From Companilactobacillus pabuli (lineage in GTDB: Bacteria; Bacillota; Bacilli; Lactobacillales; Lactobacillaceae), in NCBI RefSeq assembly GCF_014058425.1, contig NZ_CP049366.1:1488001-1552000 (forward strand): a stretch of 64,000 bases of DNA, given 5' to 3'. Positions 1 through 64,000 of this stretch are shown here, piece after piece. The notes under the pieces were generated by a model, which was not told where the DNA came from, ran no database searches, and was given only the letters and a program-made list of their open reading frames with translations. Position numbers and translations under genes: made by a program. Position 1 is the stretch's first letter. Every line of letters begins with the position of its first letter.

Positions 1-453
1 GCCTTAACAATCATAGCTGAAGAAAAAATTCCACTTCAAACAACAGCAAACATCATTTTGACTCCTCATCAAGGCGAATGGCAACGCCTCTCTAATCTGG
101 CTATTACCGAACAAATAGAATTAAACAATCAAATACATCTGCATGAATTGAATCCTGATGCCTTGTTGGTTTTGAAGAAGCATCAATCAGAAATTTATTA
201 TCATGACCAAGTTTCAAAAATCATTGCGGGAAATCCCGGCATGGCAACTGGTGGTATGGGCGATACTCTAACTGGTATCATTGCTGGGTTTGTTGGTCAA
301 TTTGGTTTCTCTTTAGAAACGATTCAGGCAGCTCTTCTACTACACAGTGAAATTGGTGATAAATTAAACGAGAAAAATTATGTTGTTTTACCTTCTTCAA
401 TTATAGAAAGAATCCCTAAATATATGGCTAAATTTAGTTCAAAGGATAAATAA
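1..453 (+). CDS. nnrD: ADP-dependent NAD(P)H-hydrate dehydratase, C-terminal part
   Basis: This is the end of a gene that begins before the window; the frame is open from base 1. The family repairs damaged nicotinamide cofactors by ADP-dependent dehydration of the S-epimer of NAD(P)H hydrate. The visible part holds the TPHQGEW segment and the glycine-rich motif GNPGMATGGMGDTLTG, which are typical of the ribokinase-like fold of this family (CARKD/YjeF C-terminal domain). It ends at a TAA that runs directly into a terminator hairpin. Whether a YjeF epimerase domain is fused upstream cannot be seen. Confidence 0.9.
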   Translation, partial: ALTIIAEEKIPLQTTANIILTPHQGEWQRLSNLAITEQIELNNQIHLHELNPDALLVLKKHQSEIYYHDQVSKIIAGNPGMATGGMGDTLTGIIAGFVGQFGFSLETIQAALLLHSEIGDKLNEKNYVVLPSSIIERIPKYMAKFSSKDK

Positions 454-481
454 AAAGCGTGAATTTAATCACGCTTTTTTT
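452..481. terminator. bidirectional rho-independent terminator
   Basis: A 6-bp GC-containing stem (GCGTGA/TCACGC, 457-462 with 469-474) is extended by A/T pairs and flanked by an A-run on the left and a T-run on the right. It can therefore stop transcription from nnrD on the plus strand and from the flippase gene on the minus strand. The minus-strand gene's stop codon lies at its edge. Confidence 0.9.
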
Positions 482-2144
482 ATTTCATTCTCAAGATTTG
501 TCTGATACGATCAACTCTTGAACCAACAATCTTATCAGCCAAAGACGTCTTCAAGACTAAGTATCCGTAAATAACTCCACCTAATCCAGCTTCCAAAATC
601 AATGCTACTACACTGATAATTCGATCAGAATTTCCAACAAAGTGGAAAACTATCCAATTTACTAATAATACTGAAACAAACATTATCAAGGAGAATAAAA
701 TAATTCCACTGATTCTTCTCGAGATCCGACCGGTATTGAAAGGATAAATTGCATGCAGTTTTGCTAACATAAGCCAACAAACAACACCCATACCGATACT
801 TGTAGCCACTAACGGACCAAATTCGTGGAATAACCAAATCATTGGCAATTGCACAACTACCTTTACGATAAAACCATAAACGAAATACTTAATAGCCAAG
901 CGATTACGATATAACGCTTGTAAAACGGCTGACAAAACGGTGAACAATCCCAACAATATTGAAATAACAGATGAGAACTGCAACATCAAGACACCTAAAG
1001 CGTCATAACGATAGAACGTCGTCCATAATGGTTGGGCCACTGCATACATCCCTAATGATGCGGGAATCATAATGAAGAAGAACAATTCCAAAGTATTAGA
1101 AATTTGATTTTCGATTTTTTCTTTATTGCCCTTCGAATACAATCCAGATAGGATTGGTACCGCTGTAACGGCCATAGCGGTTGATAATGAAACAATGATC
1201 ATGATTAGTTTATTAGCTTGAAAACCAAACAATGAGTAGTAATTATCTAATTGTGCTCCACTTGCATTAACGAATAATCTCATAAATTGATTAAATGTTG
1301 ATTGATCATACAAGTTAAAAAATGTTATCCCTGCATCCAAGATAATGAATGGCAATGCTTGTTGGAAAATTTCGCGAGTAAAGTTATTTTCATTAACATT
1401 TGCAACAGGTTTACCATTACGAGACAAGCTTCTTAATCTTGGCAGTCGTTTTAAAATCGCTAAAATCAGAATAACAATCGCCACAGCAGCACCAATGAAA
1501 GCCGCAAAGGTCGATTGAACAACGGCATTAATATAGCTACCCTTACTTACTATCATGATCATATAAGTTGCTATCAACATATAAATAACACGGGCAATTT
1601 GCTCAATAAATTGTGAGATAGCGGACGGAGCCATATCCGAATATCCTTGTAAATAACCTCTCAAAATACTCAAAATAGGAATAACCAGCACGGCTACCGC
1701 TAATGATTTGATAACCGGAATACTTCTTGGATCGCCATCAGTAAACATAACTGCTAAGAGTGGCGCCCCAAAGAACATGATTGCCCCAAAAATGACCCCC
1801 ATAAAGGTCATGATTTTGAGACCATGTTTGAATAATTTATTTCCGGTTGCATATTGATCTAACGCATTATAATGTGAAATTTGTTTAGAAATTGCTCCAG
1901 GAATTCCTGCTGTTGAAACAATCAGGAATAAACTATAGATATTATATCCTTTTGCGAACAATGCATTAGCCGCTGGATAATCAGACCCCATCCAGGCCAT
2001 CCATGGGATAATGTATATTGCTCCCAAAATACGAGAAAAAATACTACCAGCTGTCATCCAAGCTGACCCTTTTAACATCGTATCTTGCGGAGATTCAGGG
2101 TTTAAAACTGGCATTACTTCTTCTTGGCTTTTATTTACGCCCAA
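480..2144 (-). CDS. murJ: MurJ/YtgP-type lipid II flippase (MOP superfamily)
   Basis: This is a polytopic membrane protein of about 554 residues with roughly 14 hydrophobic segments. It begins its membrane part with a segment like MLKGSAWMTAGSIFSRILGA, as in the Bacillus YtgP/MurJ branch of the MOP exporter family. That branch flips lipid-linked peptidoglycan precursor across the membrane. The longest frame opens at a GTG at 2156, but that codon lies inside the ribosome binding site AAGGTGGTG (2151-2159). A TTG at 2144, 6-8 bases after it, is the better start, and an ATG at 2114 is a second option. An extended -10 (TGCTATAAT) lies about 30 bases upstream. Other polysaccharide flippases of the same superfamily cannot be fully excluded. 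Confidence 0.85.
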   Translation of the reverse strand: MGVNKSQEEVMPVLNPESPQDTMLKGSAWMTAGSIFSRILGAIYIIPWMAWMGSDYPAANALFAKGYNIYSLFLIVSTAGIPGAISKQISHYNALDQYATGNKLFKHGLKIMTFMGVIFGAIMFFGAPLLAVMFTDGDPRSIPVIKSLAVAVLVIPILSILRGYLQGYSDMAPSAISQFIEQIARVIYMLIATYMIMIVSKGSYINAVVQSTFAAFIGAAVAIVILILAILKRLPRLRSLSRNGKPVANVNENNFTREIFQQALPFIILDAGITFFNLYDQSTFNQFMRLFVNASGAQLDNYYSLFGFQANKLIMIIVSLSTAMAVTAVPILSGLYSKGNKEKIENQISNTLELFFFIMIPASLGMYAVAQPLWTTFYRYDALGVLMLQFSSVISILLGLFTVLSAVLQALYRNRLAIKYFVYGFIVKVVVQLPMIWLFHEFGPLVATSIGMGVVCWLMLAKLHAIYPFNTGRISRRISGIILFSLIMFVSVLLVNWIVFHFVGNSDRIISVVALILEAGLGGVIYGYLVLKTSLADKIVGSRVDRIRQILRMK

Positions 2145-2175
2145 AACTTGCACCACCTTAAAAACTATCCATTTA

Positions 2176-2184
2176 ATTATAGCA
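2176..2184 (-). promoter_or_regulatory. extended -10 promoter element for the flippase gene
   Basis: On the minus strand the sequence reads TGCTATAAT, a perfect extended -10, 32 bases before the proposed TTG start. No good -35 hexamer is seen 16-18 bases further upstream, which is usual for extended -10 promoters. Confidence 0.6.
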
Positions 2185-2471
2185 AAGTTCTTATCCTAAA
2201 AATTTTAAATTACTCTTAAATTACGCAAAAAGCAAATTAATTTATAAAAGAACCGCTAATTTTACAGAACGAATAAATTGTAAAGCTTTTTTGAGATTAA
2301 TTCATGTTAGAATGAATTTGTTGTTTCGGGGATAAGCCATTTTAATACAACTCACCCACAGTTTCTGCATCATGCAATTATTCATAGCAATCAAACAAAT
2401 TTTTCATTATTTTTATCATCTCAGACAAGATAATAAAGAGCTTACCTCTTCGTTGCAACAAAAAAAGGTTT
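2185..2471. other. long A+T-rich intergenic region between IS element and flippase gene
   Basis: I find no convincing protein gene here. On the minus strand there is a promoter-like pair, TTGCAA (2453-2458) and TATTAT (2430-2435) with a 17-bp spacer. It is followed by a tiny frame of nine codons (ATG near 2408, MKNLFDCYE) without a clear ribosome binding site. The 2460-2471 end is the U-tract half of the leuS terminator, left behind by the IS insertion. The rest may be a long leader of the flippase gene or an unrecognised RNA. Confidence 0.4.
2430..2458 (-). promoter_or_regulatory. putative sigma-A type promoter
   Basis: TTGCAA, 17-bp spacer, TATTAT on the minus strand, just past the old leuS terminator. 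It would start transcripts near 2423 running towards the flippase gene about 280 bases away. This is a match by eye only. Confidence 0.4.
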
Positions 2472-2496
2472 TGAAGTGAACCCCATTAATTGGAGT
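2472..2496 (+). repeat. left inverted repeat of the IS3-family element
   Basis: Begins TGAAGTGAACCCC and matches the reverse complement of 3885-3909 at 22 of 25 positions. The 5'-TG terminal dinucleotide is typical of IS3-family ends. Confidence 0.9.
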
Positions 2497-2501
2497 TTAT
2501 T

Positions 2502-3335
2502 TTAAGCAATAAGTTGGTCGGAAAGATTTCGGTATTCTACCGGGGTCTTTCCGGCCAATTTTGCTTTTATTCGTTTATTGTTGTAGTAGTAGATATATTT
2601 GGATATTTCCTCTTTCAAATGTTCATATGAACTGTACTCGTTGTTATGTACAGTTCCTACTTTTAAAATGTGAAAGAAACTTTCCATTATCGCATTATCC
2701 AAGCATGTTGCTTTGCGACTCATGCTTTGGATAATGCGATTTTTCTTTAGTCTAGATACATACTCATAGTTTTGATACTGAAATCCTTGATCAGAATGTA
2801 CCGTCATTCGATAAGGCAGTTCTGGTAATCTCTCAATCAACGCATCCAATGTATCTGTAACGAATTCGACGTTAGGATGAAGACTTATATTCCAACTGAT
2901 GACCTCATCACTGTACATATCCATGAATGCCGTAAAATATGCTCTTTCTGATGTGGTCCCATTACCCCAGCGAAGTTCAGTAACATCGGTAGTGATCTTC
3001 TGAAAGGGTCTATCGGTAATAAACCTTCTGTTTAGTTTGTTCTTGGCTCTTTTGCCAACATTTCCTTTATAAGAATTATATTTTCTAGTTTTTCTATCAA
3101 AGGCATGACAAAGGAGTCCGTGTTTGTTCATTATTTTAAGAACTAATTTATGATTGGCCTTGATCCCACGGTTATGAAGTTCCATTGTTACACTGCGATA
3201 TCCATAGTCTTTATACTCTGTACGAATTGATTTGATTTCAGACACTAGCTCTTCTGGATATGACTTGTAAGAATGGCTCTGTGAATAATGGTAACTACTA
3301 CTGGACATGTTTACGACTTCTAATATGATTGCCAA
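2502..3335 (-). CDS. IS3-family transposase OrfB (DDE integrase core)
   Basis: This is the catalytic part of the transposase, with an rve-type integrase core. Asp117 (TTDVTEL), Asp182 (HSDQGFQYQ) and Glu218 (DNAIMESFF) give the DD(35)E triad with exactly 35 residues between the last two. An N-terminal HTH_21-like stretch precedes the core. The reading frame stays open upstream past the annotated start into orfA, reading EKLSNQEKAQIINELRQEF. The active enzyme is therefore most likely an OrfAB fusion made by -1 frameshifting, and the separate start at 3335 is nominal. No inactivating change is seen. Confidence 0.92.
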   Translation of the reverse strand: MAIILEVVNMSSSSYHYSQSHSYKSYPEELVSEIKSIRTEYKDYGYRSVTMELHNRGIKANHKLVLKIMNKHGLLCHAFDRKTRKYNSYKGNVGKRAKNKLNRRFITDRPFQKITTDVTELRWGNGTTSERAYFTAFMDMYSDEVISWNISLHPNVEFVTDTLDALIERLPELPYRMTVHSDQGFQYQNYEYVSRLKKNRIIQSMSRKATCLDNAIMESFFHILKVGTVHNNEYSSYEHLKEEISKYIYYYNNKRIKAKLAGKTPVEYRNLSDQLIA

Positions 3336-3367
3336 GGGTTCGTTGAATTCTTGCCTTAACTCATTTA

Positions 3368-3859
3368 TTATTTGTGCTTTTTCTTGATTTGAGAGTTTTT
3401 CTTCTTCTGAGTTAAGGCATGCAATTTTTCCAAGTAAGCTACCCGTATCTTAAGCCGACGATTCTCTTCTTCTAAATGTTTAAGTTCTTCTGCCGTACGT
3501 GGTTTTTTATCAGTCATTTTCCCAGACCGCCTATCATTTGGTTTTAGGCGACCCGATTCAAGATCTCGTTCCCATTGCCAGATTGTCGTAGGATTACGGA
3601 TCTTATATCTTTTAGCAGTTACTGGATATGATGCTCTATGATCGACTCGCCAAGTTATTATTTTGATTTTAAACGAATAATCATAGAAAGTCTTTGAGTA
3701 ATTGTTGGTGAGCCCTTCAACTCCAAATTCTTTGAACAAACGTACCCAATGATAAATAGTTGCGGAACCTTTGATACCGTACTTTCTAGTGATAGACGTG
3801 TAGCTTTTGCCTGAAAGATAATCAAGAACTACCTTAATTTTAATTTCTTTTGAAAACAT
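3368..3859 (-). CDS. IS3-family transposase OrfA (DNA-binding)
   Basis: This 163-residue protein has two helix-turn-helix units (about residues 18-47 and 76-104, each with a W in the recognition helix). A leucine-zipper-like segment follows (about 122-150, LKHLEEENRRLKIRVAYLEK). That is the typical OrfA of the IS150 group, which binds the IS ends and forms the N-terminus of the OrfAB transposase. It starts 26 bases inside the right inverted repeat. It lies on the same strand as leuS and directly downstream of it, so read-through from leuS could express it. Confidence 0.92.
   Translation of the reverse strand: MFSKEIKIKVVLDYLSGKSYTSITRKYGIKGSATIYHWVRLFKEFGVEGLTNNYSKTFYDYSFKIKIITWRVDHRASYPVTAKRYKIRNPTTIWQWERDLESGRLKPNDRRSGKMTDKKPRTAEELKHLEEENRRLKIRVAYLEKLHALTQKKKNSQIKKKHK
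3377..3401 (-). other. probable -1 programmed frameshift region of the IS
   Basis: Before the orfA stop, two A-rich slip sites are read in the orfA frame: G AAA AAC (3395-3401) and G AAA AAG (3377-3383). The orfB frame is open across both. A -1 slip here would join LEKLHALTQK to the orfB-frame sequence, giving a normal OrfAB. Which of the two sites is used cannot be told. Confidence 0.6.
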
Positions 3860-3884
3860 AAAAAGAACCTCATAAGTTTGGACT

Positions 3885-3909
3885 ACTCCAACTTATGGGG
3901 TTCAGTTCA
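3885..3909 (-). repeat. right inverted repeat of the IS3-family element
   Basis: Read on the minus strand it begins TGAACTGAACCCC; it pairs with 2472-2496. The right flank is TTT, matching the left flank. Confidence 0.9.
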
Positions 3910-3937
3910 TTTCGGAAAATCCGAAGCCTTTTTTTTT
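3910..3937 (-). terminator. leuS terminator split by the IS insertion
   Basis: After the leuS stop the minus strand reads an A-run, then GGCTTCGGA, TTT, TCCGAAA and then the IS end. The missing part, CC followed by seven T, lies beyond the other IS end at 2460-2468. Before insertion this was a 9-bp stem with a T-tract. Now a shortened 7-bp hairpin remains without its T-tract, so leuS termination should be weakened. Confidence 0.8.
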
Positions 3938-3940
3938 GTC

Positions 3941-6355
3941 TTATTTAACTACAATATTAACAATCTTGTTAGGAATGACGATCACTTTGACGATATTCTT
4001 ACCATCAATGAATTTTTGAACCTTTTCATCATTTCTAGCTAATTCTTCTAATTTAGCTTTACCAGTGTCAGTAGCAACCTCTAATTTATCACGAAGTTTA
4101 CCATTAACTTGTACGATAATTTCAACTGTATCAGAAACCAATTTGCTTTCATCATAAGTTGGCCACTTAGCATATGAGATTGATTCATCATGACCAAACT
4201 TGCTCCACAATTCTTCCATCATATGTGGTGCAATTGGAGCTAACAATTGAACCAGACCTTCAGCATAAGCCTTTGGCATTGTATCAACCTTATGAGCTTC
4301 ATTGACGAAGACCATCATTTGTGAAATGGCAGTATTGAAGTGCAAAGCATCGAAGTCTTCAGTTACTTTCTTAACTGTTTCATTGTAAACTTTATCCAAT
4401 TTACCATCGTTCGTATCAGTCAAGAAACCTTCACGAATTGTGCTGTAGTCATCATCATTGATGAACAAGTTCCAAACACGATCCAAGAACTTAGCTGAAC
4501 CGGACAAACCATTTTCTGACCAAGCGATTGAAGCATCCAAAGGACCCATGAACATTTCATAAGTTCTCAAAGTATCAGCGCCGTAAGATTCAACAACATC
4601 ATCAGGGTTAACAACGTTACCCTTTGATTTAGACATCTTTTCGTGACCTTTACCGAGGATCATACCTTGGTTGAATAGCTTTTGGAATGGTTCCTTAGTT
4701 GGTACGACACCCAAGTCATACAATACCTTGTGCCAGAATCTTGCATACAACAAGTGAAGTACGGCGTGTTCTGCACCACCAATATATAGATCAACTGGCA
4801 ACCACTTCTTCAACAAGTCATAGTCGGCAAGTTTTTCATCATTATGTGGATCGATGTATCTCAAGTAGTACCATGATGAACCAGCCCATTGTGGCATTGT
4901 ATTAGTTTCACGACGACCTTTACGACCGTTTTTATCAACTACATTGACCCAATCTGTTAAGTTAGCTAATGGACTTTCACCCGTTCCTGAAGGTTTAATA
5001 TTTGAATCTTCAGGAAGTTTCAATGGCAATTCGTCTTCTGGAACTAGTGAAGTTGTACCGTCTTCCCAGTGAATGATAGGAATTGGTTCACCCCAGTATC
5101 TTTGACGAGAGAAGACCCAATCACGAAGACGATAGTTAACTTTCTTTTCACCATAACCTTTGTCTTCAAGGTATTCAACGGCACGATTGATAGCATCTTC
5201 TTTGTTCAAGCCATCCAAGAAATCAGAATTGATATGCTTACCGTCACCAGTAATAGCACCATCTTCAAGGTTTCCTTCAATAACTTGTGTCATTGGTAAG
5301 TCAAATTTCTTAGCAAAGGCGAAATCACGATCGTCATGAGCAGGAACAGCCATAACAGCACCTGTACCATAAGTAACTAAGACATAATCAGAAATCCAAA
5401 TAGGAATTCTCTTGCCGTTTACAGGGTTAATAGCATATGCACCAGTGAAGACACCAGTCTTTTCATCGTTCAAATCAGTTCTATCAAGATCTGACTTGTG
5501 AGAAACTTCTTCCTTGTAAGCTTCAACAGCAGACTTTTGTTCAGGCGTTGTAATCTTATCAACTAACTTGTGTTCTGGAGCCAAAGTCATGTACTCAACA
5601 CCAAAAATTGTATCAGGACGAGTTGTAAAGACGTTAACTGAATCATCTGAGTCAGCTATTTGGAAAGTAATCTGTGCTCCGACTGAACGGCCAATCCAGT
5701 TTCTTTGCATTTCCTTGATACTTTCTGGCCAATCAATATCATCAAGGTCATCCAACAATCTGTCAGCATAAGCTGTGATTTTCAACATCCATTGACGCAT
5801 AGGCTTTCTAACAACTGGGAAACCACCACGTTCTGTTTTACCATCGATGATTTCTTCGTTAGCAACAACTGTACCTAAATCTGGTGACCAGTTAACCAAA
5901 GTTTCTGATTCGTAGGCCAAACCTTTTTTGTACATTTGTTCAAAAATCCATTGAGTCCACTTATAGAATTTAGGATCAGTTGTTTGAACTTCACGGTTCC
6001 AATCATATGAAAAACCTAATGAATTAATTTGACGTTTGAAGTTTTGAATGTTCTTTTCAGTGAAATCAGCTGGATTATGACCAGTATTAATAGCATATTG
6101 TTCAGCTGGCAACCCGAAAGCGTCAAAGCCCATTGGATGCAAAACATTGTATCCTTGAGCGCGCTTCATTCTAGCGATGATATCAGTAGCTGTGTATCCT
6201 TCTGGATGTCCAACGTGAAGCCCTTGACCTGATGGATATGGGAACATGTCCAAAGCATAAAAGTTCTTCTTATTTGGATCTTCAGTAGTTCTGAAAGTAT
6301 CATGTTCCTTCCAGTACTTTTGCCATTTTTTCTCGACGGTGTTGTGATTGTACAT
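3941..6355 (-). CDS. leuS: leucyl-tRNA synthetase
   Basis: Cytoplasmic class I synthetase that charges tRNA-Leu. It is 804 residues, the normal bacterial length. The HIGH-type motif is HVGH (residues 47-50, within [12 protein letters not shown]). The KMSKS loop is at about residue 572 ([10 protein letters not shown]), with the CP1 editing insertion between them and the anticodon-binding and C-terminal domains complete. The gene is preceded by a leucine T-box leader and a good ribosome binding site (AGGAGG). Its terminator has been split by the IS downstream. Confidence 0.98.
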
Positions 6356-6361
6356 ATTTTT

Positions 6362-6598
6362 CCTCCTATAAAAAAAATCCTATGACTATATAAATATAAT
6401 CATAGGACGAATTATCGCGTTACCACCTAAGTTCCACACTCTCGTGCGACTCTCGAAATCCTTAACGAGGATTAACCGTAGTCACTTACTAAAAGTTCGG
6501 CAACTATTATCAGTGGACGAGTTCGAAAATAAGAATCTACGCATTCACATCCCCATACGCTTTCTGAAAAGTATTCTTATAATCTACTACTTCCGTTG
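6362..6598 (-). promoter_or_regulatory. T-box riboswitch, tRNA-Leu specific
   Basis: The leader of leuS carries the conserved T-box core AGGTGGTAACGCG (about 6417-6429). It is followed by a terminator hairpin (CCTATGAT...AGTCATAGG) with an eight-T tract ending just before the ribosome binding site. Upstream, a stem I with ATAAGAAT/ATTCTTAT and a GAACTC motif is visible. CTC at 6519-6521 is the likely specifier codon for Leu, though CTT at 6531-6533 cannot be excluded. In this class, uncharged tRNA-Leu stabilises the antiterminator and turns leuS on. Confidence 0.92.
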
Positions 6599-6604
6599 CT
6601 TTAT

Positions 6605-6633
6605 ATCTTATACCAATAATGTTTGTCCGACAA
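6605..6633 (-). promoter_or_regulatory. promoter for the leuS T-box transcript
   Basis: TTGTCG (6628-6633), 17-bp spacer, TAAGAT (6605-6610) on the minus strand. The -10 overlaps the stop codon of the glucosaminidase gene, so the leuS promoter is embedded in the 3' end of its neighbour. Confidence 0.6.
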
Positions 6634-7849
6634 CCAATAAATCTGAATTTAAATTATTTAATTGTTTAATATTGTCGATTGAAGTACCAGCTTGTGTGGC
6701 GATGGAATCGATTGTATCACCATTTTGAACAGTCACTGACTTACTTTGACTACCACTATCTGAATCATTTGAGCTGTAATCATTTTGAACATCGATCGTG
6801 GAAGAATCATCATCACTAGATGGTACATACTTCTCAACACCATCACGTTCATCTTGTACAAAAACTGGAGCTTGTTGGTCACCATAGGCATCACCAACAT
6901 TGCCAGTATCATCTGAAGTCTTATTGGACAAATTAGTCATAGTAACACCATTATTTTCATTGCCAATAATCTTTGTCACTGTCAAAGTTTTACCTGGATA
7001 AATATAGTTGTCAGTCTTCAAGTCGTTTAGATTCATCAAAGTATCAGTCGACATATTAAATTTATCAGCGATTGATTGCAGAGTATCTCCTTGAGCTACT
7101 GTATAAGTTTGATCTTTATCTGAAGCATTGACATCAAATTGCGTCAAATTATACTTCTCAATCATACTATTAAGTTTGTCAGCATAAGTCGTATCGGTCG
7201 CATAACGACCAGTCAAATACTTAGTTGCATCCTTATAAGACGTAGTATTACTCTTCCAAGCACCCGCATATAGTTGAGAATTACCACTAGTTCCACCTCG
7301 AAGTAATGAAACGTAATCCTCTAGCGATTCCTTGTAAGAAGGATACTTTCTAAAATTAGAACTGATGGAATACAAACTACCCGTTCCATCGTCTTCTTGA
7401 GTCCCCATATTAACTGATTCGCCGTTATAATCTCCCTTAATACCAAAGAGATTGTAATTAGGTGCGCTAGCTAAACCACTAGTTCCCCAACCACTTTCAA
7501 CCATGGCTTGGGCAATCATAACTGAAGCGTACAAATCGTTATTAGAAGCTAGTTTACGGGCAGAATTACCAATATAATCGATAAATTGCTCATCGCCAAC
7601 TCCTTTAGAACTAACTGGAGTTACTGTCCCCGTTGCAATATTTTGATTTAACAAATTATTGACAGACAAAGCTTCAGCCTTAACTGGAGTAGGTCTTGAA
7701 AAACCGACTTCAGCTACTGCGGTACCAACGAACATACTTGACCCAAGAATCGTCAAATTTCTTCGTAAGTTTGCGTTCTTAGCTTTTTTATTATTTAATC
7801 TAGTCAAACGGCTATCTTCGAGTTTGCGTTCATAACGTGTAATAACCAT
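6608..7849 (-). CDS. secreted N-acetylglucosaminidase (GH73) with two LysM domains
   Basis: This is a 413-residue cell-wall hydrolase. It has a basic N-terminus, a hydrophobic segment at about 31-47 and an AEA-type cleavage region. A mannosyl-glycoprotein endo-beta-N-acetylglucosaminidase domain follows, with Glu118 (AQAMVESGWGTSG) and the NLFGIKGDY segment. There is one LysM at about 248-291, a linker rich in Asp/Ser/Asn, and a second LysM at about 371-413. LysM domains bind peptidoglycan, so the enzyme likely trims glycan strands during growth or separation, like muramidase-2 or AcmA proteins. The longer TTG frame from 7867 is rejected because the GGGAG ribosome binding site precedes the ATG at 7849. 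Confidence 0.92.
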   Translation of the reverse strand: MVITRYERKLEDSRLTRLNNKKAKNANLRRNLTILGSSMFVGTAVAEVGFSRPTPVKAEALSVNNLLNQNIATGTVTPVSSKGVGDEQFIDYIGNSARKLASNNDLYASVMIAQAMVESGWGTSGLASAPNYNLFGIKGDYNGESVNMGTQEDDGTGSLYSISSNFRKYPSYKESLEDYVSLLRGGTSGNSQLYAGAWKSNTTSYKDATKYLTGRYATDTTYADKLNSMIEKYNLTQFDVNASDKDQTYTVAQGDTLQSIADKFNMSTDTLMNLNDLKTDNYIYPGKTLTVTKIIGNENNGVTMTNLSNKTSDDTGNVGDAYGDQQAPVFVQDERDGVEKYVPSSDDDSSTIDVQNDYSSNDSDSGSQSKSVTVQNGDTIDSIATQAGTSIDNIKQLNNLNSDLLVVGQTLLV

Positions 7850-7881
7850 AGATATGCTCTCCCTCAAAATCTTTATACTTT

Positions 7882-7910
7882 ATTATATTTCTTAACAAAA
7901 ACTTAAACAA
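7882..7910 (-). promoter_or_regulatory. promoter for the glucosaminidase gene
   Basis: TTGTTT (7905-7910), 17-bp spacer, perfect TATAAT (7882-7887) on the minus strand, about 33 bases before the ATG. The divergent PAP2 gene shares this short 78-bp intergenic stretch. Confidence 0.7.
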
Positions 7911-7927
7911 TAGAGAGATCAAAAAAT

Positions 7928-8578
7928 ATGAAAATATCTACAAAAATATCTGTTTTAAATTTATTTCTTTTAGGTTTATTTGTTTTTTGGGCTATCAATG
8001 TAGCTACAAATACCACTCTTATCAACAATTTTGATAATTTCTTCATCAATCAGATCTATCATCATAATAGTTTGACGATTCGTCTTTTTTCTAATTTTAC
8101 GAACTTAGGCGACACTTTTCCAACAATCGGTGTAACCGCAATCATCTTCTTGGCTTTAATTTTCAAAAAGTATTATTATGCTGGAATTTATCTCGTTCTC
8201 AATAAAGTGGTCATTGCAGGTCTTAACAGCTTAATAAAAATCATCGTCAAACGTCCACGTCCTAGCCACCACCATTATGTTGAAGCTGGTGGTTTCAGTT
8301 TCCCAAGCGGACATTCAGCTAGTTCATTTGCCCTGTACATTTCGCTTTTGATTATCAGTCTGATCATCTTTAAAAAAATCAGTACCAAAATTATCATTAG
8401 CACAATTTGTTTGTTAACAGTTATATTGATTGGATATAGTCGAATCTTTTTAGGTGTCCACTACCCTAGCGATGTCTTAGGTGGATATCTCTTGGCAGCG
8501 ACCATCCTAACTTTCAACACTCTATTATTTAGAACCAAGAATTTTTTTATTCTTAAGCTCAAAGGCATTAAAAATTAA
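7928..8578 (+). CDS. PAP2-family membrane phosphatase
   Basis: This is a 216-residue membrane protein with about six hydrophobic segments and the three PAP2 signature motifs. These are K-x6-RP (KRPRPSHH, about 108-115), PSGHS (126-130) and SR-x5-H (YSRIFLGVHYPSD, about 168-180). Such enzymes dephosphorylate phosphatidic acid, phosphatidylglycerophosphate or undecaprenyl pyrophosphate at the outer membrane face; the substrate cannot be told here. The ribosome binding site is weak (AGAGAG). Its last 54 bases overlap the end of the convergent MFS gene. Confidence 0.9.
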   Translation: MKISTKISVLNLFLLGLFVFWAINVATNTTLINNFDNFFINQIYHHNSLTIRLFSNFTNLGDTFPTIGVTAIIFLALIFKKYYYAGIYLVLNKVVIAGLNSLIKIIVKRPRPSHHHYVEAGGFSFPSGHSASSFALYISLLIISLIIFKKISTKIIISTICLLTVILIGYSRIFLGVHYPSDVLGGYLLAATILTFNTLLFRTKNFFILKLKGIKN

Positions 8579-10000
8579 CCCTATTATTAATAGTACAAGA
8601 CCCGCTACGTAAATATTGTGCAATCCAGAAAAAAGAATTTGTCGCATTTTGGGTAAAAGCTGATGTGGCAAGGAACTTGCGGTTTGTGGATCAATCAATT
8701 TATTCATCATATCAACCGAAATATTACTGTTTTCAGCCGCACCTTTAGCTAAAGCTGTATTCAAGACGATACCGCAGACAGAAACCATCATTGATTGACC
8801 GATAGTTCTAACTAAAGTATTAAAACTAGTTGCGACACCCACGTTTTCTGGTTCGACAACTGTTTGAGAAGTAACTGTCGTTGTTGTAATTGTCAATCCA
8901 AAACCACAGCCAAGTATTCCTGCTAACATACAGAAGTACCAGAATGGCGTCGTTGGATTAGCCAACAATAACAATCCATTACCGACAAACAAGAAGAATA
9001 AACTAATGTAAATGACACGATTAGGTGCCATTTTTTTGATTAACGTTCCAGCCCAAAATGATCCAAAGATCCAAACAATTGAACTAGGTGTAACTGCAAA
9101 TCCACCCATAGATGGACTTAATCCTAAAATTCCTTGCATCCAAGTTGGAATGTAAGCTTCAAAACTAATTAAAAAACCACTAACTAATAAGGCCATTAAG
9201 TTTTGGATCACGAATGTTTTATTCTTGAACAATCCCAATGGTAAGATTGGATCACTCACATGTCTTTCTACTTTAATAAAGGCAAAAATAGAAATAATTG
9301 AAATAACTACCAAACCAATTGGCAAGAAAACATTTTTACTACCAATATTTTGTAGAGCCAACATCAATGGCAACAAAACTAGTACTAATAAAACTGTGCC
9401 AACATAGTCAATCTTAATTTTTTCATGTTCTCTTTTTTCTTCCTTAAAGAAGAACCAGATCAATGCCATAGTTAACAATCCTACAGGCAGATTGATCAAG
9501 AAAATCCAATGCCAACTTAACTGTTCAACAATGAAACCACCTAATAACGGTGCAATAACAGCGGCAATTCCCCAAGCTGATCCATTTAAACCTAAGATAC
9601 GAGCTCTTTTTTCAAGCGGATAAATATCAGCAATAATTGTAAAAGTCAACGGCTGGATTGCTCCAGAACCGATACCTTGAATTACACGTGCTAAGATCAA
9701 AGTCAGCATCGAATTAGACATCGCACAAAGTGTTGATCCGATAACGAAAATCACCAACCCTATCAAAAGAATTGGCTTACGACCGACAATATCTGATAAT
9801 TTCCCATAAATAGGTGTTGCTACGGCAGTCATTAATAAGTAAATTGAGAAGACCCAATTCATCAAACTAACCCCATGCAAACTACCGATAATCGTTGGCA
9901 TAGCAGTCGAAACGATTGTTCCCTCAATCGCTGTCATGAAGGTTGCAATGAAAACAGCAATCGTGACAATAACGACATTTGATTGTTTATTCTGTGCCAT
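8525..10000 (-). CDS. MFS drug:proton antiporter, DHA2 (14-TM) type
   Basis: This is a 491-residue membrane transporter. The cytoplasmic loop motif YGKLSDIVGRKP (motif A) is followed by an antiporter motif C region, NGSAWGIAAVIAPLLGG, at about residues 139-155. Some 14 hydrophobic segments are present, as in the EmrB/QacA branch. Proteins of this branch export toxic organic compounds in exchange for protons; the substrate is not predictable. It lies downstream of metK with a terminator between. Its C-terminal codons are antisense to the end of the PAP2 gene (54-bp convergent overlap, 8525-8578). Confidence 0.9.
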   Translation of the reverse strand: MAQNKQSNVVIVTIAVFIATFMTAIEGTIVSTAMPTIIGSLHGVSLMNWVFSIYLLMTAVATPIYGKLSDIVGRKPILLIGLVIFVIGSTLCAMSNSMLTLILARVIQGIGSGAIQPLTFTIIADIYPLEKRARILGLNGSAWGIAAVIAPLLGGFIVEQLSWHWIFLINLPVGLLTMALIWFFFKEEKREHEKIKIDYVGTVLLVLVLLPLMLALQNIGSKNVFLPIGLVVISIISIFAFIKVERHVSDPILPLGLFKNKTFVIQNLMALLVSGFLISFEAYIPTWMQGILGLSPSMGGFAVTPSSIVWIFGSFWAGTLIKKMAPNRVIYISLFFLFVGNGLLLLANPTTPFWYFCMLAGILGCGFGLTITTTTVTSQTVVEPENVGVATSFNTLVRTIGQSMMVSVCGIVLNTALAKGAAENSNISVDMMNKLIDPQTASSLPHQLLPKMRQILFSGLHNIYVAGLVLLIIGLIFNAFELKNKKILGSK

Positions 10001-10016
10001 TAAATAATTCCTCCCA

Positions 10017-10060
10017 TAAAAAAAGAGACCTTCCTAAAGTTTGCCTTTAAGAACGCCTCT
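10017..10060 (-). terminator. metK terminator
   Basis: Minus-strand hairpin AGAGGCGTTCTTAAA / TTTAGGAAGGTCTCT with a 7-base loop, followed by a run of T. It sits 11 bases after the metK stop and just before the MFS gene's ribosome binding site. Confidence 0.85.
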
Positions 10061-10071
10061 GTAATCACCGA

Positions 10072-11265
10072 TTAAATATTCAAGAATTTCTTAATATCAT
10101 TAACTTTATCAAGTTTTTCCCAAGGTAAATCGATATCTGTACGTCCGAAGTGACCATATGCGGCCGTCTTCTTATAAATTGGTCTTTGTAGATCCAACAT
10201 TTTAATAATACCTAGTGGACGAAGATCGAAGAATTTATTGATAACTTCTTCAATTTTTTCTTCGTCAAAATCACTAGTGCCAAAAGTATCAACGTGAATT
10301 GACACTGGTTTTGCCACACCAATAGCGTAAGCAATTTGGATTTCAACTTTTTCAGCAACACCGGCAGCTACAAGGTTTTTAGCAATGTATCTAGCAGCAT
10401 AGCTTGCTGAACGGTCAACTTTAGTAGCATCTTTACCTGAAAAGGCACCACCACCGTGACGTGCAAAACCACCATATGTATCAACGATGACTTTACGTCC
10501 TGTAAGACCGGAATCACCTTCTGGTCCACCAATGACGAAACGACCTGTAGGATTGATTAAAATCTTAGTCTTGTCGTCCATCATGTTTGCAGGAACAACT
10601 TCGTCGATAACGTACTTCTTGATATCTTTTTGAACTTGTTCCAAACTAGCCTCAGCTTTGTGTTGAGTACTTAAAACAATTGTATCCACACGAACAGGAT
10701 GATCATTTTCATCATATTCGATTGTTACTTGTGACTTAGCGTCAGGCATCAAGTATGGGATAGTATGGTTCTTTCTAACTTCAGCAGTTTTTCTCATCAA
10801 CTTGTGAGCTAGAGAGATTGGTAAAGGCATAAATTCTTTAGTTTCATTAGTTGCAAATCCGAATACGAAACCTTGGTCACCGGCACCGATTTGATCCAAT
10901 GGATCTTTATCATCACTACCACGTTCTTCCAAAGCATCGTCAACACCTTGAGCAATATCAGGAGATTGTTCATCTAGTGCTACTAAAACGGCACAGCTAT
11001 TACCGTTGAAACCAGGGTTTGTTCCATCATAGCCGATATCAGTAATTGTCTTACGAACAACTGCTTGAATATCAACGTATGCAGAAGTAGAAACTTCACC
11101 AACAACTAAAACTAAACCGGTTGTAACAGTAGTTTCAACAGCAACACGTGCATCTTTATCCTTTGTTAAAATTGCATCGAGAATTGCATCACTGATTTGA
11201 TCAGCAACCTTATCTGGATGTCCTTCTGAAACTGATTCAGAAGTAAATAAATAATTTTTTGACAT
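10072..11265 (-). CDS. metK: S-adenosylmethionine synthetase
   Basis: Makes S-adenosylmethionine from methionine and ATP in the cytoplasm. The 397 residues match the family length. Recognisable motifs are [33 protein letters not shown] and YGHFGRTD. The frame stays open for 19 codons upstream to 11322, but that stretch is the S_MK riboswitch. The real ATG is at 11265, 7 bases after AAGGTGG, and begins [19 protein letters not shown] as in other MetK proteins. Expression is likely shut by SAM itself through that leader. Confidence 0.98.
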
Positions 11266-11267
11266 AT

Positions 11268-11342
11268 CTTTTCCACCTTTTCGGTTACAGGGCTTCTCCT
11301 TTAAAATAAAAAAGGATCCCATCAGGAACCTTTTAATAGGTT
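11268..11342 (-). promoter_or_regulatory. S_MK box (SAM-III) riboswitch
   Basis: The metK leader contains the class signatures in order: GGTTCCTGATGGGATCC, a loop, then GCCCTGTAACCGAAAAGGTGG running into the ribosome binding site. In this lactic acid bacterial class, SAM binding pairs the anti-Shine-Dalgarno (GGTTCC side) with the Shine-Dalgarno and blocks translation of metK. The sequence fits the known consensus by memory; I could not run a covariance model. Confidence 0.92.
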
Positions 11343-11379
11343 AACACAAAACTAATTGGTTTTCATGAAAAAAATCAAT

Positions 11380-11408
11380 TTGACGATAAAGTTTTTCTAC
11401 ATTAATAT
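11380..11408 (+). promoter_or_regulatory. promoter for the unknown membrane protein gene
   Basis: TTGACG (11380-11385), 17-bp spacer, TAATAT (11403-11408), about 26 bases before the ATG at 11434. An AAAAGGAG ribosome binding site follows. Confidence 0.7.
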
Positions 11409-11433
11409 GATTTTATAACTAAAAGGAGTCGCT

Positions 11434-12108
11434 ATGGATAAGTTAAACTCTAGAAAATTACTTGCAACTTTTATTGAATTTATTAGTTACCATATCTTTC
11501 CATTTATCTTTATTTTTATGCATGATTTGCACAATTATTCCTTACATGGATTTTTAATTATTATGGTAGCTATGGTAGCTTTGTACAAAGAATTCATTTT
11601 AAAATTGAATCCCAATAAATATTTTCACATTTTATATAGTGCCATCTATTTATTATTAGCAATCTTATCGTTAAGGTCGCTAAATATATTCGTTATCATT
11701 TTGATTTTTGCTCAGTTAGCATTCCTATACCTAATGAGATACTTGCCAGCTAATAATCAAAACTTCACTTCATTGGTAGAAAATTTTGTTGTTCCTAGTT
11801 TTATGTCCATTGCAATTGCTTTTACTTACATGCATTTTATTTCAGTAACCTTCGTAGTTCCTTTATTATTAGTCAACTTAGCAACAGTTCTTATTAACTA
11901 TTTTGAAGGCACTAAGTTTGATTACATTGAATTAATAGCCATTTCAGGTTTGAGCCTAATCTTATTCTTAATGAACTATATAAATCTCTGGACGGCTCTT
12001 ATCATCGTTATTTTCGTAGTTTCCATGTCTTTGTTGAAACTCTTCAAGAATTTCAATCAATCGAATTTAGTTTATCGTGTAATTGGAAACTTAATTTTAA
12101 TTATTTAA
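11434..12108 (+). CDS. unknown polytopic membrane protein
   Basis: I do not recognise this 224-residue protein. It is very hydrophobic, with about seven membrane-spanning stretches separated by short loops, and has no conserved charged motif that I can name. It has its own promoter, a good ribosome binding site (AAAAGGAG) and its own terminator, so it is a stand-alone gene. It lies between metK on the other strand and a tRNA pair. Function open. Confidence 0.75.
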   Translation: MDKLNSRKLLATFIEFISYHIFPFIFIFMHDLHNYSLHGFLIIMVAMVALYKEFILKLNPNKYFHILYSAIYLLLAILSLRSLNIFVIILIFAQLAFLYLMRYLPANNQNFTSLVENFVVPSFMSIAIAFTYMHFISVTFVVPLLLVNLATVLINYFEGTKFDYIELIAISGLSLILFLMNYINLWTALIIVIFVVSMSLLKLFKNFNQSNLVYRVIGNLILII

Positions 12109-12132
12109 GGATTTTCAGAAAATCCTTTTTTT
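12107..12132 (+). terminator. rho-independent terminator
   Basis: AAGGATTTT / AAAATCCTT with a tiny loop, then seven T. The gene's TAA stop is part of the first arm. Confidence 0.92.
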
Positions 12133-12142
12133 ATTGCACAAA

Positions 12143-12170
12143 AAAACATCTAACCGAAGTTAGATGTTTT
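12143..12170 (-). terminator. terminator of the tRNA-Glu/tRNA-Val unit
   Basis: Minus-strand hairpin ACATCTAAC-TTCG-GTTAGATGT with a stable UUCG tetraloop followed by a T-run. It lies back to back with the plus-strand terminator. Confidence 0.92.
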
Positions 12171-12181
12171 ATCTTTTGGAA

Positions 12182-12254
12182 TGGAGGATACAGGGATCGA
12201 ACCTGTGACCTCCTGCTTGTAAGGCAGATGCTCTCCCAGCTGAGCTAATCCTCC
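12182..12254 (-). tRNA. tRNA-Val (anticodon TAC)
   Basis: Complete cloverleaf: acceptor GGAGGAT/ATCCTCC, D-arm AGCTCAGCTGGGAGAGC, anticodon stem CTGCC-TTACAAG-GCAGG region with TAC, and T-loop GGTTCGATCC. No CCA is encoded; the discriminator is A. It is transcribed after tRNA-Glu, 4 bases apart. Confidence 0.96.
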
Positions 12255-12258
12255 AAAA

Positions 12259-12330
12259 TGACCCGTACGAGATTTGAACTCATGTTACCGCCGTGAAAGG
12301 GCGGTGTCTTAACCACTTGACCAACGGGTC
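12259..12330 (-). tRNA. tRNA-Glu (anticodon TTC)
   Basis: Cloverleaf with acceptor GACCCGT/ACGGGTC, D-arm TGGTCAAGTGGTTAAGAC, anticodon loop CTTTCAC (TTC) on a CCGCC/GGCGG stem, and T-loop GTTCAAATC. It is the first gene of the pair with tRNA-Val. Confidence 0.95.
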
Positions 12331-12454
12331 ATAAATATTTATTTATGTATTGCTCTCTCAAGCACAAGAAATATAATACAATAATAAATGAGGTCTAGCA
12401 AGCTTTTTTTTAAACTTTTTTGAATTTTTTTCAAAATTAGGAGGATAATGGATT

Positions 12455-13078
12455 TTGAACGTGCAAAAATACTTTGAAAACGGCAATACAATGGATATTG
12501 CCCAAGATATGTTAGGTCATACTTTTTCTTATAAGTCTGATCAGGGGAACTTTTCCGGTATCATTGTCGAAACGGAGGCCTACTTGGGCCCTATCGACAT
12601 GGCGGCCCACAGTTACAATGGACGCCACACCAAAGCTAATGATCCACTCTATCAAGCTGGAGGGACAATTTATATTTATTCTATCCACAGTTGGTTAGAT
12701 ATGGATATCAGTGTCCAAAAAGCCGGAACACCCAACGGAATTTTGATTCGTGCCCTTCAACCACTAGAAGGTGTGGAGTTAATGGAAGAAAATCGTGGTA
12801 AAACTAAATTCGAAATTACTAACGGTCCAGCTAAATGGATGGCAGCTTTTGGTATTAAGGACAAAACTTTATCTGGCACTGCTTTAAATGCCGATAACTT
12901 TATTTTTTCAGACAAAAAAATCCAGACTCCTAAGAATATTCTGGCGACACCTAGAATTGGTGTGAAGAATAAGGAACCCTGGACTTCAAAAAATATGCGT
13001 TTTATTGTTGAAGGCAACCCTTACGTATCGAAATTGCCTAAACGAGATATGAATCTAGATACTTATGGCTGGCTATAA
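12455..13078 (+). CDS. DNA-3-methyladenine glycosylase (AAG/MPG family)
   Basis: This is a 207-residue base-excision repair enzyme that removes alkylated purines. The family signatures are the start of the fold (DIAQDMLGHTF), VETEAYLGPIDMAAHSY with the catalytic Glu, GGTIYIYSIHSW and TNGPAKWMAAFGI. The start is unclear. The frame opens at TTG 12455, 10 bases after AGGAGG. A neighbouring ATG at 12448 reads MDFERAKIL and stops; removing one A from the five-A run at about 12464-12469 would fuse it in frame as MDFERAKYFENGNT. The stop codon overlaps the convergent ATPase gene by 6 bases. Confidence 0.9.
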   Translation: MNVQKYFENGNTMDIAQDMLGHTFSYKSDQGNFSGIIVETEAYLGPIDMAAHSYNGRHTKANDPLYQAGGTIYIYSIHSWLDMDISVQKAGTPNGILIRALQPLEGVELMEENRGKTKFEITNGPAKWMAAFGIKDKTLSGTALNADNFIFSDKKIQTPKNILATPRIGVKNKEPWTSKNMRFIVEGNPYVSKLPKRDMNLDTYGWL

Positions 13079-14872
13079 ACGATCACTTCTAGCACGAAGC
13101 GCATAAAGAATAGCTACTGTATCAACCACTTCTTGTAACATAGCTCCAATAATAGTAGGAATTAAGCCAAATGCTGCAATTAACATCAAGGCGATACAAA
13201 TAAAGATACCTATCAAAACTGCTTCTCGAGCGACTTTCATCGTATCATGTGCAATTTTGACTGCCGTACTTACCTTGCTCAAGTCATCTTGCAAAATAAC
13301 TGCATCTGCTGACTCACTGGCGGCATTAGCACCCTTGTAACCCATGGCAATACCAACATCGGCTAAAGCTAGTGCTGGAGCATCATTGACACCATCACCA
13401 ACCATGACAGTTGGATGATATTCTTTATCTAACTCATCGATAATCTTTACTTTATCAGCTGGTAAACTAGTTGGATAAGACTTTGTAATACCCACTTCTG
13501 AAGCAACCATTTCGGTTGCTTCTTTTTTATCCCCAGAAATCATCAAGATATTCTTGATACCAAAATCCTTTAATTTAGCAATCGTTGCTTTTGATTCTGG
13601 ACGGATTTGATCAAGTAGACTATAAACACCAGCGTATTGATCATCAATTGAAACATACACACCCGAACCTTTTACTTCATCGACTGTTTCTTTTGTAACG
13701 AAACTAGCTTGGCCGACTTTTACTACATGTCCTTCAATTTTACCAACAATTCCTTCAGCTGTGATTTCTTTCAGATCATCAGTCTTTTTCAAAGTTACAT
13801 TATTGCTTCTAGCGTAATCGACAATTGCCTCCGCCATAACGTGACTCGAATTCTGTTCAATTGAGGCCGCATATGACATAACGGTCTTTTCATCGAAATG
13901 GTTCGTTGTTCTAAATTCATCTACAAACAGCTTTCCTTTCGTAATCGTACCAGTTTTATCAAAAGCTACTGTCTTAGCTGAATTGAGTTTCTCCAAAGCT
14001 GTCCCGGATTTGATAATAATACCATTACGACTCGTACGACTCATTCCCGAAACAAAGGCAATCGGTGCTGCCAAAATCAATGGACAAGGTGAAGCTACTA
14101 CAAGAACTTGCGCAATTCTAACTGGATCTTTAGAAACATACCAAGCCACACCCGCAATAATATAAGCAATCAAAGTAAATGGTACGGCATAACGATCAGC
14201 CAAACGAACAAATTTAGCTGGATGAGTTTCTGATTCTTTAACCAATTTAACAATAGCTTGATATTCTGAATCAGCCGCAATTTTTTCCGCTTTAATTTGG
14301 AAAGGATTTTCCCCGTTAATAGAACCAGACATAACGTGACTACCTTTTGAAACATTCACAGGAACTGATTCACCGGTTAATGAAGATTCATCAATTTCAG
14401 ATTGTCCATCAATTACTACACCATCAACTGGAACTTGTTCCTTAGGACGAACTAAAATTTCATCCCCAACTTTGACATCATCAATATCAACATCAGTTAT
14501 GTCGCCGTCCTTTAAAAGATGTGCTTTCGATGGTGTGTTATCTAAAAGTGACTTCAATTCACTCTTAGCTTTATTAGCAGCATATTCTTCTAAAGTATCG
14601 CCACCTGTCAGCATCAACAATACGATCCAACCAGCCCAATATTGCCCCAAAACAATTGTGGCCACAATAGCCGTAATAGCCAACAGATCGATTCCAAAAT
14701 TGCCAGACTTTAAAACCTTAATCATATCAATGAACATAATCAAAGCTAATAAAAGACCCAAAATACTGATAATTAATTGGGCATAACTTGGCAAATGGAA
14801 AATAAACTCTAACACTGCAGCAATGAAACCAATAGTCAAAGTTCCGTATAACTTAATCTTATCTGAGTTCAT
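13073..14872 (-). CDS. heavy-metal P1B-type ATPase
   Basis: This is a 599-residue metal pump without an N-terminal HMA domain. It has an actuator loop with TGES (about 166), the membrane metal site SPCPL in the fourth core helix (about 264) and the phosphorylation site DKTGTITKG (about 302). The hinge GDGVNDAPALA follows at about 495. The SPC-type motif points to the P1B-4 or a related group (Zn/Cd/Co and others). The final helix reads QEVVDTVAILYALRA where P1B-4 proteins usually have HEGGT, so the metal is uncertain. A Fur-family-like palindrome lies just upstream of its promoter region. The ribosome binding site is GGAGGG, 10 bases from the ATG. Confidence 0.92.
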   Translation of the reverse strand: MNSDKIKLYGTLTIGFIAAVLEFIFHLPSYAQLIISILGLLLALIMFIDMIKVLKSGNFGIDLLAITAIVATIVLGQYWAGWIVLLMLTGGDTLEEYAANKAKSELKSLLDNTPSKAHLLKDGDITDVDIDDVKVGDEILVRPKEQVPVDGVVIDGQSEIDESSLTGESVPVNVSKGSHVMSGSINGENPFQIKAEKIAADSEYQAIVKLVKESETHPAKFVRLADRYAVPFTLIAYIIAGVAWYVSKDPVRIAQVLVVASPCPLILAAPIAFVSGMSRTSRNGIIIKSGTALEKLNSAKTVAFDKTGTITKGKLFVDEFRTTNHFDEKTVMSYAASIEQNSSHVMAEAIVDYARSNNVTLKKTDDLKEITAEGIVGKIEGHVVKVGQASFVTKETVDEVKGSGVYVSIDDQYAGVYSLLDQIRPESKATIAKLKDFGIKNILMISGDKKEATEMVASEVGITKSYPTSLPADKVKIIDELDKEYHPTVMVGDGVNDAPALALADVGIAMGYKGANAASESADAVILQDDLSKVSTAVKIAHDTMKVAREAVLIGIFICIALMLIAAFGLIPTIIGAMLQEVVDTVAILYALRARSDRL

Positions 14873-14907
14873 AAAAACACATCCCTCCGATTATTATCTT
14901 TACCCAA

Positions 14908-14913
14908 ATTATA
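14908..14913 (-). promoter_or_regulatory. -10 element of the metal ATPase gene
   Basis: Perfect TATAAT on the minus strand about 36 bases before the ATG. No clear -35 is seen; the Fur-like palindrome at 14949-14970 starts directly upstream of where the -35 would be. Confidence 0.5.
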
Positions 14914-14948
14914 ACTGCTTTAAAATCTTTTTTAAAGTCTTTTTTGGA

Positions 14949-14970
14949 ATGATTCTCATTTAATTATCAT
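14949..14970 (-). promoter_or_regulatory. possible Fur-family operator
   Basis: Minus strand ATGATAATTAAATGAGAATCAT is an imperfect inverted repeat (ATGAT...ATCAT with TGATAA/GAATCA half sites), similar to Fur, Zur or PerR boxes. Its place upstream of a metal ATPase gene makes metal-dependent control plausible, but the match is only partial. Confidence 0.4.
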
Positions 14971-15085
14971 TTTTAATAAAAAGTTGTAATAAGCTACATA
15001 AGTAGATTTCATAGCATTAATTTAATCTGGAAAGAAACTAATTTAGCTTATATTATGTCTGATTTAAGTCAGAAAAAGCAAAGAA

Positions 15086-15119
15086 AATGACACCTATTTG
15101 ATTTAAAATAGATGCCATT
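15086..15119 (-). terminator. nrdG terminator
   Basis: Minus-strand stem AATGGCATCTATTT / AAATAGGTGTCATT with a short loop, followed by TTTC and further T-rich sequence. It is 16 bases after the nrdG stop. Confidence 0.75.
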
Positions 15120-15134
15120 TATCAATTGATAACA

Positions 15135-15716
15135 TTATTTAATTAATTTATCCCATATTACAACGCTGCCACTGGCTAAAGACCTTGGCACATCAATGAT
15201 TCTTTGATTAGACGAGCCTCTAAATTGTAACGATAGATCTTTTTTTCTAAGTAAGAATCGACCGTCAACTAAAATATCGATCAAAGATAACAATTCTAGT
15301 TTATCGTCTGATTCCTGCATCATTTCATCCCACGAATAGCCTGTCCAAGACCAAATATCCTTTGTATGACCGAATTCTTTTCTAATTCGTTTACATAACG
15401 ATAGACACACTTCCGTATTCAAGAAAGGTTCTCCACCTAATAAGGTCAATCCTTGAACATAGCTTTGGCTAAGATCCTTAATAATCTGGTCTTCTAATTT
15501 CTTAGTATATGGCTTCCCATAACGAAAATCTTGAGCAGCAACGTTATAGCAACCTGGACAACGAAAAAGACACCCAGATACATAGAGACTACATCTAACC
15601 CCTTCTCCATCAACAAAATTAAATGGTTTATAATCGGCAATTCTTTTAAGACTGTGGTCCGCGCTCAACCATTCTTTGGGAGTCGGATTGTTTGGTTCTC
15701 TCATATTTGGCCGCAT
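15135..15716 (-). CDS. nrdG: anaerobic ribonucleotide reductase activating protein (radical SAM)
   Basis: Installs the glycyl radical on NrdD using S-adenosylmethionine and a 4Fe-4S cluster. The cluster cysteines are C49, C53 and C56 (SGCLFRCPGCYN), the C-x3-C-x2-C spacing of NrdG. The LLGGEPF segment is the usual glycine-rich SAM-binding strand. The 193 residues fit the family. The first ATG (15716) has GGAG 10 bases upstream and lies inside the last codons of nrdD (71-bp overlap), which points to translational coupling. An ATG at 15704 is an alternative start. Confidence 0.96.
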   Translation of the reverse strand: MRPNMREPNNPTPKEWLSADHSLKRIADYKPFNFVDGEGVRCSLYVSGCLFRCPGCYNVAAQDFRYGKPYTKKLEDQIIKDLSQSYVQGLTLLGGEPFLNTEVCLSLCKRIRKEFGHTKDIWSWTGYSWDEMMQESDDKLELLSLIDILVDGRFLLRKKDLSLQFRGSSNQRIIDVPRSLASGSVVIWDKLIK

Positions 15717-17856
15717 TTTTTATCATCTCCGAAGTCATATTCTTTTTCCGTGAAGCTATTTCTACATGTCTTCCATGAATCATTGGTCTTTGTTGAGGAT
15801 TACCTAAATATCCACAAGTTCTTTTTACGACATCACAAAATTCCGGATCATTATTGCCACAATCTGGACATGAAAATCCCCTTGGCGTAGCTTTAAATTC
15901 GCCTTGAAAGCCACATTTAAAACATTGATCAATTGAAGTGTTAGTTCCTAAATACCCCACATGATCATAAGCCCAATCCCAAACTGCCTCTAAAGCCTTA
16001 GGATTCTGACGTAAATTAGGATATTCGCAATAATGAATAAAACCACCTGACGCATATTTAGGAAAAATTTCTTCAAACGTTAATTTTTCAAAAGGATTTG
16101 GATGCTTCCTGACGTCAAAGTGAAAACTATTTGTATAGTATTCTTTAGCAGTAATATCAGGGATAGAGCCAAATTTTTCGTAATCATCGCGACAGAAAGT
16201 ATCAGTTAAAGATTCTGCTGGCGTTGAATAAAGACTATAGTGATAGCCACTTTCTTTTGCCCATTTGCGACATTTTTCATTTAAAGCCTTCGTAATACTC
16301 TCAGCAAAGTCATGTGCCTTAGGGTTTTGCTCCCAATCATTGCCAAAAAAGCGTGTGCAAACTTCATATAAGCCGATATAACCTAATGACACGGTAGCTC
16401 GACCATTTTTGAATAATTCATCGACAGAATCTGCTTTTTTTAGACGCTTACCAAAAGCACCATACATATACAGTAGTGGCGCATTCTCAGGCTTGGCCTC
16501 TTTGGTACGCTTGATACGATATTCTAAAGCAGTGTGACAAATCTGCATTTTTTCTTCAAATATTTCCCAAAATAACTTGATATCACCCTTTGACTCCAAA
16601 GCAATTCGTGGCAAATTGACCGTTACAACGCCTAAATTCATCCGACCAGAATTAACTTCTCGGCCATTTTCATCTTGCCATCCTTGCAAAAATGAACGAC
16701 AGCCCATTGGAGTCTTAAAACTGCCTGTAATTTCAACGATTTTGTCATACATCAAAAGATCTGGATACATTCTCTTAGTAGAACACTCTAAAGCCAATTG
16801 TTTTATATCATAATTAGGATCTTCAGGATTCAGATTTAATCCTCGCTTGATGGTAAACGTTAGTTTAGGAAAAATTGCTGTCCGATGCTCTTTTCCTAGG
16901 CCTTTGATACGAATTTCTAAAATAGATTTTTGAATAGTACGTTCGATCCAACTCGTCCCCAAACCGAAATTAATCGTCGTAAACGGCGTTTGTCCCTGTG
17001 ACGAATAAAGAGTATTGATTTCGTATTCGAGCGCTTGCATAGCATCATAAATATCTTTTTTAGTTTTTTCTCTGGCAAATTCGACCTGCTTGTCAACAGC
17101 AATCCATTTTTGAGCATCTTTGAGATGCTTTTGATAATTTAGCTCCGCAAAAGGTGCCAATAATTGATCGATTCGATTAGCTGAACAGCCACCATATTGT
17201 AACGATGCAACATTAGCAATAATCTGTGACATTTGTGCCGTAGCTGTCTGAATAGACTTTGGTGAAGATACCCAAGCATTACCGATTTTAAAGCCGTTAG
17301 TAAGCATTTCATTAAAATCAATCAAACAACAATTAGTCTCAGGTGTAACTGGTGAGTAATCCAAATCATGCCAATGAATGTCTCCACGTAAATGGGCCTT
17401 AGCTACAATATCAGGTAGCATTTTTAAACCTAAAGCTTTACTTGCTACACCAGCCTCTAAATCCCGCTGAGTATTGAAGATATTGCTATCCTTATTGGCA
17501 TTCTCATGCACCACTTGCTCATTACGGTTAAATAACTTTTCGATATTTAGTTTCACATTAGTTGCTCGAGAAAATTTTTCTTGTTCATTTATAAAATAGT
17601 CTTGATAAGATTTTGCAGCTTGAATCAAATTCTGTGTCATTAAATTATCCGTAATAACTTGACGAATCTGTTTAGTCGTTATTGAATCAAGTTTTATGAA
17701 TTTAGATACCAAATTTTCGATTAAATTGTCTTGTTGACTTTGAGATAAATCTAATTTATCTAGCACAAATTCGATTTTATATGGATAAAATTTAGTTTTG
17801 AAGCCACTTCTTTTTTCAACTGGAATCTTTATCAATTGAATTAATTGCGTGGTCAT
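15646..17856 (-). CDS. nrdD: anaerobic (class III) ribonucleoside-triphosphate reductase
   Basis: This oxygen-sensitive glycyl-radical enzyme makes dNTPs without oxygen. The 736 residues comprise an N-terminal ATP-cone (about 5-95) and the large catalytic barrel. A zinc site follows with two CxxC pairs (CFKCGF and CPDCGN, about 648-667), then the glycyl radical loop RTCGYLGNPQQRP near 690. The ribosome binding site AGGAGAG precedes the ATG. Two NrdR-like boxes lie 70-115 bases upstream, so control by NrdR is likely. nrdG follows, overlapping. Confidence 0.97.
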   Translation of the reverse strand: MTTQLIQLIKIPVEKRSGFKTKFYPYKIEFVLDKLDLSQSQQDNLIENLVSKFIKLDSITTKQIRQVITDNLMTQNLIQAAKSYQDYFINEQEKFSRATNVKLNIEKLFNRNEQVVHENANKDSNIFNTQRDLEAGVASKALGLKMLPDIVAKAHLRGDIHWHDLDYSPVTPETNCCLIDFNEMLTNGFKIGNAWVSSPKSIQTATAQMSQIIANVASLQYGGCSANRIDQLLAPFAELNYQKHLKDAQKWIAVDKQVEFAREKTKKDIYDAMQALEYEINTLYSSQGQTPFTTINFGLGTSWIERTIQKSILEIRIKGLGKEHRTAIFPKLTFTIKRGLNLNPEDPNYDIKQLALECSTKRMYPDLLMYDKIVEITGSFKTPMGCRSFLQGWQDENGREVNSGRMNLGVVTVNLPRIALESKGDIKLFWEIFEEKMQICHTALEYRIKRTKEAKPENAPLLYMYGAFGKRLKKADSVDELFKNGRATVSLGYIGLYEVCTRFFGNDWEQNPKAHDFAESITKALNEKCRKWAKESGYHYSLYSTPAESLTDTFCRDDYEKFGSIPDITAKEYYTNSFHFDVRKHPNPFEKLTFEEIFPKYASGGFIHYCEYPNLRQNPKALEAVWDWAYDHVGYLGTNTSIDQCFKCGFQGEFKATPRGFSCPDCGNNDPEFCDVVKRTCGYLGNPQQRPMIHGRHVEIASRKKNMTSEMIKNAAKYERTKQSDSQRMVERGPQS

Positions 17857-17925
17857 TTATATCTCTCCTATCTTTGATCTACATAACTATCTTATAAAAT
17901 TTTAAATAATAAAAAAGACTACTAA

Positions 17926-17941
17926 ATACCATATGTTGGTG
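17926..17941. promoter_or_regulatory. NrdR box, promoter-proximal copy
   Basis: ATACCATATGTTGGTG agrees with the palindromic NrdR consensus (roughly ACACwATATATwGTGT) at its core positions. Its start is exactly 31 bases from that of the second box, three helical turns, as in known tandem NrdR operators. Confidence 0.7.
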
Positions 17942-17956
17942 TTATATAACACAAGC

Positions 17957-17972
17957 ATACAATATATAGTAG
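17957..17972. promoter_or_regulatory. NrdR box, distal copy
   Basis: ATACAATATATAGTAG is the better match to the NrdR consensus of the pair. It lies upstream of nrdD and would be bound with the other box by tetrameric NrdR when dATP is high. Confidence 0.75.
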
Positions 17973-18119
17973 TCTTATTTTTAATTTCTAAAAAACATCA
18001 TTGAAGCAACTTCACAAACAGCCGTTATAACTTGTAAGTTTGCCTAACAATATCAAATTTCACTATGCTCAAATACTTTCAATAAAACAAATCTCATAGC
18101 GTTGTAATGACTTAAATTA

Positions 18120-19424
18120 CTATTTTTCACGAGCAAAATAAAATGTGACCGCCGCATAAATAAAGACGATTGCAGTAATGAATAAATGCACTCCATAAAG
18201 CGTCGAGTTAGTTGGACCATTGGAAATATTATTAAAAAATCCTAAGGCATTAATATCTGTAAAGTAACTGATGAAATAAATAGTTGTCATATAGATCAAC
18301 TGTTGTGATACATTTCCGACACAGGATAACTGATATTTAATCAAGAAAGCCCGTTCAGAATCTAAGTCTGGATTCGTATATAAAGCATCGTTTAAAATCC
18401 GATTATCAGTCCCCACGAATACGGCCAATAAGAACAATCCGATGAAATACGTATAATTAAACAATGCCAAAACTAGACCTATCAGTAGCAAAGGATAACG
18501 CCAGTTCTTATGTTTTTTCAACAGAGCTGGTCCTAACTCAAAACCAACTAAATAAATCGTATAAACTAGCATCAACGTATTGAATTTGAAACGGATCGTA
18601 CTGTCGAAGATGGCATATAGCATAACGTAATTCATAACGACACCACGATTGATAGCTACTAAACTGACTGGGAACATCTTTTTATGAACTCCCAATTGAT
18701 AGTACGCAAGAATCAAGAACAATACAATAGCAGCGATACTGATTACTAAATCAATCGTATTGGAAACTTCTTTTAGACGTGTGTAGCGAATGATGAACAA
18801 TAGCATGACCAAACTCGCTAACACAATCAAATTAAAGAATGAATTGATCCGAAACTTTGGCTTCTTTTCCAAACCTTGATAGAAGGTCAAACGATGGGTT
18901 ACGTTCATACCTCCAACCATCGCAGCAAAGAACAAGAAAGCTAATAAAATAAATGACAGACTCAATAATTTAGTCTTTGTGGCTATTAATTCAACGACCA
19001 ATAATAAGATGATCGTCAAAACCATCGATAAAGTATGCATTCGATTGAATTTAAATTCTTTGTCCATCTTACCTCGAGATCGAACCGTCAAATAGTACGG
19101 CCAAATCCAACTGGAGGCCAAACCTAAGAAGACCCCACCAATAATACCAAAGACTGGATTACTAGCCCCTAGCATACAAAGTGAACCAATTACCCCAAAT
19201 AAATTCGACATTGAAAGCATCGTCGAAGCTGGCAAAGTAATAAAAGTCGTCAGCAGCATTCCCAAAGCTCTAAAAGTATAGAGCATCAAAAATGGCAATG
19301 CAAAGACGAAAATATTCTTATTTTGGTTATATAACGTCAAACAGAAAAAATACGGAATCGCAACTCCAGCGTTAGCCAACAGGTCTAAAACGCCCTCATT
19401 AAATACATTCATTATTCGCTTCAT
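18120..19424 (-). CDS. unknown 12-TM, MFS-like membrane protein
   Basis: This protein has 434 residues when started at the ATG at 19424, which follows AGGTGAG by a few bases. The longer frame to 19457 is rejected. Hydrophobicity suggests about 12 membrane helices with a short charged middle loop (around KPKFRI), the general plan of major facilitator permeases. I see no motif that names a substrate. It lies between the asd terminator and the nrd operon on the same strand, with no obvious partner gene. Confidence 0.75.
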   Translation of the reverse strand: MKRIMNVFNEGVLDLLANAGVAIPYFFCLTLYNQNKNIFVFALPFLMLYTFRALGMLLTTFITLPASTMLSMSNLFGVIGSLCMLGASNPVFGIIGGVFLGLASSWIWPYYLTVRSRGKMDKEFKFNRMHTLSMVLTIILLLVVELIATKTKLLSLSFILLAFLFFAAMVGGMNVTHRLTFYQGLEKKPKFRINSFFNLIVLASLVMLLFIIRYTRLKEVSNTIDLVISIAAIVLFLILAYYQLGVHKKMFPVSLVAINRGVVMNYVMLYAIFDSTIRFKFNTLMLVYTIYLVGFELGPALLKKHKNWRYPLLLIGLVLALFNYTYFIGLFLLAVFVGTDNRILNDALYTNPDLDSERAFLIKYQLSCVGNVSQQLIYMTTIYFISYFTDINALGFFNNISNGPTNSTLYGVHLFITAIVFIYAAVTFYFAREK

Positions 19425-19482
19425 TTTTTTCTCACCTGAAATTAAATGTCTCTTCACATTTTAACAGAAATAATAAAAAAAA

Positions 19483-19514
19483 TATGGAACGCAGACTTAT
19501 TTCTGCATTCCATA
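19483..19514 (-). terminator. terminator at the end of the lysine operon
   Basis: Minus-strand stem TATGGAATGCAGA / TCTGCGTTCCATA (13 bp, one wobble) with a 6-base loop and eight T. It ends the lysA-to-asd transcript shortly after the asd stop. Confidence 0.93.
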
Positions 19515-19524
19515 CTGATTTTAT

Positions 19525-20586
19525 TTATTTTACATGAACCAAATCGTCAGCAACTAGTCTTTCGGCAATTTGAACTGTATTCCAGGCAGCACCCTTCAAT
19601 AAGTTGTCAGAAACGACCCACATATTGAAAGCTCCATCATTTTCCAAATCTGGACGGATACGACCAACAAAAGTATCACGACTACCAACTGCATTAATAG
19701 GTTGTGGATAAACTTGATGCTTAGGGTCATCTTGTAAGACAGCTCCTGGGGCATCTTTGATCAATTGTTGAATTTGTTCAGTTGTAGCTGACTTATCTTC
19801 AACTTCAATATAAATTGATTCACCGTGACTGATTGGCACTGGTACTCTGACACATGTTGCTGTGACCTTGATTTTAGGTGAATTCATATCACCTAGCATG
19901 ATCTTCTTAGTTTCATGGATCATTTTCCATTCTTCGTGAGAATAAAGATTATCTTCCAAAACATCGATTTGTGGTAAGAGGTTGAAAGCTAAAGGATAAT
20001 GCTCCTTATCGCCCTTCGTTGGAAAAATATCGGCTTTCATGTCTTTACCATCTAAGTAATCTTGTGCTTCAGAATACAACTCGTTTAGAGCACTTTGACC
20101 AGCACCACTGGCAGCTTGGTAAGTTGAAACAATAATTTGCTTCAAACCAAAAGCTTTTCTGATTGGTTCTAGAGCAACCATCATTTGGATAGTTGAACAG
20201 TTAGGATTGGCGATAATGCCGTGATGATTATAAAGTGCAGCTTCGTTCACTTCTGGAACGACCAATGGAACATCTTCTTCCATTCTAAAAGCACTAGTAT
20301 TATCAACACAAACAGCGCCACGTTTGACAGCTTCTGGTAAAAACTTCTTAGAAACTGCTCCACCAGCTGATGCCAAAACTAAATCGACACCATCGAATGA
20401 TTCGGGTTTGGCTTCTTCAACGGTCACATCTTGGCCCTTAAATTGTAAAACCTTTCCTGCAGAACGACTTGATGCTAATAATTTTACTTTTGAAACAGGA
20501 ATAGTTGATTGTTCTAATTGTTGAATTAAACGTGTTCCAACGGCACCTGTGGCACCCAAAATTGCTACTGTATATTCATCACTCAT
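19525..20586 (-). CDS. asd: aspartate-semialdehyde dehydrogenase
   Basis: Reduces aspartyl phosphate to aspartate semialdehyde with NADPH, the second step of the DAP/lysine pathway. It is 353 residues. The nucleotide fold starts [11 protein letters not shown] (11-21) and the catalytic cysteine is C130 in NPNCSTIQ. The substrate-binding stretch with [10 protein letters not shown] is present. It is the last gene of the operon lysA-dapD-deacetylase-dapA-dapB-patA-asd, 24 bases after patA, and is followed by a strong terminator. Confidence 0.97.
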
Positions 20587-20610
20587 AAATCTTCATCCCT
20601 TAAATATTTT

Positions 20611-21795
20611 TTATAAACTCTCTGTGAACTTTCTCAAACGTTTCATGGCTTCTTGAATGTCTTCCATGGAAGCGGCATAAGAAATTCTGAAATGACCTTC
20701 TCCACCTTTACCAAAGGCAACACCCGGCGTTACACCAACGAGACCTTCAGTGGCCAACTTATCGGCAAATTCGATTGAACTCAAGCCGAATTTTTCAGGA
20801 ATCCTGGAGAATGTGTAGAAAGCACCTTCTGGCAAGATTGTTTCGTAACCCATGTCGTTTAGTTGATCAACTAAGTAATCACGACGTTCTTGGTAAATCT
20901 TCTTCATTGCAATTGGATCATCGATACCATTCTTCAAAGCCTCTTCAGCAGCAAATTGAGCCGGATTAGAAGGAGCAGTAACGGTGAAGGCATGCATCTT
21001 ATTAGCTTGTTCAACGAAATCTTTTGGTCCAGCAATGTAACCGATACGGTAACCAGTCATAGCGTGTGACTTAGATAGACCGTTAATCAAAATTGTCTTG
21101 CCTGGCAAGAGTTTTGCCATTGAGAAATGTTTGTGACTGTATGTCAATTCAGCATAAATTTCATCGGAAACAACGTACATGTTCTTATCTTTTACAACAT
21201 CAACAAGTTCTTGCAATTGATCTTTTGAGTAAACAAAACCAGTTGGATTACCGGGGAAGTTTAGCATCAAGGCTTTAACCTTATCTTCGCCTTCTTCTTC
21301 GATAACCTTAGCTAAATGTTTGCCAGTCAATTGGAAGCCGTCAGCAGTTGTATCAACTTGAACCGGGATTCCACCAAGGATCTTAACGATTGGAATGTAT
21401 AGAGCAAAAGTTGGTGTAGGAATAATTACCTTGTCACCAGGGTTAATGATGGCAGCAAAAGTATCAAAGATAGCTTCTGTAGCACCAATAGTTACGACAA
21501 CTTCTGATTCAGAATCGTATTGAAGATCGAATTGTTTATCCAAGTAACCTGAAATGGCTTCTCTAAGACTTAAGAAACCTTTTTGGTCTGAATAGTGAGA
21601 TTTATTTTCCTTGATACTTTCAATGGCAGCAGTTTTAACGTGTTCAGGTACGTTAAAATTTGGTTCGCCAAGTGTCAATTTAACTAGACCAGGAATTTTT
21701 GCAAATTTTTCAGCAAACTCTCTGATCATTGATCTACCCATAGGGGCAATCGTTTCATTTACTACATTTTTTACTGATGAATCTAATTCTGGCAT
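20611..21795 (-). CDS. patA: class I/II aminotransferase, probable N-acetyl-LL-2-amino-6-oxopimelate aminotransferase
   Basis: This is a 394-residue PLP enzyme of fold type I. The PLP lysine is K242 (LINGLSKSHAMTGYR), and NPTG (183-186), the SDEIYAEL segment and the C-terminal FRISYA arginine are all present. In this lysine operon it most likely makes N-acetyl-LL-diaminopimelate from the keto acid, as PatA does in Bacillus. An aromatic or general aminotransferase role cannot be ruled out by sequence alone. A 91-bp gap with a small hairpin separates it from dapB, and it has its own AAGGAG site. Confidence 0.88.
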   Translation of the reverse strand: MPELDSSVKNVVNETIAPMGRSMIREFAEKFAKIPGLVKLTLGEPNFNVPEHVKTAAIESIKENKSHYSDQKGFLSLREAISGYLDKQFDLQYDSESEVVVTIGATEAIFDTFAAIINPGDKVIIPTPTFALYIPIVKILGGIPVQVDTTADGFQLTGKHLAKVIEEEGEDKVKALMLNFPGNPTGFVYSKDQLQELVDVVKDKNMYVVSDEIYAELTYSHKHFSMAKLLPGKTILINGLSKSHAMTGYRIGYIAGPKDFVEQANKMHAFTVTAPSNPAQFAAEEALKNGIDDPIAMKKIYQERRDYLVDQLNDMGYETILPEGAFYTFSRIPEKFGLSSIEFADKLATEGLVGVTPGVAFGKGGEGHFRISYAASMEDIQEAMKRLRKFTESL

Positions 21796-21840
21796 TCTTC
21801 AACACTCCTTAAAAATTAAATGTAGTTTAATTCTAATACA

Positions 21841-21864
21841 AAACTCGATAAATTATTAGAGTTT
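21841..21864 (-). terminator. weak hairpin between dapB and patA
   Basis: AAACTC/GAGTTT stem with a 12-base A/T loop. The downstream T content on the minus strand is poor, so it is at most a partial attenuator or an mRNA stability element within the operon. Confidence 0.35.
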
Positions 21865-21886
21865 TTGTAATTTTTTGAAATAATTT

Positions 21887-22660
21887 CTAAATAATTTGTT
21901 CGAGGCCAATTACTAAGTGGTCTAATTTAACTACTTCATTGATGGCCAACTTTACACCAGTCATAAATGATTGACGATCAGTCGTACTTTGAGAAATTGT
22001 CAAAGTTTCGCCAATGCCACCAAAGATAACCTCTTCATCAGCGACAAAACCTGGTAAGCGTAAAGCATGAATCTTAGTTCCGTGATAATCGCCACCACGC
22101 GTCTGCAATGGGTCTTCAGAACTGTGTTGAACTTGGTCGTGACCTCTAGCTTGATAAATTAATCTAGCAGTATTTAAAGCGGTTCCTGAAGGCGCATCAA
22201 TCTTATCTTCGTGATGCTTTTCAACAATTTCTGATTCTTCAAAATACTTGGCTGCTACTTGAGCAAATTTCATCATCAAGACAGCTGACAAACCAAAATT
22301 AGAAGCAATAATACCGCCCAAACCTTTTTGATCAGCCAATTTCTTTAATTTTGCAGTCTGCTCTTCACTCATCCCACTAGTGCCAATTACCGGACGAATG
22401 TCATGTTCAATCGCAAATTTTGTATTTTCAAAAACGGCACTGGGAATGGAAAAATCGATCCAAATATCCGCATCTGTTTTAATATCAGTCAATTTATTAA
22501 AAATTTTCACATTTTTATCAAGACCATAAGTCTCAGGATTCAAATCAGTCACAACAGGGTTGAATCCAGCTACTAATTGTAAATTTTCTGCATCATTGAC
22601 CATTTTGACGGCTTTTTGACCCATTGAGCCAGAAAAGCCGGAAATAATAACTTTTATCAT
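21887..22660 (-). CDS. dapB: 4-hydroxy-tetrahydrodipicolinate reductase
   Basis: Reduces hydroxy-tetrahydrodipicolinate with NAD(P)H. It is 257 residues. The dinucleotide fold is GFSGSMGQKAVKMV at the N-terminus, and the substrate and catalytic segment EKHHEDKIDAPSGTAL contains the conserved His pair and Lys. It lies 9 bases downstream of dapA. Confidence 0.97.
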   Translation of the reverse strand: MIKVIISGFSGSMGQKAVKMVNDAENLQLVAGFNPVVTDLNPETYGLDKNVKIFNKLTDIKTDADIWIDFSIPSAVFENTKFAIEHDIRPVIGTSGMSEEQTAKLKKLADQKGLGGIIASNFGLSAVLMMKFAQVAAKYFEESEIVEKHHEDKIDAPSGTALNTARLIYQARGHDQVQHSSEDPLQTRGGDYHGTKIHALRLPGFVADEEVIFGGIGETLTISQSTTDRQSFMTGVKLAINEVVKLDHLVIGLEQII

Positions 22661-22669
22661 AAAAAACTC

Positions 22670-23539
22670 CTAAAGATCTAAAATTTTAAATAATTTAGTT
22701 TGTTCTGCTTCATTCAAAGCTAAGATTGGCAAACGACAACCACCAACTTGATAACCGACGTGATTCAAAGCTGCCTTAACCGGTGAAGGTGAAGGATACA
22801 TGAACAATGCAGCCATCTTTGGTGTTAATTGACGTTGAATTTTACCAGCAATTTGATAATTGCCTTCGTCCAAAGCCTGATACATCTCAGTCATTTCCGT
22901 TCCATAGAGATGAGAAGCAACTGAAACAACTCCATTGGCACCAATTACTTTAGCAAAGAGTGCTTGAGCATCCTCACCACTGTAAACGTTGAAATCTTTT
23001 GGAGCGTGCTCAACGATATACTCCAAATCTTCCATGGTATTACATTGCTTTACACCTTGAATATTAGGATTGTTAGCCAATTCAACAACGGTTTCTTTTT
23101 CCATTAAAACGCCGGTTCGACCTGGAATGTTATAAATCATAATTGGCAAAGGAGAATTCTTAGCAATCGTTTCAAAGTGAGCTTTCATCCCACGTTGATT
23201 GGGTTTGTTGTAATAAGGCACCACGACCAAAGCCATATCGATTCCCTTAATCTGACTGATTTTCTTAATAAAATCAATCGTTTGAGCAGTATTATTACTA
23301 CCAGCACCGGCAATAATAGGAACTCGTCCATCGACAATTTCAACAAATTTTTGATAAAGCTCCAGCTTTTCAGCTTCAGTCAAAGTTGGCGTTTCACCAG
23401 TCGTACCACCAACGACAAAACCCTTACTGCCTGTATCTAGTAGATGTTCAGTCAATTTTTTCAAGGCTGAAAAATCAATTTTTTCATTATCATCAAACGG
23501 CGTAATTATCGCTGTCATTAAATCAACATTTTCAAACAT
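22670..23539 (-). CDS. dapA: 4-hydroxy-tetrahydrodipicolinate synthase
   Basis: Condenses pyruvate with aspartate semialdehyde, the committed step to DAP. It is a 289-residue TIM barrel. The Schiff-base lysine is K164 (QGVKQCN), with Y136 (YNIPGRTG) and T47 (GGTTGET) completing the site. It starts directly after the deacetylase stop (TAG ATG), with GGAGG in the end of that gene, so the two are translationally coupled. Confidence 0.97.
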
Positions 23540-24697
23540 CTAATTTTCCTCCAAATCCATACGATAATTTAAGAAACCGACCATCGCATCAATTCCCTTT
23601 TTGATTGCAGCTTCATGGGGCAAGAAATCTGCTGAGTGAAGTGCACCTTTACTATCAACACCGAGCCAAAACATCGTTCCAGGAATCTTATTGATCAAAT
23701 ACCCAAAATCTTCACCGGTCATTTTGGGCTCAGTTTCTTCAAAATCAATTTGAGAATTATTCTTCATATAATTAATAAAACGTTTCGTCAAAGCAGGATT
23801 ATTCTCAACTGGGTAATATCCACCTTGATTGTATTCCACTAAAATTTCACAATTAAATGACTTTTCTAAGCCACTAGCAATTTCTTTGATACGTTGACGA
23901 ATAAATTCAATCATATCTTGGGTCAAGCCTCTAATCGTACCTTCTAAACGGGCTGAACCGGCAATAACGTTACGAATCACGCCAGCTTCCATCTTGCCAA
24001 AAGTAATCACGCCACATTTTATTGGATCGATACTACGAGAAATCACCGTTTGCACTTGTTGAATAAAGTTGGCCGCAATCACAACCGCATCATTTGCTAA
24101 ATGCGGATAAGCAGCATGACCACTTTTACCTTTGATAGTGACATTTACTTCAGTCGTTCCAGCAAATAAAGTACCATTGCGACAACCTATCACACCAGTT
24201 TTTAATTGAGCATTGTCATGAAGACCATAAAATTCATCAACGTGAAAATCACCAGTGAATGCTCCTAAATCAAAAGCAACTTTGCCACCACTATCAGCTT
24301 CTTCAGCTGGTTGGAAAAAGAAAACTAAATTATCAAGCGGTTGATGCTCACTGAAATAATTTAAAATCCCTAATCCAACTGTCATATGAATATCATGGCC
24401 ACAAGCATGCATCACCCCAGGATTTTTTGAAGCATAGTCCAAACCATTTTCTTCAGTTACAGGTAAAGCATCCATATCGCAACGATATCCAAGATTACGC
24501 TTAGGATTTGATCCTTTGACTAACACCAACAGAGCAGTTGGTAGTTCTGGTAGCTCTTTAATTTCCAAATTAGTCTGGTCAAATTGCTTTATCACTTCGA
24601 GAAGATAGGTATGTGTCTTTACTTCCTGCATCGATAACTCAGGAATAGTATGCAAATGTCTTCTTATTTGAATTAATTGCTCCTCTGTTAAAACCAT
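23540..24697 (-). CDS. N-acetyldiaminopimelate deacetylase (M20D family)
   Basis: Removes the acetyl group from N-acetyl-LL-DAP. It is a 385-residue member of the M20D aminoacylase/carboxypeptidase group, with metal-binding signatures RCDMDALPV and MHACGHDIHM, FQPAEEA, the dimerisation domain and EDFGYL near the C-terminus. The same family also holds general amidohydrolases. The position between the acetyltransferase and dapA makes the DAP role (YkuR of Bacillus) the most likely. It starts 2 bases after the dapD stop. Confidence 0.93.
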   Translation of the reverse strand: MVLTEEQLIQIRRHLHTIPELSMQEVKTHTYLLEVIKQFDQTNLEIKELPELPTALLVLVKGSNPKRNLGYRCDMDALPVTEENGLDYASKNPGVMHACGHDIHMTVGLGILNYFSEHQPLDNLVFFFQPAEEADSGGKVAFDLGAFTGDFHVDEFYGLHDNAQLKTGVIGCRNGTLFAGTTEVNVTIKGKSGHAAYPHLANDAVVIAANFIQQVQTVISRSIDPIKCGVITFGKMEAGVIRNVIAGSARLEGTIRGLTQDMIEFIRQRIKEIASGLEKSFNCEILVEYNQGGYYPVENNPALTKRFINYMKNNSQIDFEETEPKMTGEDFGYLINKIPGTMFWLGVDSKGALHSADFLPHEAAIKKGIDAMVGFLNYRMDLEEN

Positions 24698-24699
24698 AA

Positions 24700-25404
24700 T
24701 TATAACTTCCTTAAAGTACTCTCAATTTTAGTTTTATCAGTTGTTTTTTGATCTTTAACTTTGAGGACTTTAGCAGGAACTCCGGCTACGACTTCATTTT
24801 CAGCAACATCTTTAGTTACGATGGCACCAGCACCGACGACTGCATTGTCACCAACCTGAACGCCTTCTAGAACGACAGCATTAGCACCAACGATAACGTT
24901 ATCACCAATTCTTACTGGTTGAGCAGAAGCAGGTTCAACGACACCGGCCAAAACAGCATTAGCACCGATGTGAGAATTTTTACCAACAATGGCACGACCA
25001 CCGAGAACAGCTCCCATATCGATCATGCTCTTGTCGCCAATTTCTGCACCGATATTGATAACTGCCCCCATCATAATCACAGCATTTTCACCGATTGAAA
25101 CTTGATCACGAATGATAGCTCCCGGTTCGATTCGAGCATTGATGTGTTTGATATCTAACATTGGTACAGCTGAATTTTGAGCAGCTGTTTCTACATAAAT
25201 ATCAGTTAAATTATTATCTTTTAAAATTGGTTCAATTGTTTTATAGTCGCCAATCAAAATTGCTAAATCACTACTCTTAAAAACTTTCACATCTGAAGGA
25301 AAATTCACATTAGAAACATCCCCTTGAACATATACCTTAACGGGAGTAATTTTCTTAGAGTTTCCTATATAATTGATGATTTCTTCTGCATTCATTTTTT
25401 TCAT
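24700..25404 (-). CDS. dapH: tetrahydrodipicolinate N-acetyltransferase
   Basis: Acetylates tetrahydrodipicolinate, sending the pathway down the N-acetyl branch. The 234 residues comprise a short alpha/beta N-terminal domain and a left-handed beta helix built of hexapeptide repeats (about 85-205, with phrases like [16 protein letters not shown] and [14 protein letters not shown]). The ATG at 25404 is preceded by GGAGG 8 bases away; the longer TTG frame contains that site and is rejected. The DapD N-acetyltransferase naming is also in use. Confidence 0.95.
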
Positions 25405-25420
25405 AAATCTTTCCTCCAAA

Positions 25421-26704
25421 TTAATAATCCAAATCTAAACTAGTCAAATCTTGATAGGTTTCTCGTTTAACAACTAATTTATCTTGACCATCTTCGACGA
25501 AGACTACCGCAGGTCTTGGATTGCGATTGTAATTCATTGCCATCGAATATCCATAGGCACCTGTATCTAACATTGCTAAGATATCGCCCGGTTTTGTTTT
25601 AGGCAATTGTTGCTGATCAATCAAGATGTCACCTGATTCACAATATTTTCCAGCTACGTGAACTGTTTGCTCATTTGGTTGATCCATCTTATTAGCAATA
25701 ACAGCTTCATATTTAGCTTGATATAAAGCCGGCCTGATGTTGTCACCCATACCACCGTCAACTGACAAATAAGAAGTTAAATTGGGAATATCTTTTCTTG
25801 AACCAACAGTATAAAGCGTATAACCTGCGGGTCCAACAATTGAACGACCAGGTTCGATCCAAATTTCTGGAATATCGTTGCTTGTTTTCTTCAATTCATC
25901 AGCAATTTGTCTAATAAATTCGTCGGCGGTAATTGGATCATCATCTTCGTTATAGCTAATTCCAAAGCCACCGCCAAGATTGATAACTTCAGGCCAATAA
26001 TTAAATTCAGTTTGGAATTTCTTGGCAATTTCCATCATCTTCTTAGCTAACATGACGAAACCTTGTGTACCAAAGATTTGTGAACCGATATGAGCGTGGA
26101 TACCAAGAAGTTCCATATTCTCATCATCTAAAACTAATTTCATAGCTTCGTTTGCTTGACCAGATTCAACATCGAATCCGAATTTACTATCGGTTTGACC
26201 AGTTTGGTCGTATTTGTGTGTGTGTGCAGAAATTCCTGGTGTCAAACGCAACATTACTTTAATCGTGGTTTTTTCTTGTTTCAAAATTTGTGATAACAAG
26301 TCGATTTCGTGGAAGTTATCCAGCATAATCACGCCGACGTGTTCTTTGACTGCCATCAACAATTCATCGTAAGATTTGTTATTACCATGGAAACTGATTT
26401 TTTCACTTGGAAAACCAGCACTCAAGGCGGTATACAATTCACCGCCAGAAACAACATCGATATGAACATCTTCTTGTTTCATTACTTGGTAAATAGCTTT
26501 AACAGCAAAAGCTTTGCTAGCATAACTAATTTGATATTTTAAATTATTCTTTTCAAATGCGGATTTAAATTTTCTTATTTGGCTACGGACTTGAGAAATA
26601 TCAAAAACATAAAGTGGAGTTCCATATTTCTTTGCTAACTCGACACTATCAACGCCGCCAATCATCAAATGGCCATTTTCACTCTTTAAATCATCTATTA
26701 TCAT
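25421..26704 (-). CDS. lysA: diaminopimelate decarboxylase
   Basis: Last step to lysine: decarboxylates meso-DAP. It is a 427-residue fold type III PLP enzyme. The PLP lysine is K64 ([11 protein letters not shown]), with the GGGFGISY phosphate loop and YCESGDIL for substrate contact. The open frame runs upstream to 26764 but that part encodes the riboswitch terminator. The ATG at 26704 with AAAAGGAG in front is the real start. It is the first gene of the riboswitch-controlled operon. Confidence 0.97.
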
Positions 26705-26720
26705 AATCACTGCTCCTTTT

Positions 26721-26958
26721 ACCAAATAAAAAAGATCTCCTTGCTTAATAACAAAGAGATCCATAAATAATCTGCATCAATTTTGTCATAAGCTCAACGT
26801 GACCGACTTTTGATCACGACAGTTCGTATCATCTTGTAATACGCCCCAGCTCGCTAAATCCTGTAAAATTTAGTGCTTCGGCAACTTCCCCTTTCAATAA
26901 GTTCAAAGCTTTTACAGAAGCTCCCTCATTTACTCATGTCGATTGCGACCTCTTTTGT
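26721..26958 (-). promoter_or_regulatory. lysine riboswitch (L-box) with terminator
   Basis: The leader shows the L-box landmarks in order: GAGGTCGCAATCGACATGAGTA, AAGGGGAAGTTGCCGAAGC, GCTGGGGC and an ACTGTC segment. It ends in a terminator hairpin GATCTCTTTG/CAAGGAGATC with six T (26728-26761). Lysine binding is expected to favour the terminator and switch off lysA through asd. It matches the class from memory; no covariance search was run. Confidence 0.93.
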
Positions 26959-26968
26959 TGGTATTAAG

Positions 26969-26995
26969 ATTATAACAACACTCATAATACGTCAA
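26969..26995 (-). promoter_or_regulatory. promoter of the lysine operon
   Basis: TTGACG (26990-26995) and perfect TATAAT (26969-26974) with a 15-bp spacer, placing the transcript start at the 5' end of the riboswitch. The spacing is short but both hexamers are good. Confidence 0.65.
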
Positions 26996-27042
26996 GTGAT
27001 ATTAAAAATATTCTCATATTTCTAATAATTAATATTTTTTCC

Positions 27043-27070
27043 TTGTCATAATAGGGAAAAATGATACACT
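27043..27070 (+). promoter_or_regulatory. promoter of lysC-dapF
   Basis: TTGTCA (27043-27048), 16-bp spacer, TGATACACT extended -10 (TACACT 27065-27070). The leader to the ATG at 27108 is only about 30 bases, too short for a riboswitch or T-box. Confidence 0.65.
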
Positions 27071-27107
27071 CATCATTAAAAACTATTTAATTTTAGAGGT
27101 GTAAGTT

Positions 27108-28466
27108 ATGAAGGTCGTTAAGTTTGGGGGCAGTTCCCTCGCAACCGGAGAACAATTTGAAAAAGTCATCAATATTATTGAAGATGACTCAGAACGGAAG
27201 GTAATCGTTACTTCGGCTCCCGGAAAACGATACCATGGCGATACAAAAGTTACCGATTTGTTAATCGAGTACGCTAATGAAGTTATCGAAAACGAAGATC
27301 ATACTAATATTATCAAGGAGATTATCTCAAGATATCACGAAATAAGCGACTATTTTAAACTTGATGATTCAGTCATAAAACTTCTAAAAGATAAATTAGT
27401 CAATTTAGCTAAAACAGATTTCTCAGATAATGAACATTTAATGGCAGCATTCAAAGCACATGGTGAATTTCTCAATGCTATTTTGTTAAATGAAGTTTTA
27501 AATGCTCAAGGTATTAAATCAATTTTTGTCGATCCTAAAAAAGCCGGTATCATCGTTCATGGAAAACCCAATGATGCCGATATTTCACCAGATACTTATC
27601 GTAATTTAGAGAACTTTGATATACCAGAAGACAGCCGTTTGGTTTTCCCAGGATTTTTTGGTTACAGTCAAGACGGCAGTATTTTTACCTTTTCTCGTGG
27701 TGGTTCTGATATTACTGGAGCAATGTTGAGTCGCGGCTTGCATGCCGACTTGTACGAGAACTTTACTGATGTCGATGCCATTTACGTTGCTAACAACCAC
27801 GTTGTCAAGCATCCTCAAGCAATCAAGAAGATGTCTTATCGAGAAATGCGAGAACTATCTTATGCGGGTTTTTCTGTCTTTCAAGATGAAGCTATCATTC
27901 CAGCAGTCAAAGGACAAGTTCCCGTCAATGTTAAAAACACCAACAACCCTAGTGCTGAAGGAACTTTGATCGTCCCTGAACAATTCTTATTCAATCCTTC
28001 AAACGAAATCACTGGGATTGCTTGTTCTAAACGTTTTTCAGCCCTTTATATCCACCGCTACTTGTTGAATAAAGAAGTCGGTTTTACTTTGAAACTCTTG
28101 CAACTCTTTTATAAGTACAATATTTCTTACGAGCACATGCCTTCTGGTATTGATGATTTGACAGTTATCTTCGATCGTTCCAAATTGGATAAAACTACTA
28201 TCAGCAACCTTTGTCACGATGTCAAAGAAGTTTTGCAACCTGACTACTTAGAGTGGATCGACGATTACGCTATCATCATGGTCGTCGGCGAAAGCATTGC
28301 TCATAATGTTAATACAATCGGCAAAATTATTGATTCACTAACTAACAACAATATTGCCATCCATATGATCAACCAAGGTGCATCACGAATCTCCATCATG
28401 CTAGGTGTACAGGAATCAGATGCAGATGAAGCTGTTAGACAAATTTATAAGAAATTTTTCAATTAA
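27108..28466 (+). CDS. lysC: aspartate kinase
   Basis: Phosphorylates aspartate, the entry to DAP, lysine, threonine and methionine synthesis. The 452 residues hold the amino-acid kinase fold from KFGGSSLATGEQF (5-17), FSRGGSDITGA for the catalytic loop, and two C-terminal ACT-type domains (about 310-452) that usually bind an effector amino acid. This is a monofunctional, ThrA/LysC-III-like length. It is divergent from the L-box operon and has no riboswitch, so it is more likely controlled at the protein level. dapF follows 13 bases later. Confidence 0.95.
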   Translation: MKVVKFGGSSLATGEQFEKVINIIEDDSERKVIVTSAPGKRYHGDTKVTDLLIEYANEVIENEDHTNIIKEIISRYHEISDYFKLDDSVIKLLKDKLVNLAKTDFSDNEHLMAAFKAHGEFLNAILLNEVLNAQGIKSIFVDPKKAGIIVHGKPNDADISPDTYRNLENFDIPEDSRLVFPGFFGYSQDGSIFTFSRGGSDITGAMLSRGLHADLYENFTDVDAIYVANNHVVKHPQAIKKMSYREMRELSYAGFSVFQDEAIIPAVKGQVPVNVKNTNNPSAEGTLIVPEQFLFNPSNEITGIACSKRFSALYIHRYLLNKEVGFTLKLLQLFYKYNISYEHMPSGIDDLTVIFDRSKLDKTTISNLCHDVKEVLQPDYLEWIDDYAIIMVVGESIAHNVNTIGKIIDSLTNNNIAIHMINQGASRISIMLGVQESDADEAVRQIYKKFFN

Positions 28467-28479
28467 TGAGGTGAAAAAA

Positions 28480-29445
28480 TTGGTAAAATTACTCAAAGTC
28501 CATGGTTCAGAAAATAAGTTTTTCATCCTTGATCAAACTTTATTAGATACTCCCTTACCTGACGATGAATTAAAAGCTTTAGCTATTAATCTATGCAAAA
28601 ATACACTCGGCGGTGCTGACGGATTATTAGTCGTCGATACTAGTGAAAATTGTCTGGGAAAAATGCGTGTCATCAATGCTGACGGCAGCGAAGCTAAAAT
28701 GTGTGGCAATGGTTTACGAACAGTTAGCCGTTACCTATCTGAAAAGTATCATTTAAATGAATTCAAGGTCGAGACACTTGAAGCTCCCTTGTCCATTTCT
28801 AAAGCTGAAGATTTCTATGAAGGTGTTCCTGCCTTTAGTGTCGAAATTGCTCCTATATCCTTTAACAACACGGACCTACCTTTCAGTTATCAACAAATGC
28901 CCGAAATGATCGATCAAAATATCCCAGAATTCTTACCTAAGCAAAAATTTTCTGCTGTAGCTGTTCCTAATCCCCATCTAATCAGCTTCGTACCTGAAAT
29001 CAATGAAGATGATTTAGGAACTCTAGGAAAGACTTTAAACTCCACTAATCCTTACTTCCCTGAAGGAGTCAATGTCAGTTTTGCTAAGATATTAGACACC
29101 AACAAACTATTCGTTCAAACCTATGAACGTGGTGTTGGCTTTACAAATGCCTGTGGAACTGGCATGTCAGCTACTAGTTTGATTTTTGCCTTGCTTCACT
29201 CTAATGGGTTCGATCCAACGCAAGACATTTCAGTTTACAACCCAGGTGGCATGGTTAAAACTCATGTTAATCTAAATTCCATTAAGGAACTCAGTGAATT
29301 ACACTTAATCGGCAATGCGACTTTTACTCATGAAATTCAAATAAATGAACAAGACCTACACAATAACGATTTAAATAATTTGACTGTTACTAAAACTGGA
29401 GAACAAAAAAACTATCAAGCTTTTGTTGATAGCATTTCTGATTAA
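28480..29445 (+). CDS. dapF: diaminopimelate epimerase
   Basis: Converts LL-DAP to meso-DAP. It is 321 residues, with catalytic cysteines C75 (KMCGNGLR) and C225 (NACGTGMSA), the two-base pair of this cofactor-free epimerase. The start is a TTG at 28480 preceded by GAGGTG; the in-frame ATG at 28405 lies inside lysC and gives a non-homologous N-terminus, so it is rejected. It is co-transcribed with lysC and ended by a strong terminator. Confidence 0.96.
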   Translation: MVKLLKVHGSENKFFILDQTLLDTPLPDDELKALAINLCKNTLGGADGLLVVDTSENCLGKMRVINADGSEAKMCGNGLRTVSRYLSEKYHLNEFKVETLEAPLSISKAEDFYEGVPAFSVEIAPISFNNTDLPFSYQQMPEMIDQNIPEFLPKQKFSAVAVPNPHLISFVPEINEDDLGTLGKTLNSTNPYFPEGVNVSFAKILDTNKLFVQTYERGVGFTNACGTGMSATSLIFALLHSNGFDPTQDISVYNPGGMVKTHVNLNSIKELSELHLIGNATFTHEIQINEQDLHNNDLNNLTVTKTGEQKNYQAFVDSISD

Positions 29446-29449
29446 CTAT

Positions 29450-29480
29450 AAGAACATCTTCAATCGAGATGTTCTTTTTT
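29450..29480 (+). terminator. lysC-dapF terminator
   Basis: AAGAACATCT / AGATGTTCTT stem with a 7-base loop and a six-T tail, 4 bases after the dapF stop. Confidence 0.95.
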
Positions 29481-29492
29481 ATTGCACAAAAA

Positions 29493-29522
29493 AAGACTTA
29501 TGAGATCAATCTCATAAGTCTT
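29493..29522 (-). terminator. tRNA-Arg terminator
   Basis: AAGACTTATGAG / CTCATAAGTCTT, a 12-bp perfect stem with a 6-base loop. On the minus strand it is followed by seven T. It lies directly after tRNA-Arg. Confidence 0.93.
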
Positions 29523-29528
29523 AAGTAG

Positions 29529-29602
29529 TGCGCCCAGTAGGAGTCGAACCTACAACCTTCTGATTCGTAGTCAGACACTCTATCCAATTGCGCTATGGGC
29601 GC
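29529..29602 (-). tRNA. tRNA-Arg (anticodon ACG)
   Basis: Acceptor GCGCCCA/TGGGCGC, anticodon loop CTACGAA on a CTGA/TCAG-type stem, T-loop GGTTCGACTCC and discriminator A. It is separated from the rRNA-tRNA unit by a terminator and an A+T-rich stretch with two TATAAT sequences (about 29617-29644), so it probably has its own promoter. Confidence 0.96.
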
Positions 29603-29702
29603 ATATCAACAACTCAACGGTATTAATTATATCATATACATTATAATAGTGTATACATTTTATAAAAAATTATCGATAAGTTTGTAATCCTTGGAGTAAA
29701 CC

Positions 29703-29738
29703 GATAAAAAATGTCTCTGCAACAACTGCAAAGACATT
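29703..29738 (-). terminator. terminator of the rRNA-tRNA operon
   Basis: Minus-strand stem AATGTCTTTGCAG / TTGCAGAGACATT (AATGTCT/AGACATT with TGCA pairs inside) followed by a TTTTTTAT tail. It follows tRNA-Ser. Confidence 0.85.
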
Positions 29739-29745
29739 AAGCTTA

Positions 29746-29836
29746 CGGAGAGTAGGGGATTTGAACCCCTGATACAGGTCAATACCCGTATACATGATTT
29801 CCAATCATGCTCCTTCAGCCACTCGGACAACTCTCC
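29746..29836 (-). tRNA. tRNA-Ser (anticodon GGA)
   Basis: Class II tRNA with a long variable arm (TATACGGGTATTGACCTGTATC region), acceptor GGAGAGT/ACTCTCC, anticodon loop TTGGAAA, T-loop GGTTCAAATCC and discriminator G. It lies downstream of tRNA-Asn in the rRNA unit. Confidence 0.96.
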
Positions 29837-29850
29837 AAGGTAAAAAAAAA

Positions 29851-29923
29851 CTCCGGATGTCAGACTCGAACTGACGACACCCTGATTAACAGTCAGATGC
29901 TCTACCAACTGAGCTAATCCGGA
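29851..29923 (-). tRNA. tRNA-Asn (anticodon GTT)
   Basis: Acceptor TCCGGAT/ATCCGGA, D-arm TAGCTCAGTTGGTAGAGCA, anticodon loop CTGTTAA, T-loop AGTTCGAGTCT and discriminator G. It is only about 10 bases after the 5S rRNA end, so it is part of the rRNA transcript. Confidence 0.96.
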
Positions 29924-29933
29924 ATAATAAAAC

Positions 29934-30050
29934 AGCGTGGCAGCTCCCTATCCTCGCGGGTAGTTTCCCACCAACTACTTTCGGCGCGGAGAAGCTTAAC
30001 TTCTGTGTTCGGCATGGGAACAGGTGTATCCTTCTCACTATCGCCACCAC
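29934..30050 (-). rRNA. rrf: 5S ribosomal RNA
   Basis: About 117 bases with the usual features: terminal helix GTGGTGGCGATAG/CTGCCACGC, the loop CCGAACACAGAAGTTAAGC, and GATAGGGAGCTGCCACGC near the 3' end. It is the last rRNA of the operon, followed by tRNA-Asn. Ends are set by comparison from memory, within a few bases. Confidence 0.95.
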
Positions 30051-30060
30051 ACTATTTTGC

Positions 30061-30086
30061 CTCGTACCTTCAAAACTAGATATTAA
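30061..30086 (-). repeat. 23S processing stem, 3' arm
   Basis: Its reverse complement TTAATATCTAGTTTTGAAGG matches 33114-33133 with two differences, and the pairing continues to 33139. The pair flanks 23S and is the probable RNase III precursor stem. Weaker pairing extends outward to about 30103 and 33090. Confidence 0.8.
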
Positions 30087-30129
30087 GTCAATGATTCAAA
30101 ACACTTCGAACTGCTGTAAACTCTTACTC

Positions 30130-33044
<2,915 letters not shown>

Positions 33045-33113
33045 CTTGACAAAATATGGAAATACATCCATTTTTATCGCGCAGTTTTCGGTGTTTCTTT
33101 AAATCATTAATTC

Positions 33114-33139
33114 TTAATATCCAGTTTTCAAGGTACGAG
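33114..33139 (-). repeat. 23S processing stem, 5' arm
   Basis: Pairs with 30061-30086 across the whole 23S gene. It also shows that the 16S-23S spacer (33045-33216) holds no tRNA, only processing sequences. Confidence 0.8.
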
Positions 33140-33146
33140 TTTGAGA

Positions 33147-33178
33147 GTAGACCCCTCAAAACTAAACAAAGTTTTAAC
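33147..33178 (-). repeat. 16S processing stem, 3' arm
   Basis: Near-perfect inverted repeat with 34870-34901: the shared core AACAAAGTTTTAAC and the flanking GTAGACC are conserved. It would form the RNase III stem of the 16S precursor. Confidence 0.8.
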
Positions 33179-33204
33179 GTTGTGTATTTCCGTTGATGCT
33201 AAGC

Positions 33205-34786
<1,582 letters not shown>

Positions 34787-34869
34787 AGTTTGTGACTCAT
34801 AAAAAATTATACTAGCGAATTGACTTCGTTGTAAATCCAACAAATAAATGTTGGCCTACACAATTTAGT

Positions 34870-34901
34870 GTTAAAACTTTGTTCAGTTTTCAAAGGTCTA
34901 C
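34870..34901 (-). repeat. 16S processing stem, 5' arm
   Basis: Pairs with 33147-33178 around the whole 16S gene. A second local hairpin (GCTGAT..ATCAGC, about 34904-34930) lies just upstream in the leader. Confidence 0.8.
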
Positions 34902-34939
34902 CAGCTGATTAAGCGCTTACGCTCATCAGCGACTTAATT

Positions 34940-34968
34940 ATTTTATCAAGCTTACAAGTTAATGTCAA
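34940..34968 (-). promoter_or_regulatory. rRNA promoter P2
   Basis: TTGACA (34963-34968), 17-bp spacer, TAAAAT (34940-34945), preceded by an A/T-rich UP-like stretch AAAAATTATTTTAAAAAG. It is the promoter closer to 16S. Confidence 0.88.
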
Positions 34969-34989
34969 GAACTTTTTAAAATAATTTTT

Positions 34990-35023
34990 CTAACAAATCA
35001 TCAAGCAAATGATAATTTGTTAG
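34990..35023 (-). other. hairpin between the two rRNA promoters
   Basis: CTAACAAATTATCA / TGATGATTTGTTAG, a 14-bp stem (one mismatch) with a 6-base loop, transcribed only from P1. The sequence after it is A/T-rich (AAAAATTATTTT) but is the UP region of P2 rather than a clean T-tract, so a terminator role is doubtful. Confidence 0.55.
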
Positions 35024-35048
35024 GTGATGTCTAACAGACAACTTAATT

Positions 35049-35077
35049 ATCTTATCGAAGATGCAAGAGCAAGTCAA
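35049..35077 (-). promoter_or_regulatory. rRNA promoter P1
   Basis: TTGACT (35072-35077), 17-bp spacer, TAAGAT (35049-35054), with the UP-like AAAAATTATTTTAAAAAAG upstream. The P1 and P2 units are clearly duplicated: UP stretch, -35 and TAATTAAGT downstream all recur. Confidence 0.85.
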
Positions 35078-35202
35078 GCACTTTTTTAAAATAATTTTTG
35101 ACGTCTTGGATAAGCTGTAAGGCTTGAATCCGTTGACGCCGTTGCTCTGTCGCAACAACAAGATATATATTACCAATTAGAATAGAGGTGCGCAACCCCT
35201 TT

Positions 35203-35589
35203 TTACAAAAAAGTTGAATTTTTTTGCTTTTTTTCTGAAATTAGCTTCATTGCACCGTTAATCCAGGCTTCTTTGTGAGTTGCAATCGTCTTATAACCTA
35301 TATGATCACGATAATTAGTCCAAAAATGCTTATGCAAAATCGGTCTGCCTATCTTTTGAGGATGTAAAGCACGGATTGATAAACTTACCTTTTGATTATA
35401 TTCATCGATTCCCATTACAATTACATCGACCTGATCTCCTACTTTGTACTGATTATTCAAATCCGAAACGAAACCATGCTTTAACTCAGATATATGAATC
35501 AAGCCTTGGTGCTCATCATCAATCTTAACGAAAACACCGTATGACTGAACACCAGAAATTGTTCCTGTGATTTTATCTCCTATTTTCAC
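35203..35589 (-). CDS. S1-domain RNA-binding regulator (CvfD/YugI/GSP13 family)
   Basis: This is a small 128-residue protein with one S1 RNA-binding domain at residues 1-72 (KIGDKITGTISGVQSYGVFV, HISELKHGF, GDQVDVIVMGID, KVSLSIRAL) and a basic C-terminal tail. Relatives act as post-transcriptional regulators or stress proteins binding ribosomes or mRNA. It lies upstream of the rRNA operon on the same strand but seems a separate unit. AGGAGG lies directly before its ATG. Confidence 0.88.
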   Translation of the reverse strand: MKIGDKITGTISGVQSYGVFVKIDDEHQGLIHISELKHGFVSDLNNQYKVGDQVDVIVMGIDEYNQKVSLSIRALHPQKIGRPILHKHFWTNYRDHIGYKTIATHKEAWINGAMKLISEKKQKNSTFL

Positions 35590-35667
35590 TTAATTTCCTC
35601 CTTTTTTCTAATATAAATGTGTGACAATATATCTATAGATTATATAACAGAAAATGGTGACTATGAT

Positions 35668-36660
35668 ATGAATAAGAAAATTTATGACATTTCTATTATC
35701 GGTGGTGGTCCTGCTGGTATGTTTGCAGCCTACTTTGGACGTCTAAGAAATCTCGACGTTGCCTTAATAGAAAGCCTGCCTAAACTAGGTGGACAACCAG
35801 AAACACTTTACTCGCAAAAACATATCTACGATATTGCGGCTTTACCTAAAGTATCCGGGAGTGAGTTAACTCAGCAATTACTCGATCAATTGCAAATTCT
35901 TAACTGTGATCAATACTTAGAAACTTCAGTTTCTTCTATTAATAGAAAAGATGACATCTGGGAACTAACTACTAATAAAGAAACTATCTATAGTAAGGCA
36001 ATTATCATTGCTATCGGTAATGGTGCCTTTAAGCCTAGAAAGTTAACCTTTGATTACGACAAGACTCTAGAGGAAAACAATCTCGACTACTTTGTTAATA
36101 GTTTAGAAGACTTCAAAGGTAAAGATGTTTTAGTAGCCGGTGGTGGTGACTCAGCTGTTGATTGGTCGATCGACTTAGATAAAATCACTAATCATACATC
36201 CCTCATTCATAGAAGAAACAAGTATCGGGCTATGGAATCTAGTGTCAACAAACTGAATCAATCATCTGTCGAACAACTCAATCCTTATATCATTAAAAAC
36301 GTTGATTTCAACAAAACTGACAAATCTAAAATTGACGTTACCTTAAAGATGATCAAATCTGACGATGTAAAGACAATTACTGCTGATAAATTGCTAGTTA
36401 ACTATGGCTTCGTATCCGATTCAAAGGTTTTACGTGATTGGAACTTGGAGTTAAATGGTCCCTTTATTAAGGTTTCTCAAGAAATGGAAACTAACCTACC
36501 TAATGTCTTCGCTATTGGGGACGTCGTGACCTATCCTGGTAAATTACAATTGATTGCTACGGCCTTTGCTGAGGGTCCTATCGCTGTTACTAAGGCATTG
36601 AGAAATATCTACCCTGATAAAGACTACTTTGAACACAGTACTTCGATTTTTGAAAAATAA
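35668..36660 (+). CDS. ferredoxin--NADP(+) reductase, thioredoxin reductase-like
   Basis: This is a 330-residue flavoprotein. The FAD site is IIGGGPAGMFAAYFGRLR, the NADPH site is VAGGGDSAVDWSIDL, and the C-terminal FAD contact is FAIGDVVTYPGKLQLIATA. It lacks the redox CxxC of thioredoxin reductase, which fits the YumC/TrxR-like ferredoxin reductase family that passes electrons between NADPH and ferredoxin or flavodoxin. The ATG at 35668 (GGTG 8 bases before) gives the usual N-terminus; 17 extra codons upstream to 35617 are unlikely. Confidence 0.92.
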   Translation: MNKKIYDISIIGGGPAGMFAAYFGRLRNLDVALIESLPKLGGQPETLYSQKHIYDIAALPKVSGSELTQQLLDQLQILNCDQYLETSVSSINRKDDIWELTTNKETIYSKAIIIAIGNGAFKPRKLTFDYDKTLEENNLDYFVNSLEDFKGKDVLVAGGGDSAVDWSIDLDKITNHTSLIHRRNKYRAMESSVNKLNQSSVEQLNPYIIKNVDFNKTDKSKIDVTLKMIKSDDVKTITADKLLVNYGFVSDSKVLRDWNLELNGPFIKVSQEMETNLPNVFAIGDVVTYPGKLQLIATAFAEGPIAVTKALRNIYPDKDYFEHSTSIFEK

Positions 36661-36704
36661 TCTTTAATTTAGCCTGTATTTAAATTTATTTTAAGTTAAG
36701 CTGT

Positions 36705-36710
36705 TATAAT
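36705..36710 (+). promoter_or_regulatory. extended -10 for the DedA gene
   Basis: TGTTATAAT, an extended -10, 30 bases before the TTG start; no clear -35. Confidence 0.5.
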
Positions 36711-36739
36711 GTAGTTTAATTTGAATTTTTGGAGTTGAT

Positions 36740-37402
36740 TTGTTGAGTTACGTGACTGGTCTGATCGATTTCATTCTACATATTGATAGTCATTTAGTTA
36801 ATATCGTGAATAATTTCGGTCTTTGGACATATTTAATTTTGTTTGTAATCATCTTTATCGAAACTGGTGTGGTCATTTTGCCATTCCTACCTGGTGATTC
36901 TTTAATCTTCGCAGCTATGGCGTTAGCCGCTAATCCTAAATATGGATTGATCTCATGGGTGTTGTTCATACTATTCCTAGCAGCAGCCGTTTTGGGAGAT
37001 TCGATGAACTACGAAATCGGTGAACATTTTGGAGAATACGCGACGAGGAATAAATACCTCAGTAAGTTAATCAATAAGGAGCATTTACACGATGCTCACA
37101 TCTTCTTTGAAAAGCATGGTGGCAAAACTATTGCCATTGGTCGTTTCATTCCTTTGATAAGAACTTTCGTTCCTTTCGTTGCCGGTAGTGGAACCATGCA
37201 TTACGGTACATTCTTGAAATTCAATTTCATTGGTGCTTTCCTATGGGTAACTATTTGTTCTCTTGCAGGTCATCTCTTTGGTAACATCCCTGCAGTCCAA
37301 GAACATTTTTCATTGATTATTATTGGAATCGTCTTAGTATCACTTGTTCCAGTTTTAATTACTGCTCTTAAAAATAAACGTAAAAAAAGCGTTCAGGATT
37401 AA
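36740..37402 (+). CDS. DedA-family membrane protein
   Basis: This is a 220-residue integral membrane protein with the DedA/VTT signatures ETGVVILPFLPGDSLIF (about 42-58), GRFIPLIRTFVPFVAGSGTM (about 134-153) and a conserved glycine-rich helix. The family moves lipids such as undecaprenyl phosphate or phosphatidylethanolamine across the membrane; which one here is unknown. The start is TTG at 36740, six bases after TGGAG; a second TTG follows directly. The stop codon lies inside a terminator that it shares with the convergent gene. Confidence 0.92.
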   Translation: MLSYVTGLIDFILHIDSHLVNIVNNFGLWTYLILFVIIFIETGVVILPFLPGDSLIFAAMALAANPKYGLISWVLFILFLAAAVLGDSMNYEIGEHFGEYATRNKYLSKLINKEHLHDAHIFFEKHGGKTIAIGRFIPLIRTFVPFVAGSGTMHYGTFLKFNFIGAFLWVTICSLAGHLFGNIPAVQEHFSLIIIGIVLVSLVPVLITALKNKRKKSVQD

Positions 37403-37419
37403 TTCCTAAACGCTTTTTT
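37382..37419. terminator. bidirectional terminator with both stop codons inside
   Basis: AAAAAAGCGTTCAGGA / TTCCTAAACGCTTTTTT stem with a TTAA-centred loop. The stop codons of the two convergent genes overlap in that TTAA (37399-37402). Confidence 0.93.
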
Positions 37420-38007
37420 GTTAGCTTTCCAAAAATTCAGTCCTTCAAATAAAATGAAGAACAAAATGAAACACTGCGTAAAAAACTCTTCTGGCAAAAT
37501 ATTGATGACTGGATCTTTATCCGGATCAAACAACCAATCGCTGTTTCTGAATAAAACTTCATGAAAAATCACAAAGAACTCATCAAAATTCAATAACATC
37601 AATATTGCCACAACAATGCCGACAATACCTATCCATAAAAACATCTTATTAAATCGGGCCCGAATTTTTCTAAATTTAGCTACAATCAAACCACTTCCGA
37701 TAAATACACCGAAGTTCAATAAGAACAGTTTCTTACAATCTTCAAAATGCAGTCTACCTGAAGCTGACGAAGTGAAATCACTCAATTGAAAATGCCAATT
37801 AAAAGGATTGATCAAATAGTCCATCATCTGAGCATAGTTTTTCATAATCGTAGAATATTTCATGCTAACTGCTTGCTCTAAGTAATAATGCTTAATATCG
37901 AAAGCAAACAACAAATAACTGGCAAAAATCGTAATAGTAATAGCCGCCGTCAAAATAAAAAAGGCTAAAGCTATTGTATAAAACAAGTCTTTTTGCGTAT
38001 TAGACAT
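37399..38007 (-). CDS. TIGR01906-family integral membrane protein
   Basis: A 202-residue membrane protein with four or five hydrophobic helices (N-terminal about 8-32, then about 100-118, 123-142 and near the C-terminus). It contains the Lactobacillales-typical segment YSTIMKNYAQMMDYLINPF. It belongs, as far as I can tell, to the family of unknown function found next to the NagD-like phosphatase gene, and it overlaps that gene by 8 bases here. Function unknown. Confidence 0.8.
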   Translation of the reverse strand: MSNTQKDLFYTIALAFFILTAAITITIFASYLLFAFDIKHYYLEQAVSMKYSTIMKNYAQMMDYLINPFNWHFQLSDFTSSASGRLHFEDCKKLFLLNFGVFIGSGLIVAKFRKIRARFNKMFLWIGIVGIVVAILMLLNFDEFFVIFHEVLFRNSDWLFDPDKDPVINILPEEFFTQCFILFFILFEGLNFWKANKKAFRN

Positions 38008-38776
38008 CCCACTGGTCCAGACTTTCTACTTGGTGAGTTGGTTTAATCTTCTCTTTGTCGATATCAGCATGTGTACTGACACCAGTATTGACCCACAAAG
38101 TATCAACTTTAGCGCTGATTCCAGCCTTAATGTCAGTATTATAATTGTCTCCGACCATTACAGAAGTCTTAGGATCAAAGCCCTTCTCTTTAGCAGCAAA
38201 GAAAATCATATCGGGCTCTGGTTTTCCAATATAATGAGCTTTTTGTTGAGTCGAAGTCTCTACCAATGAAATAACTGAACCAGCACCAGGTACTAGTCCT
38301 CTCTCATTAGGCAAATTAGTATCGGCATTTGTACCGATAAAGAAAGCACCCTTTTTAATAGCTAAAGTAGCTACTTCAAACTTGTGATACGTAACATCAT
38401 AATCTAATCCGACAATTACAACGTCAGGATTATCTTCATTTAATTTAATACCAGTATTAAATACAGCGCTCTTTAGTCCATATTCACCAATAACATAAGC
38501 ACTGTGATTTGTAATATCATCATCAAACATATTTTGAATATATGCTGCCGTAGCAAGTGATGGTGTAACAACTTGTTCTGCTGTAGCTCTGATTTGATGG
38601 TTGTTGACCAAATTATCGGCCACTTGTTGTGGAGTCTTTGTCGTGTTGTTCGTCAAAAAGTAATAATCAATACCTGCTTGATTCAAGTTATCGATGAAGA
38701 CACGAGCTTCAGGAATTTTTTCCTTTCCACGATACATTGTTCCATCTAAATCAATTAAATATGTTTGATACTTCAT
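38000..38776 (-). CDS. yutF: HAD-superfamily phosphatase, NagD/YutF type
   Basis: This is a 258-residue class IIA HAD hydrolase. Motif I is LIDLDGTMYRG (nucleophile D9 and D11), motif II is in the TNN segment (YYFLTNNTTKTPQ), and motif III/IV is GKPEPDMIFF...MVGDNYNTDI. Such enzymes dephosphorylate small sugar or nucleotide phosphates; the substrate is unknown. It is part of yunD-yutD-yutF-TIGR01906 and overlaps yutD by 4 bases. Confidence 0.92.
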   Translation of the reverse strand: MKYQTYLIDLDGTMYRGKEKIPEARVFIDNLNQAGIDYYFLTNNTTKTPQQVADNLVNNHQIRATAEQVVTPSLATAAYIQNMFDDDITNHSAYVIGEYGLKSAVFNTGIKLNEDNPDVVIVGLDYDVTYHKFEVATLAIKKGAFFIGTNADTNLPNERGLVPGAGSVISLVETSTQQKAHYIGKPEPDMIFFAAKEKGFDPKTSVMVGDNYNTDIKAGISAKVDTLWVNTGVSTHADIDKEKIKPTHQVESLDQWDV

Positions 38777-39300
38777 TTATTCTTTTCACCTATTTTTCTA
38801 ATTTTAAAAGTCTTCTTGGCACTGACAGTTGTCTTTTTATGTCGAGTAGACTTTCTTCTATGTTGATTGTTGTGTGGCTTAGTTTTACTGCTATTTTTGA
38901 CAAACTTATTAGTTCTCGTCTTAAAACGATGATTAGTCCGACGATGGTTATTCTTGAGTGGAGCTTTTTTGACTTTCTCCAAAACAAAATAAGCACAACC
39001 GAAATTACAGTACTCTAATAGGTAGTCTTCTAAATGTGAAATACGATTATCGAGCGTACTTTCTTTACGCTGATCTTCATAAAAACCCTTAAAGCGTAAT
39101 TGATCGTATCCCCAATCGCCGACGATATAATCATATTTATCTAAAACGTTGTTATAACGTTCTTCAATTCTTTCTTCATTAAAACCACTATCGTGATCTT
39201 CAACTATTTTGTACTGTGTTTTATTAATAGCAATTAAATTATCAGCCAACTTAATTACGTCAGCTACTTTTGTAACATTCTTTTCCTCAATATCCTGCAA
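38773..39300 (-). CDS. yutD: YutD-family protein with long basic tail
   Basis: Residues 1-113 form the YutD (DUF1027) domain, recognisable by ALTWP-like conserved phrases such as FNEERIEERYNNVLDKYDYI, VGDWGYDQLRLKGFY-type sequence and EYCNFGCAYFVLEK. Residues 114-175 are a strongly basic tail rich in K, R, H and N, much longer than in the Bacillus protein. The domain function is not known to me; the tail suggests nucleic acid or ribosome contact. It lies 9 bases after yunD. Confidence 0.88.
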   Translation of the reverse strand: MQDIEEKNVTKVADVIKLADNLIAINKTQYKIVEDHDSGFNEERIEERYNNVLDKYDYIVGDWGYDQLRFKGFYEDQRKESTLDNRISHLEDYLLEYCNFGCAYFVLEKVKKAPLKNNHRRTNHRFKTRTNKFVKNSSKTKPHNNQHRRKSTRHKKTTVSAKKTFKIRKIGEKNK

Positions 39301-39309
39301 ATAATCACC

Positions 39310-40677
39310 TCAAATCGGATATTTTTTACTTAAATAGTCACCGAATACACTTCGCAAAAATTTAGGATACAAGATTTCATTATTTCCTGCAATCTCAATT
39401 GATGGAAAGTAAGGGACAAATAAATAATGATCCAATAATGCTAAAGTATACTCTTTGTTTTTCTCTAATTCTTGTCCATTGATATAAACATTGCGTTTGT
39501 TATCAATCGTTATTCCTCGATAAACTAGTTCGCCAAATATCTTACCACGAAATCCCATGCCTTTTTGTGCGTGAGTTCGTAAGTATAGACGATTCTTTTC
39601 CATTTCCATGACTAGTCGCCAAACATTATCGCCCGTCATAGTGGTTTTCATTACGTGAATCGCATGTGGTAAAATGTCATGAAGATTTTTTTGAGTAACG
39701 ATACCCTTTGGTAAATCTTTCAAAAATAATCCTGAACTCAAAACGGCAACATCAGTATCTGCAAATTCCTGAACAGCTGACAAAGCTTCATTCATTATCG
39801 AATTAGGAGCTTTATAATCGGCGCTTAAGGATTCTGGTAAATTAGCAATTTGCTTTTGGTCAAGCAGTTTTTCACCCAAATCAAATTGGTCCTTGATCCA
39901 AGCTTCATCTCCTGATAATTCCGGCAAAGTTTCCGTCTTAGTAGTAAAGGCAGATTTTTTAATAACTTGCTTATCATCATTTAGTTCCAGATTGATAGTA
40001 CCAATATTTTGACCATACTTACCAGCAGCAGCTAGTAAAACACCATTATCCATTTCCCCTTTAGGGAACAGATGATGCGTATGAGCACCAATGATAACAT
40101 CAATTTCTGAACGTTTGCTAGCAATTAATCTATCCATGGAAACACCTAAATGTGATAGCAAAATTATGACATCGCAGTCTTTTACTAATTCTAAAGATTT
40201 GGGCAACATCTCTTGCACTAGACGAATGTCCCAATTCAATAAAGGATACGTCAAAATATAAGGTGCCGTTAAACCAATAATACCGATTTTAGTACCCTTT
40301 TTAGTCTCAACAATTTTGCTAGCTTGAGCAAAATCTGCCAAGCGTGATGGATTCTTTTCAAAGACGTTGTTCAACACGACTGGAAAATTAGCATGATCAT
40401 ATAAATGTTCTAGGTGTTCATGGCTATTACCTAGACCTTCATTGTTACCAATCGTTACAGCATCATAATGCAATTGATTCATCCATTCGATGTTTTTTTG
40501 ACCATTAGTAGCTTCTGATAGAGGATGAGCTCGATCCATAGCATCCCCGATATCGAATAAATAAAAATCATCAGCAGTGCTGTTTTTTCTAGATTGTTCA
40601 ATGAAACGTTTGACCCTTGGAAAGTTCTCAAAGTGTGAATGTAAATCATTCGTATGAACTATTTGAATTTTCTCCAT
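39310..40677 (-). CDS. yunD: bifunctional 5'-nucleotidase/metallophosphoesterase, YunD type
   Basis: This is a 455-residue two-domain protein without an export signal. The metallophosphoesterase core comprises HTNDLHSHFENFPRV (residues 8-22), DIGDAMDR, TIGNNEGLGNSHEH, LSHLGVSMD and GAHTHHLFPKG. The C-terminal 5'-nucleotidase domain (about 280-455) follows. GNNE replaces the usual GNHE, as in other YunD proteins. It is expected to hydrolyse nucleotides or UDP-sugars in the cytoplasm. It heads the yunD-yutD-yutF-TIGR01906 string and starts 6 bases after the gene at 40684. Confidence 0.9.
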   Translation of the reverse strand: MEKIQIVHTNDLHSHFENFPRVKRFIEQSRKNSTADDFYLFDIGDAMDRAHPLSEATNGQKNIEWMNQLHYDAVTIGNNEGLGNSHEHLEHLYDHANFPVVLNNVFEKNPSRLADFAQASKIVETKKGTKIGIIGLTAPYILTYPLLNWDIRLVQEMLPKSLELVKDCDVIILLSHLGVSMDRLIASKRSEIDVIIGAHTHHLFPKGEMDNGVLLAAAGKYGQNIGTINLELNDDKQVIKKSAFTTKTETLPELSGDEAWIKDQFDLGEKLLDQKQIANLPESLSADYKAPNSIMNEALSAVQEFADTDVAVLSSGLFLKDLPKGIVTQKNLHDILPHAIHVMKTTMTGDNVWRLVMEMEKNRLYLRTHAQKGMGFRGKIFGELVYRGITIDNKRNVYINGQELEKNKEYTLALLDHYLFVPYFPSIEIAGNNEILYPKFLRSVFGDYLSKKYPI

Positions 40678-40683
40678 AATATC

Positions 40684-41295
40684 CTACTTTCTTTGTAATC
40701 TAGCTAAGTCCTTTTTCTTCTTATCATACATTTCCAAAATTTCTTCACCACGTAAAGGCGAACCCCATGGTAAATCCTCAGATAAGTAGTCACGTTCTGG
40801 TGCATCGACTCCAACGTTAATGTTTTCAGGAATTGGCACGGCATAGTGATGAATGTGACCATGAAGATTGATGATTTTCTCAACTTTTCCCAATAACAAA
40901 GGATAGTGAGTACAATAAAATTGATGATGATCAAATTTCAATAAAGCACCAACATCTTCAAATTCAAATCTTTTTTTGCCGTCAGACAAAGTTTCATTGT
41001 GCTTATCTAAGAATTTGAACAGGGAGCGATAATCATGGTTACCCTTGATTAAAGTCATATGTCCATTCAATTGACGCAACATATCATACGTTTCTTCATC
41101 GGTTGGCGTATTTTGAGGGCGCATCGAAATGTCACCTAGATGATAAACTCGATCATTTTCATCTACGCGACTATTCCAAGCATCGATCATCGCTTGATTC
41201 ATTTCATCAACATTGCCAAAATGACGTGGTGCAAAGTTATTTGGCTGCAACAATTGATAATGATAAAAATGCGTATCTGCTATAAAATAATTCAT
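40684..41295 (-). CDS. small calcineurin-like metallophosphoesterase
   Basis: This is a 203-residue single-domain enzyme with all five metal motifs: ADTHFYH (6-12), YHLGDIS, KGNHDYRS, CTHYPL and HGHIHHYAV. It resembles the stand-alone YfcE-like or phage-type phosphoesterases. The substrate is unknown. It starts one base inside the stop region of the upstream gene and precedes yunD by 6 bases, so all are one transcript. Confidence 0.88.
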   Translation of the reverse strand: MNYFIADTHFYHYQLLQPNNFAPRHFGNVDEMNQAMIDAWNSRVDENDRVYHLGDISMRPQNTPTDEETYDMLRQLNGHMTLIKGNHDYRSLFKFLDKHNETLSDGKKRFEFEDVGALLKFDHHQFYCTHYPLLLGKVEKIINLHGHIHHYAVPIPENINVGVDAPERDYLSEDLPWGSPLRGEEILEMYDKKKKDLARLQRK

Positions 41296-41627
41296 TATTC
41301 AGCACTGTCCTCTGTGGTAATGTGATTAGCTTTCAAGATTTCATTAAAAGCGTCTAGCACTTTCCCCTTTGGTTTTTTATATTCAACCCATTCTGTTAAT
41401 TCCATTGGTGGAACTGTATAATTTTGATTAACGTAATCTTCGTAAACGCTAACAGCTGAAGAATGTGGGATATTAAGTTTTAGAATTCTAACTTCTTTGA
41501 TCAATCCTAATTCAGCAGCTTTTTCAGCTCGACCGTTCATTACGATATTAGCAAGTTCGTAATACTTAGTTCCGTCATTACGAGTAATTTGCTCAATCAT
41601 ATCTAATGTTTGTTTTTCGTTATTCAT
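41295..41627 (-). CDS. unknown small protein
   Basis: A 110-residue soluble protein I do not recognise. It is acidic, with an alpha/beta pattern and phrases ANIVMNGRAEKAAELGLIKE and PPMELTEWVEYKKPKG. The ATG at 41627 follows GAGGT by 8 bases; the GTG frame five codons earlier runs through that site. It is the first gene of the operon leading to the metallophosphoesterase and yunD, which it touches (stop and start overlap at 41295). Confidence 0.8.
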   Translation of the reverse strand: MNNEKQTLDMIEQITRNDGTKYYELANIVMNGRAEKAAELGLIKEVRILKLNIPHSSAVSVYEDYVNQNYTVPPMELTEWVEYKKPKGKVLDAFNEILKANHITTEDSAE

Positions 41628-41693
41628 TAATAAATACCTCACATTTCACTACTTACTCTAGTATATAATATCTAAAAAATTAGGGAGTTAATT

Positions 41694-43121
41694 ATGATTT
41701 CAAAAAGTTTCCAAATTTTTAAAGTATCACTAGCTTTATTGATTTTCTTTTTTGCTAGTGGTTTTACTGTCATCGGTCATCGTGGCGATCCAATCAATGC
41801 TCCGGAAGAAACCTTTGAAAGTATTAACAAAGCTTTTGATGAAGGTGCCGATTATGTCGAACTAGATATTCACGTTTCCAAAGACAATGTCTTGGTTATT
41901 TCGCATGACCGTGATCTAGAAAGAGTCACAGGAACTTCAGCCATCGTTTCTCAACATAATTTCTCCGAATTATCACAGCTAACACAAAAAAATGGTGAAC
42001 CAATCCACAGTTTGAATCAAGTCTTTGAGCATTATAAAAATAATCCTAAAGCCAAATTTCTGATTGAAACTAAGAAGACTAAAAAAGGCAATCCCCAGAA
42101 TATGGAAGAATTACTAAAACAAGTCATTGATCAATATGGTATGCAAGATCGTGTCATGTTTCATTCTTTCTCTACTAAGAGTTTACAAAACGAAGCTCAA
42201 TTAATGCCTAACATCCCTAGAATTTTCATTGCCGGAACTATTAAGCGAGTCAATTTTGAAGTGTTAAGCTATGTCAGTGGCGTCAACCTTTCTTCAAAGA
42301 TCATTACCCCAGAAATTATTAATACGATGCACTTCATGGGCAAAACAATTTACGCTTGGGATGAAATGAACGAGAGTCCGCAAAAGTGGAATACTTTAAT
42401 CAACATGCCAATCGACGGTGTGGTTACTAATTATCCTGGAACTGGTAATGAATATCGTGAATTGAAGGATAAGTCTAAATCAGAAGCACTTAATCAAAAC
42501 GTTTATTACATGTCAACAAAACCAGAACCAATTTACGAGAATCCTTACCGCTTGATCAAAACTAAAAAACATGTTAACCCACTCGATGGTTATCACATTA
42601 CTAACATCGTCAAGGTAAACGGTGAAAAATACGTTCAAGTTGGTGAAAATCAATTTGCTAACGCGACAGGATTTAATTCTGAATATTCACTCAGTGATTT
42701 ACGACAATACTTTGGTGCCAAAGCTATTTATCGTAATCAACAGCCGAATAACTTGCTTTATCAAGAACCAAATACTGATGTCATCAGCAATCGTTTGGAA
42801 GCTAACAAGCCACAAAGAATTTTAACCATTCAAAAAGTCGGTTCGCAAACTTGGTTGAAATTAAAAGGTGGTTGGATCAATGCTAAAAATGTTTTGATTC
42901 AATTGAACCCTAACAATTATCTAGGTAACAATTCAGAGGAAAGCTACGAAAGCTTGCCTAAAGGTCAACGACTTAAAAATATTGATTTACTAGAAAATAT
43001 TTCTTTTGCTTTACCAACAAACGACCAATCAGTCCAAAATGCTGATTTAATCAGGGATTTTAATAATTCATTTATTAATTTCTCGGAAAATTTTGACAGC
43101 GATTCCATAAATGAAATATAG
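41694..43121 (+). CDS. exported glycerophosphodiester phosphodiesterase with C-terminal SH3/GW-like repeats
   Basis: This is a 475-residue protein. A hydrophobic N-terminal segment (9-24) is followed almost at once by the GDPD catalytic barrel (26-262). It has HRGDPINAPEET, VELDIHVSKDNVLVISHD with the metal and general-base residues, and ETKKTKKGNP. Residues 270-405 hold two diverged repeats of about 65-70 residues, of the type found in wall-binding SH3b or GW modules. The rest is acidic. It likely cleaves glycerophosphodiesters such as teichoic acid debris at the surface. Having its own ribosome binding site (AGGGAG) and no near neighbour, it looks monocistronic. Confidence 0.85.
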   Translation: MISKSFQIFKVSLALLIFFFASGFTVIGHRGDPINAPEETFESINKAFDEGADYVELDIHVSKDNVLVISHDRDLERVTGTSAIVSQHNFSELSQLTQKNGEPIHSLNQVFEHYKNNPKAKFLIETKKTKKGNPQNMEELLKQVIDQYGMQDRVMFHSFSTKSLQNEAQLMPNIPRIFIAGTIKRVNFEVLSYVSGVNLSSKIITPEIINTMHFMGKTIYAWDEMNESPQKWNTLINMPIDGVVTNYPGTGNEYRELKDKSKSEALNQNVYYMSTKPEPIYENPYRLIKTKKHVNPLDGYHITNIVKVNGEKYVQVGENQFANATGFNSEYSLSDLRQYFGAKAIYRNQQPNNLLYQEPNTDVISNRLEANKPQRILTIQKVGSQTWLKLKGGWINAKNVLIQLNPNNYLGNNSEESYESLPKGQRLKNIDLLENISFALPTNDQSVQNADLIRDFNNSFINFSENFDSDSINEI

Positions 43122-43188
43122 GTCGATTAGCCTTTAAGCTCAACCTTTGGTAAAATAAAAAAAACTTCATGTGGAGGTCATAGAAAAT

Positions 43189-44586
43189 ATGTCGATAGAT
43201 TGGGAGAAAGAGGTTGCACATCGTTCAGATGAATTGATCAACGATCTTTCTGAATTAGTAAGTATTGATAGTTCTAGAGATACAGAACACAAGACTAGCG
43301 ATTTTCCACTAGGTCCTGGACCAGCCAAAGCTCTTCAAACATTTTTACATTTTGCAGATCGTGATGGTTTCAAAACTAAGAATGTTGATAACTTAGCTGG
43401 AAGAATTGAATTAGGTGACAACGATGATGCGATTGCTATTTTGTCACACGTGGACGTCGTTCCCCAAGGACCAGGTTGGGAAACTAATCCTTTTGAACCC
43501 GTAATTAAAGACGGTAACTTTTATGCTCGTGGTGCCAGTGACGATAAAGGTCCTGGACTTGCTGCTTATTATGCTATGAAAATCATCAAGGAATTGGACT
43601 TGCCTACATCCAAGAGTGTGCAGTTGATTCTGGGAACTGATGAAGAGAGTGAATGGGTCGGCATCAATCACTACATGGAAAAAGAAACCATGCCTGAAAC
43701 TGGTTTTTCTCCAGATGCAGAATTTCCTGCTATCAATGGTGAAAAAGGAATCGTATCATTTAGAGTTAACTTCCCTACACCAACAATTGGTTTAGTTAAG
43801 AAGTTCGAAGCCGGCATTAGACCTAACATGGTCCCACAAAATGCTGACTGCCAAATCGATCTCAACGTTATCAGTGCTGATGATTTGAAAGCTAAATTTA
43901 ACGACTTCCTAGTTGCTAACAAAGAAATCAAGGGCAGTCTAGAAGTCAAAGATGATATTGCTGAAATCAAGATTATTGGTAAAGGTGCCCATGCCATGGA
44001 ACCATTCAATGGTATCAATGCTGCCACTTATTTAGCATCATTCTTAGTAACATTAGACTTAAATGACAGTGAAAAGCTTTATTTCTCATTCATTGCTAAT
44101 GATTTACACTTAGACTTCGCCGGCAAACATCTTGGCATTAATAATACCGACGCTGTTATGGGTGATTTGACACTTTCACCTAATATTTATGAATACGATG
44201 AAAACAAAGCTAATATCTTGTTAAACATCCGTTATCCAAAGGGTGACACTGGTGATACTTTAACTGAAAAGATCAACAATCATCTACCAGAAAATGTCAC
44301 AGCTGTTATCGAAGGACACAATCAACTACCACATTTCGTCGATGCTGATGATCCTTTGGTTCAAGCTTTAGTTGGCGCTTATCGTGATCACACCGGCGAT
44401 GATACAGAACCATTCACTGTTGGTGGTGGAACTTATGGTCGTATCCTAAAACACGGAATTGCCTATGGTGCAATGTTCCCTGGTGACGAAAACGTTATGC
44501 ATCAACCTAATGAATATATTAATATTGATAAATTATTAAAATCGACTGCTATCTACGCAGACGCCATTTACCGCCTAATTAAGTAA
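43189..44586 (+). CDS. pepV: dipeptidase PepV (M20 family)
   Basis: This is a 465-residue cytoplasmic zinc dipeptidase that releases amino acids from dipeptides, typical of lactobacilli. Metal and catalytic signatures are LSHVDVVPQGPGWE, ARGASDDKGPGLAAYYAMK, GTDEESEW and, at the C-terminus, MFPGDENVMHQPNEYI. The lid domain lies between. The true ATG is at 43189 (MSIDWEKEV) after GGAGG; the earlier ATG at 43171 overlaps that site. It is followed by a strong terminator. Confidence 0.95.
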   Translation: MSIDWEKEVAHRSDELINDLSELVSIDSSRDTEHKTSDFPLGPGPAKALQTFLHFADRDGFKTKNVDNLAGRIELGDNDDAIAILSHVDVVPQGPGWETNPFEPVIKDGNFYARGASDDKGPGLAAYYAMKIIKELDLPTSKSVQLILGTDEESEWVGINHYMEKETMPETGFSPDAEFPAINGEKGIVSFRVNFPTPTIGLVKKFEAGIRPNMVPQNADCQIDLNVISADDLKAKFNDFLVANKEIKGSLEVKDDIAEIKIIGKGAHAMEPFNGINAATYLASFLVTLDLNDSEKLYFSFIANDLHLDFAGKHLGINNTDAVMGDLTLSPNIYEYDENKANILLNIRYPKGDTGDTLTEKINNHLPENVTAVIEGHNQLPHFVDADDPLVQALVGAYRDHTGDDTEPFTVGGGTYGRILKHGIAYGAMFPGDENVMHQPNEYINIDKLLKSTAIYADAIYRLIK

Positions 44587-44593
44587 ATAAAAG

Positions 44594-44632
44594 AAGTTCT
44601 GTTGAACATAATTTCGACAGAACTTTTTTTGT
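44594..44632 (+). terminator. pepV terminator
   Basis: AAGTTCTGT / ACAGAACTT stem with a 14-base loop and a seven-T tail. Confidence 0.92.
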
Positions 44633-44701
44633 TTTTACACTTCTAAATCAATTTTATTATATAATTACGGTATGTAACTTTTTAAGGGAGCTTATTTTAA
44701 A

Positions 44702-47473
44702 GTGAAAAATTTATGGAATAGCATCGTCAACAGCTTCAAAAGTATTAAAAGCTGGTCTGACTTTGCTAAGAAAGCTAATCTAACGATTGAAGTTATTCGC
44801 CGAATTATTCTCTATTCCATCGCTGGAATTTTGATTCTTTTGAGTTTAGCTATCGGTCTTGGTACAGGTTACGTATCTGCTTTGACGAGTCAAGTCGAAG
44901 TACCTACTAAGCAAGAAATGAAGTCCGAACTTCAAGATGTGAATAATTCTGCCACACTATACTTTAGTGACGGTTCAAAGGTCGATAATTTACAAAAAGA
45001 CCTTCAAGGTAAGAAAATTTCATTATCTGAAATGTCGCCTTATTTGAAAAAAGCCATTGTGGCTACCGAAGATAGTGACTTTTATCGTCACAAGGGTGTC
45101 GTTCCTAAGTCAATTTTTAGAGCTATTATTTCTGACGTTACTGGAATCGGTGCTCAAACTGGTGGTTCCACTTTGACGCAACAAACAGTTAAGATGCAGA
45201 TGTTATCATCTGAAACTACTTGGAAACGTAAAGCAGTCGAAATTTTCTTAGCCATGCGTGTTGATAAATATTTCTCCAAAGATGAAATTCTTGAAGATTA
45301 TTTAAATGCCGCAACTTTTGGTGCTAATAACAAAGGACAAAATATTCAAGGTGTTCAAGCTGCTGCTAAAGGTCTCTTTGGTAAAAATGCTAGCGACCTA
45401 AATATTGCTGAATCAGCTTTTATTGCTGGTTTGCCTCAAAGTCCTTCCGTCTATACACCTTATAATCGTGTCGTCTCAGGAACAAACGGTAATAAACAAC
45501 GTGGTCAGTTCAAAGATGACATGAGCCTTGGTATGAAACGTAAGGATATCGTTCTTTATCGAATGTATCGTGACAAGCAAATTACTGAAGCTCAATACAA
45601 TCGTGCCAAAAAATTTGACTTGAAAAAAGATTTCTTAAAACCAGCTAAAGCTAGTTCTAAAGATATCAAATATGGTTATATTTACAATCTTTTGACTGAA
45701 CAAGCTAGAACTATTTTGATGAAACGTTTAGCCAAAAATGATGGTCTTAAATATAGTGCTGTCAAAAAGGATAAAAACCTTTACGAAAGATATTACACAC
45801 AAGCCAATACTGAATTGCACAACAAGAATTACAAGATCCACAGTACGATCAACAAGAAACTTTATGATGCTATGAACGAACAAGCTCAGCAATTTAAAGG
45901 CAATCTAGGAACTACTCATACTGGTTCAGGAACTGATGCTAATACTGGCAAGACTGTCAAAGTCTCAGAGCCCGTTCAAAACGGTTCCGTTCTATTAGAT
46001 AATAAGACTGGTCAAGTACTTTCCTTTGTCGGTGGGGTCAATTTCAAGAAGTCACAATTGAATCACGCCTTCAACACTCAAAGATCACCTGGTTCATCAA
46101 TCAAACCTTTGATTACTTTTGGGCCTGCAATTGAAAATGGCTTGATTGGTTCACAAACTATGCTAGCCGATTTTAAGACTAGTTTCGGCAAGTATGCTCC
46201 AACTGATTACGGTCAAACGATTCAAAACCGTTTCGTATCAGCTAGAGAAACTTTGGAAGAATCATATAATATACCTTCTGTTAATTTGTATAATTATTTG
46301 AAACAACAAGGTGTCAGTTCTAAGAAATACATGTCGAAGATGGGTATTAATTTGAGCAACAAAGAATACAACCAATTAGGTATTACCTTGGGTGGTACTG
46401 AAAATGGTGTCACTGTTCTTCAACAAGCCAGCGCCTTTTCTACTTTTGCTAACAAAGGTGTCCACGTTGATCCTTATGTTGTCAAAAGCGTCTCTGATCC
46501 AACTGGTAAGACAGTTTACAAGCACAAAGGTTCAAAGACCCGTGTCTTCTCTAAACAAACTTCTTACATCATTAAAAACATGCTTCATGGCGTTGTTACT
46601 AAAGGTACTGCTTCTGCTCTTTCTTATGAAGCTAACTTCAATACTAAGAACCTCTTTGGTAAAACTGGTACATCAAATGATTATCGTGATAACTGGTTTA
46701 TTGGAAGTACTGATGGTATGACCTTAGCATCGTGGATTGGATATGATAACTTCTATCATGACAATTACAACCTTGCAAGTAACTCAACTGATATCAACCA
46801 AGAACTCTGGGCAAAAATGGCTAACGCTTTGTACGATGAAGATGAGTCTGTCTTCAATGTCAATAAGTCATTCAAGAAACCTAGTGGCGTTGAATCTTAT
46901 AAAGTTGATAAAGAGACTGGTACTTATACCGGTTCGATCGAGTACAACGGCATAACAACTAAGGTAAATCAACACACTACTAACTCGCTTTATTACAAAG
47001 GTCGCCCTGAAGCGATGTCTTACAATAACTTCGCTATTGGCGGTAAATCTAAGAATTATAAACTATTCTGGGATAATTACTTTGGTCGTAGCAACAGTTA
47101 CTCAGTAGTAAAACGATTAGGTGAAAGTTCTAAATCAGCTAATGAATTAGCCAATGAAAATGGTAGTGGTAGAACTTCCGGCTTTAGCAATAGCACTAAT
47201 AGCAGTGGTTCTTCTGAAGTCACAACTAGTTCTTCTACAACCAGATCTTCAAGTACTACTAATTCAACTACTTCAAACGGTACAACTGAAACTGGTACTG
47301 GATCATCATCCGGATCAGGTTCAGGTTCTAGTTCCGGATCTGATTCAAGTTCTTCTTCAAATTCAACTACGGGATTAGAAACTGGCACTAGTTCCAATCA
47401 AGAATCTGCTGGTTCAACTGGTAATGCTGTTACCGGCAATGTCGAAACTGGTACTGGTTCTACTGAAGATTAA
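44702..47473 (+). CDS. pbp1A: class A penicillin-binding protein 1A
   Basis: This 923-residue bifunctional enzyme polymerises and cross-links peptidoglycan. It has a membrane anchor at about 31-58 and a glycosyltransferase 51 domain (VATEDSDFYRHKG near 120, GGSTLTQQTVKMQ). The transpeptidase domain has SSIK near 465 (RSPGSSIKP), SYN in EESYNIPSVN and KTGTSNDY near 653. The last 110 or so residues are almost only Ser, Thr, Gly, Asn and Glu, a flexible tail outside the cell. It starts at GTG (44702), with AAGGGAG 11 bases upstream. Confidence 0.95.
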   Translation: MKNLWNSIVNSFKSIKSWSDFAKKANLTIEVIRRIILYSIAGILILLSLAIGLGTGYVSALTSQVEVPTKQEMKSELQDVNNSATLYFSDGSKVDNLQKDLQGKKISLSEMSPYLKKAIVATEDSDFYRHKGVVPKSIFRAIISDVTGIGAQTGGSTLTQQTVKMQMLSSETTWKRKAVEIFLAMRVDKYFSKDEILEDYLNAATFGANNKGQNIQGVQAAAKGLFGKNASDLNIAESAFIAGLPQSPSVYTPYNRVVSGTNGNKQRGQFKDDMSLGMKRKDIVLYRMYRDKQITEAQYNRAKKFDLKKDFLKPAKASSKDIKYGYIYNLLTEQARTILMKRLAKNDGLKYSAVKKDKNLYERYYTQANTELHNKNYKIHSTINKKLYDAMNEQAQQFKGNLGTTHTGSGTDANTGKTVKVSEPVQNGSVLLDNKTGQVLSFVGGVNFKKSQLNHAFNTQRSPGSSIKPLITFGPAIENGLIGSQTMLADFKTSFGKYAPTDYGQTIQNRFVSARETLEESYNIPSVNLYNYLKQQGVSSKKYMSKMGINLSNKEYNQLGITLGGTENGVTVLQQASAFSTFANKGVHVDPYVVKSVSDPTGKTVYKHKGSKTRVFSKQTSYIIKNMLHGVVTKGTASALSYEANFNTKNLFGKTGTSNDYRDNWFIGSTDGMTLASWIGYDNFYHDNYNLASNSTDINQELWAKMANALYDEDESVFNVNKSFKKPSGVESYKVDKETGTYTGSIEYNGITTKVNQHTTNSLYYKGRPEAMSYNNFAIGGKSKNYKLFWDNYFGRSNSYSVVKRLGESSKSANELANENGSGRTSGFSNSTNSSGSSEVTTSSSTTRSSSTTNSTTSNGTTETGTGSSSGSGSGSSSGSDSSSSSNSTTGLETGTSSNQESAGSTGNAVTGNVETGTGSTED

Positions 47474-47477
47474 TTTC

Positions 47478-47518
47478 AATAACTCTAATGATCACTTGGT
47501 CATTGGAGTTATTTTTTT
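47478..47518 (+). terminator. pbp1A terminator
   Basis: AATAACTC(T)AATGA / TCATTGGAGTTATT stem of 14 bp with one wobble, then seven T. Confidence 0.95.
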
Positions 47519-47573
47519 ACATTTGATAAATTGTGATAGAATTAGAGCGTTACTTTGATTTAAGGAGAAAATT

Positions 47574-47873
47574 ATGTATTTTAGTCCAAGCTTTTTACAA
47601 AATACTTTGTACGTCGTCGCTGCAGTTTTGATTATTTTCATCTTGGCAGTGGTTATTTATAAAATTAAACATAATATTAAAATTTGGGATAAGACGATGA
47701 CTCTAGCTTCCATCGTCTTATTAAATACCCTCTATTCAATTTTGGGTGGCTTTGTCAACTTACCTTTTACGTTGAGTTCTGTAGTCACTAATGGTTTATC
47801 CTTGGTGGCTCTTGGCTACATCGTCGTTATCATTTGGGATTTACACAAACAACGAAAAACTAATGAAAAATAA
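47574..47873 (+). CDS. unknown small membrane protein
   Basis: This is a 99-residue protein with three hydrophobic helices (about 10-29, 40-60, 66-87) and a short basic tail ending KQRKTNEK. I do not recognise a family. It has AAGGAG 8 bases before the ATG, sits alone between two terminators, and converges with ccpA. Confidence 0.75.
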   Translation: MYFSPSFLQNTLYVVAAVLIIFILAVVIYKIKHNIKIWDKTMTLASIVLLNTLYSILGGFVNLPFTLSSVVTNGLSLVALGYIVVIIWDLHKQRKTNEK

Positions 47874-47874
47874 A

Positions 47875-47916
47875 AAAACTTGCATTGTCTAAATTAGGCA
47901 ATACAAGTTTTTATTT
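47875..47916. terminator. bidirectional terminator
   Basis: AAAACTTGCATTG / CAATACAAGTTTT stem with flanking A-run and T-run; it serves the small membrane protein gene and ccpA. Confidence 0.92.
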
Positions 47917-47927
47917 TTAATTACAAT

Positions 47928-48929
47928 TTATTTTGTTGAACCACGTTTTACAATGCTGTATGGCAACTTAATTGTGTTGTCATCAATTTGTTCTTGGTTC
48001 ATCATCTTAGTTAATAAACGCATAGCAACCGCACCGATATCGTACAATGGTTCTTCAATTGAACTCATCTTTGGACGTGTAACTTCACAAAGAATCGTGT
48101 CATTACTTGTGATTAATTCAAAATCATCGGGAACCTTAACACCAGCTTTAACGGCTGAGTTCAAAATACCTGAAGCTAACAAGTCATCTGTTACGTATGC
48201 TGCTGTGGCACCACTGCTGTGAACAGCATCCCAGATTGCTTCTCCAGCTCTTACTGAATACTCTGCTTCGAAAACTAGGTTAGATGAGAAATTAAGATGT
48301 GCTTTCTTCAAAGCCTTCTTATAACCGTCTAGTCTGTATTTACCATCAATAGGGTTCTCAAGACTGCCACCCACAAAGGCAATCTTCTTGTGACCATTTT
48401 GTGTTAATTGACCAACAACACTAGCTACAGCATCAGTGAAATCAATATTTACACTGGCACTTTCATTATTCTTGTCAACTGAACCAGCCAAAACGATTGG
48501 TGTCTTTGAGTTTGCAAGGATACGTTTTAGTTTCTTAGACAATTGTTTGCCCATGTAAATAAGTCCATCAACTTGCTTTGATAACAAATTATTCAAGATT
48601 TGTTCTTCATCACCAACAGATTCTTGTAAACTAGTCAAAATGATGTTGTATTTGTACATTGAAGCAACGTCATCGATACCTTTGGCTAGAGATGCAAAGT
48701 ACAAGTTAGTAATATCTGGCAAAATTACTCCGATTGTTGTACTCTTCTTACTTGCTAAACCACGGGCTACCGCATTTGGACGATAATTCAAACGATCGAT
48801 TACTTCCAAAACACGTTTTCTTGTTTCTTCCTTTACATTGGCATTTCCGTTCACTACACGTGAAATTGTTGCCATTGAAACGTTGGCAGCCTCGGCCACG
48901 TCATAGATTGTTACTACTTTTTTCTCCAT
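47928..48929 (-). CDS. ccpA: catabolite control protein A
   Basis: This LacI-family global regulator of carbon catabolite repression binds cre sites with HPr-Ser-P. It is 333 residues. The helix-turn-helix is TIYDVAEAANVSMATISRVVNG (residues 7-28), followed by the hinge RPNAVARGLASKK and the periplasmic-binding-like core. It is divergent from pepQ, the classic Lactobacillus arrangement, and a cre-like site lies about 67 bases upstream of its start, suggesting autoregulation. Confidence 0.96.
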   Translation of the reverse strand: MEKKVVTIYDVAEAANVSMATISRVVNGNANVKEETRKRVLEVIDRLNYRPNAVARGLASKKSTTIGVILPDITNLYFASLAKGIDDVASMYKYNIILTSLQESVGDEEQILNNLLSKQVDGLIYMGKQLSKKLKRILANSKTPIVLAGSVDKNNESASVNIDFTDAVASVVGQLTQNGHKKIAFVGGSLENPIDGKYRLDGYKKALKKAHLNFSSNLVFEAEYSVRAGEAIWDAVHSSGATAAYVTDDLLASGILNSAVKAGVKVPDDFELITSNDTILCEVTRPKMSSIEEPLYDIGAVAMRLLTKMMNQEQIDDNTIKLPYSIVKRGSTK

Positions 48930-48995
48930 TAATATTCACTCTCTCAAACAATATTTTCATTAATTATCTCTAATTTATCAAAAAAGTTTACATTT

Positions 48996-49009
48996 TGCAA
49001 GCGGTTTCT
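48996..49009. promoter_or_regulatory. cre site (CcpA operator)
   Basis: TGCAAGCGGTTTCT fits the cre consensus TGNNANCGNTNNCA at all but the last position. It lies in the ccpA-pepQ intergenic region, as in other lactobacilli. Confidence 0.75.
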
Positions 49010-49131
49010 ACATTATTGTTGCAAGTTTTCATATTTTTTCAAAAAGAAAATCATTTTCAATAAAAGCCAACATGCAATCCTACCGCTCTATTTACGAAGA
49101 AACAAGCATTTTTTAATTTATTTGCTTTTGA

Positions 49132-49140
49132 ATGATATAC
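49132..49140 (+). promoter_or_regulatory. extended -10 of pepQ
   Basis: TGATATACT, with a weak TTAATT 17 bases further upstream. AAAGGAG follows before the ATG at 49175. Confidence 0.55.
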
Positions 49141-49174
49141 TACATATAAATATTATCTGTAAAGGAGCATTTTC

Positions 49175-50275
49175 ATGAAGAAACAATTATTAGCACTACA
49201 AGAATATCTAGCACAAAACGGACTTGATGCAGCCTATGTCTCAAATCCAAACGACATTCACTATTTTACCGGTTTTTACAGTGATCCGGTAGAGCGAATT
49301 CTTGCACTATTAGTTTTCCCTGACAAAGACCCCTTTGTATTTGCCCCTCAACTTGAAGTTGAAGCTGTTAAAGAAGTTGGTTGGGATAAAGATGTTTTCG
49401 GATATCTCGACCACGAAGATCCATTTGCCTTGATGGCTGGCCACATTAAAGATGTTGCTGGTAATCCAGTTAAATGGGCTATCGAAAAAGATGATATGTC
49501 CGTTCAAAAACTTGAAGCTTTGACTAACCAATTCCCAGATGCAACCTTCCCTGTTAACCTTTCTCGTTACATGGAAAATGCTAAGTTGATCAAAACCCCT
49601 GAAGAAATTGAAGAATTAAAAGCTGCCGGTGCTGAAGCTGACTATGCCTTCTCAGTAGCTTTCAATGCTATCAAAGAAGGACGTACTGAACAAGAAATCG
49701 TTGCTGAAATCGAATATGCAATGATGAAAAAAGGCGTTATGCACATGAGCTTTGATACAATCGTTCAAGCTGGAGCCAATGCCGCTAATCCACACGGTGG
49801 TCCTGAAAAGAACCCTGTTAAAAAGGATGAATTGATCTTGTTTGATCTTGGTACAGTTCACAACGGTTATATCAGTGATGCTTCTAGAACCGTTGCTTTT
49901 GGCCAACCTGACGCGAAATCACTCGACATCTATAAAGTAGACCTAGAAGCTCAATACGCTGCCATGGACGCTGCTAAGCCCGGTATTACAGCCGCTGAAT
50001 TAGATAAAGTTGCTCGTGACATCATTACTAAAGCTGGTTACGGTGAATACTTCATTCACAGACTAGGCCACGGTATGGGAACTTCAGAACACGAATTCCC
50101 TTCAATCATGGAAGGAAACGACATGGTTCTAAAACCAGGTATGTGCTTCTCAATCGAACCCGGAATCTACATTCCAAACGTTGCCGGTGTTAGAATCGAA
50201 GACTGTGTTTACATCACTGAAGATGGTTGCGAACCATTCACACATACAAGTAAGGAATTGAAATATATCAAATAA
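49175..50275 (+). CDS. pepQ: Xaa-Pro dipeptidase (prolidase)
   Basis: Cleaves X-Pro dipeptides. It is a 366-residue M24 peptidase. The N-terminal creatinase-like domain is followed by the pita-bread domain, with metal ligands in LFDLGTVHNGYISDASRT, HRLGHGMGTSEHE, IEPGIYIP and VRIEDCVYI. It is divergent from ccpA over 245 bp and followed by its own terminator. Confidence 0.95.
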   Translation: MKKQLLALQEYLAQNGLDAAYVSNPNDIHYFTGFYSDPVERILALLVFPDKDPFVFAPQLEVEAVKEVGWDKDVFGYLDHEDPFALMAGHIKDVAGNPVKWAIEKDDMSVQKLEALTNQFPDATFPVNLSRYMENAKLIKTPEEIEELKAAGAEADYAFSVAFNAIKEGRTEQEIVAEIEYAMMKKGVMHMSFDTIVQAGANAANPHGGPEKNPVKKDELILFDLGTVHNGYISDASRTVAFGQPDAKSLDIYKVDLEAQYAAMDAAKPGITAAELDKVARDIITKAGYGEYFIHRLGHGMGTSEHEFPSIMEGNDMVLKPGMCFSIEPGIYIPNVAGVRIEDCVYITEDGCEPFTHTSKELKYIK

Positions 50276-50288
50276 TTCGTAAATATAT

Positions 50289-50335
50289 AAGACATTATGG
50301 GAATCGTATTACTAGATTCTAATAATGTCTTTTTT
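50289..50335 (+). terminator. pepQ terminator
   Basis: AAGACATTAT / TAATAATGTCTT outer stem with an inner GAATC/GATTC pair and a run of T. Confidence 0.85.
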
Positions 50336-50374
50336 GATAAAAAAATAGTCTTGCTAGAATTTCTTCCAGTATAT

Positions 50375-50423
50375 AAAAAATGGCATCTATCCAAAATTTC
50401 CGAATAGATGCCATTTATTTTTT
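50375..50423. terminator. bidirectional terminator
   Basis: AAATGGCATCTAT / ATAGATGCCATTT, a 13-bp perfect stem with A-run and T-rich flanks. On the minus strand it ends whatever runs through the hairpin element at 50446-50519 and the genes before it. Confidence 0.88.
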
Positions 50424-50530
50424 ATACTAAAATTAGAACCACTATCCAGTCCGGAATAGCAAAGGCTCCAAGTCGTGCCCACATTGTTCCAGTCAAATTT
50501 GCTTTGCTATGGAGGACGGAATTTTTAATC
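50375..50530 (-). ncRNA. candidate structured RNA or 3'UTR element
   Basis: The gap between pepQ and the ytxH-like gene holds an inverted repeat. CCAGTCCGGAATAGCAAAG (50446-50464) pairs with CTTTGCTATGGAGGACGG (50502-50519) over 9 perfect bp plus a second helix across an internal loop. It encloses a G+C-richer 37-base loop that stands out from the A+T-rich surroundings. On the minus strand it follows the ytxH-like gene's stop and ends in a strong terminator. It could be a 3'UTR-derived small RNA, a leader remnant or a small repeat element. I know no named family for it. Confidence 0.4.
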
Positions 50531-50541
50531 AATACTCGAAA

Positions 50542-50835
50542 TTACTTTTCGTTATTCAAATCATCTTCATCAAAAACAATATCAGAAGTATCTTCATCCT
50601 CTTTGATCTTATCAACGGTAGAAGCCATGTGATCTTTCAAAGCATCGGTTTTCTCATTGAAATGATCAACTAAATCATTATTGTTAAGACCAACGCCTCC
50701 ATTATTGAAGTCGCTACGAATGGTATTGATATTTTCTAGTAACTTTTGGCCTGACTCGCTAGTTAAGTATTTAGAAGCGGCATATCCTGATGCACAACCC
50801 AAGGCTAGGCCTAGTAAAAAGTGATTATTCTTCAT
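50542..50835 (-). CDS. YtxH-domain protein
   Basis: A 97-residue protein with one N-terminal membrane helix including GLALGCASGYAASKYLT (8-24) and an acidic, helical remainder, the layout of the YtxH (gas-vesicle-like) family. It is the second gene after the DUF948 gene, 2 bases apart, as in the Bacillus ytxG-ytxH pair near ccpA. Function unknown; envelope stress is suspected in relatives. Confidence 0.85.
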   Translation of the reverse strand: MKNNHFLLGLALGCASGYAASKYLTSESGQKLLENINTIRSDFNNGGVGLNNNDLVDHFNEKTDALKDHMASTVDKIKEDEDTSDIVFDEDDLNNEK

Positions 50836-50837
50836 AA

Positions 50838-51248
50838 TTATTTATTCTTCTTTCTTGGCCAAATCTTGGCAGCTGTTTTTGCAACGGTTGCTAAATTACC
50901 GATTGTCATTAGATTTTGGAAATTGAAACCACTGTTTGACTTTTCTTCAGTAGCCTTAGCGGTTTTCTTACCGATATTCTCAACTGTATCAAACAAAGGA
51001 TTCAACTTATCTGATTTGTGGTTAACGTCTTCCAACAAAGTATTAGTTTTATCAACTAATTTCGTACTTTGATCCATGATTTGTTCAGTATTCTTCGAAA
51101 GAACCTCAACCATTTTCGTTGTTTCCTTCATTGTTTCTTGTAATTCTTGAAGCAATTTAGCTGTTTGAACTAAAGTTCTGGCTAAGTATACAACCAATAC
51201 TACAAAAGCAACGGCTGCAATTAATCCTGCAATTTGTCCACCAGTCAT
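50838..51248 (-). CDS. DUF948-family membrane protein (YtxG-like)
   Basis: This is a 136-residue protein with an N-terminal membrane helix (5-25). A long coiled-coil-like helix follows (about 30-95, with ELQETMKETTKMVEVLSKNTEQ-like heptads), then a Lys-rich end. It forms a two-gene unit with the YtxH-like gene, and the ribosome binding site is GGAGGG. The precise role is unknown. Confidence 0.85.
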   Translation of the reverse strand: MTGGQIAGLIAAVAFVVLVVYLARTLVQTAKLLQELQETMKETTKMVEVLSKNTEQIMDQSTKLVDKTNTLLEDVNHKSDKLNPLFDTVENIGKKTAKATEEKSNSGFNFQNLMTIGNLATVAKTAAKIWPRKKNK

Positions 51249-51314
51249 AATATTACCCTCCTATGTTTTAATAGCACTTTCATATTAGCATTATAACAAT
51301 TTATGGGCAATTAA

Positions 51315-51914
51315 TTACCAATTGATCCAATCTTGCCACTGTTTTTCGAGTTTTTTAATTGCATTGCCACGATGACTGATCTGATTCTTCTCATCGACAG
51401 TTAATTCGGCCATCGTCTTTTTTAATTCTGGCAAGTAAAACAAAGGATCGTAACCAAAGCCATCGTCTCCTTGTGGGAATTGAGCAATGATTCCTTTGAC
51501 CTCGCCTTCAACGACTAAATCTTCTTCGTTTTTGGGATTAGCAAAAACTAAAGTAGAAACAAAGCGAGCATCTCTTTTTTCTTTAGGAACTCCACCTAAT
51601 TCACTTAACAACTTGGCATTATTAGCTGCATCATTGTGATCTCCAGCATAACGAGCTGAATATATGCCTGGTTGACCATAGAGAGCTCTAACTTCTAATC
51701 CAGAGTCATCAGCAATCACGGGTAAATTAAAGCGTTCCATGACGGCATGAGCTTTAATCGTAGCATTTTCTTTAAAAGTAGTTCCCGTCTCTCTAATTTC
51801 TGGAAAATCGGGAAAGTCTAACAAAGTTTTCAAGGTAAATTCTTGTTCATCAAAAACTCGTTTAAATTCCCGAGCCTTACCAGGATTTTTAGTGGCGATG
51901 ATTATTTCTTTCAT
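51315..51914 (-). CDS. rdgB: non-canonical purine NTP pyrophosphatase (RdgB/HAM1)
   Basis: Removes dITP, XTP and similar bad nucleotides from the pool. It has 199 residues from the ATG at 51914, which follows GGGAGG; the longer frame includes that site. Motifs are IIIATKNPGKAREF (substrate loop), VIADDSGLEVRALYG with the metal-binding Asp pair, and the C-terminal QISHRGNAIKKL. It overlaps the end of murI by 26 bases, so the two are translationally coupled, as in many Firmicutes. Confidence 0.95.
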   Translation of the reverse strand: MKEIIIATKNPGKAREFKRVFDEQEFTLKTLLDFPDFPEIRETGTTFKENATIKAHAVMERFNLPVIADDSGLEVRALYGQPGIYSARYAGDHNDAANNAKLLSELGGVPKEKRDARFVSTLVFANPKNEEDLVVEGEVKGIIAQFPQGDDGFGYDPLFYLPELKKTMAELTVDEKNQISHRGNAIKKLEKQWQDWINW

Positions 51915-52734
51915 TTTTTCCTCCCATTGCGACTGCATCTTCTAAATCGACCAAATTGATTTCATCGATTTTCACGTCTAACCAACGTTTAGCAAGTTTT
52001 GAAAAGTCGTCGATGTTAGCTGTCGCGTGCAATTGCAAAACTCGTGTCTTACTGTCAGTCAAAAGATTATTATCTGATAAATATTTCTTAGCTACTTCAA
52101 CTGTCTTCAATGCGGGATCAACTAATTTGATATCAGGCAAATAGTCATTGATTTGTTTTTTCAACATTGGAAAATGTGTGCATCCCAAGACCAAAGTGTC
52201 ATAGTCGCTATTTTTAAAAGGTTTCAGAGTCGATTCGATATTTTCTTTAGCCTGTTTAGTATTAGCTGAATCTGACTCAACGATACTGACAAATTTTTGA
52301 GCAGCAATGCCTAAAACGTCGGCACTTGGATCAAGATTCTTGATAGTTTCATTGTAACTCTTTGAATTAATAGTTGATTGCGTACCAATAATTCCAATAT
52401 GATTAGTTTTAGTAACATTAGTAGCGGCTTTAGCGCCTGGTTTGATTACACCAATCATTGGAATCGTAAATTCTTTTTCCATAGCATCCAAAGCTTGGGC
52501 TGTGGCAGTATTACAACCATAAATGATTATTTTGACATTTTGATCAATTAAATACTGTACCATTTCTCGAGTATAAGATATGATTTGTTCATGAGTCTTC
52601 ACCCCATAAGGCATTCTAGCCTCATCACCGATAAAAATGATACTTTCATTTGGTAACTGGCGAATTACCTCTTGGACGACAGTTAAACCACCCAAGCCGG
52701 AATCTAATACTCCAATTGGTCTTTGATCACTCAT
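51889..52734 (-). CDS. murI: glutamate racemase
   Basis: Supplies D-glutamate for peptidoglycan. It is 281 residues. The two catalytic cysteines are C74 (YGCNTATA) and C185 (LGCTHFPM), with VLDSGLGGLTVV at the N-terminus and the phosphate/carboxylate-binding GDEARMPYG. The tail after about residue 265 is rich in polar residues and lies over the rdgB start. Confidence 0.96.
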   Translation of the reverse strand: MSDQRPIGVLDSGLGGLTVVQEVIRQLPNESIIFIGDEARMPYGVKTHEQIISYTREMVQYLIDQNVKIIIYGCNTATAQALDAMEKEFTIPMIGVIKPGAKAATNVTKTNHIGIIGTQSTINSKSYNETIKNLDPSADVLGIAAQKFVSIVESDSANTKQAKENIESTLKPFKNSDYDTLVLGCTHFPMLKKQINDYLPDIKLVDPALKTVEVAKKYLSDNNLLTDSKTRVLQLHATANIDDFSKLAKRWLDVKIDEINLVDLEDAVAMGGKNERNNHRH

Positions 52735-52824
52735 AATATTTACCTCACTTAAGAATTATTTGTACCTATAAAAATAATTATGTGCTATCTTTTACAATAA
52801 CTTAAAAAGCAATTATTCTAATGA

Positions 52825-52830
52825 TATAAT
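52825..52830 (+). promoter_or_regulatory. extended -10 of the yslB-like gene
   Basis: TGATATAAT extended -10, 29 bases before the ATG; AAAAAGGAG follows. Confidence 0.55.
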
Positions 52831-52858
52831 GAATTGTCAGAAAAAGGAGTTATAAGCA

Positions 52859-53323
52859 ATGTCTGCAAAATCTAAAGATATTAACGAATCAACACCATCA
52901 GAAGCTCCACAAAAAAATGAAGATACTTTAACAGAAAATTATTTTGCTGTTTCAGTCCTTCGTGATTTTATTCTTCCCGACCTTCTTGATAAAGATACTG
53001 TTGAACTACTATACTGGGCAGGTAAAAATCTCAGTCGACAATTAATTCTCGATATGGATAGTTTACCAGAACTATTCCAAAAAGCTGGCTTTGGCAAGTT
53101 AGAAATTTCTAAGCAAACTCCAAAAAGCTATACTTACAATTTAACTGGGCCAGAAGTCGTTCAACGTTTTGATACTAATAATGATGATCCAGAATTTTCA
53201 CTGGAAACAGGGATAATTGCTGAAACTGTTGAAAAAACAATCGCAGCTTATTGTTTGGGAACATATACTGTAAACAGTAAAGCCAAAAGCGTTTCAATTA
53301 AGATACAAATTGATCGAAACTAA
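52859..53323 (+). CDS. yslB: YslB-family protein (DUF2507)
   Basis: A 154-residue soluble protein. Residues 28-150 carry the DUF2507 pattern: YFAVSVLRDFILPDLLD, LLYWAGKNLSRQL, the beta-rich middle, and ETGIIAETVEKTIAAYC. It is found near mutS2, trxA and murI in many Firmicutes. Its biochemical role is not known to me. It is a single-gene unit with its own promoter and terminator. Confidence 0.9.
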   Translation: MSAKSKDINESTPSEAPQKNEDTLTENYFAVSVLRDFILPDLLDKDTVELLYWAGKNLSRQLILDMDSLPELFQKAGFGKLEISKQTPKSYTYNLTGPEVVQRFDTNNDDPEFSLETGIIAETVEKTIAAYCLGTYTVNSKAKSVSIKIQIDRN

Positions 53324-53384
53324 AGTATACACCAAAAAATGATCAAAATGACAGTCACTAAGCTATTTAAATGCTAATTTATGC

Positions 53385-53428
53385 AAAAAAACTCCACGAT
53401 TATTTATTCGTAATCGTGGAGTTTTTTT
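53385..53428. terminator. bidirectional terminator
   Basis: ACTCCACGATTA / TAATCGTGGAGT stem (12 bp, 8-base loop) flanked by A6 and T7; it serves the yslB-like gene and trxA. Confidence 0.95.
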
Positions 53429-53433
53429 AGTTA

Positions 53434-53745
53434 TTAATCTGAATATCCATCCAAAATCTTTGCAAGTTGAGCTTTGTTGTGGAAACCAGTTAGACTTTCT
53501 ACAACCTTGCCATCCTTCTTAACTAACAATGTTGGAATAGCCATGATTCCAAATTTCTTAGGTGTATCAGGGTTAGCATCAACATCCATCTTCAAAAACT
53601 TAACTGAATCATCTTCTTCTGACAATTGTTCAACAACAGGTGATTGCATACGACATGGACCACACCATGTTGCCCAAAAATCTACTAAGACGACACCATC
53701 TTTTGTTTCTTCTTCAAAATCCTTATCAGTTACTTCATCAACCAT
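53434..53745 (-). CDS. trxA: thioredoxin
   Basis: Cytoplasmic dithiol reductant of 103 residues. The redox motif is WCGPC (C28, C31) and the cis-proline is in AIPTLLV. The ATG at 53745 lies 8 bases after AAGGAG; the GTG three codons upstream touches that site and is rejected. An extended -10 (TGATAGTAT) lies in the short gap after mutS2, so it is probably transcribed alone. Confidence 0.97.
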   Translation of the reverse strand: MVDEVTDKDFEEETKDGVVLVDFWATWCGPCRMQSPVVEQLSEEDDSVKFLKMDVDANPDTPKKFGIMAIPTLLVKKDGKVVESLTGFHNKAQLAKILDGYSD

Positions 53746-53808
53746 TTTATTCACTCCTTCAATAAGTTAAATACTATCATTACTAATTTATTTTAAAAAA
53801 AGATTTGC

Positions 53809-56163
53809 TTAAAGGTCAACAATTGTTGCCCCGGAGCCACCAGAACTTGCTGGAGCATATCCAAATGACTTCACACGTGGATTACGTTGCAAGTACTTAG
53901 TAACTCCCTTTCTAATAACACCAGTTCCAAAACCGTGGACGATGGTAACTTGGTTATAACCAGCCAACAACGCTGAATCAATGTATTGATCAAGCTCAGA
54001 CATTGCCTCTTCGTAACGTTTACCACGAAGATCCAACTTACTAGAAAGACCAGTACTCTTAGTTCTCTTGACCATCGTTGGTTTTTTCTCTGGTTCTGGT
54101 TCTTGATTTTGAACTTTTTCAAGTTCATCGGCACCAAATTTCATCTTCAAAATACCGAGTTGAACTTCAAATTCATTGTCTTTATTCTTACGAACAATTG
54201 TACCAATTTGGTCATATTGCAATGATTTGACGGTATCGCCGACTTTTAATTGTTGACGACGCTTGTTACGACGCAATACTCGGTTCTTCTTAACAGCTTC
54301 ATCTTGATGCAAGTTTTTCAAACCAGTTTTAGCGGCAATAATTTGGTCTTCTTTAACAGCCACACCATCTTGCTCTAGTTTGTGCAATTTAGCAATGATT
54401 TTGTCTGATTCTTTACGAGCCTTGGAAACAATTTGATTTGCTCGAACCTTAGCCGCTTGAATTTCGGAATTCTTCGACTTGTCTAAGGCATCGCTCTTCT
54501 TTTCGTAATCCTTTTGAACGTCTTTGTTCTTAGCTAATTGAATCTTTAATTGATCATTCTTTTGCTCGAATTCCTTACGACGATTTTCCAAATCAGCAAT
54601 CATATTATTAAGGTCTTGACTTTCACCGTCCATCAAAGCTTGTCCACGGTCAACGACACTCTTGTCCATCCCTAAACGAGCAGCAATATTAAAGGCATTA
54701 CTTGCACCAGGGATTCCAATCAACAGACGATAAGTTGGTTTCAATGATTTCTCATCAAATTCCATACTGGCATTGATTGTTTCTGGTGTATTGTAAGCAA
54801 AAATCTTCAATTCTGGATAGTGAGTCGTTGCCATGATGAAACAGCGTGACTGAGCTAATTTCTCAAGAATAGCAATCGCAATTGCAGCCCCTTCTTGAGG
54901 GTCAGTTCCGGCACCCAATTCATCAATCAAAACTAAACTATGTTCTGACACTTTACGAATAATATTGATGATGTTATCCATATGTGATGAGAAAGTACTC
55001 AAGTTTTGTTCAATTGATTGTTCATCACCGATATCAACGAAAACTTCGTCAAAAACAGCAATTTCACTTTCTTCATGAGCAGGAATAAATAATCCAGCTT
55101 GAGCCATCAATTGAATCAGACCTAAAGTTTTCATCGTAATAGTTTTACCACCAGTATTAGGACCAGTGATCAACATTGTCTTATAACCTTCACCCATCTT
55201 AATATCATTAGCTACGACCTTATCTGGGTCGATTAGAGGGTGTTTTGCATCACGTAGGTCAACTATATGGTCTTTGGAAATAATTGGCTCAGTCGCCTTA
55301 ATTTCTTTAGCGTACTTAGCTTTAGCATTGATCAAATCAAATTGAGCCAAAACTTCATTATTTTCCAAAATTTCATCAATTTGTGGACGCACTAAATCAG
55401 ATAGTTTATTCAAAATTCTGATCTCTTCGGCCTTTTCAGAAACTTGCGCTTCATGTAATTGATTATTCATTCCCACAACAGCTTGTGGTTCGATATAAAG
55501 TGTTTGTCCACTAGCACTTTGGTCGTGAACAACACCCCCGAATTTCGTCTTGTATTCAGTCTTTACAGGAATAACAAAACGGTCATCACGCAAAGTCACT
55601 AAATTCTCAGTCAAATACTTAGTATTCTTACCACGAGTATATTGTTCCATCGTATGACGAATTTGGTCATTCAAACGAGTGATCTGATTACGGATGTACT
55701 TCAAATCTTCTGAGGCAGTATCCAAAACTCGACCAGTATCATCAAGTGAACGTGCCAAACGTTTAGTTAATTCTGGATTGTCGATCAAATTGTCATTCAA
55801 ATCATACAACTGACGCAAATCCAACTGTTCATCTTTTAAATCTTCAAAAAATTCTTTTAATTCACTAGTATTCTGTAGAACTTGGCCAATTTGAGCCAAT
55901 TCTGTTCCATTTAAATTACCGTCTTTTTTTAGACGATTGGCTTGATCGTGTAAATCAGCCAGTTTTCTAACTGGAATCTCACCCTTAATCCGAATAATGT
56001 CAGCACCATCTTTAGTCTGGTCGATCAATCTTTGTACGATGGATTCGACTGACATCGGCATTAATTTCTTTAAGAGAGTTTTCCCACGTGTCGTAATTAG
56101 ATATTTGGCAATCTCAGCTTTGATTTTGTCAAATTCCAATACTTTCAAAGCTTTATTATTCAT
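53809..56163 (-). CDS. mutS2: MutS2 (Smr-domain MutS homologue)
   Basis: This is a 784-residue protein. The MutS lever and clamp region is followed by the ABC ATPase, with P-loop GPNTGGKT near 336, DELGAGTDPQEGAAI and ATTHYPELK. A long coiled coil (about 505-615), a KOW-like segment and a C-terminal Smr domain (LDLRGKRYEEA ... HGFGTGVIRKGV) come next. It acts on stalled ribosomes or recombination intermediates rather than mismatches in Firmicutes. The ATG at 56163 follows AGGAG; an in-frame extension to 56196 is rejected. Confidence 0.96.
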   Translation of the reverse strand: MNNKALKVLEFDKIKAEIAKYLITTRGKTLLKKLMPMSVESIVQRLIDQTKDGADIIRIKGEIPVRKLADLHDQANRLKKDGNLNGTELAQIGQVLQNTSELKEFFEDLKDEQLDLRQLYDLNDNLIDNPELTKRLARSLDDTGRVLDTASEDLKYIRNQITRLNDQIRHTMEQYTRGKNTKYLTENLVTLRDDRFVIPVKTEYKTKFGGVVHDQSASGQTLYIEPQAVVGMNNQLHEAQVSEKAEEIRILNKLSDLVRPQIDEILENNEVLAQFDLINAKAKYAKEIKATEPIISKDHIVDLRDAKHPLIDPDKVVANDIKMGEGYKTMLITGPNTGGKTITMKTLGLIQLMAQAGLFIPAHEESEIAVFDEVFVDIGDEQSIEQNLSTFSSHMDNIINIIRKVSEHSLVLIDELGAGTDPQEGAAIAIAILEKLAQSRCFIMATTHYPELKIFAYNTPETINASMEFDEKSLKPTYRLLIGIPGASNAFNIAARLGMDKSVVDRGQALMDGESQDLNNMIADLENRRKEFEQKNDQLKIQLAKNKDVQKDYEKKSDALDKSKNSEIQAAKVRANQIVSKARKESDKIIAKLHKLEQDGVAVKEDQIIAAKTGLKNLHQDEAVKKNRVLRRNKRRQQLKVGDTVKSLQYDQIGTIVRKNKDNEFEVQLGILKMKFGADELEKVQNQEPEPEKKPTMVKRTKSTGLSSKLDLRGKRYEEAMSELDQYIDSALLAGYNQVTIVHGFGTGVIRKGVTKYLQRNPRVKSFGYAPASSGGSGATIVDL

Positions 56164-56183
56164 ATTCTCTCCTATTACAAAAT

Positions 56184-56209
56184 AAGACTGAAACAAACGT
56201 CTCAGTCTT
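56184..56209 (-). terminator. weak hairpin between cvpA and mutS2
   Basis: AAGACTGA / TCAGTCTT stem with a 10-base loop, followed on the minus strand by ATTTT. It may trim transcription between cvpA and mutS2. Confidence 0.45.
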
Positions 56210-56214
56210 AAAGT

Positions 56215-56757
56215 TTAGATAGCTCCAATCCATAAATGACTAAGCAAATCAGTCAGAACTGGTGTGCTTTTAATCATTGCTGAAGCTATAAATGAATGTT
56301 CCAAAGCATGTTGAATACCGCTCACAGGCACCATTGCCATCATTAACAAGACCATGAAAATGGCCACGTAAGTAACGACAAAAGCGATGATACCTCCACT
56401 TAGGATATTGATGTCATTATACATTGGAAAATATGTTAAACGCTTGAAATAAAGTCCAGCGAATCTAACGATGATCCAACCAATGAAACATACAAAAATA
56501 AAAGCAAAAGCGCGGTAAAATGCATTATCCAATTCCATACCAACTTTTGTTGAGAAAAAGGCAAACTCACTGCCTAAATTAGCAGAAGGATATGGTACCA
56601 ACATTTCAAATTTAGGCCCCAGTGCCTTAAAAGTCACCAATGCCAAAGCAAAGAATAGTACATATCCGACCGCATAAAATGCCTCCATGGCAAGTCCACG
56701 GCGAGCGCCAATATAAAAACCATATATCAAAAGTAAAATAAGTAACAGACTCAGCAT
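56215..56757 (-). CDS. CvpA-family membrane protein
   Basis: This is a 180-residue protein with four or five hydrophobic helices, starting with one of 12-15 residues and then RRGLAMEAFYAVGYVL, the CvpA/colicin V production family pattern. It is usually found next to mutS2 in Firmicutes, as here. The role in the cell is unclear. Confidence 0.85.
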   Translation of the reverse strand: MLSLLLILLLIYGFYIGARRGLAMEAFYAVGYVLFFALALVTFKALGPKFEMLVPYPSANLGSEFAFFSTKVGMELDNAFYRAFAFIFVCFIGWIIVRFAGLYFKRLTYFPMYNDINILSGGIIAFVVTYVAIFMVLLMMAMVPVSGIQHALEHSFIASAMIKSTPVLTDLLSHLWIGAI

Positions 56758-56821
56758 TATTTCCCCTTACTTCAATCATGCTAAAAAGCGAATTTATAAA
56801 TCATAGGACTAGATACAATCA

Positions 56822-56845
56822 AACGATTGGCGAATGCCAATCGTT
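56822..56845 (-). terminator. hairpin after yrzB, possible terminator
   Basis: AACGATTGG / CCAATCGTT, 9 bp with a 6-base loop; the tail (TGATTGT) has few T, so termination would be partial. Confidence 0.5.
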
Positions 56846-56857
56846 AAGTGTTTTGCT

Positions 56858-57157
56858 TTATTGATCTTCGTCACTTGTGAAGGTGTTCAAAACTTCTTGA
56901 ACCATATCCCATTCCTCTGGATCTTCGATTGGATCTAAATCTCCGGCATCGACATCACCATTTTTGTCAGGTTTAAATGAAAATGCTTGAATCTCAATTT
57001 CCTCATCATCTTCACTAGCCTTAGGATATAGGAATACATATGACTTACCATAGTCGTCTGATTCAAAAGTAAAAAGAATTTTGTAAACTTCTTCATTACC
57101 TTGGTCATCACTTAAAATAACTTCGTCTAAATCTTTTGGTGGTTGTTTTTCACTCAT
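56858..57157 (-). CDS. yrzB: UPF0473/DUF1292 protein (YrzB-like)
   Basis: A 99-residue acidic beta-rich protein with the DUF1292 phrases VYKILFTFESDDYGKSYVFLYP and DPIEDPEEWDMVQEVLNTF. It is always found after ruvX in Firmicutes. Function unknown. The ATG at 57157 follows AAGGTG; the GTG three codons earlier is rejected. Confidence 0.92.
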   Translation of the reverse strand: MSEKQPPKDLDEVILSDDQGNEEVYKILFTFESDDYGKSYVFLYPKASEDDEEIEIQAFSFKPDKNGDVDAGDLDPIEDPEEWDMVQEVLNTFTSDEDQ

Positions 57158-57167
57158 GTTTATCACC

Positions 57168-57602
57168 TTAATTTCGTGTTAGTTTACCTTTAGCATCAAG
57201 ATAATTTTGTAAAATCATCTCAGCGGCAATCTTATCGATAACTTTCTTTCGTTTTTTACGAGACACGTCGGCCTCATCAATCAACATTCTCTCAGCTTGA
57301 ACAGTTGTCAGACGCTCATCGATGAAATCAATTGGTAAATGAAATCTGTCTTCGACCATCTTGCCGTACTCGCGAGATTTTTCTACTCTAGGCCCTTCAG
57401 TATTATTCATGTTTTTGGGCAAGCCTAATACAATTCCTGTGGGTTGCTTTTCTTTGATAATTTCGCCTAATCTATCTAAGCCAAATTCCTCTTTATCCTC
57501 ATTGATACGGATGATCTCCACTCCTTGAGCAGTCCATCCCAATAAATCACTGCAAGCAACACCAACAGTTCTCGAACCAACATCTAAACCTAATAATCTC
57601 AT
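57168..57602 (-). CDS. ruvX: RuvX/YqgF Holliday junction resolvase-like protein
   Basis: This is a 144-residue RNase H-fold protein: [19 protein letters not shown] with the first Asp, [13 protein letters not shown], and [16 protein letters not shown]. The family processes pre-16S rRNA 5' ends and may cut recombination junctions. Its ATG follows directly on the ireB stop, so the two are coupled. Confidence 0.95.
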
Positions 57603-57860
57603 TTATTTACCTTGATTGAGATAACTTTTGACTAATTCTTCAATTATCTCGTCTCTTTCATGCTTCAAAATCAAATTACGAGCATCGTTATGTCTTGGAA
57701 TATAAGCTGGATCACCAGAAAGTAGGTATCCAACGATTTGGTTAATTGGGTTATATCCCTTTTCTTCTAGTGATTGGTAAACACTTTGCAGTGTTTCTTT
57801 GACATCTTTGCCCTTGTTTTCATTAAAATCGAAACTCATAGTTTTATCAAGTGAACTCAT
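57603..57860 (-). CDS. ireB: IreB-family regulatory protein (UPF0297)
   Basis: An 85-residue protein: [40 protein letters not shown]. In Enterococcus, IreB is a substrate of the PASTA kinase IreK that lowers cephalosporin resistance. It has conserved Thr residues near the N-terminus; here SSLDKTMSF. It is the first gene of the ireB-ruvX-yrzB trio and follows alaS. Confidence 0.95.
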
Positions 57861-57923
57861 GGCAAACCTCCATCTAACTAAAATTTAAGTGACCGAAAAG
57901 CTTCATTTCAATTATAGCCCACT

Positions 57924-60560
57924 TTATAGAGATTTAATAATATCTTTAGCTAATTGTAACGCATTTGTTAAACCAGCTGGATTCTTACCACCAGCTTGCG
58001 CCATATCTGGACGACCACCGCCGCCACCTTGAATTTCTTTAGATATTTTCTTGATTAAATCTCCAGCTTTGACACCTTTGTCTTGAGCATTTTTATTAAC
58101 TGCTACGACTAGACTGGCTTTGTTATCACCACTAGCACCAAGTACTAAGATATCGGAACTGTTATCATTCTTCCACTTATCAGCTAATTGTCTAAGAGCT
58201 GACATGTCGGCAGGAACAATATTTGAAATGACTTTGTAGCCATTGATTTCTTCCACGTTGTCAAAGACTTCAGCGGATTTTTGATTTGTAAGTTGTGTCT
58301 TTAAGTTTTGGTTATCGCGTTTAAGAGCTTTGATTTCATCAGCCATTTGCGTTGCTCGACTAGGAGCATCTTTTAATTGGTTGACCTTCATATTCTTAGC
58401 TGTCTCTTGCAATGTTTGTAGTTGTTCGTTCAAGTATTCAAAGGCTTCTTCACCAGTTACGGCTTCGATTCTTCTAGTACCTGAACCGATAGCTGATTCA
58501 GAAGTAATCTTGAACAAACCTAGTTCTGAAGTATTACGGGCATGTGTACCACCACAGAATTCTGTTGAATAGTCATCAATTTCAACTACTCGAACAGTGT
58601 CGCCATATTTTTCACTGAAAAGTGCAATAGCGCCCTTCTTCTTCTTAGCTTCTTCAATAGGCAAAACTTCTGTCTTAACAGGAATAGCAGCCCAAATTTT
58701 TTCATTAACAATCTTTTCAAGTTCTGAAATTTGTTCTGGTGTTAATGCAGCATTGCTGTTGAAGTCAAAACGTAAGTAGTCTGGTTCAACTAATGATCCA
58801 GCTTGGTGAGTTCTTGAACTTACAACGTCACGCAAAGCTTGGTCCAACAAGTGAGTAGCTGTGTGATTGTGACGAACTTTTTCACGGAAGTCAGCATCAA
58901 TCTTCAATTGATATTTGGTATCAACGTCAATTTCTGACATGATGTTTACCAAGTGAATATTTTGACCATTTGGTGCATGTTGAACATCAACCACTTCGGC
59001 AACTTGATTACCTTTAAGGTCATAAATATTACCGGCATCGGCAACTTGTCCACCCATTTCAGCATAGAAAGGAGTTGTATCAAAAACTAGTTGAGCTTGA
59101 CCTTCAGTAGCAGACTTCACTTCTTTATCACTAACGATGATGTTCTTCAAAGTACTTTGTGTTTCATTGTGATCATAACCAACGAATTCACTAGGTGTCT
59201 TGATTTCCATCAAAGTTTCATCTTGCATACCCATTGATTGTAAGTTTCCACGGGCTTCACGAGCACGTTGCTTTTGAGCTTCCATGTTTTCCTTGAAACC
59301 AGCTTCATCAACTGACAAACCTTCATCATTAGCATATTCACGAGTTAATTCCATTGGGAAACCGTAAGTATCATAAAGCTTGAAAGCATTAGCACCATCG
59401 ATAACAGTTTCATTTTTCTTACGTAAATCAGCAATAACGCCATTAAGTAGAGCAAGACCAGCATCAAGAGTTTCTGAAAAACGCTTTTCTTCTTGTTGAA
59501 TAGTCTTAGAAATAAATTCTTGTTGTTGGCTAACCTCTGGATAGTAGCTTTCCATGATTTTACCAACGATTGGTGTCAATCTGTATAGGAATGGTCCATT
59601 GATACCAAGTTTCTTACCGTTCAAAACAGCACGTCTGATCAAACGTCTGATAACGTAGCCACGACCTTCGTTTGAAGGCAAAGCTCCATCACCGATAGCA
59701 AAGGAAACCGTTCTAGCGTGGTCAGCGATAATCTTGAATGAAATGTCATTTTCAGCATCTTCGCCATACTTCTTGCCACTAATTTGACCAACATCTTCAA
59801 TCAAAGGCATGAACAAGTCAGTTTCAAAGTTAGTTTTAGTACCTTGAATGATGGAAACTAGACGTTCTAGTCCCATCCCCGTATCAATGTTTTTATGTGG
59901 TTGTTCAACGTATTGACCATTTGGCAAATGATTCAATTCTGAGAACACGATGTTCCAAACTTCTAGATAACGTTCATTTTCGCCACCAGGATAGTTTTCT
60001 GGATCATCTTCAGACAAATTATTAAATGATTGACCACGGTCGTAGAAGATTTCTGAATCAGGACCACAAGGACCTTCACCGATATCCCAGAAATTGTCTT
60101 CAGCTTTTAAGATGTGATCTTGAGGAATTCCTACTTCAGCCCAAAGTTTTTGAGTTTCAGTATCCTTAGGATAAGTTGTCACATACATCTTGTTGACATC
60201 CATGCCAATCCAATCAGGACTTGTTAAGAATTCAAAAGCCCAAGGGATAACTTCTTTCTTGAAGTAATCACCAACTGAAAAGTTACCTAGCATTTCAAAG
60301 AATGTTTGGTGACGAGCTGTTTTACCAACATTTTCAATATCATTTGTTCTGATACACTTTTGAGCATTAGTGATACGTGGATTCTTTGGCACAACTGTAC
60401 CATCAAAATATTTCTTCAAAGTAGCAACACCAGAGTTGATCCATAACAAAGTAGGATCGTCATGTGGAACTAGTGATGCACTAGGTTCAATCATGTGACC
60501 TTTTGATTGGAAAAAGTCTAAAAACATTTTTCTTATTTCAGCACTTGATAAATTCTTCAT
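57924..60560 (-). CDS. alaS: alanyl-tRNA synthetase
   Basis: This is an 878-residue class II synthetase. The N-terminal catalytic part includes GPCGPDSEIF and GLERLVSIIQG. The editing domain has HNHTATH near 563 and CGGTHARNTSELG near 667, which form the zinc site. The C-terminal C-Ala/DHHA1 region ends with the GGGGGRPDMAQAGGK motif. The ATG at 60560 follows GGGGAG; the longer frame to 60632 lies in the T-box leader. It is regulated by an alanine T-box and lies upstream of ireB. Confidence 0.97.
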   Translation of the reverse strand: MKNLSSAEIRKMFLDFFQSKGHMIEPSASLVPHDDPTLLWINSGVATLKKYFDGTVVPKNPRITNAQKCIRTNDIENVGKTARHQTFFEMLGNFSVGDYFKKEVIPWAFEFLTSPDWIGMDVNKMYVTTYPKDTETQKLWAEVGIPQDHILKAEDNFWDIGEGPCGPDSEIFYDRGQSFNNLSEDDPENYPGGENERYLEVWNIVFSELNHLPNGQYVEQPHKNIDTGMGLERLVSIIQGTKTNFETDLFMPLIEDVGQISGKKYGEDAENDISFKIIADHARTVSFAIGDGALPSNEGRGYVIRRLIRRAVLNGKKLGINGPFLYRLTPIVGKIMESYYPEVSQQQEFISKTIQQEEKRFSETLDAGLALLNGVIADLRKKNETVIDGANAFKLYDTYGFPMELTREYANDEGLSVDEAGFKENMEAQKQRAREARGNLQSMGMQDETLMEIKTPSEFVGYDHNETQSTLKNIIVSDKEVKSATEGQAQLVFDTTPFYAEMGGQVADAGNIYDLKGNQVAEVVDVQHAPNGQNIHLVNIMSEIDVDTKYQLKIDADFREKVRHNHTATHLLDQALRDVVSSRTHQAGSLVEPDYLRFDFNSNAALTPEQISELEKIVNEKIWAAIPVKTEVLPIEEAKKKKGAIALFSEKYGDTVRVVEIDDYSTEFCGGTHARNTSELGLFKITSESAIGSGTRRIEAVTGEEAFEYLNEQLQTLQETAKNMKVNQLKDAPSRATQMADEIKALKRDNQNLKTQLTNQKSAEVFDNVEEINGYKVISNIVPADMSALRQLADKWKNDNSSDILVLGASGDNKASLVVAVNKNAQDKGVKAGDLIKKISKEIQGGGGGRPDMAQAGGKNPAGLTNALQLAKDIIKSL

Positions 60561-60572
60561 TTTATCTCCCCA

Positions 60573-60750
60573 AAAAAACGAAAAATCGCTGCATTCCAAG
60601 GACGCCACTGCGCGGTACCACCTTGTTTGCAACGATTTTCGTTAGCCTCTCAACACTTATTATTTACAATTTAAATTGGCAGCATCTTTATATTCAATAT
60701 TTAGGCTTTTTCACCAACTAGCCCTCTCTGCGAAGTACTCAATATAAGAT
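60573..60750 (-). promoter_or_regulatory. T-box riboswitch, tRNA-Ala specific
   Basis: The leader holds the T-box core AAGGTGGTACCGCG and a long terminator, CGAAAATCGTTGCA...TGCAGCGATTTTTCG, with a T7 tail. In stem I, AGAGAG and GGTG...AAAGCC motifs precede GATGCTGCC; GCT at 60681-60683 is the likely Ala specifier. The promoter probably lies near 60765-60795 (TTGATG...TATATC). Confidence 0.9.
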
Positions 60751-60818
60751 ATATCCAAGGAAAATATTAACCATCAACTTAAAAATTGTCAATATTTATA
60801 TCTGAGCTAACTATTAAT

Positions 60819-62159
60819 CTAGCTATTACGTCTTGCATCTCTTTGTTTTCTACGTTCTTGTCTAATCTTGATCTTTCTTTGTTGACGATGTTCTTCATTG
60901 ATCGCCTTTTTGATCTTCTTCTTGTAGCCAGGTTTTTTCTTCGTCTTTTGTTTCTTAACGTAACCAACTAATTTAGTATCAAGTTTTTCTTGATTAGCCT
61001 TACGTGTGAAACGACGATCACGTTCAACTGCTTCAACGATTTCACCATTCTTGATGTCCTTAGGTTCAAAAGTGATACCCATGTGTTCAATAGCATCGAT
61101 CTTGTTTTCCTCACCGGGATCGTACAAAGTAATGGCAATACCTGACATCTTGTTACGACCAGTTCTACCAACACGGTGAACGAAGAAGTCCAAATCGTCA
61201 GGAATTTCAGCATTAATAACATGGGAAACACCGTTGATATCAATTCCACGTGCAGCCAAATCAGTTGCAACTACGAATTGATATTCCATATTTTCAACTT
61301 GTTTCATCGTACGCTTACGTTCTCTAGGTGTTAAACCACCATGGATACGAGCGACTTTGAGACCTTTGTTACGAAGATAATGATAAATTTCGTCAACAGT
61401 CTTCTTAGTATTAGCAAATACTAAGACCAAGTAAGGTTCACCAATCGTCATTAATTGGTAAATAATTTCTTTCTTGTCACGACCGTGTGAGAACATCAAC
61501 CAGTTGTCAACGTTTTTCGGAATAATACTGTTGTTCTTGATCTCAACTCTTTGAGGTCCGTGCATGTATTTCTTCAAGAATGGTTCTAGTTTTTGTGGAA
61601 TTGTAGCTGAAAAGACCATCATTTCACGGTCTTCTGGCAACTTGTCAGTAATCTTGTCGACAACATCCAAGAATCCCATATCTAGGGTCATATCAGCTTC
61701 ATCAATGACGTATCTTTGAACGTTCTCAACGTGTAAAGAATTGTCACTGATAAGGTCCCAAAGTCTTCCGGGAGTACCAATAGCGATTTGTGGTTGGTGA
61801 GCTTCTAGTTTTCTTCTTTGACGATCCCTGTCAGCTCCTCCAACGAAAATAAAGGCATTGTATTCTTCGGGATAGTTTTTCAAAATTGCTTGTGTATCTT
61901 CATAAATTTGGTATGCCAACTCACGGCTAGGTGTCGCAATCAAAAGTTGTACTTCTTGATCACTAGTCAAGGCATTCATTGATGGCAATAAGAAAGCATG
62001 TGTTTTACCAGAACCTGTTTCTGATTGAACAATAATATCCTTCTTCTTGTTGATCAATGAAATTACTGCTTCTTGGACTGGAGTTGGTTCTTCAAAATGT
62101 ATCTCTTTTAATGATTTGTTAATAGCATCATTAAAGTTGTATTGTGAAAATTTAGTCAT
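60819..62159 (-). CDS. DEAD-box RNA helicase (CshB-like)
   Basis: This is a 446-residue protein with all helicase motifs: Q motif (FEEPTPVQEAV), SETGSGKTHAF, TPSRELAYQ, VIDEADMTL, SATIP, and HRVGRTGR. The last 70 residues are very basic (KKKPGYKKKIKK...), as in cold-shock RNA helicases that act on ribosome assembly or mRNA. The ATG directly follows the nrnA stop. The Bacillus CshB/YqfR branch is the likely match at this locus. Confidence 0.92.
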   Translation of the reverse strand: MTKFSQYNFNDAINKSLKEIHFEEPTPVQEAVISLINKKKDIIVQSETGSGKTHAFLLPSMNALTSDQEVQLLIATPSRELAYQIYEDTQAILKNYPEEYNAFIFVGGADRDRQRRKLEAHQPQIAIGTPGRLWDLISDNSLHVENVQRYVIDEADMTLDMGFLDVVDKITDKLPEDREMMVFSATIPQKLEPFLKKYMHGPQRVEIKNNSIIPKNVDNWLMFSHGRDKKEIIYQLMTIGEPYLVLVFANTKKTVDEIYHYLRNKGLKVARIHGGLTPRERKRTMKQVENMEYQFVVATDLAARGIDINGVSHVINAEIPDDLDFFVHRVGRTGRNKMSGIAITLYDPGEENKIDAIEHMGITFEPKDIKNGEIVEAVERDRRFTRKANQEKLDTKLVGYVKKQKTKKKPGYKKKIKKAINEEHRQQRKIKIRQERRKQRDARRNS

Positions 62160-63116
62160 CTATTCACCCTTCTGGTTATATTTAGCTACTAAGTCTTTTA
62201 GTTCTTCAAACATTTGTTTTACTTCATCAAGATCTTTGGCAGTTGCTCCACTAGCAAGTGGGTGTCCGCCACCATTGTGATTTTTGGCTAGTTCATTAAT
62301 GATTGGTCCTTGAGAACGCAAGTGCATTCTGAAAGTTCCGTCGTCCTTTTGAACAGCTTCCATCCATGAACAAACTTCCTTCAAACGACCTGGTGTAGAA
62401 ACGACTGAATTAGCTTGTTCTTGATTGATACCAAGTTTCTTCATCATATCAAGGTCGATCACGGCGTAGGCTGCACCGGTAGAATCGATTTGTAAAATAT
62501 CGAATAAGACTCCTTGAAGTTTGGCTTGTTTTAAAGTGATCTCGTTCATCTTGTTGTTAATTGCTGCTGTATCAACGCCCAAAGCGATAAATTTACCACC
62601 GACACGCATTGTATGTTCTGTAGTTGCTGGATACAAGAATCTTCCTGTATCACCAACGATTCCAGCGTATAAGTAATAAGCGACTTCTTTAGTCAAAGTC
62701 AATTCAGAACTGCTGTCGATCAAGTCAGCGATAATTTCTGAACTAGAACTAGCATCAGTATTAACAAAAAGTTGATCTCCATAAGCATCATCATTAGGAT
62801 GGTGGTCGATTTTGATCAAGTAAGCTCCATCATCAAAACGTTGATCGTCAATTCTTGGTCGATTGGCAGTATCTGTAACGATTACCAAAGCACCCTTGTA
62901 GTCTTCATTAGTTACTTCTTGAACTGTTGAAAGCCACTTCAAACCTTCAGTGTTGTTACCACCAATTAAAACATTTTTTTCTGGAAATGCTTGGCGAATG
63001 GCTGTGGCTAAACCAGCTTGAGATCCCAATGCATCAGGATCAGGATTTTGATGACGTAGAATGATAATTCTATCATATTTTTTGATTGTTGCAATTATTT
63101 GCGCAAAGCTATTCAT
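62160..63116 (-). CDS. nrnA: DHH-family phosphoesterase, NrnA-type
   Basis: This is a 318-residue bifunctional oligoribonuclease and pAp phosphatase by family. The DHH domain has RHQNPDPDALGSQ with metal ligands, VTDTANRPRI and the signature DHHPND. The DHHA1 domain has LRSQGPIINELAKNHNGGGHPLASGA. It degrades 2-5 nt RNA and pAp, complementing a missing Orn. It overlaps dinB by 8 bases and abuts the helicase gene. Confidence 0.93.
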   Translation of the reverse strand: MNSFAQIIATIKKYDRIIILRHQNPDPDALGSQAGLATAIRQAFPEKNVLIGGNNTEGLKWLSTVQEVTNEDYKGALVIVTDTANRPRIDDQRFDDGAYLIKIDHHPNDDAYGDQLFVNTDASSSSEIIADLIDSSSELTLTKEVAYYLYAGIVGDTGRFLYPATTEHTMRVGGKFIALGVDTAAINNKMNEITLKQAKLQGVLFDILQIDSTGAAYAVIDLDMMKKLGINQEQANSVVSTPGRLKEVCSWMEAVQKDDGTFRMHLRSQGPIINELAKNHNGGGHPLASGATAKDLDEVKQMFEELKDLVAKYNQKGE

Positions 63117-64000
63117 ACTTGTCCTCCTTATAAGACAAATTCAAAGAGACTTCCTCATATGACAATGGGTCAAGATTAGTGACCGTAATCCCCAAGAGGC
63201 GAATCTTTTGATCAGTTACCTTTAATTTATCATAAATATCTTTGGCAACACGATAAATTTCTGATTTTGTTTGGACATAATCTTGAAAACTCATTCGTTT
63301 AGTGATCGTTTCAAAGTCAGAATTTCGTAATTTTAAAACGACTGTCTTACCGTGCTGACGTTTTTTTCTTAAATCTTGACTGACTAATTCAGCCAAAAAA
63401 TCCAATTCCTGATAAATTTGTTCTTCGGTAACTAAATTACGATTATAAGTCCGTTCTCGACCGATCGATTTGCGCAAACGATGTCCTTCAACTGGAGAAT
63501 CATCGATACCGTGGACACGTTTATAAATTACGTAACCCATCTTGCCAAATTTTTGTAAAAACGTATCTTGATCGAGATTTTGTAAATCCTCACCAGTATA
63601 AATATCCATCTCGTGAAGTTTTTCTTGCATAGCTTTGCCGATACCGTTAAATTTTTCGATTGGAATCGGCTTGAGGAATTCTTTAGCATACTTACCCAAT
63701 ATAATCGTTCGGCCAAAAGGTTTGCGATAATCAGAAGCCATCTTAGCTAAGAATTTGTTATAAGAAATACCGACAGAACAAGTTAAATTCGTTTCTTTGA
63801 CGATTCGTTGTTGAATGTAATTGGCAATCTTGATTGTGTTAGTTTCATTGAGTTTATTTTTGGTGACATCTAAGTAGGCTTCATCCAAAGCGACTGATTG
63901 ATAGTTGTCCGTCACGTCCGCAAAAATATCATGAATTTGATTGGAAACATTACGATACAATTCAAAATTCGGTGGCGTGATGACTAGTTTTTCTTTAGGA
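63109..64000 (-). CDS. dinB: DNA polymerase IV (DinB), N-terminus beyond window
   Basis: This is a Y-family translesion polymerase. The frame is open to the window edge with KEKLVITPPNFELYRNVSNQ, as in full-length DinB, so about 70-80 N-terminal residues (first catalytic Asp) are missing. Seen are the catalytic pair in ALDEAYLDVT, CSVGISYNKFLAKMASDYRKP, the helix-hairpin-helix FNGIGKAMQEKL, and the little finger domain. It likely forms an operon with nrnA and the helicase. Confidence 0.95.
   Translation of the reverse strand, partial: PKEKLVITPPNFELYRNVSNQIHDIFADVTDNYQSVALDEAYLDVTKNKLNETNTIKIANYIQQRIVKETNLTCSVGISYNKFLAKMASDYRKPFGRTIILGKYAKEFLKPIPIEKFNGIGKAMQEKLHEMDIYTGEDLQNLDQDTFLQKFGKMGYVIYKRVHGIDDSPVEGHRLRKSIGRERTYNRNLVTEEQIYQELDFLAELVSQDLRKKRQHGKTVVLKLRNSDFETITKRMSFQDYVQTKSEIYRVAKDIYDKLKVTDQKIRLLGITVTNLDPLSYEEVSLNLSYKEDKYE

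Follow-up and report, generated by a model that had tools for sequence, protein, structure and literature searches.

An insertion sequence (IS) in the 64,000-nt stretch of the Companilactobacillus pabuli genome analysed here (the window) lies within the terminator of leuS, and a comparison of its copies and relatives supports the view that an IS3-family clade of Bacillota, IS150-like in layout, prefers intrinsic terminators as landing sites. As the best explanation of the findings as a whole, to which we would give a probability of roughly 0.8, we propose that this clade targets the palindromes of terminators and carries inward-facing hairpins that would silence incoming transcripts, a reading drawn from sequence comparison throughout.

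An IS3-family element within the leuS terminator

The element spans 1438 bp on the minus strand (2472-3909), with ends TGAAGTGAACCCC...GGGGTTCAGTTCA, terminal inverted repeats that match at 22/25 and five copies in the genome, and is flanked by a TTT target-site duplication (2469-2471 and 3910-3912). Its TGAACTGAACCCC/TGAAGTGAACCCC termini (5'-TG...CA-3' class) and short duplication (3-5 bp in the family) are those of an IS3-family element, with TA found at one or both ends in some of its relatives. Two genes are carried on the minus strand: orfA (3368-3859; 163 aa), with helix-turn-helix domains (Pfam HTH_28 and HTH_Tnp_1), and orfB (2502-3335; 277 aa), with HTH_21 and the integrase core (Pfam rve and rve_2), which matches the NCBIfam IS3 family transposase model NF033516 at 251.7 bits (cut-off 160); orfA alone reaches 45.9 bits, below that cut-off. 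IS3-family elements make a transframe OrfAB by frameshifting; here the orfB frame is open further upstream, to 315 aa, overlapping orfA, and the overlap holds A5C and A5G runs and no A6 heptamer. From its layout and ends we take the element to be reminiscent of IS150.

The terminated gene, leuS (leucyl-tRNA synthetase; minus strand, 3941-6355), was described in an earlier note on this DNA as controlled by tRNA-Leu; a T-box leader lies at 6400-6609 on the same strand (RF00230, 101 bits). The same note proposed that the element had split the leuS terminator, and this stands: the larger part (minus strand, 3913-3937), which in the leuS sense comprises the A-tract, the 5' arm, the loop and the loop-side portion of the 3' arm, lies on one side of the IS, whilst the base (minus strand, 2460-2468; CC then T7 in the leuS sense) lies on the other. 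When the flanks are rejoined with a single copy of the duplication they read, in the leuS sense, GGCTTCGGA-TTT-TCCGAAACC, followed by T7 (2460-2466). The ‘9-bp stem’ of the note has the nine positions claimed, of which eight are real pairs: in the leuS RNA a C.A mismatch occupies position three, corresponding to a G.T wobble on the opposite strand. On the plus strand, 3910-3926 can still be read as a hairpin with a T-tract, according to the terminator scan. The transposase genes are co-directional with leuS, as had been noted, and together with the downstream MurJ/polysaccharide-flippase-type gene (480-2156) all lie on the minus strand.

Close relatives without the insertion retain the leuS terminator that is split here by the IS. 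One of these, L342 (94.7% identical), has GGCTTCGGATTATTCCGAAACCTTTTTTT directly after leuS, differing in the loop. The leuS end is present in 36 genomes, from which 30 loci were returned and inspected, and a hairpin scoring at least 20 with a T-rich end was called mechanically 3' of leuS in 26 of the 30. One of the 26 is the window's own copy (L341), where the called hairpin lies within the IS end, such that the relatives alone give 25/29; three of the hairpin-positive relatives (L366-L368) are unlike classical terminators, and two of the four misses (L348 and L354) look like terminators. The other check put forward in the note, namely collecting the copies and rejoining their flanks, also yields hairpins, both for the element's relatives (below) and for all five copies in this 2.5-Mb genome, which are 98-100% identical and each give an A-tract/stem/T-tract arrangement. 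Four of these score 25.5-42, and the fifth (L038), which is interrupted by an ISL3-family element, was judged by eye. Taken with the insertion-free relatives, the other copies rule out a chance hairpin at leuS. A second IS3-family element of the same genome (L291), 38% identical to the first, also sits within a terminator-like hairpin.

Preference for terminators across the family

Matches at E 1e-60 or better were found in 57 of 397 Lactobacillaceae genomes (own included). By our count these amount to 104 places outside the own genome, of which 100 were fetched (omitting G303:C33, G276:C15, G372:C57 and one in G372:C30); with six own or near loci this makes 106. Two had no ends (L218 and L246), and of the 104 remaining, 17 were dropped (13 for weak repeats, including L038, one for a short flank and three for duplicate flanks) and then, from the 87 left, a further 18 with wrong ends or no exact 3- or 4-bp duplication, so that 69 distinct sites were kept. 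The ends were fixed through the inverted repeats and the exact duplication, with the hairpins not used. Exact duplications were present at 69 of the 85 sites with trusted ends, 60 of them 3 bp and nine 4 bp in length.

The terminator preference suggested in the earlier note is borne out by these sites. Rejoined, 50/69 have a stem score of at least 20, as against 39/345 after exchange of right flanks between sites and 47/823 at positions offset by 60-400 bp within the same flanks (Mann-Whitney p 2e-17 and 2e-23, respectively). At a score of at least 24 the respective figures are 49/69, 10/345 and 25/823, and for a predicted folding energy of -12 kcal/mol or lower they are 53/69, 32/345 and 78/823. 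With a looser rule (score of at least 14, six pairs and an A- or T-tract) they become 51/69, 129/345 and 62/823, the contrast with the swapped flanks being smaller because each half carries its own tract. Nineteen of the 69 sites score below 20: by eye, six of these are imperfect terminators (L155, L161, L184, L186, L193 and L207), five are non-terminators (L163, L190, L196, L204 and L206) and the remaining eight are ambiguous.

Insertions of the IS30 family in four Lactobacillaceae genomes served as a control, and none of 20 was in a hairpin scoring at least 20 (Fisher p 2e-9), with ends that were set by comparison of copies and are perhaps off by a few bases (17/20 have a 2-4-bp duplication). 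A less clean control comes from ISL3 and IS256 elements, where 12 of 45 loci were usable and 4/12 score at least 20 and 3/12 at least 24 (2/10 scored at least 20 under earlier end criteria); at many ISL3 loci the ends could not be set, making IS30 the better control, and ISL3 may have a mild preference for hairpins.

More distant relatives in Bacillota (33-47% identical) give 14/25 at a score of at least 24, a figure that stands without a control set. Of 68 such loci, 41 were dropped, mostly for want of an exact duplication, although several of these read by eye as terminators (L051, L098, L272 and L290); of the 27 kept, 16 score at least 24, and the 25 exclude L047 (the same insertion as L040) and L052 (72% identical). 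One genome (G654) contributes the same element three times to the 25, at separate sites, and some other elements recur too; one locus of the distant set (L294) has a stem and no T-tract. In addition, 18 one-sided Weissella contig ends were read (L048, L053 and L066-L081), one of them without a recognisable end, and 15 of the other 17 have a run of at least four T within 25 nt (again with no control set), nine at 5-11 nt and six at 18-25 nt, two classes of spacing such as insertion into either of two arms predicts.

Named cases of terminator-like sites are those in Paraclostridium ghonii (L050) and Weissella cibaria (L052, the 72% identical element); L047 is from C. versmoldensis DSM 14857, and G033, from the same genus, has the same element as L047.

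An antisense hairpin written into the end of orfB

An inward-facing, antisense, terminator-like hairpin lies at 2511-2561 on the plus strand, mostly within the last codons of orfB and followed by TGCTTTTATT. It recurs in 34/36 elements, with 12-22 bp and scores of at least 27.5 (the 95th percentile of the background being 21), and the other two (L164 and L196) retain the outer stem by eye. In 32/35 elements the hairpin scores above all 60 shuffles of synonymous codons, and therefore it is not explained by the protein; the exceptions are L164, L196 and L233 (in the last of which the hairpin lies nearer the end), with L175 falling outside the 35. Across its pairs, 140 cells are changed on both sides as against 46.6 in shuffles, with 89% paired.

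The same hairpin might instead serve to stabilise or fold the transposase mRNA. It is transcribed in the sense direction too, and palindromes can protect 3' ends; yet the terminator scan of the window calls it on the plus (antisense) strand only, and in relatives the hairpin is followed there by a T-rich stretch, albeit a weak one in some (L230) and dictated in part by the lysine codons of the lysine-rich RIKTKL residues. We consider the stability role unlikely, and favour an antisense terminator.

Hairpins at both ends are found in 27/27 elements of the distant set (with no shuffle control). Among nine elements of other families, an antisense hairpin is present in four ISL3 (scores of 23-38.5), and in none of four IS30 and one IS256 (10.5-18.5). 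Since ISL3 elements have inward-facing hairpins too, it would be too strong to treat such hairpins as an exclusive sign of terminator targeting.

A hairpin over the start of orfA

At the other end of the element, RNA entering from outside is predicted to form a hairpin (minus strand, 3865-3903) by pairing of the terminal repeat with the segment containing the likely ribosome-binding site of orfA (GAGG); it is followed by TTTTT at 3860-3864 and the ATG of orfA at 3857-3859. The predicted energy is -20.9 kcal/mol (z -5.0), and the covering of the ribosome-binding site was judged by eye. A corresponding hairpin is predicted in 36/36 distinct elements (distinct meaning that their first 120 nt are no more than 90% alike), with L040 the weakest (-13.3 kcal/mol, z -1.9). 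Covariation points the same way: one pair is AU in 14, UA in 12, GC in eight and CG in one, and 59 cells are changed on both sides as against 18.6 in shuffles. Weaker measures give smaller differences, with six doubly changed pairs as against 4.7 (60/500 shuffles as high) and 20 further pair types as against 17.0 (19/500 shuffles as high). The simple terminator scan of the window does not call this hairpin as a terminator; hiding of the ribosome-binding site is therefore the safer reading.

A promoter formed by the joined ends of the circle was considered and set aside, the match seen by eye being a weak one.

These observations bear on whether the insertion harms termination, opening leuS read-through into the transposase genes and the murJ-type gene, as the earlier note had proposed. 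The T-tract has indeed been parted from the stem, the genes are co-directional and the hairpin at the IS end is the one passed over by the simple scan. Against this stand the conserved hairpin that covers the orfA start and is directly followed by T5, the lack of any co-orientation bias in the family (below) and a promoter-like sequence between the IS and the murJ-type gene (TTGCAA-17-TATTAT; minus strand, 2430-2458), itself a consensus match of a kind near chance level (eight found, 5.7 expected). Read-through would be unlikely simply to feed the transposase, given that the incoming RNA is predicted to fold over the orfA ribosome-binding site, and an effect on the murJ-type gene is not implied, the promoter-like sequence being retained here and shared with L342-L344. 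Overall, we regard harmed termination as improbable.

Insertion geometry and the feature recognised

For 49 of the 50 hairpin sites a tract could be defined, and at 41 of these the duplication sits inside the stem with its outer edge 2-7 bp from the base (43/49 for 1-8 bp). Both arms of the stem are used (28 and 22 of the 50 sites). The duplication is preceded at 5-9 nt and followed at about 19-27 nt by A-rich and T-rich tracts, and 45/50 sites have a gene 3' end no more than 150 nt away, including 23 that lie between convergent gene ends. No consensus emerges at the duplication itself, where the 42 three-bp sites give 0.04-0.07 bits, and this rules out a sequence-specific target; co-orientation with the terminated gene, as seen at leuS, is likewise ruled out as a feature of the family: at the 22 one-gene sites, co-oriented and opposed insertions number 11 and 11, as do the two RNA arms.

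The lack of a consensus and of polarity, together with the use of either arm, leads us to infer that the feature recognised is the DNA palindrome (as hairpin or cruciform, perhaps with the flanking A/T tracts), rather than its sequence or a passing RNA polymerase. The data do no more than suggest a preference for two-way terminators: an A-tract is present on the far side in 44/49 targets as against 13/22 terminators of the window (p 0.007), the two sets having been called by different rules.

Targeting might alternatively be coupled to transcription, with the transposase recruited by the RNA hairpin or by RNA polymerase that pauses, or is released, at a terminator. That the targets are terminators would suit such a model, and group IIC introns are described as targeting them too (PMC3522654, in the excerpts used here). 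The 11-to-11 splits of RNA arm and IS orientation, as well as the enrichment of far-side A-tracts (subject to the difference in calling rules just given), speak against it, and we hold it to be quite improbable. Least probable of all, in our judgement, is survivorship, whereby insertion would be wide and only copies in gene-free, dispensable 3' ends would persist, terminators being found there: this would fit the general expectation of selection against gene disruption and the closeness to gene 3' ends (45/50), but it leaves the 2-7-bp placement inside the stem base (41/49) unaccounted for, and the far lower figure 60-400 bp away in the same flanks (47/823) and that for IS30 in four Lactobacillaceae genomes (0/20) also count against it.

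A model for insertion and silencing

Returning to the preferred reading, that of palindrome targeting with silencing by end hairpins, we suggest that the transposase attacks the palindromic DNA of a terminator and splits its stem, generating a 3- or 4-bp duplication of variable sequence, which in the copies examined usually lies 2-7 bp from the stem base. IS3-family transposases act on double-stranded circles. As insertion breaks the terminator, the end hairpins would meet transcripts entering from either side, and may stop or silence them, thereby keeping the transposase low; they may also partly replace the terminator that was lost, in which case insertion at a terminator would cost the host little.

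More tentatively, and at somewhat less than even odds as a joint claim, we speculate that these elements are ‘terminator swappers’, which would recognise and split a (mostly two-way) terminator palindrome and supply a pair of terminators themselves, both facing inward, the first formed by the terminal repeat and the second embedded in the transposase gene through its choice of synonymous codons, such that the neighbouring genes would stay terminated and the element silent.

A landing rule of this kind (terminator stems, with no sequence consensus) would be a clear one for a widespread IS group, predicting where in a genome its members are to be found and suggesting why they do little harm. It would also offer a tractable system for the reading of a palindrome by a DDE transposase, and the conserved inward hairpins, one of them apparently maintained through the choice of synonymous codons, would allow selection for the transcriptional insulation of a mobile element to be put to the test.

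Comparison with known systems

Terminator targeting itself is known in other elements, and what appears new here is the IS150-like, IS3-family case, which may be in print elsewhere: the open-access papers searched yielded no report of terminator targeting by IS150-like elements, and subscription papers, ISfinder or TnPedia may hold one. The comparisons below draw on excerpts of the papers cited.

ISWco1 (annotated from Apilactobacillus plasmid copies) aligns with 96% of our element at a nucleotide identity of about 66%. We know of no target preference for ISWco1. The IS1447 subgroup of Clostridium thermocellum, also in Firmicutes, is alike in belonging to the IS3 family, in having once been annotated in the IS150 subgroup and in its 3-4-bp duplications; its ends are 5'-TA, and some members here similarly have TAAAGTGAACCCC ends. 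The excerpts describe transcriptional slippage at an A9 run and one insertion in tdk, and do not describe terminators as targets (PMC6211511). The transposases of IS1397 and ISKpn1, again of the IS3 family, direct insertion into palindromes, those palindromes being enterobacterial REP repeats (PMC1525189, as excerpted) rather than the terminators of unrelated sequence found here.

The class C (group IIC) introns, too, target intrinsic terminators, but they are retroelements that, in the excerpts, insert downstream of the hairpin and also use a short sequence motif (PMC3522654); the insertions described here fall within the stem, in both arms and in both orientations, instead of after the hairpin. 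Closer in its choice of target is IS1272/TnSha1 (IS1182 family, staphylococci), for which the excerpts describe hairpin targets recognised by structure and not by sequence, both orientations at one target, and five of seven first targets that were gene terminators confirmed by RNA-seq (PMC4923244). Our element resembles it in its insertions into terminator hairpins of unrelated sequence (50/69) with no consensus at the duplication. It differs in its transposase family and in outcome, IS1272/TnSha1 deleting part of the stem-loop with no duplication, according to the same excerpts, whilst here exact 3- or 4-bp duplications are made with no loss.

As to silencing, IS200, of a different family, is alike in that one stem-loop ends impinging transcripts and another occludes the ribosome-binding site (PMC3196728, from the part of that paper used); in the present elements most of the antisense hairpin falls within codons of the transposase, and the other hairpin arises from pairing between the terminal repeat and the leader. 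ISPpu9 is located in REP sequences, and in the excerpts its leader structure is thought to hide the ribosome-binding site (PMC8450116).

Within the IS3-family element that splits the leuS terminator, the region of overlap between orfA and orfB (3360-3412, minus strand) contains A5C and A5G runs, and these are flanked by a 9-bp inverted repeat (CCTTAACTC/GAGTTAAGG); this arrangement of runs within an inverted repeat is a possible recoding signal.

One of the five copies of the element in the source genome (L038, G000:C1:206865-212303) carries an ISL3-family insertion 11 bp from its end. Eight ISL3 matches were found in this genome. As in the IS3-family clade, inward-facing hairpins lie close to the element ends at the ISL3-family loci L313, L319, L322 and L336. 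The genome with the five copies also holds another IS3-family element (L291, G000:C1:141271-144768), with 38% identity to that at leuS, and its site is likewise a terminator-like hairpin.

Amongst the relatives, that of Weissella thailandensis JCM 10695 (71-76% identity) appears to be present at high copy number, as suggested by the many assembly contigs that end within its copies (L053, L066-L081). In other relatives (loci L158, L162, L163, L168, L193, L207 and L212-L216) the terminal TG is replaced by TA (TAAAGTGAACCCC or TACAGTGAACCCC) at one or both ends, a feature also reported for IS1447 (PMC6211511).
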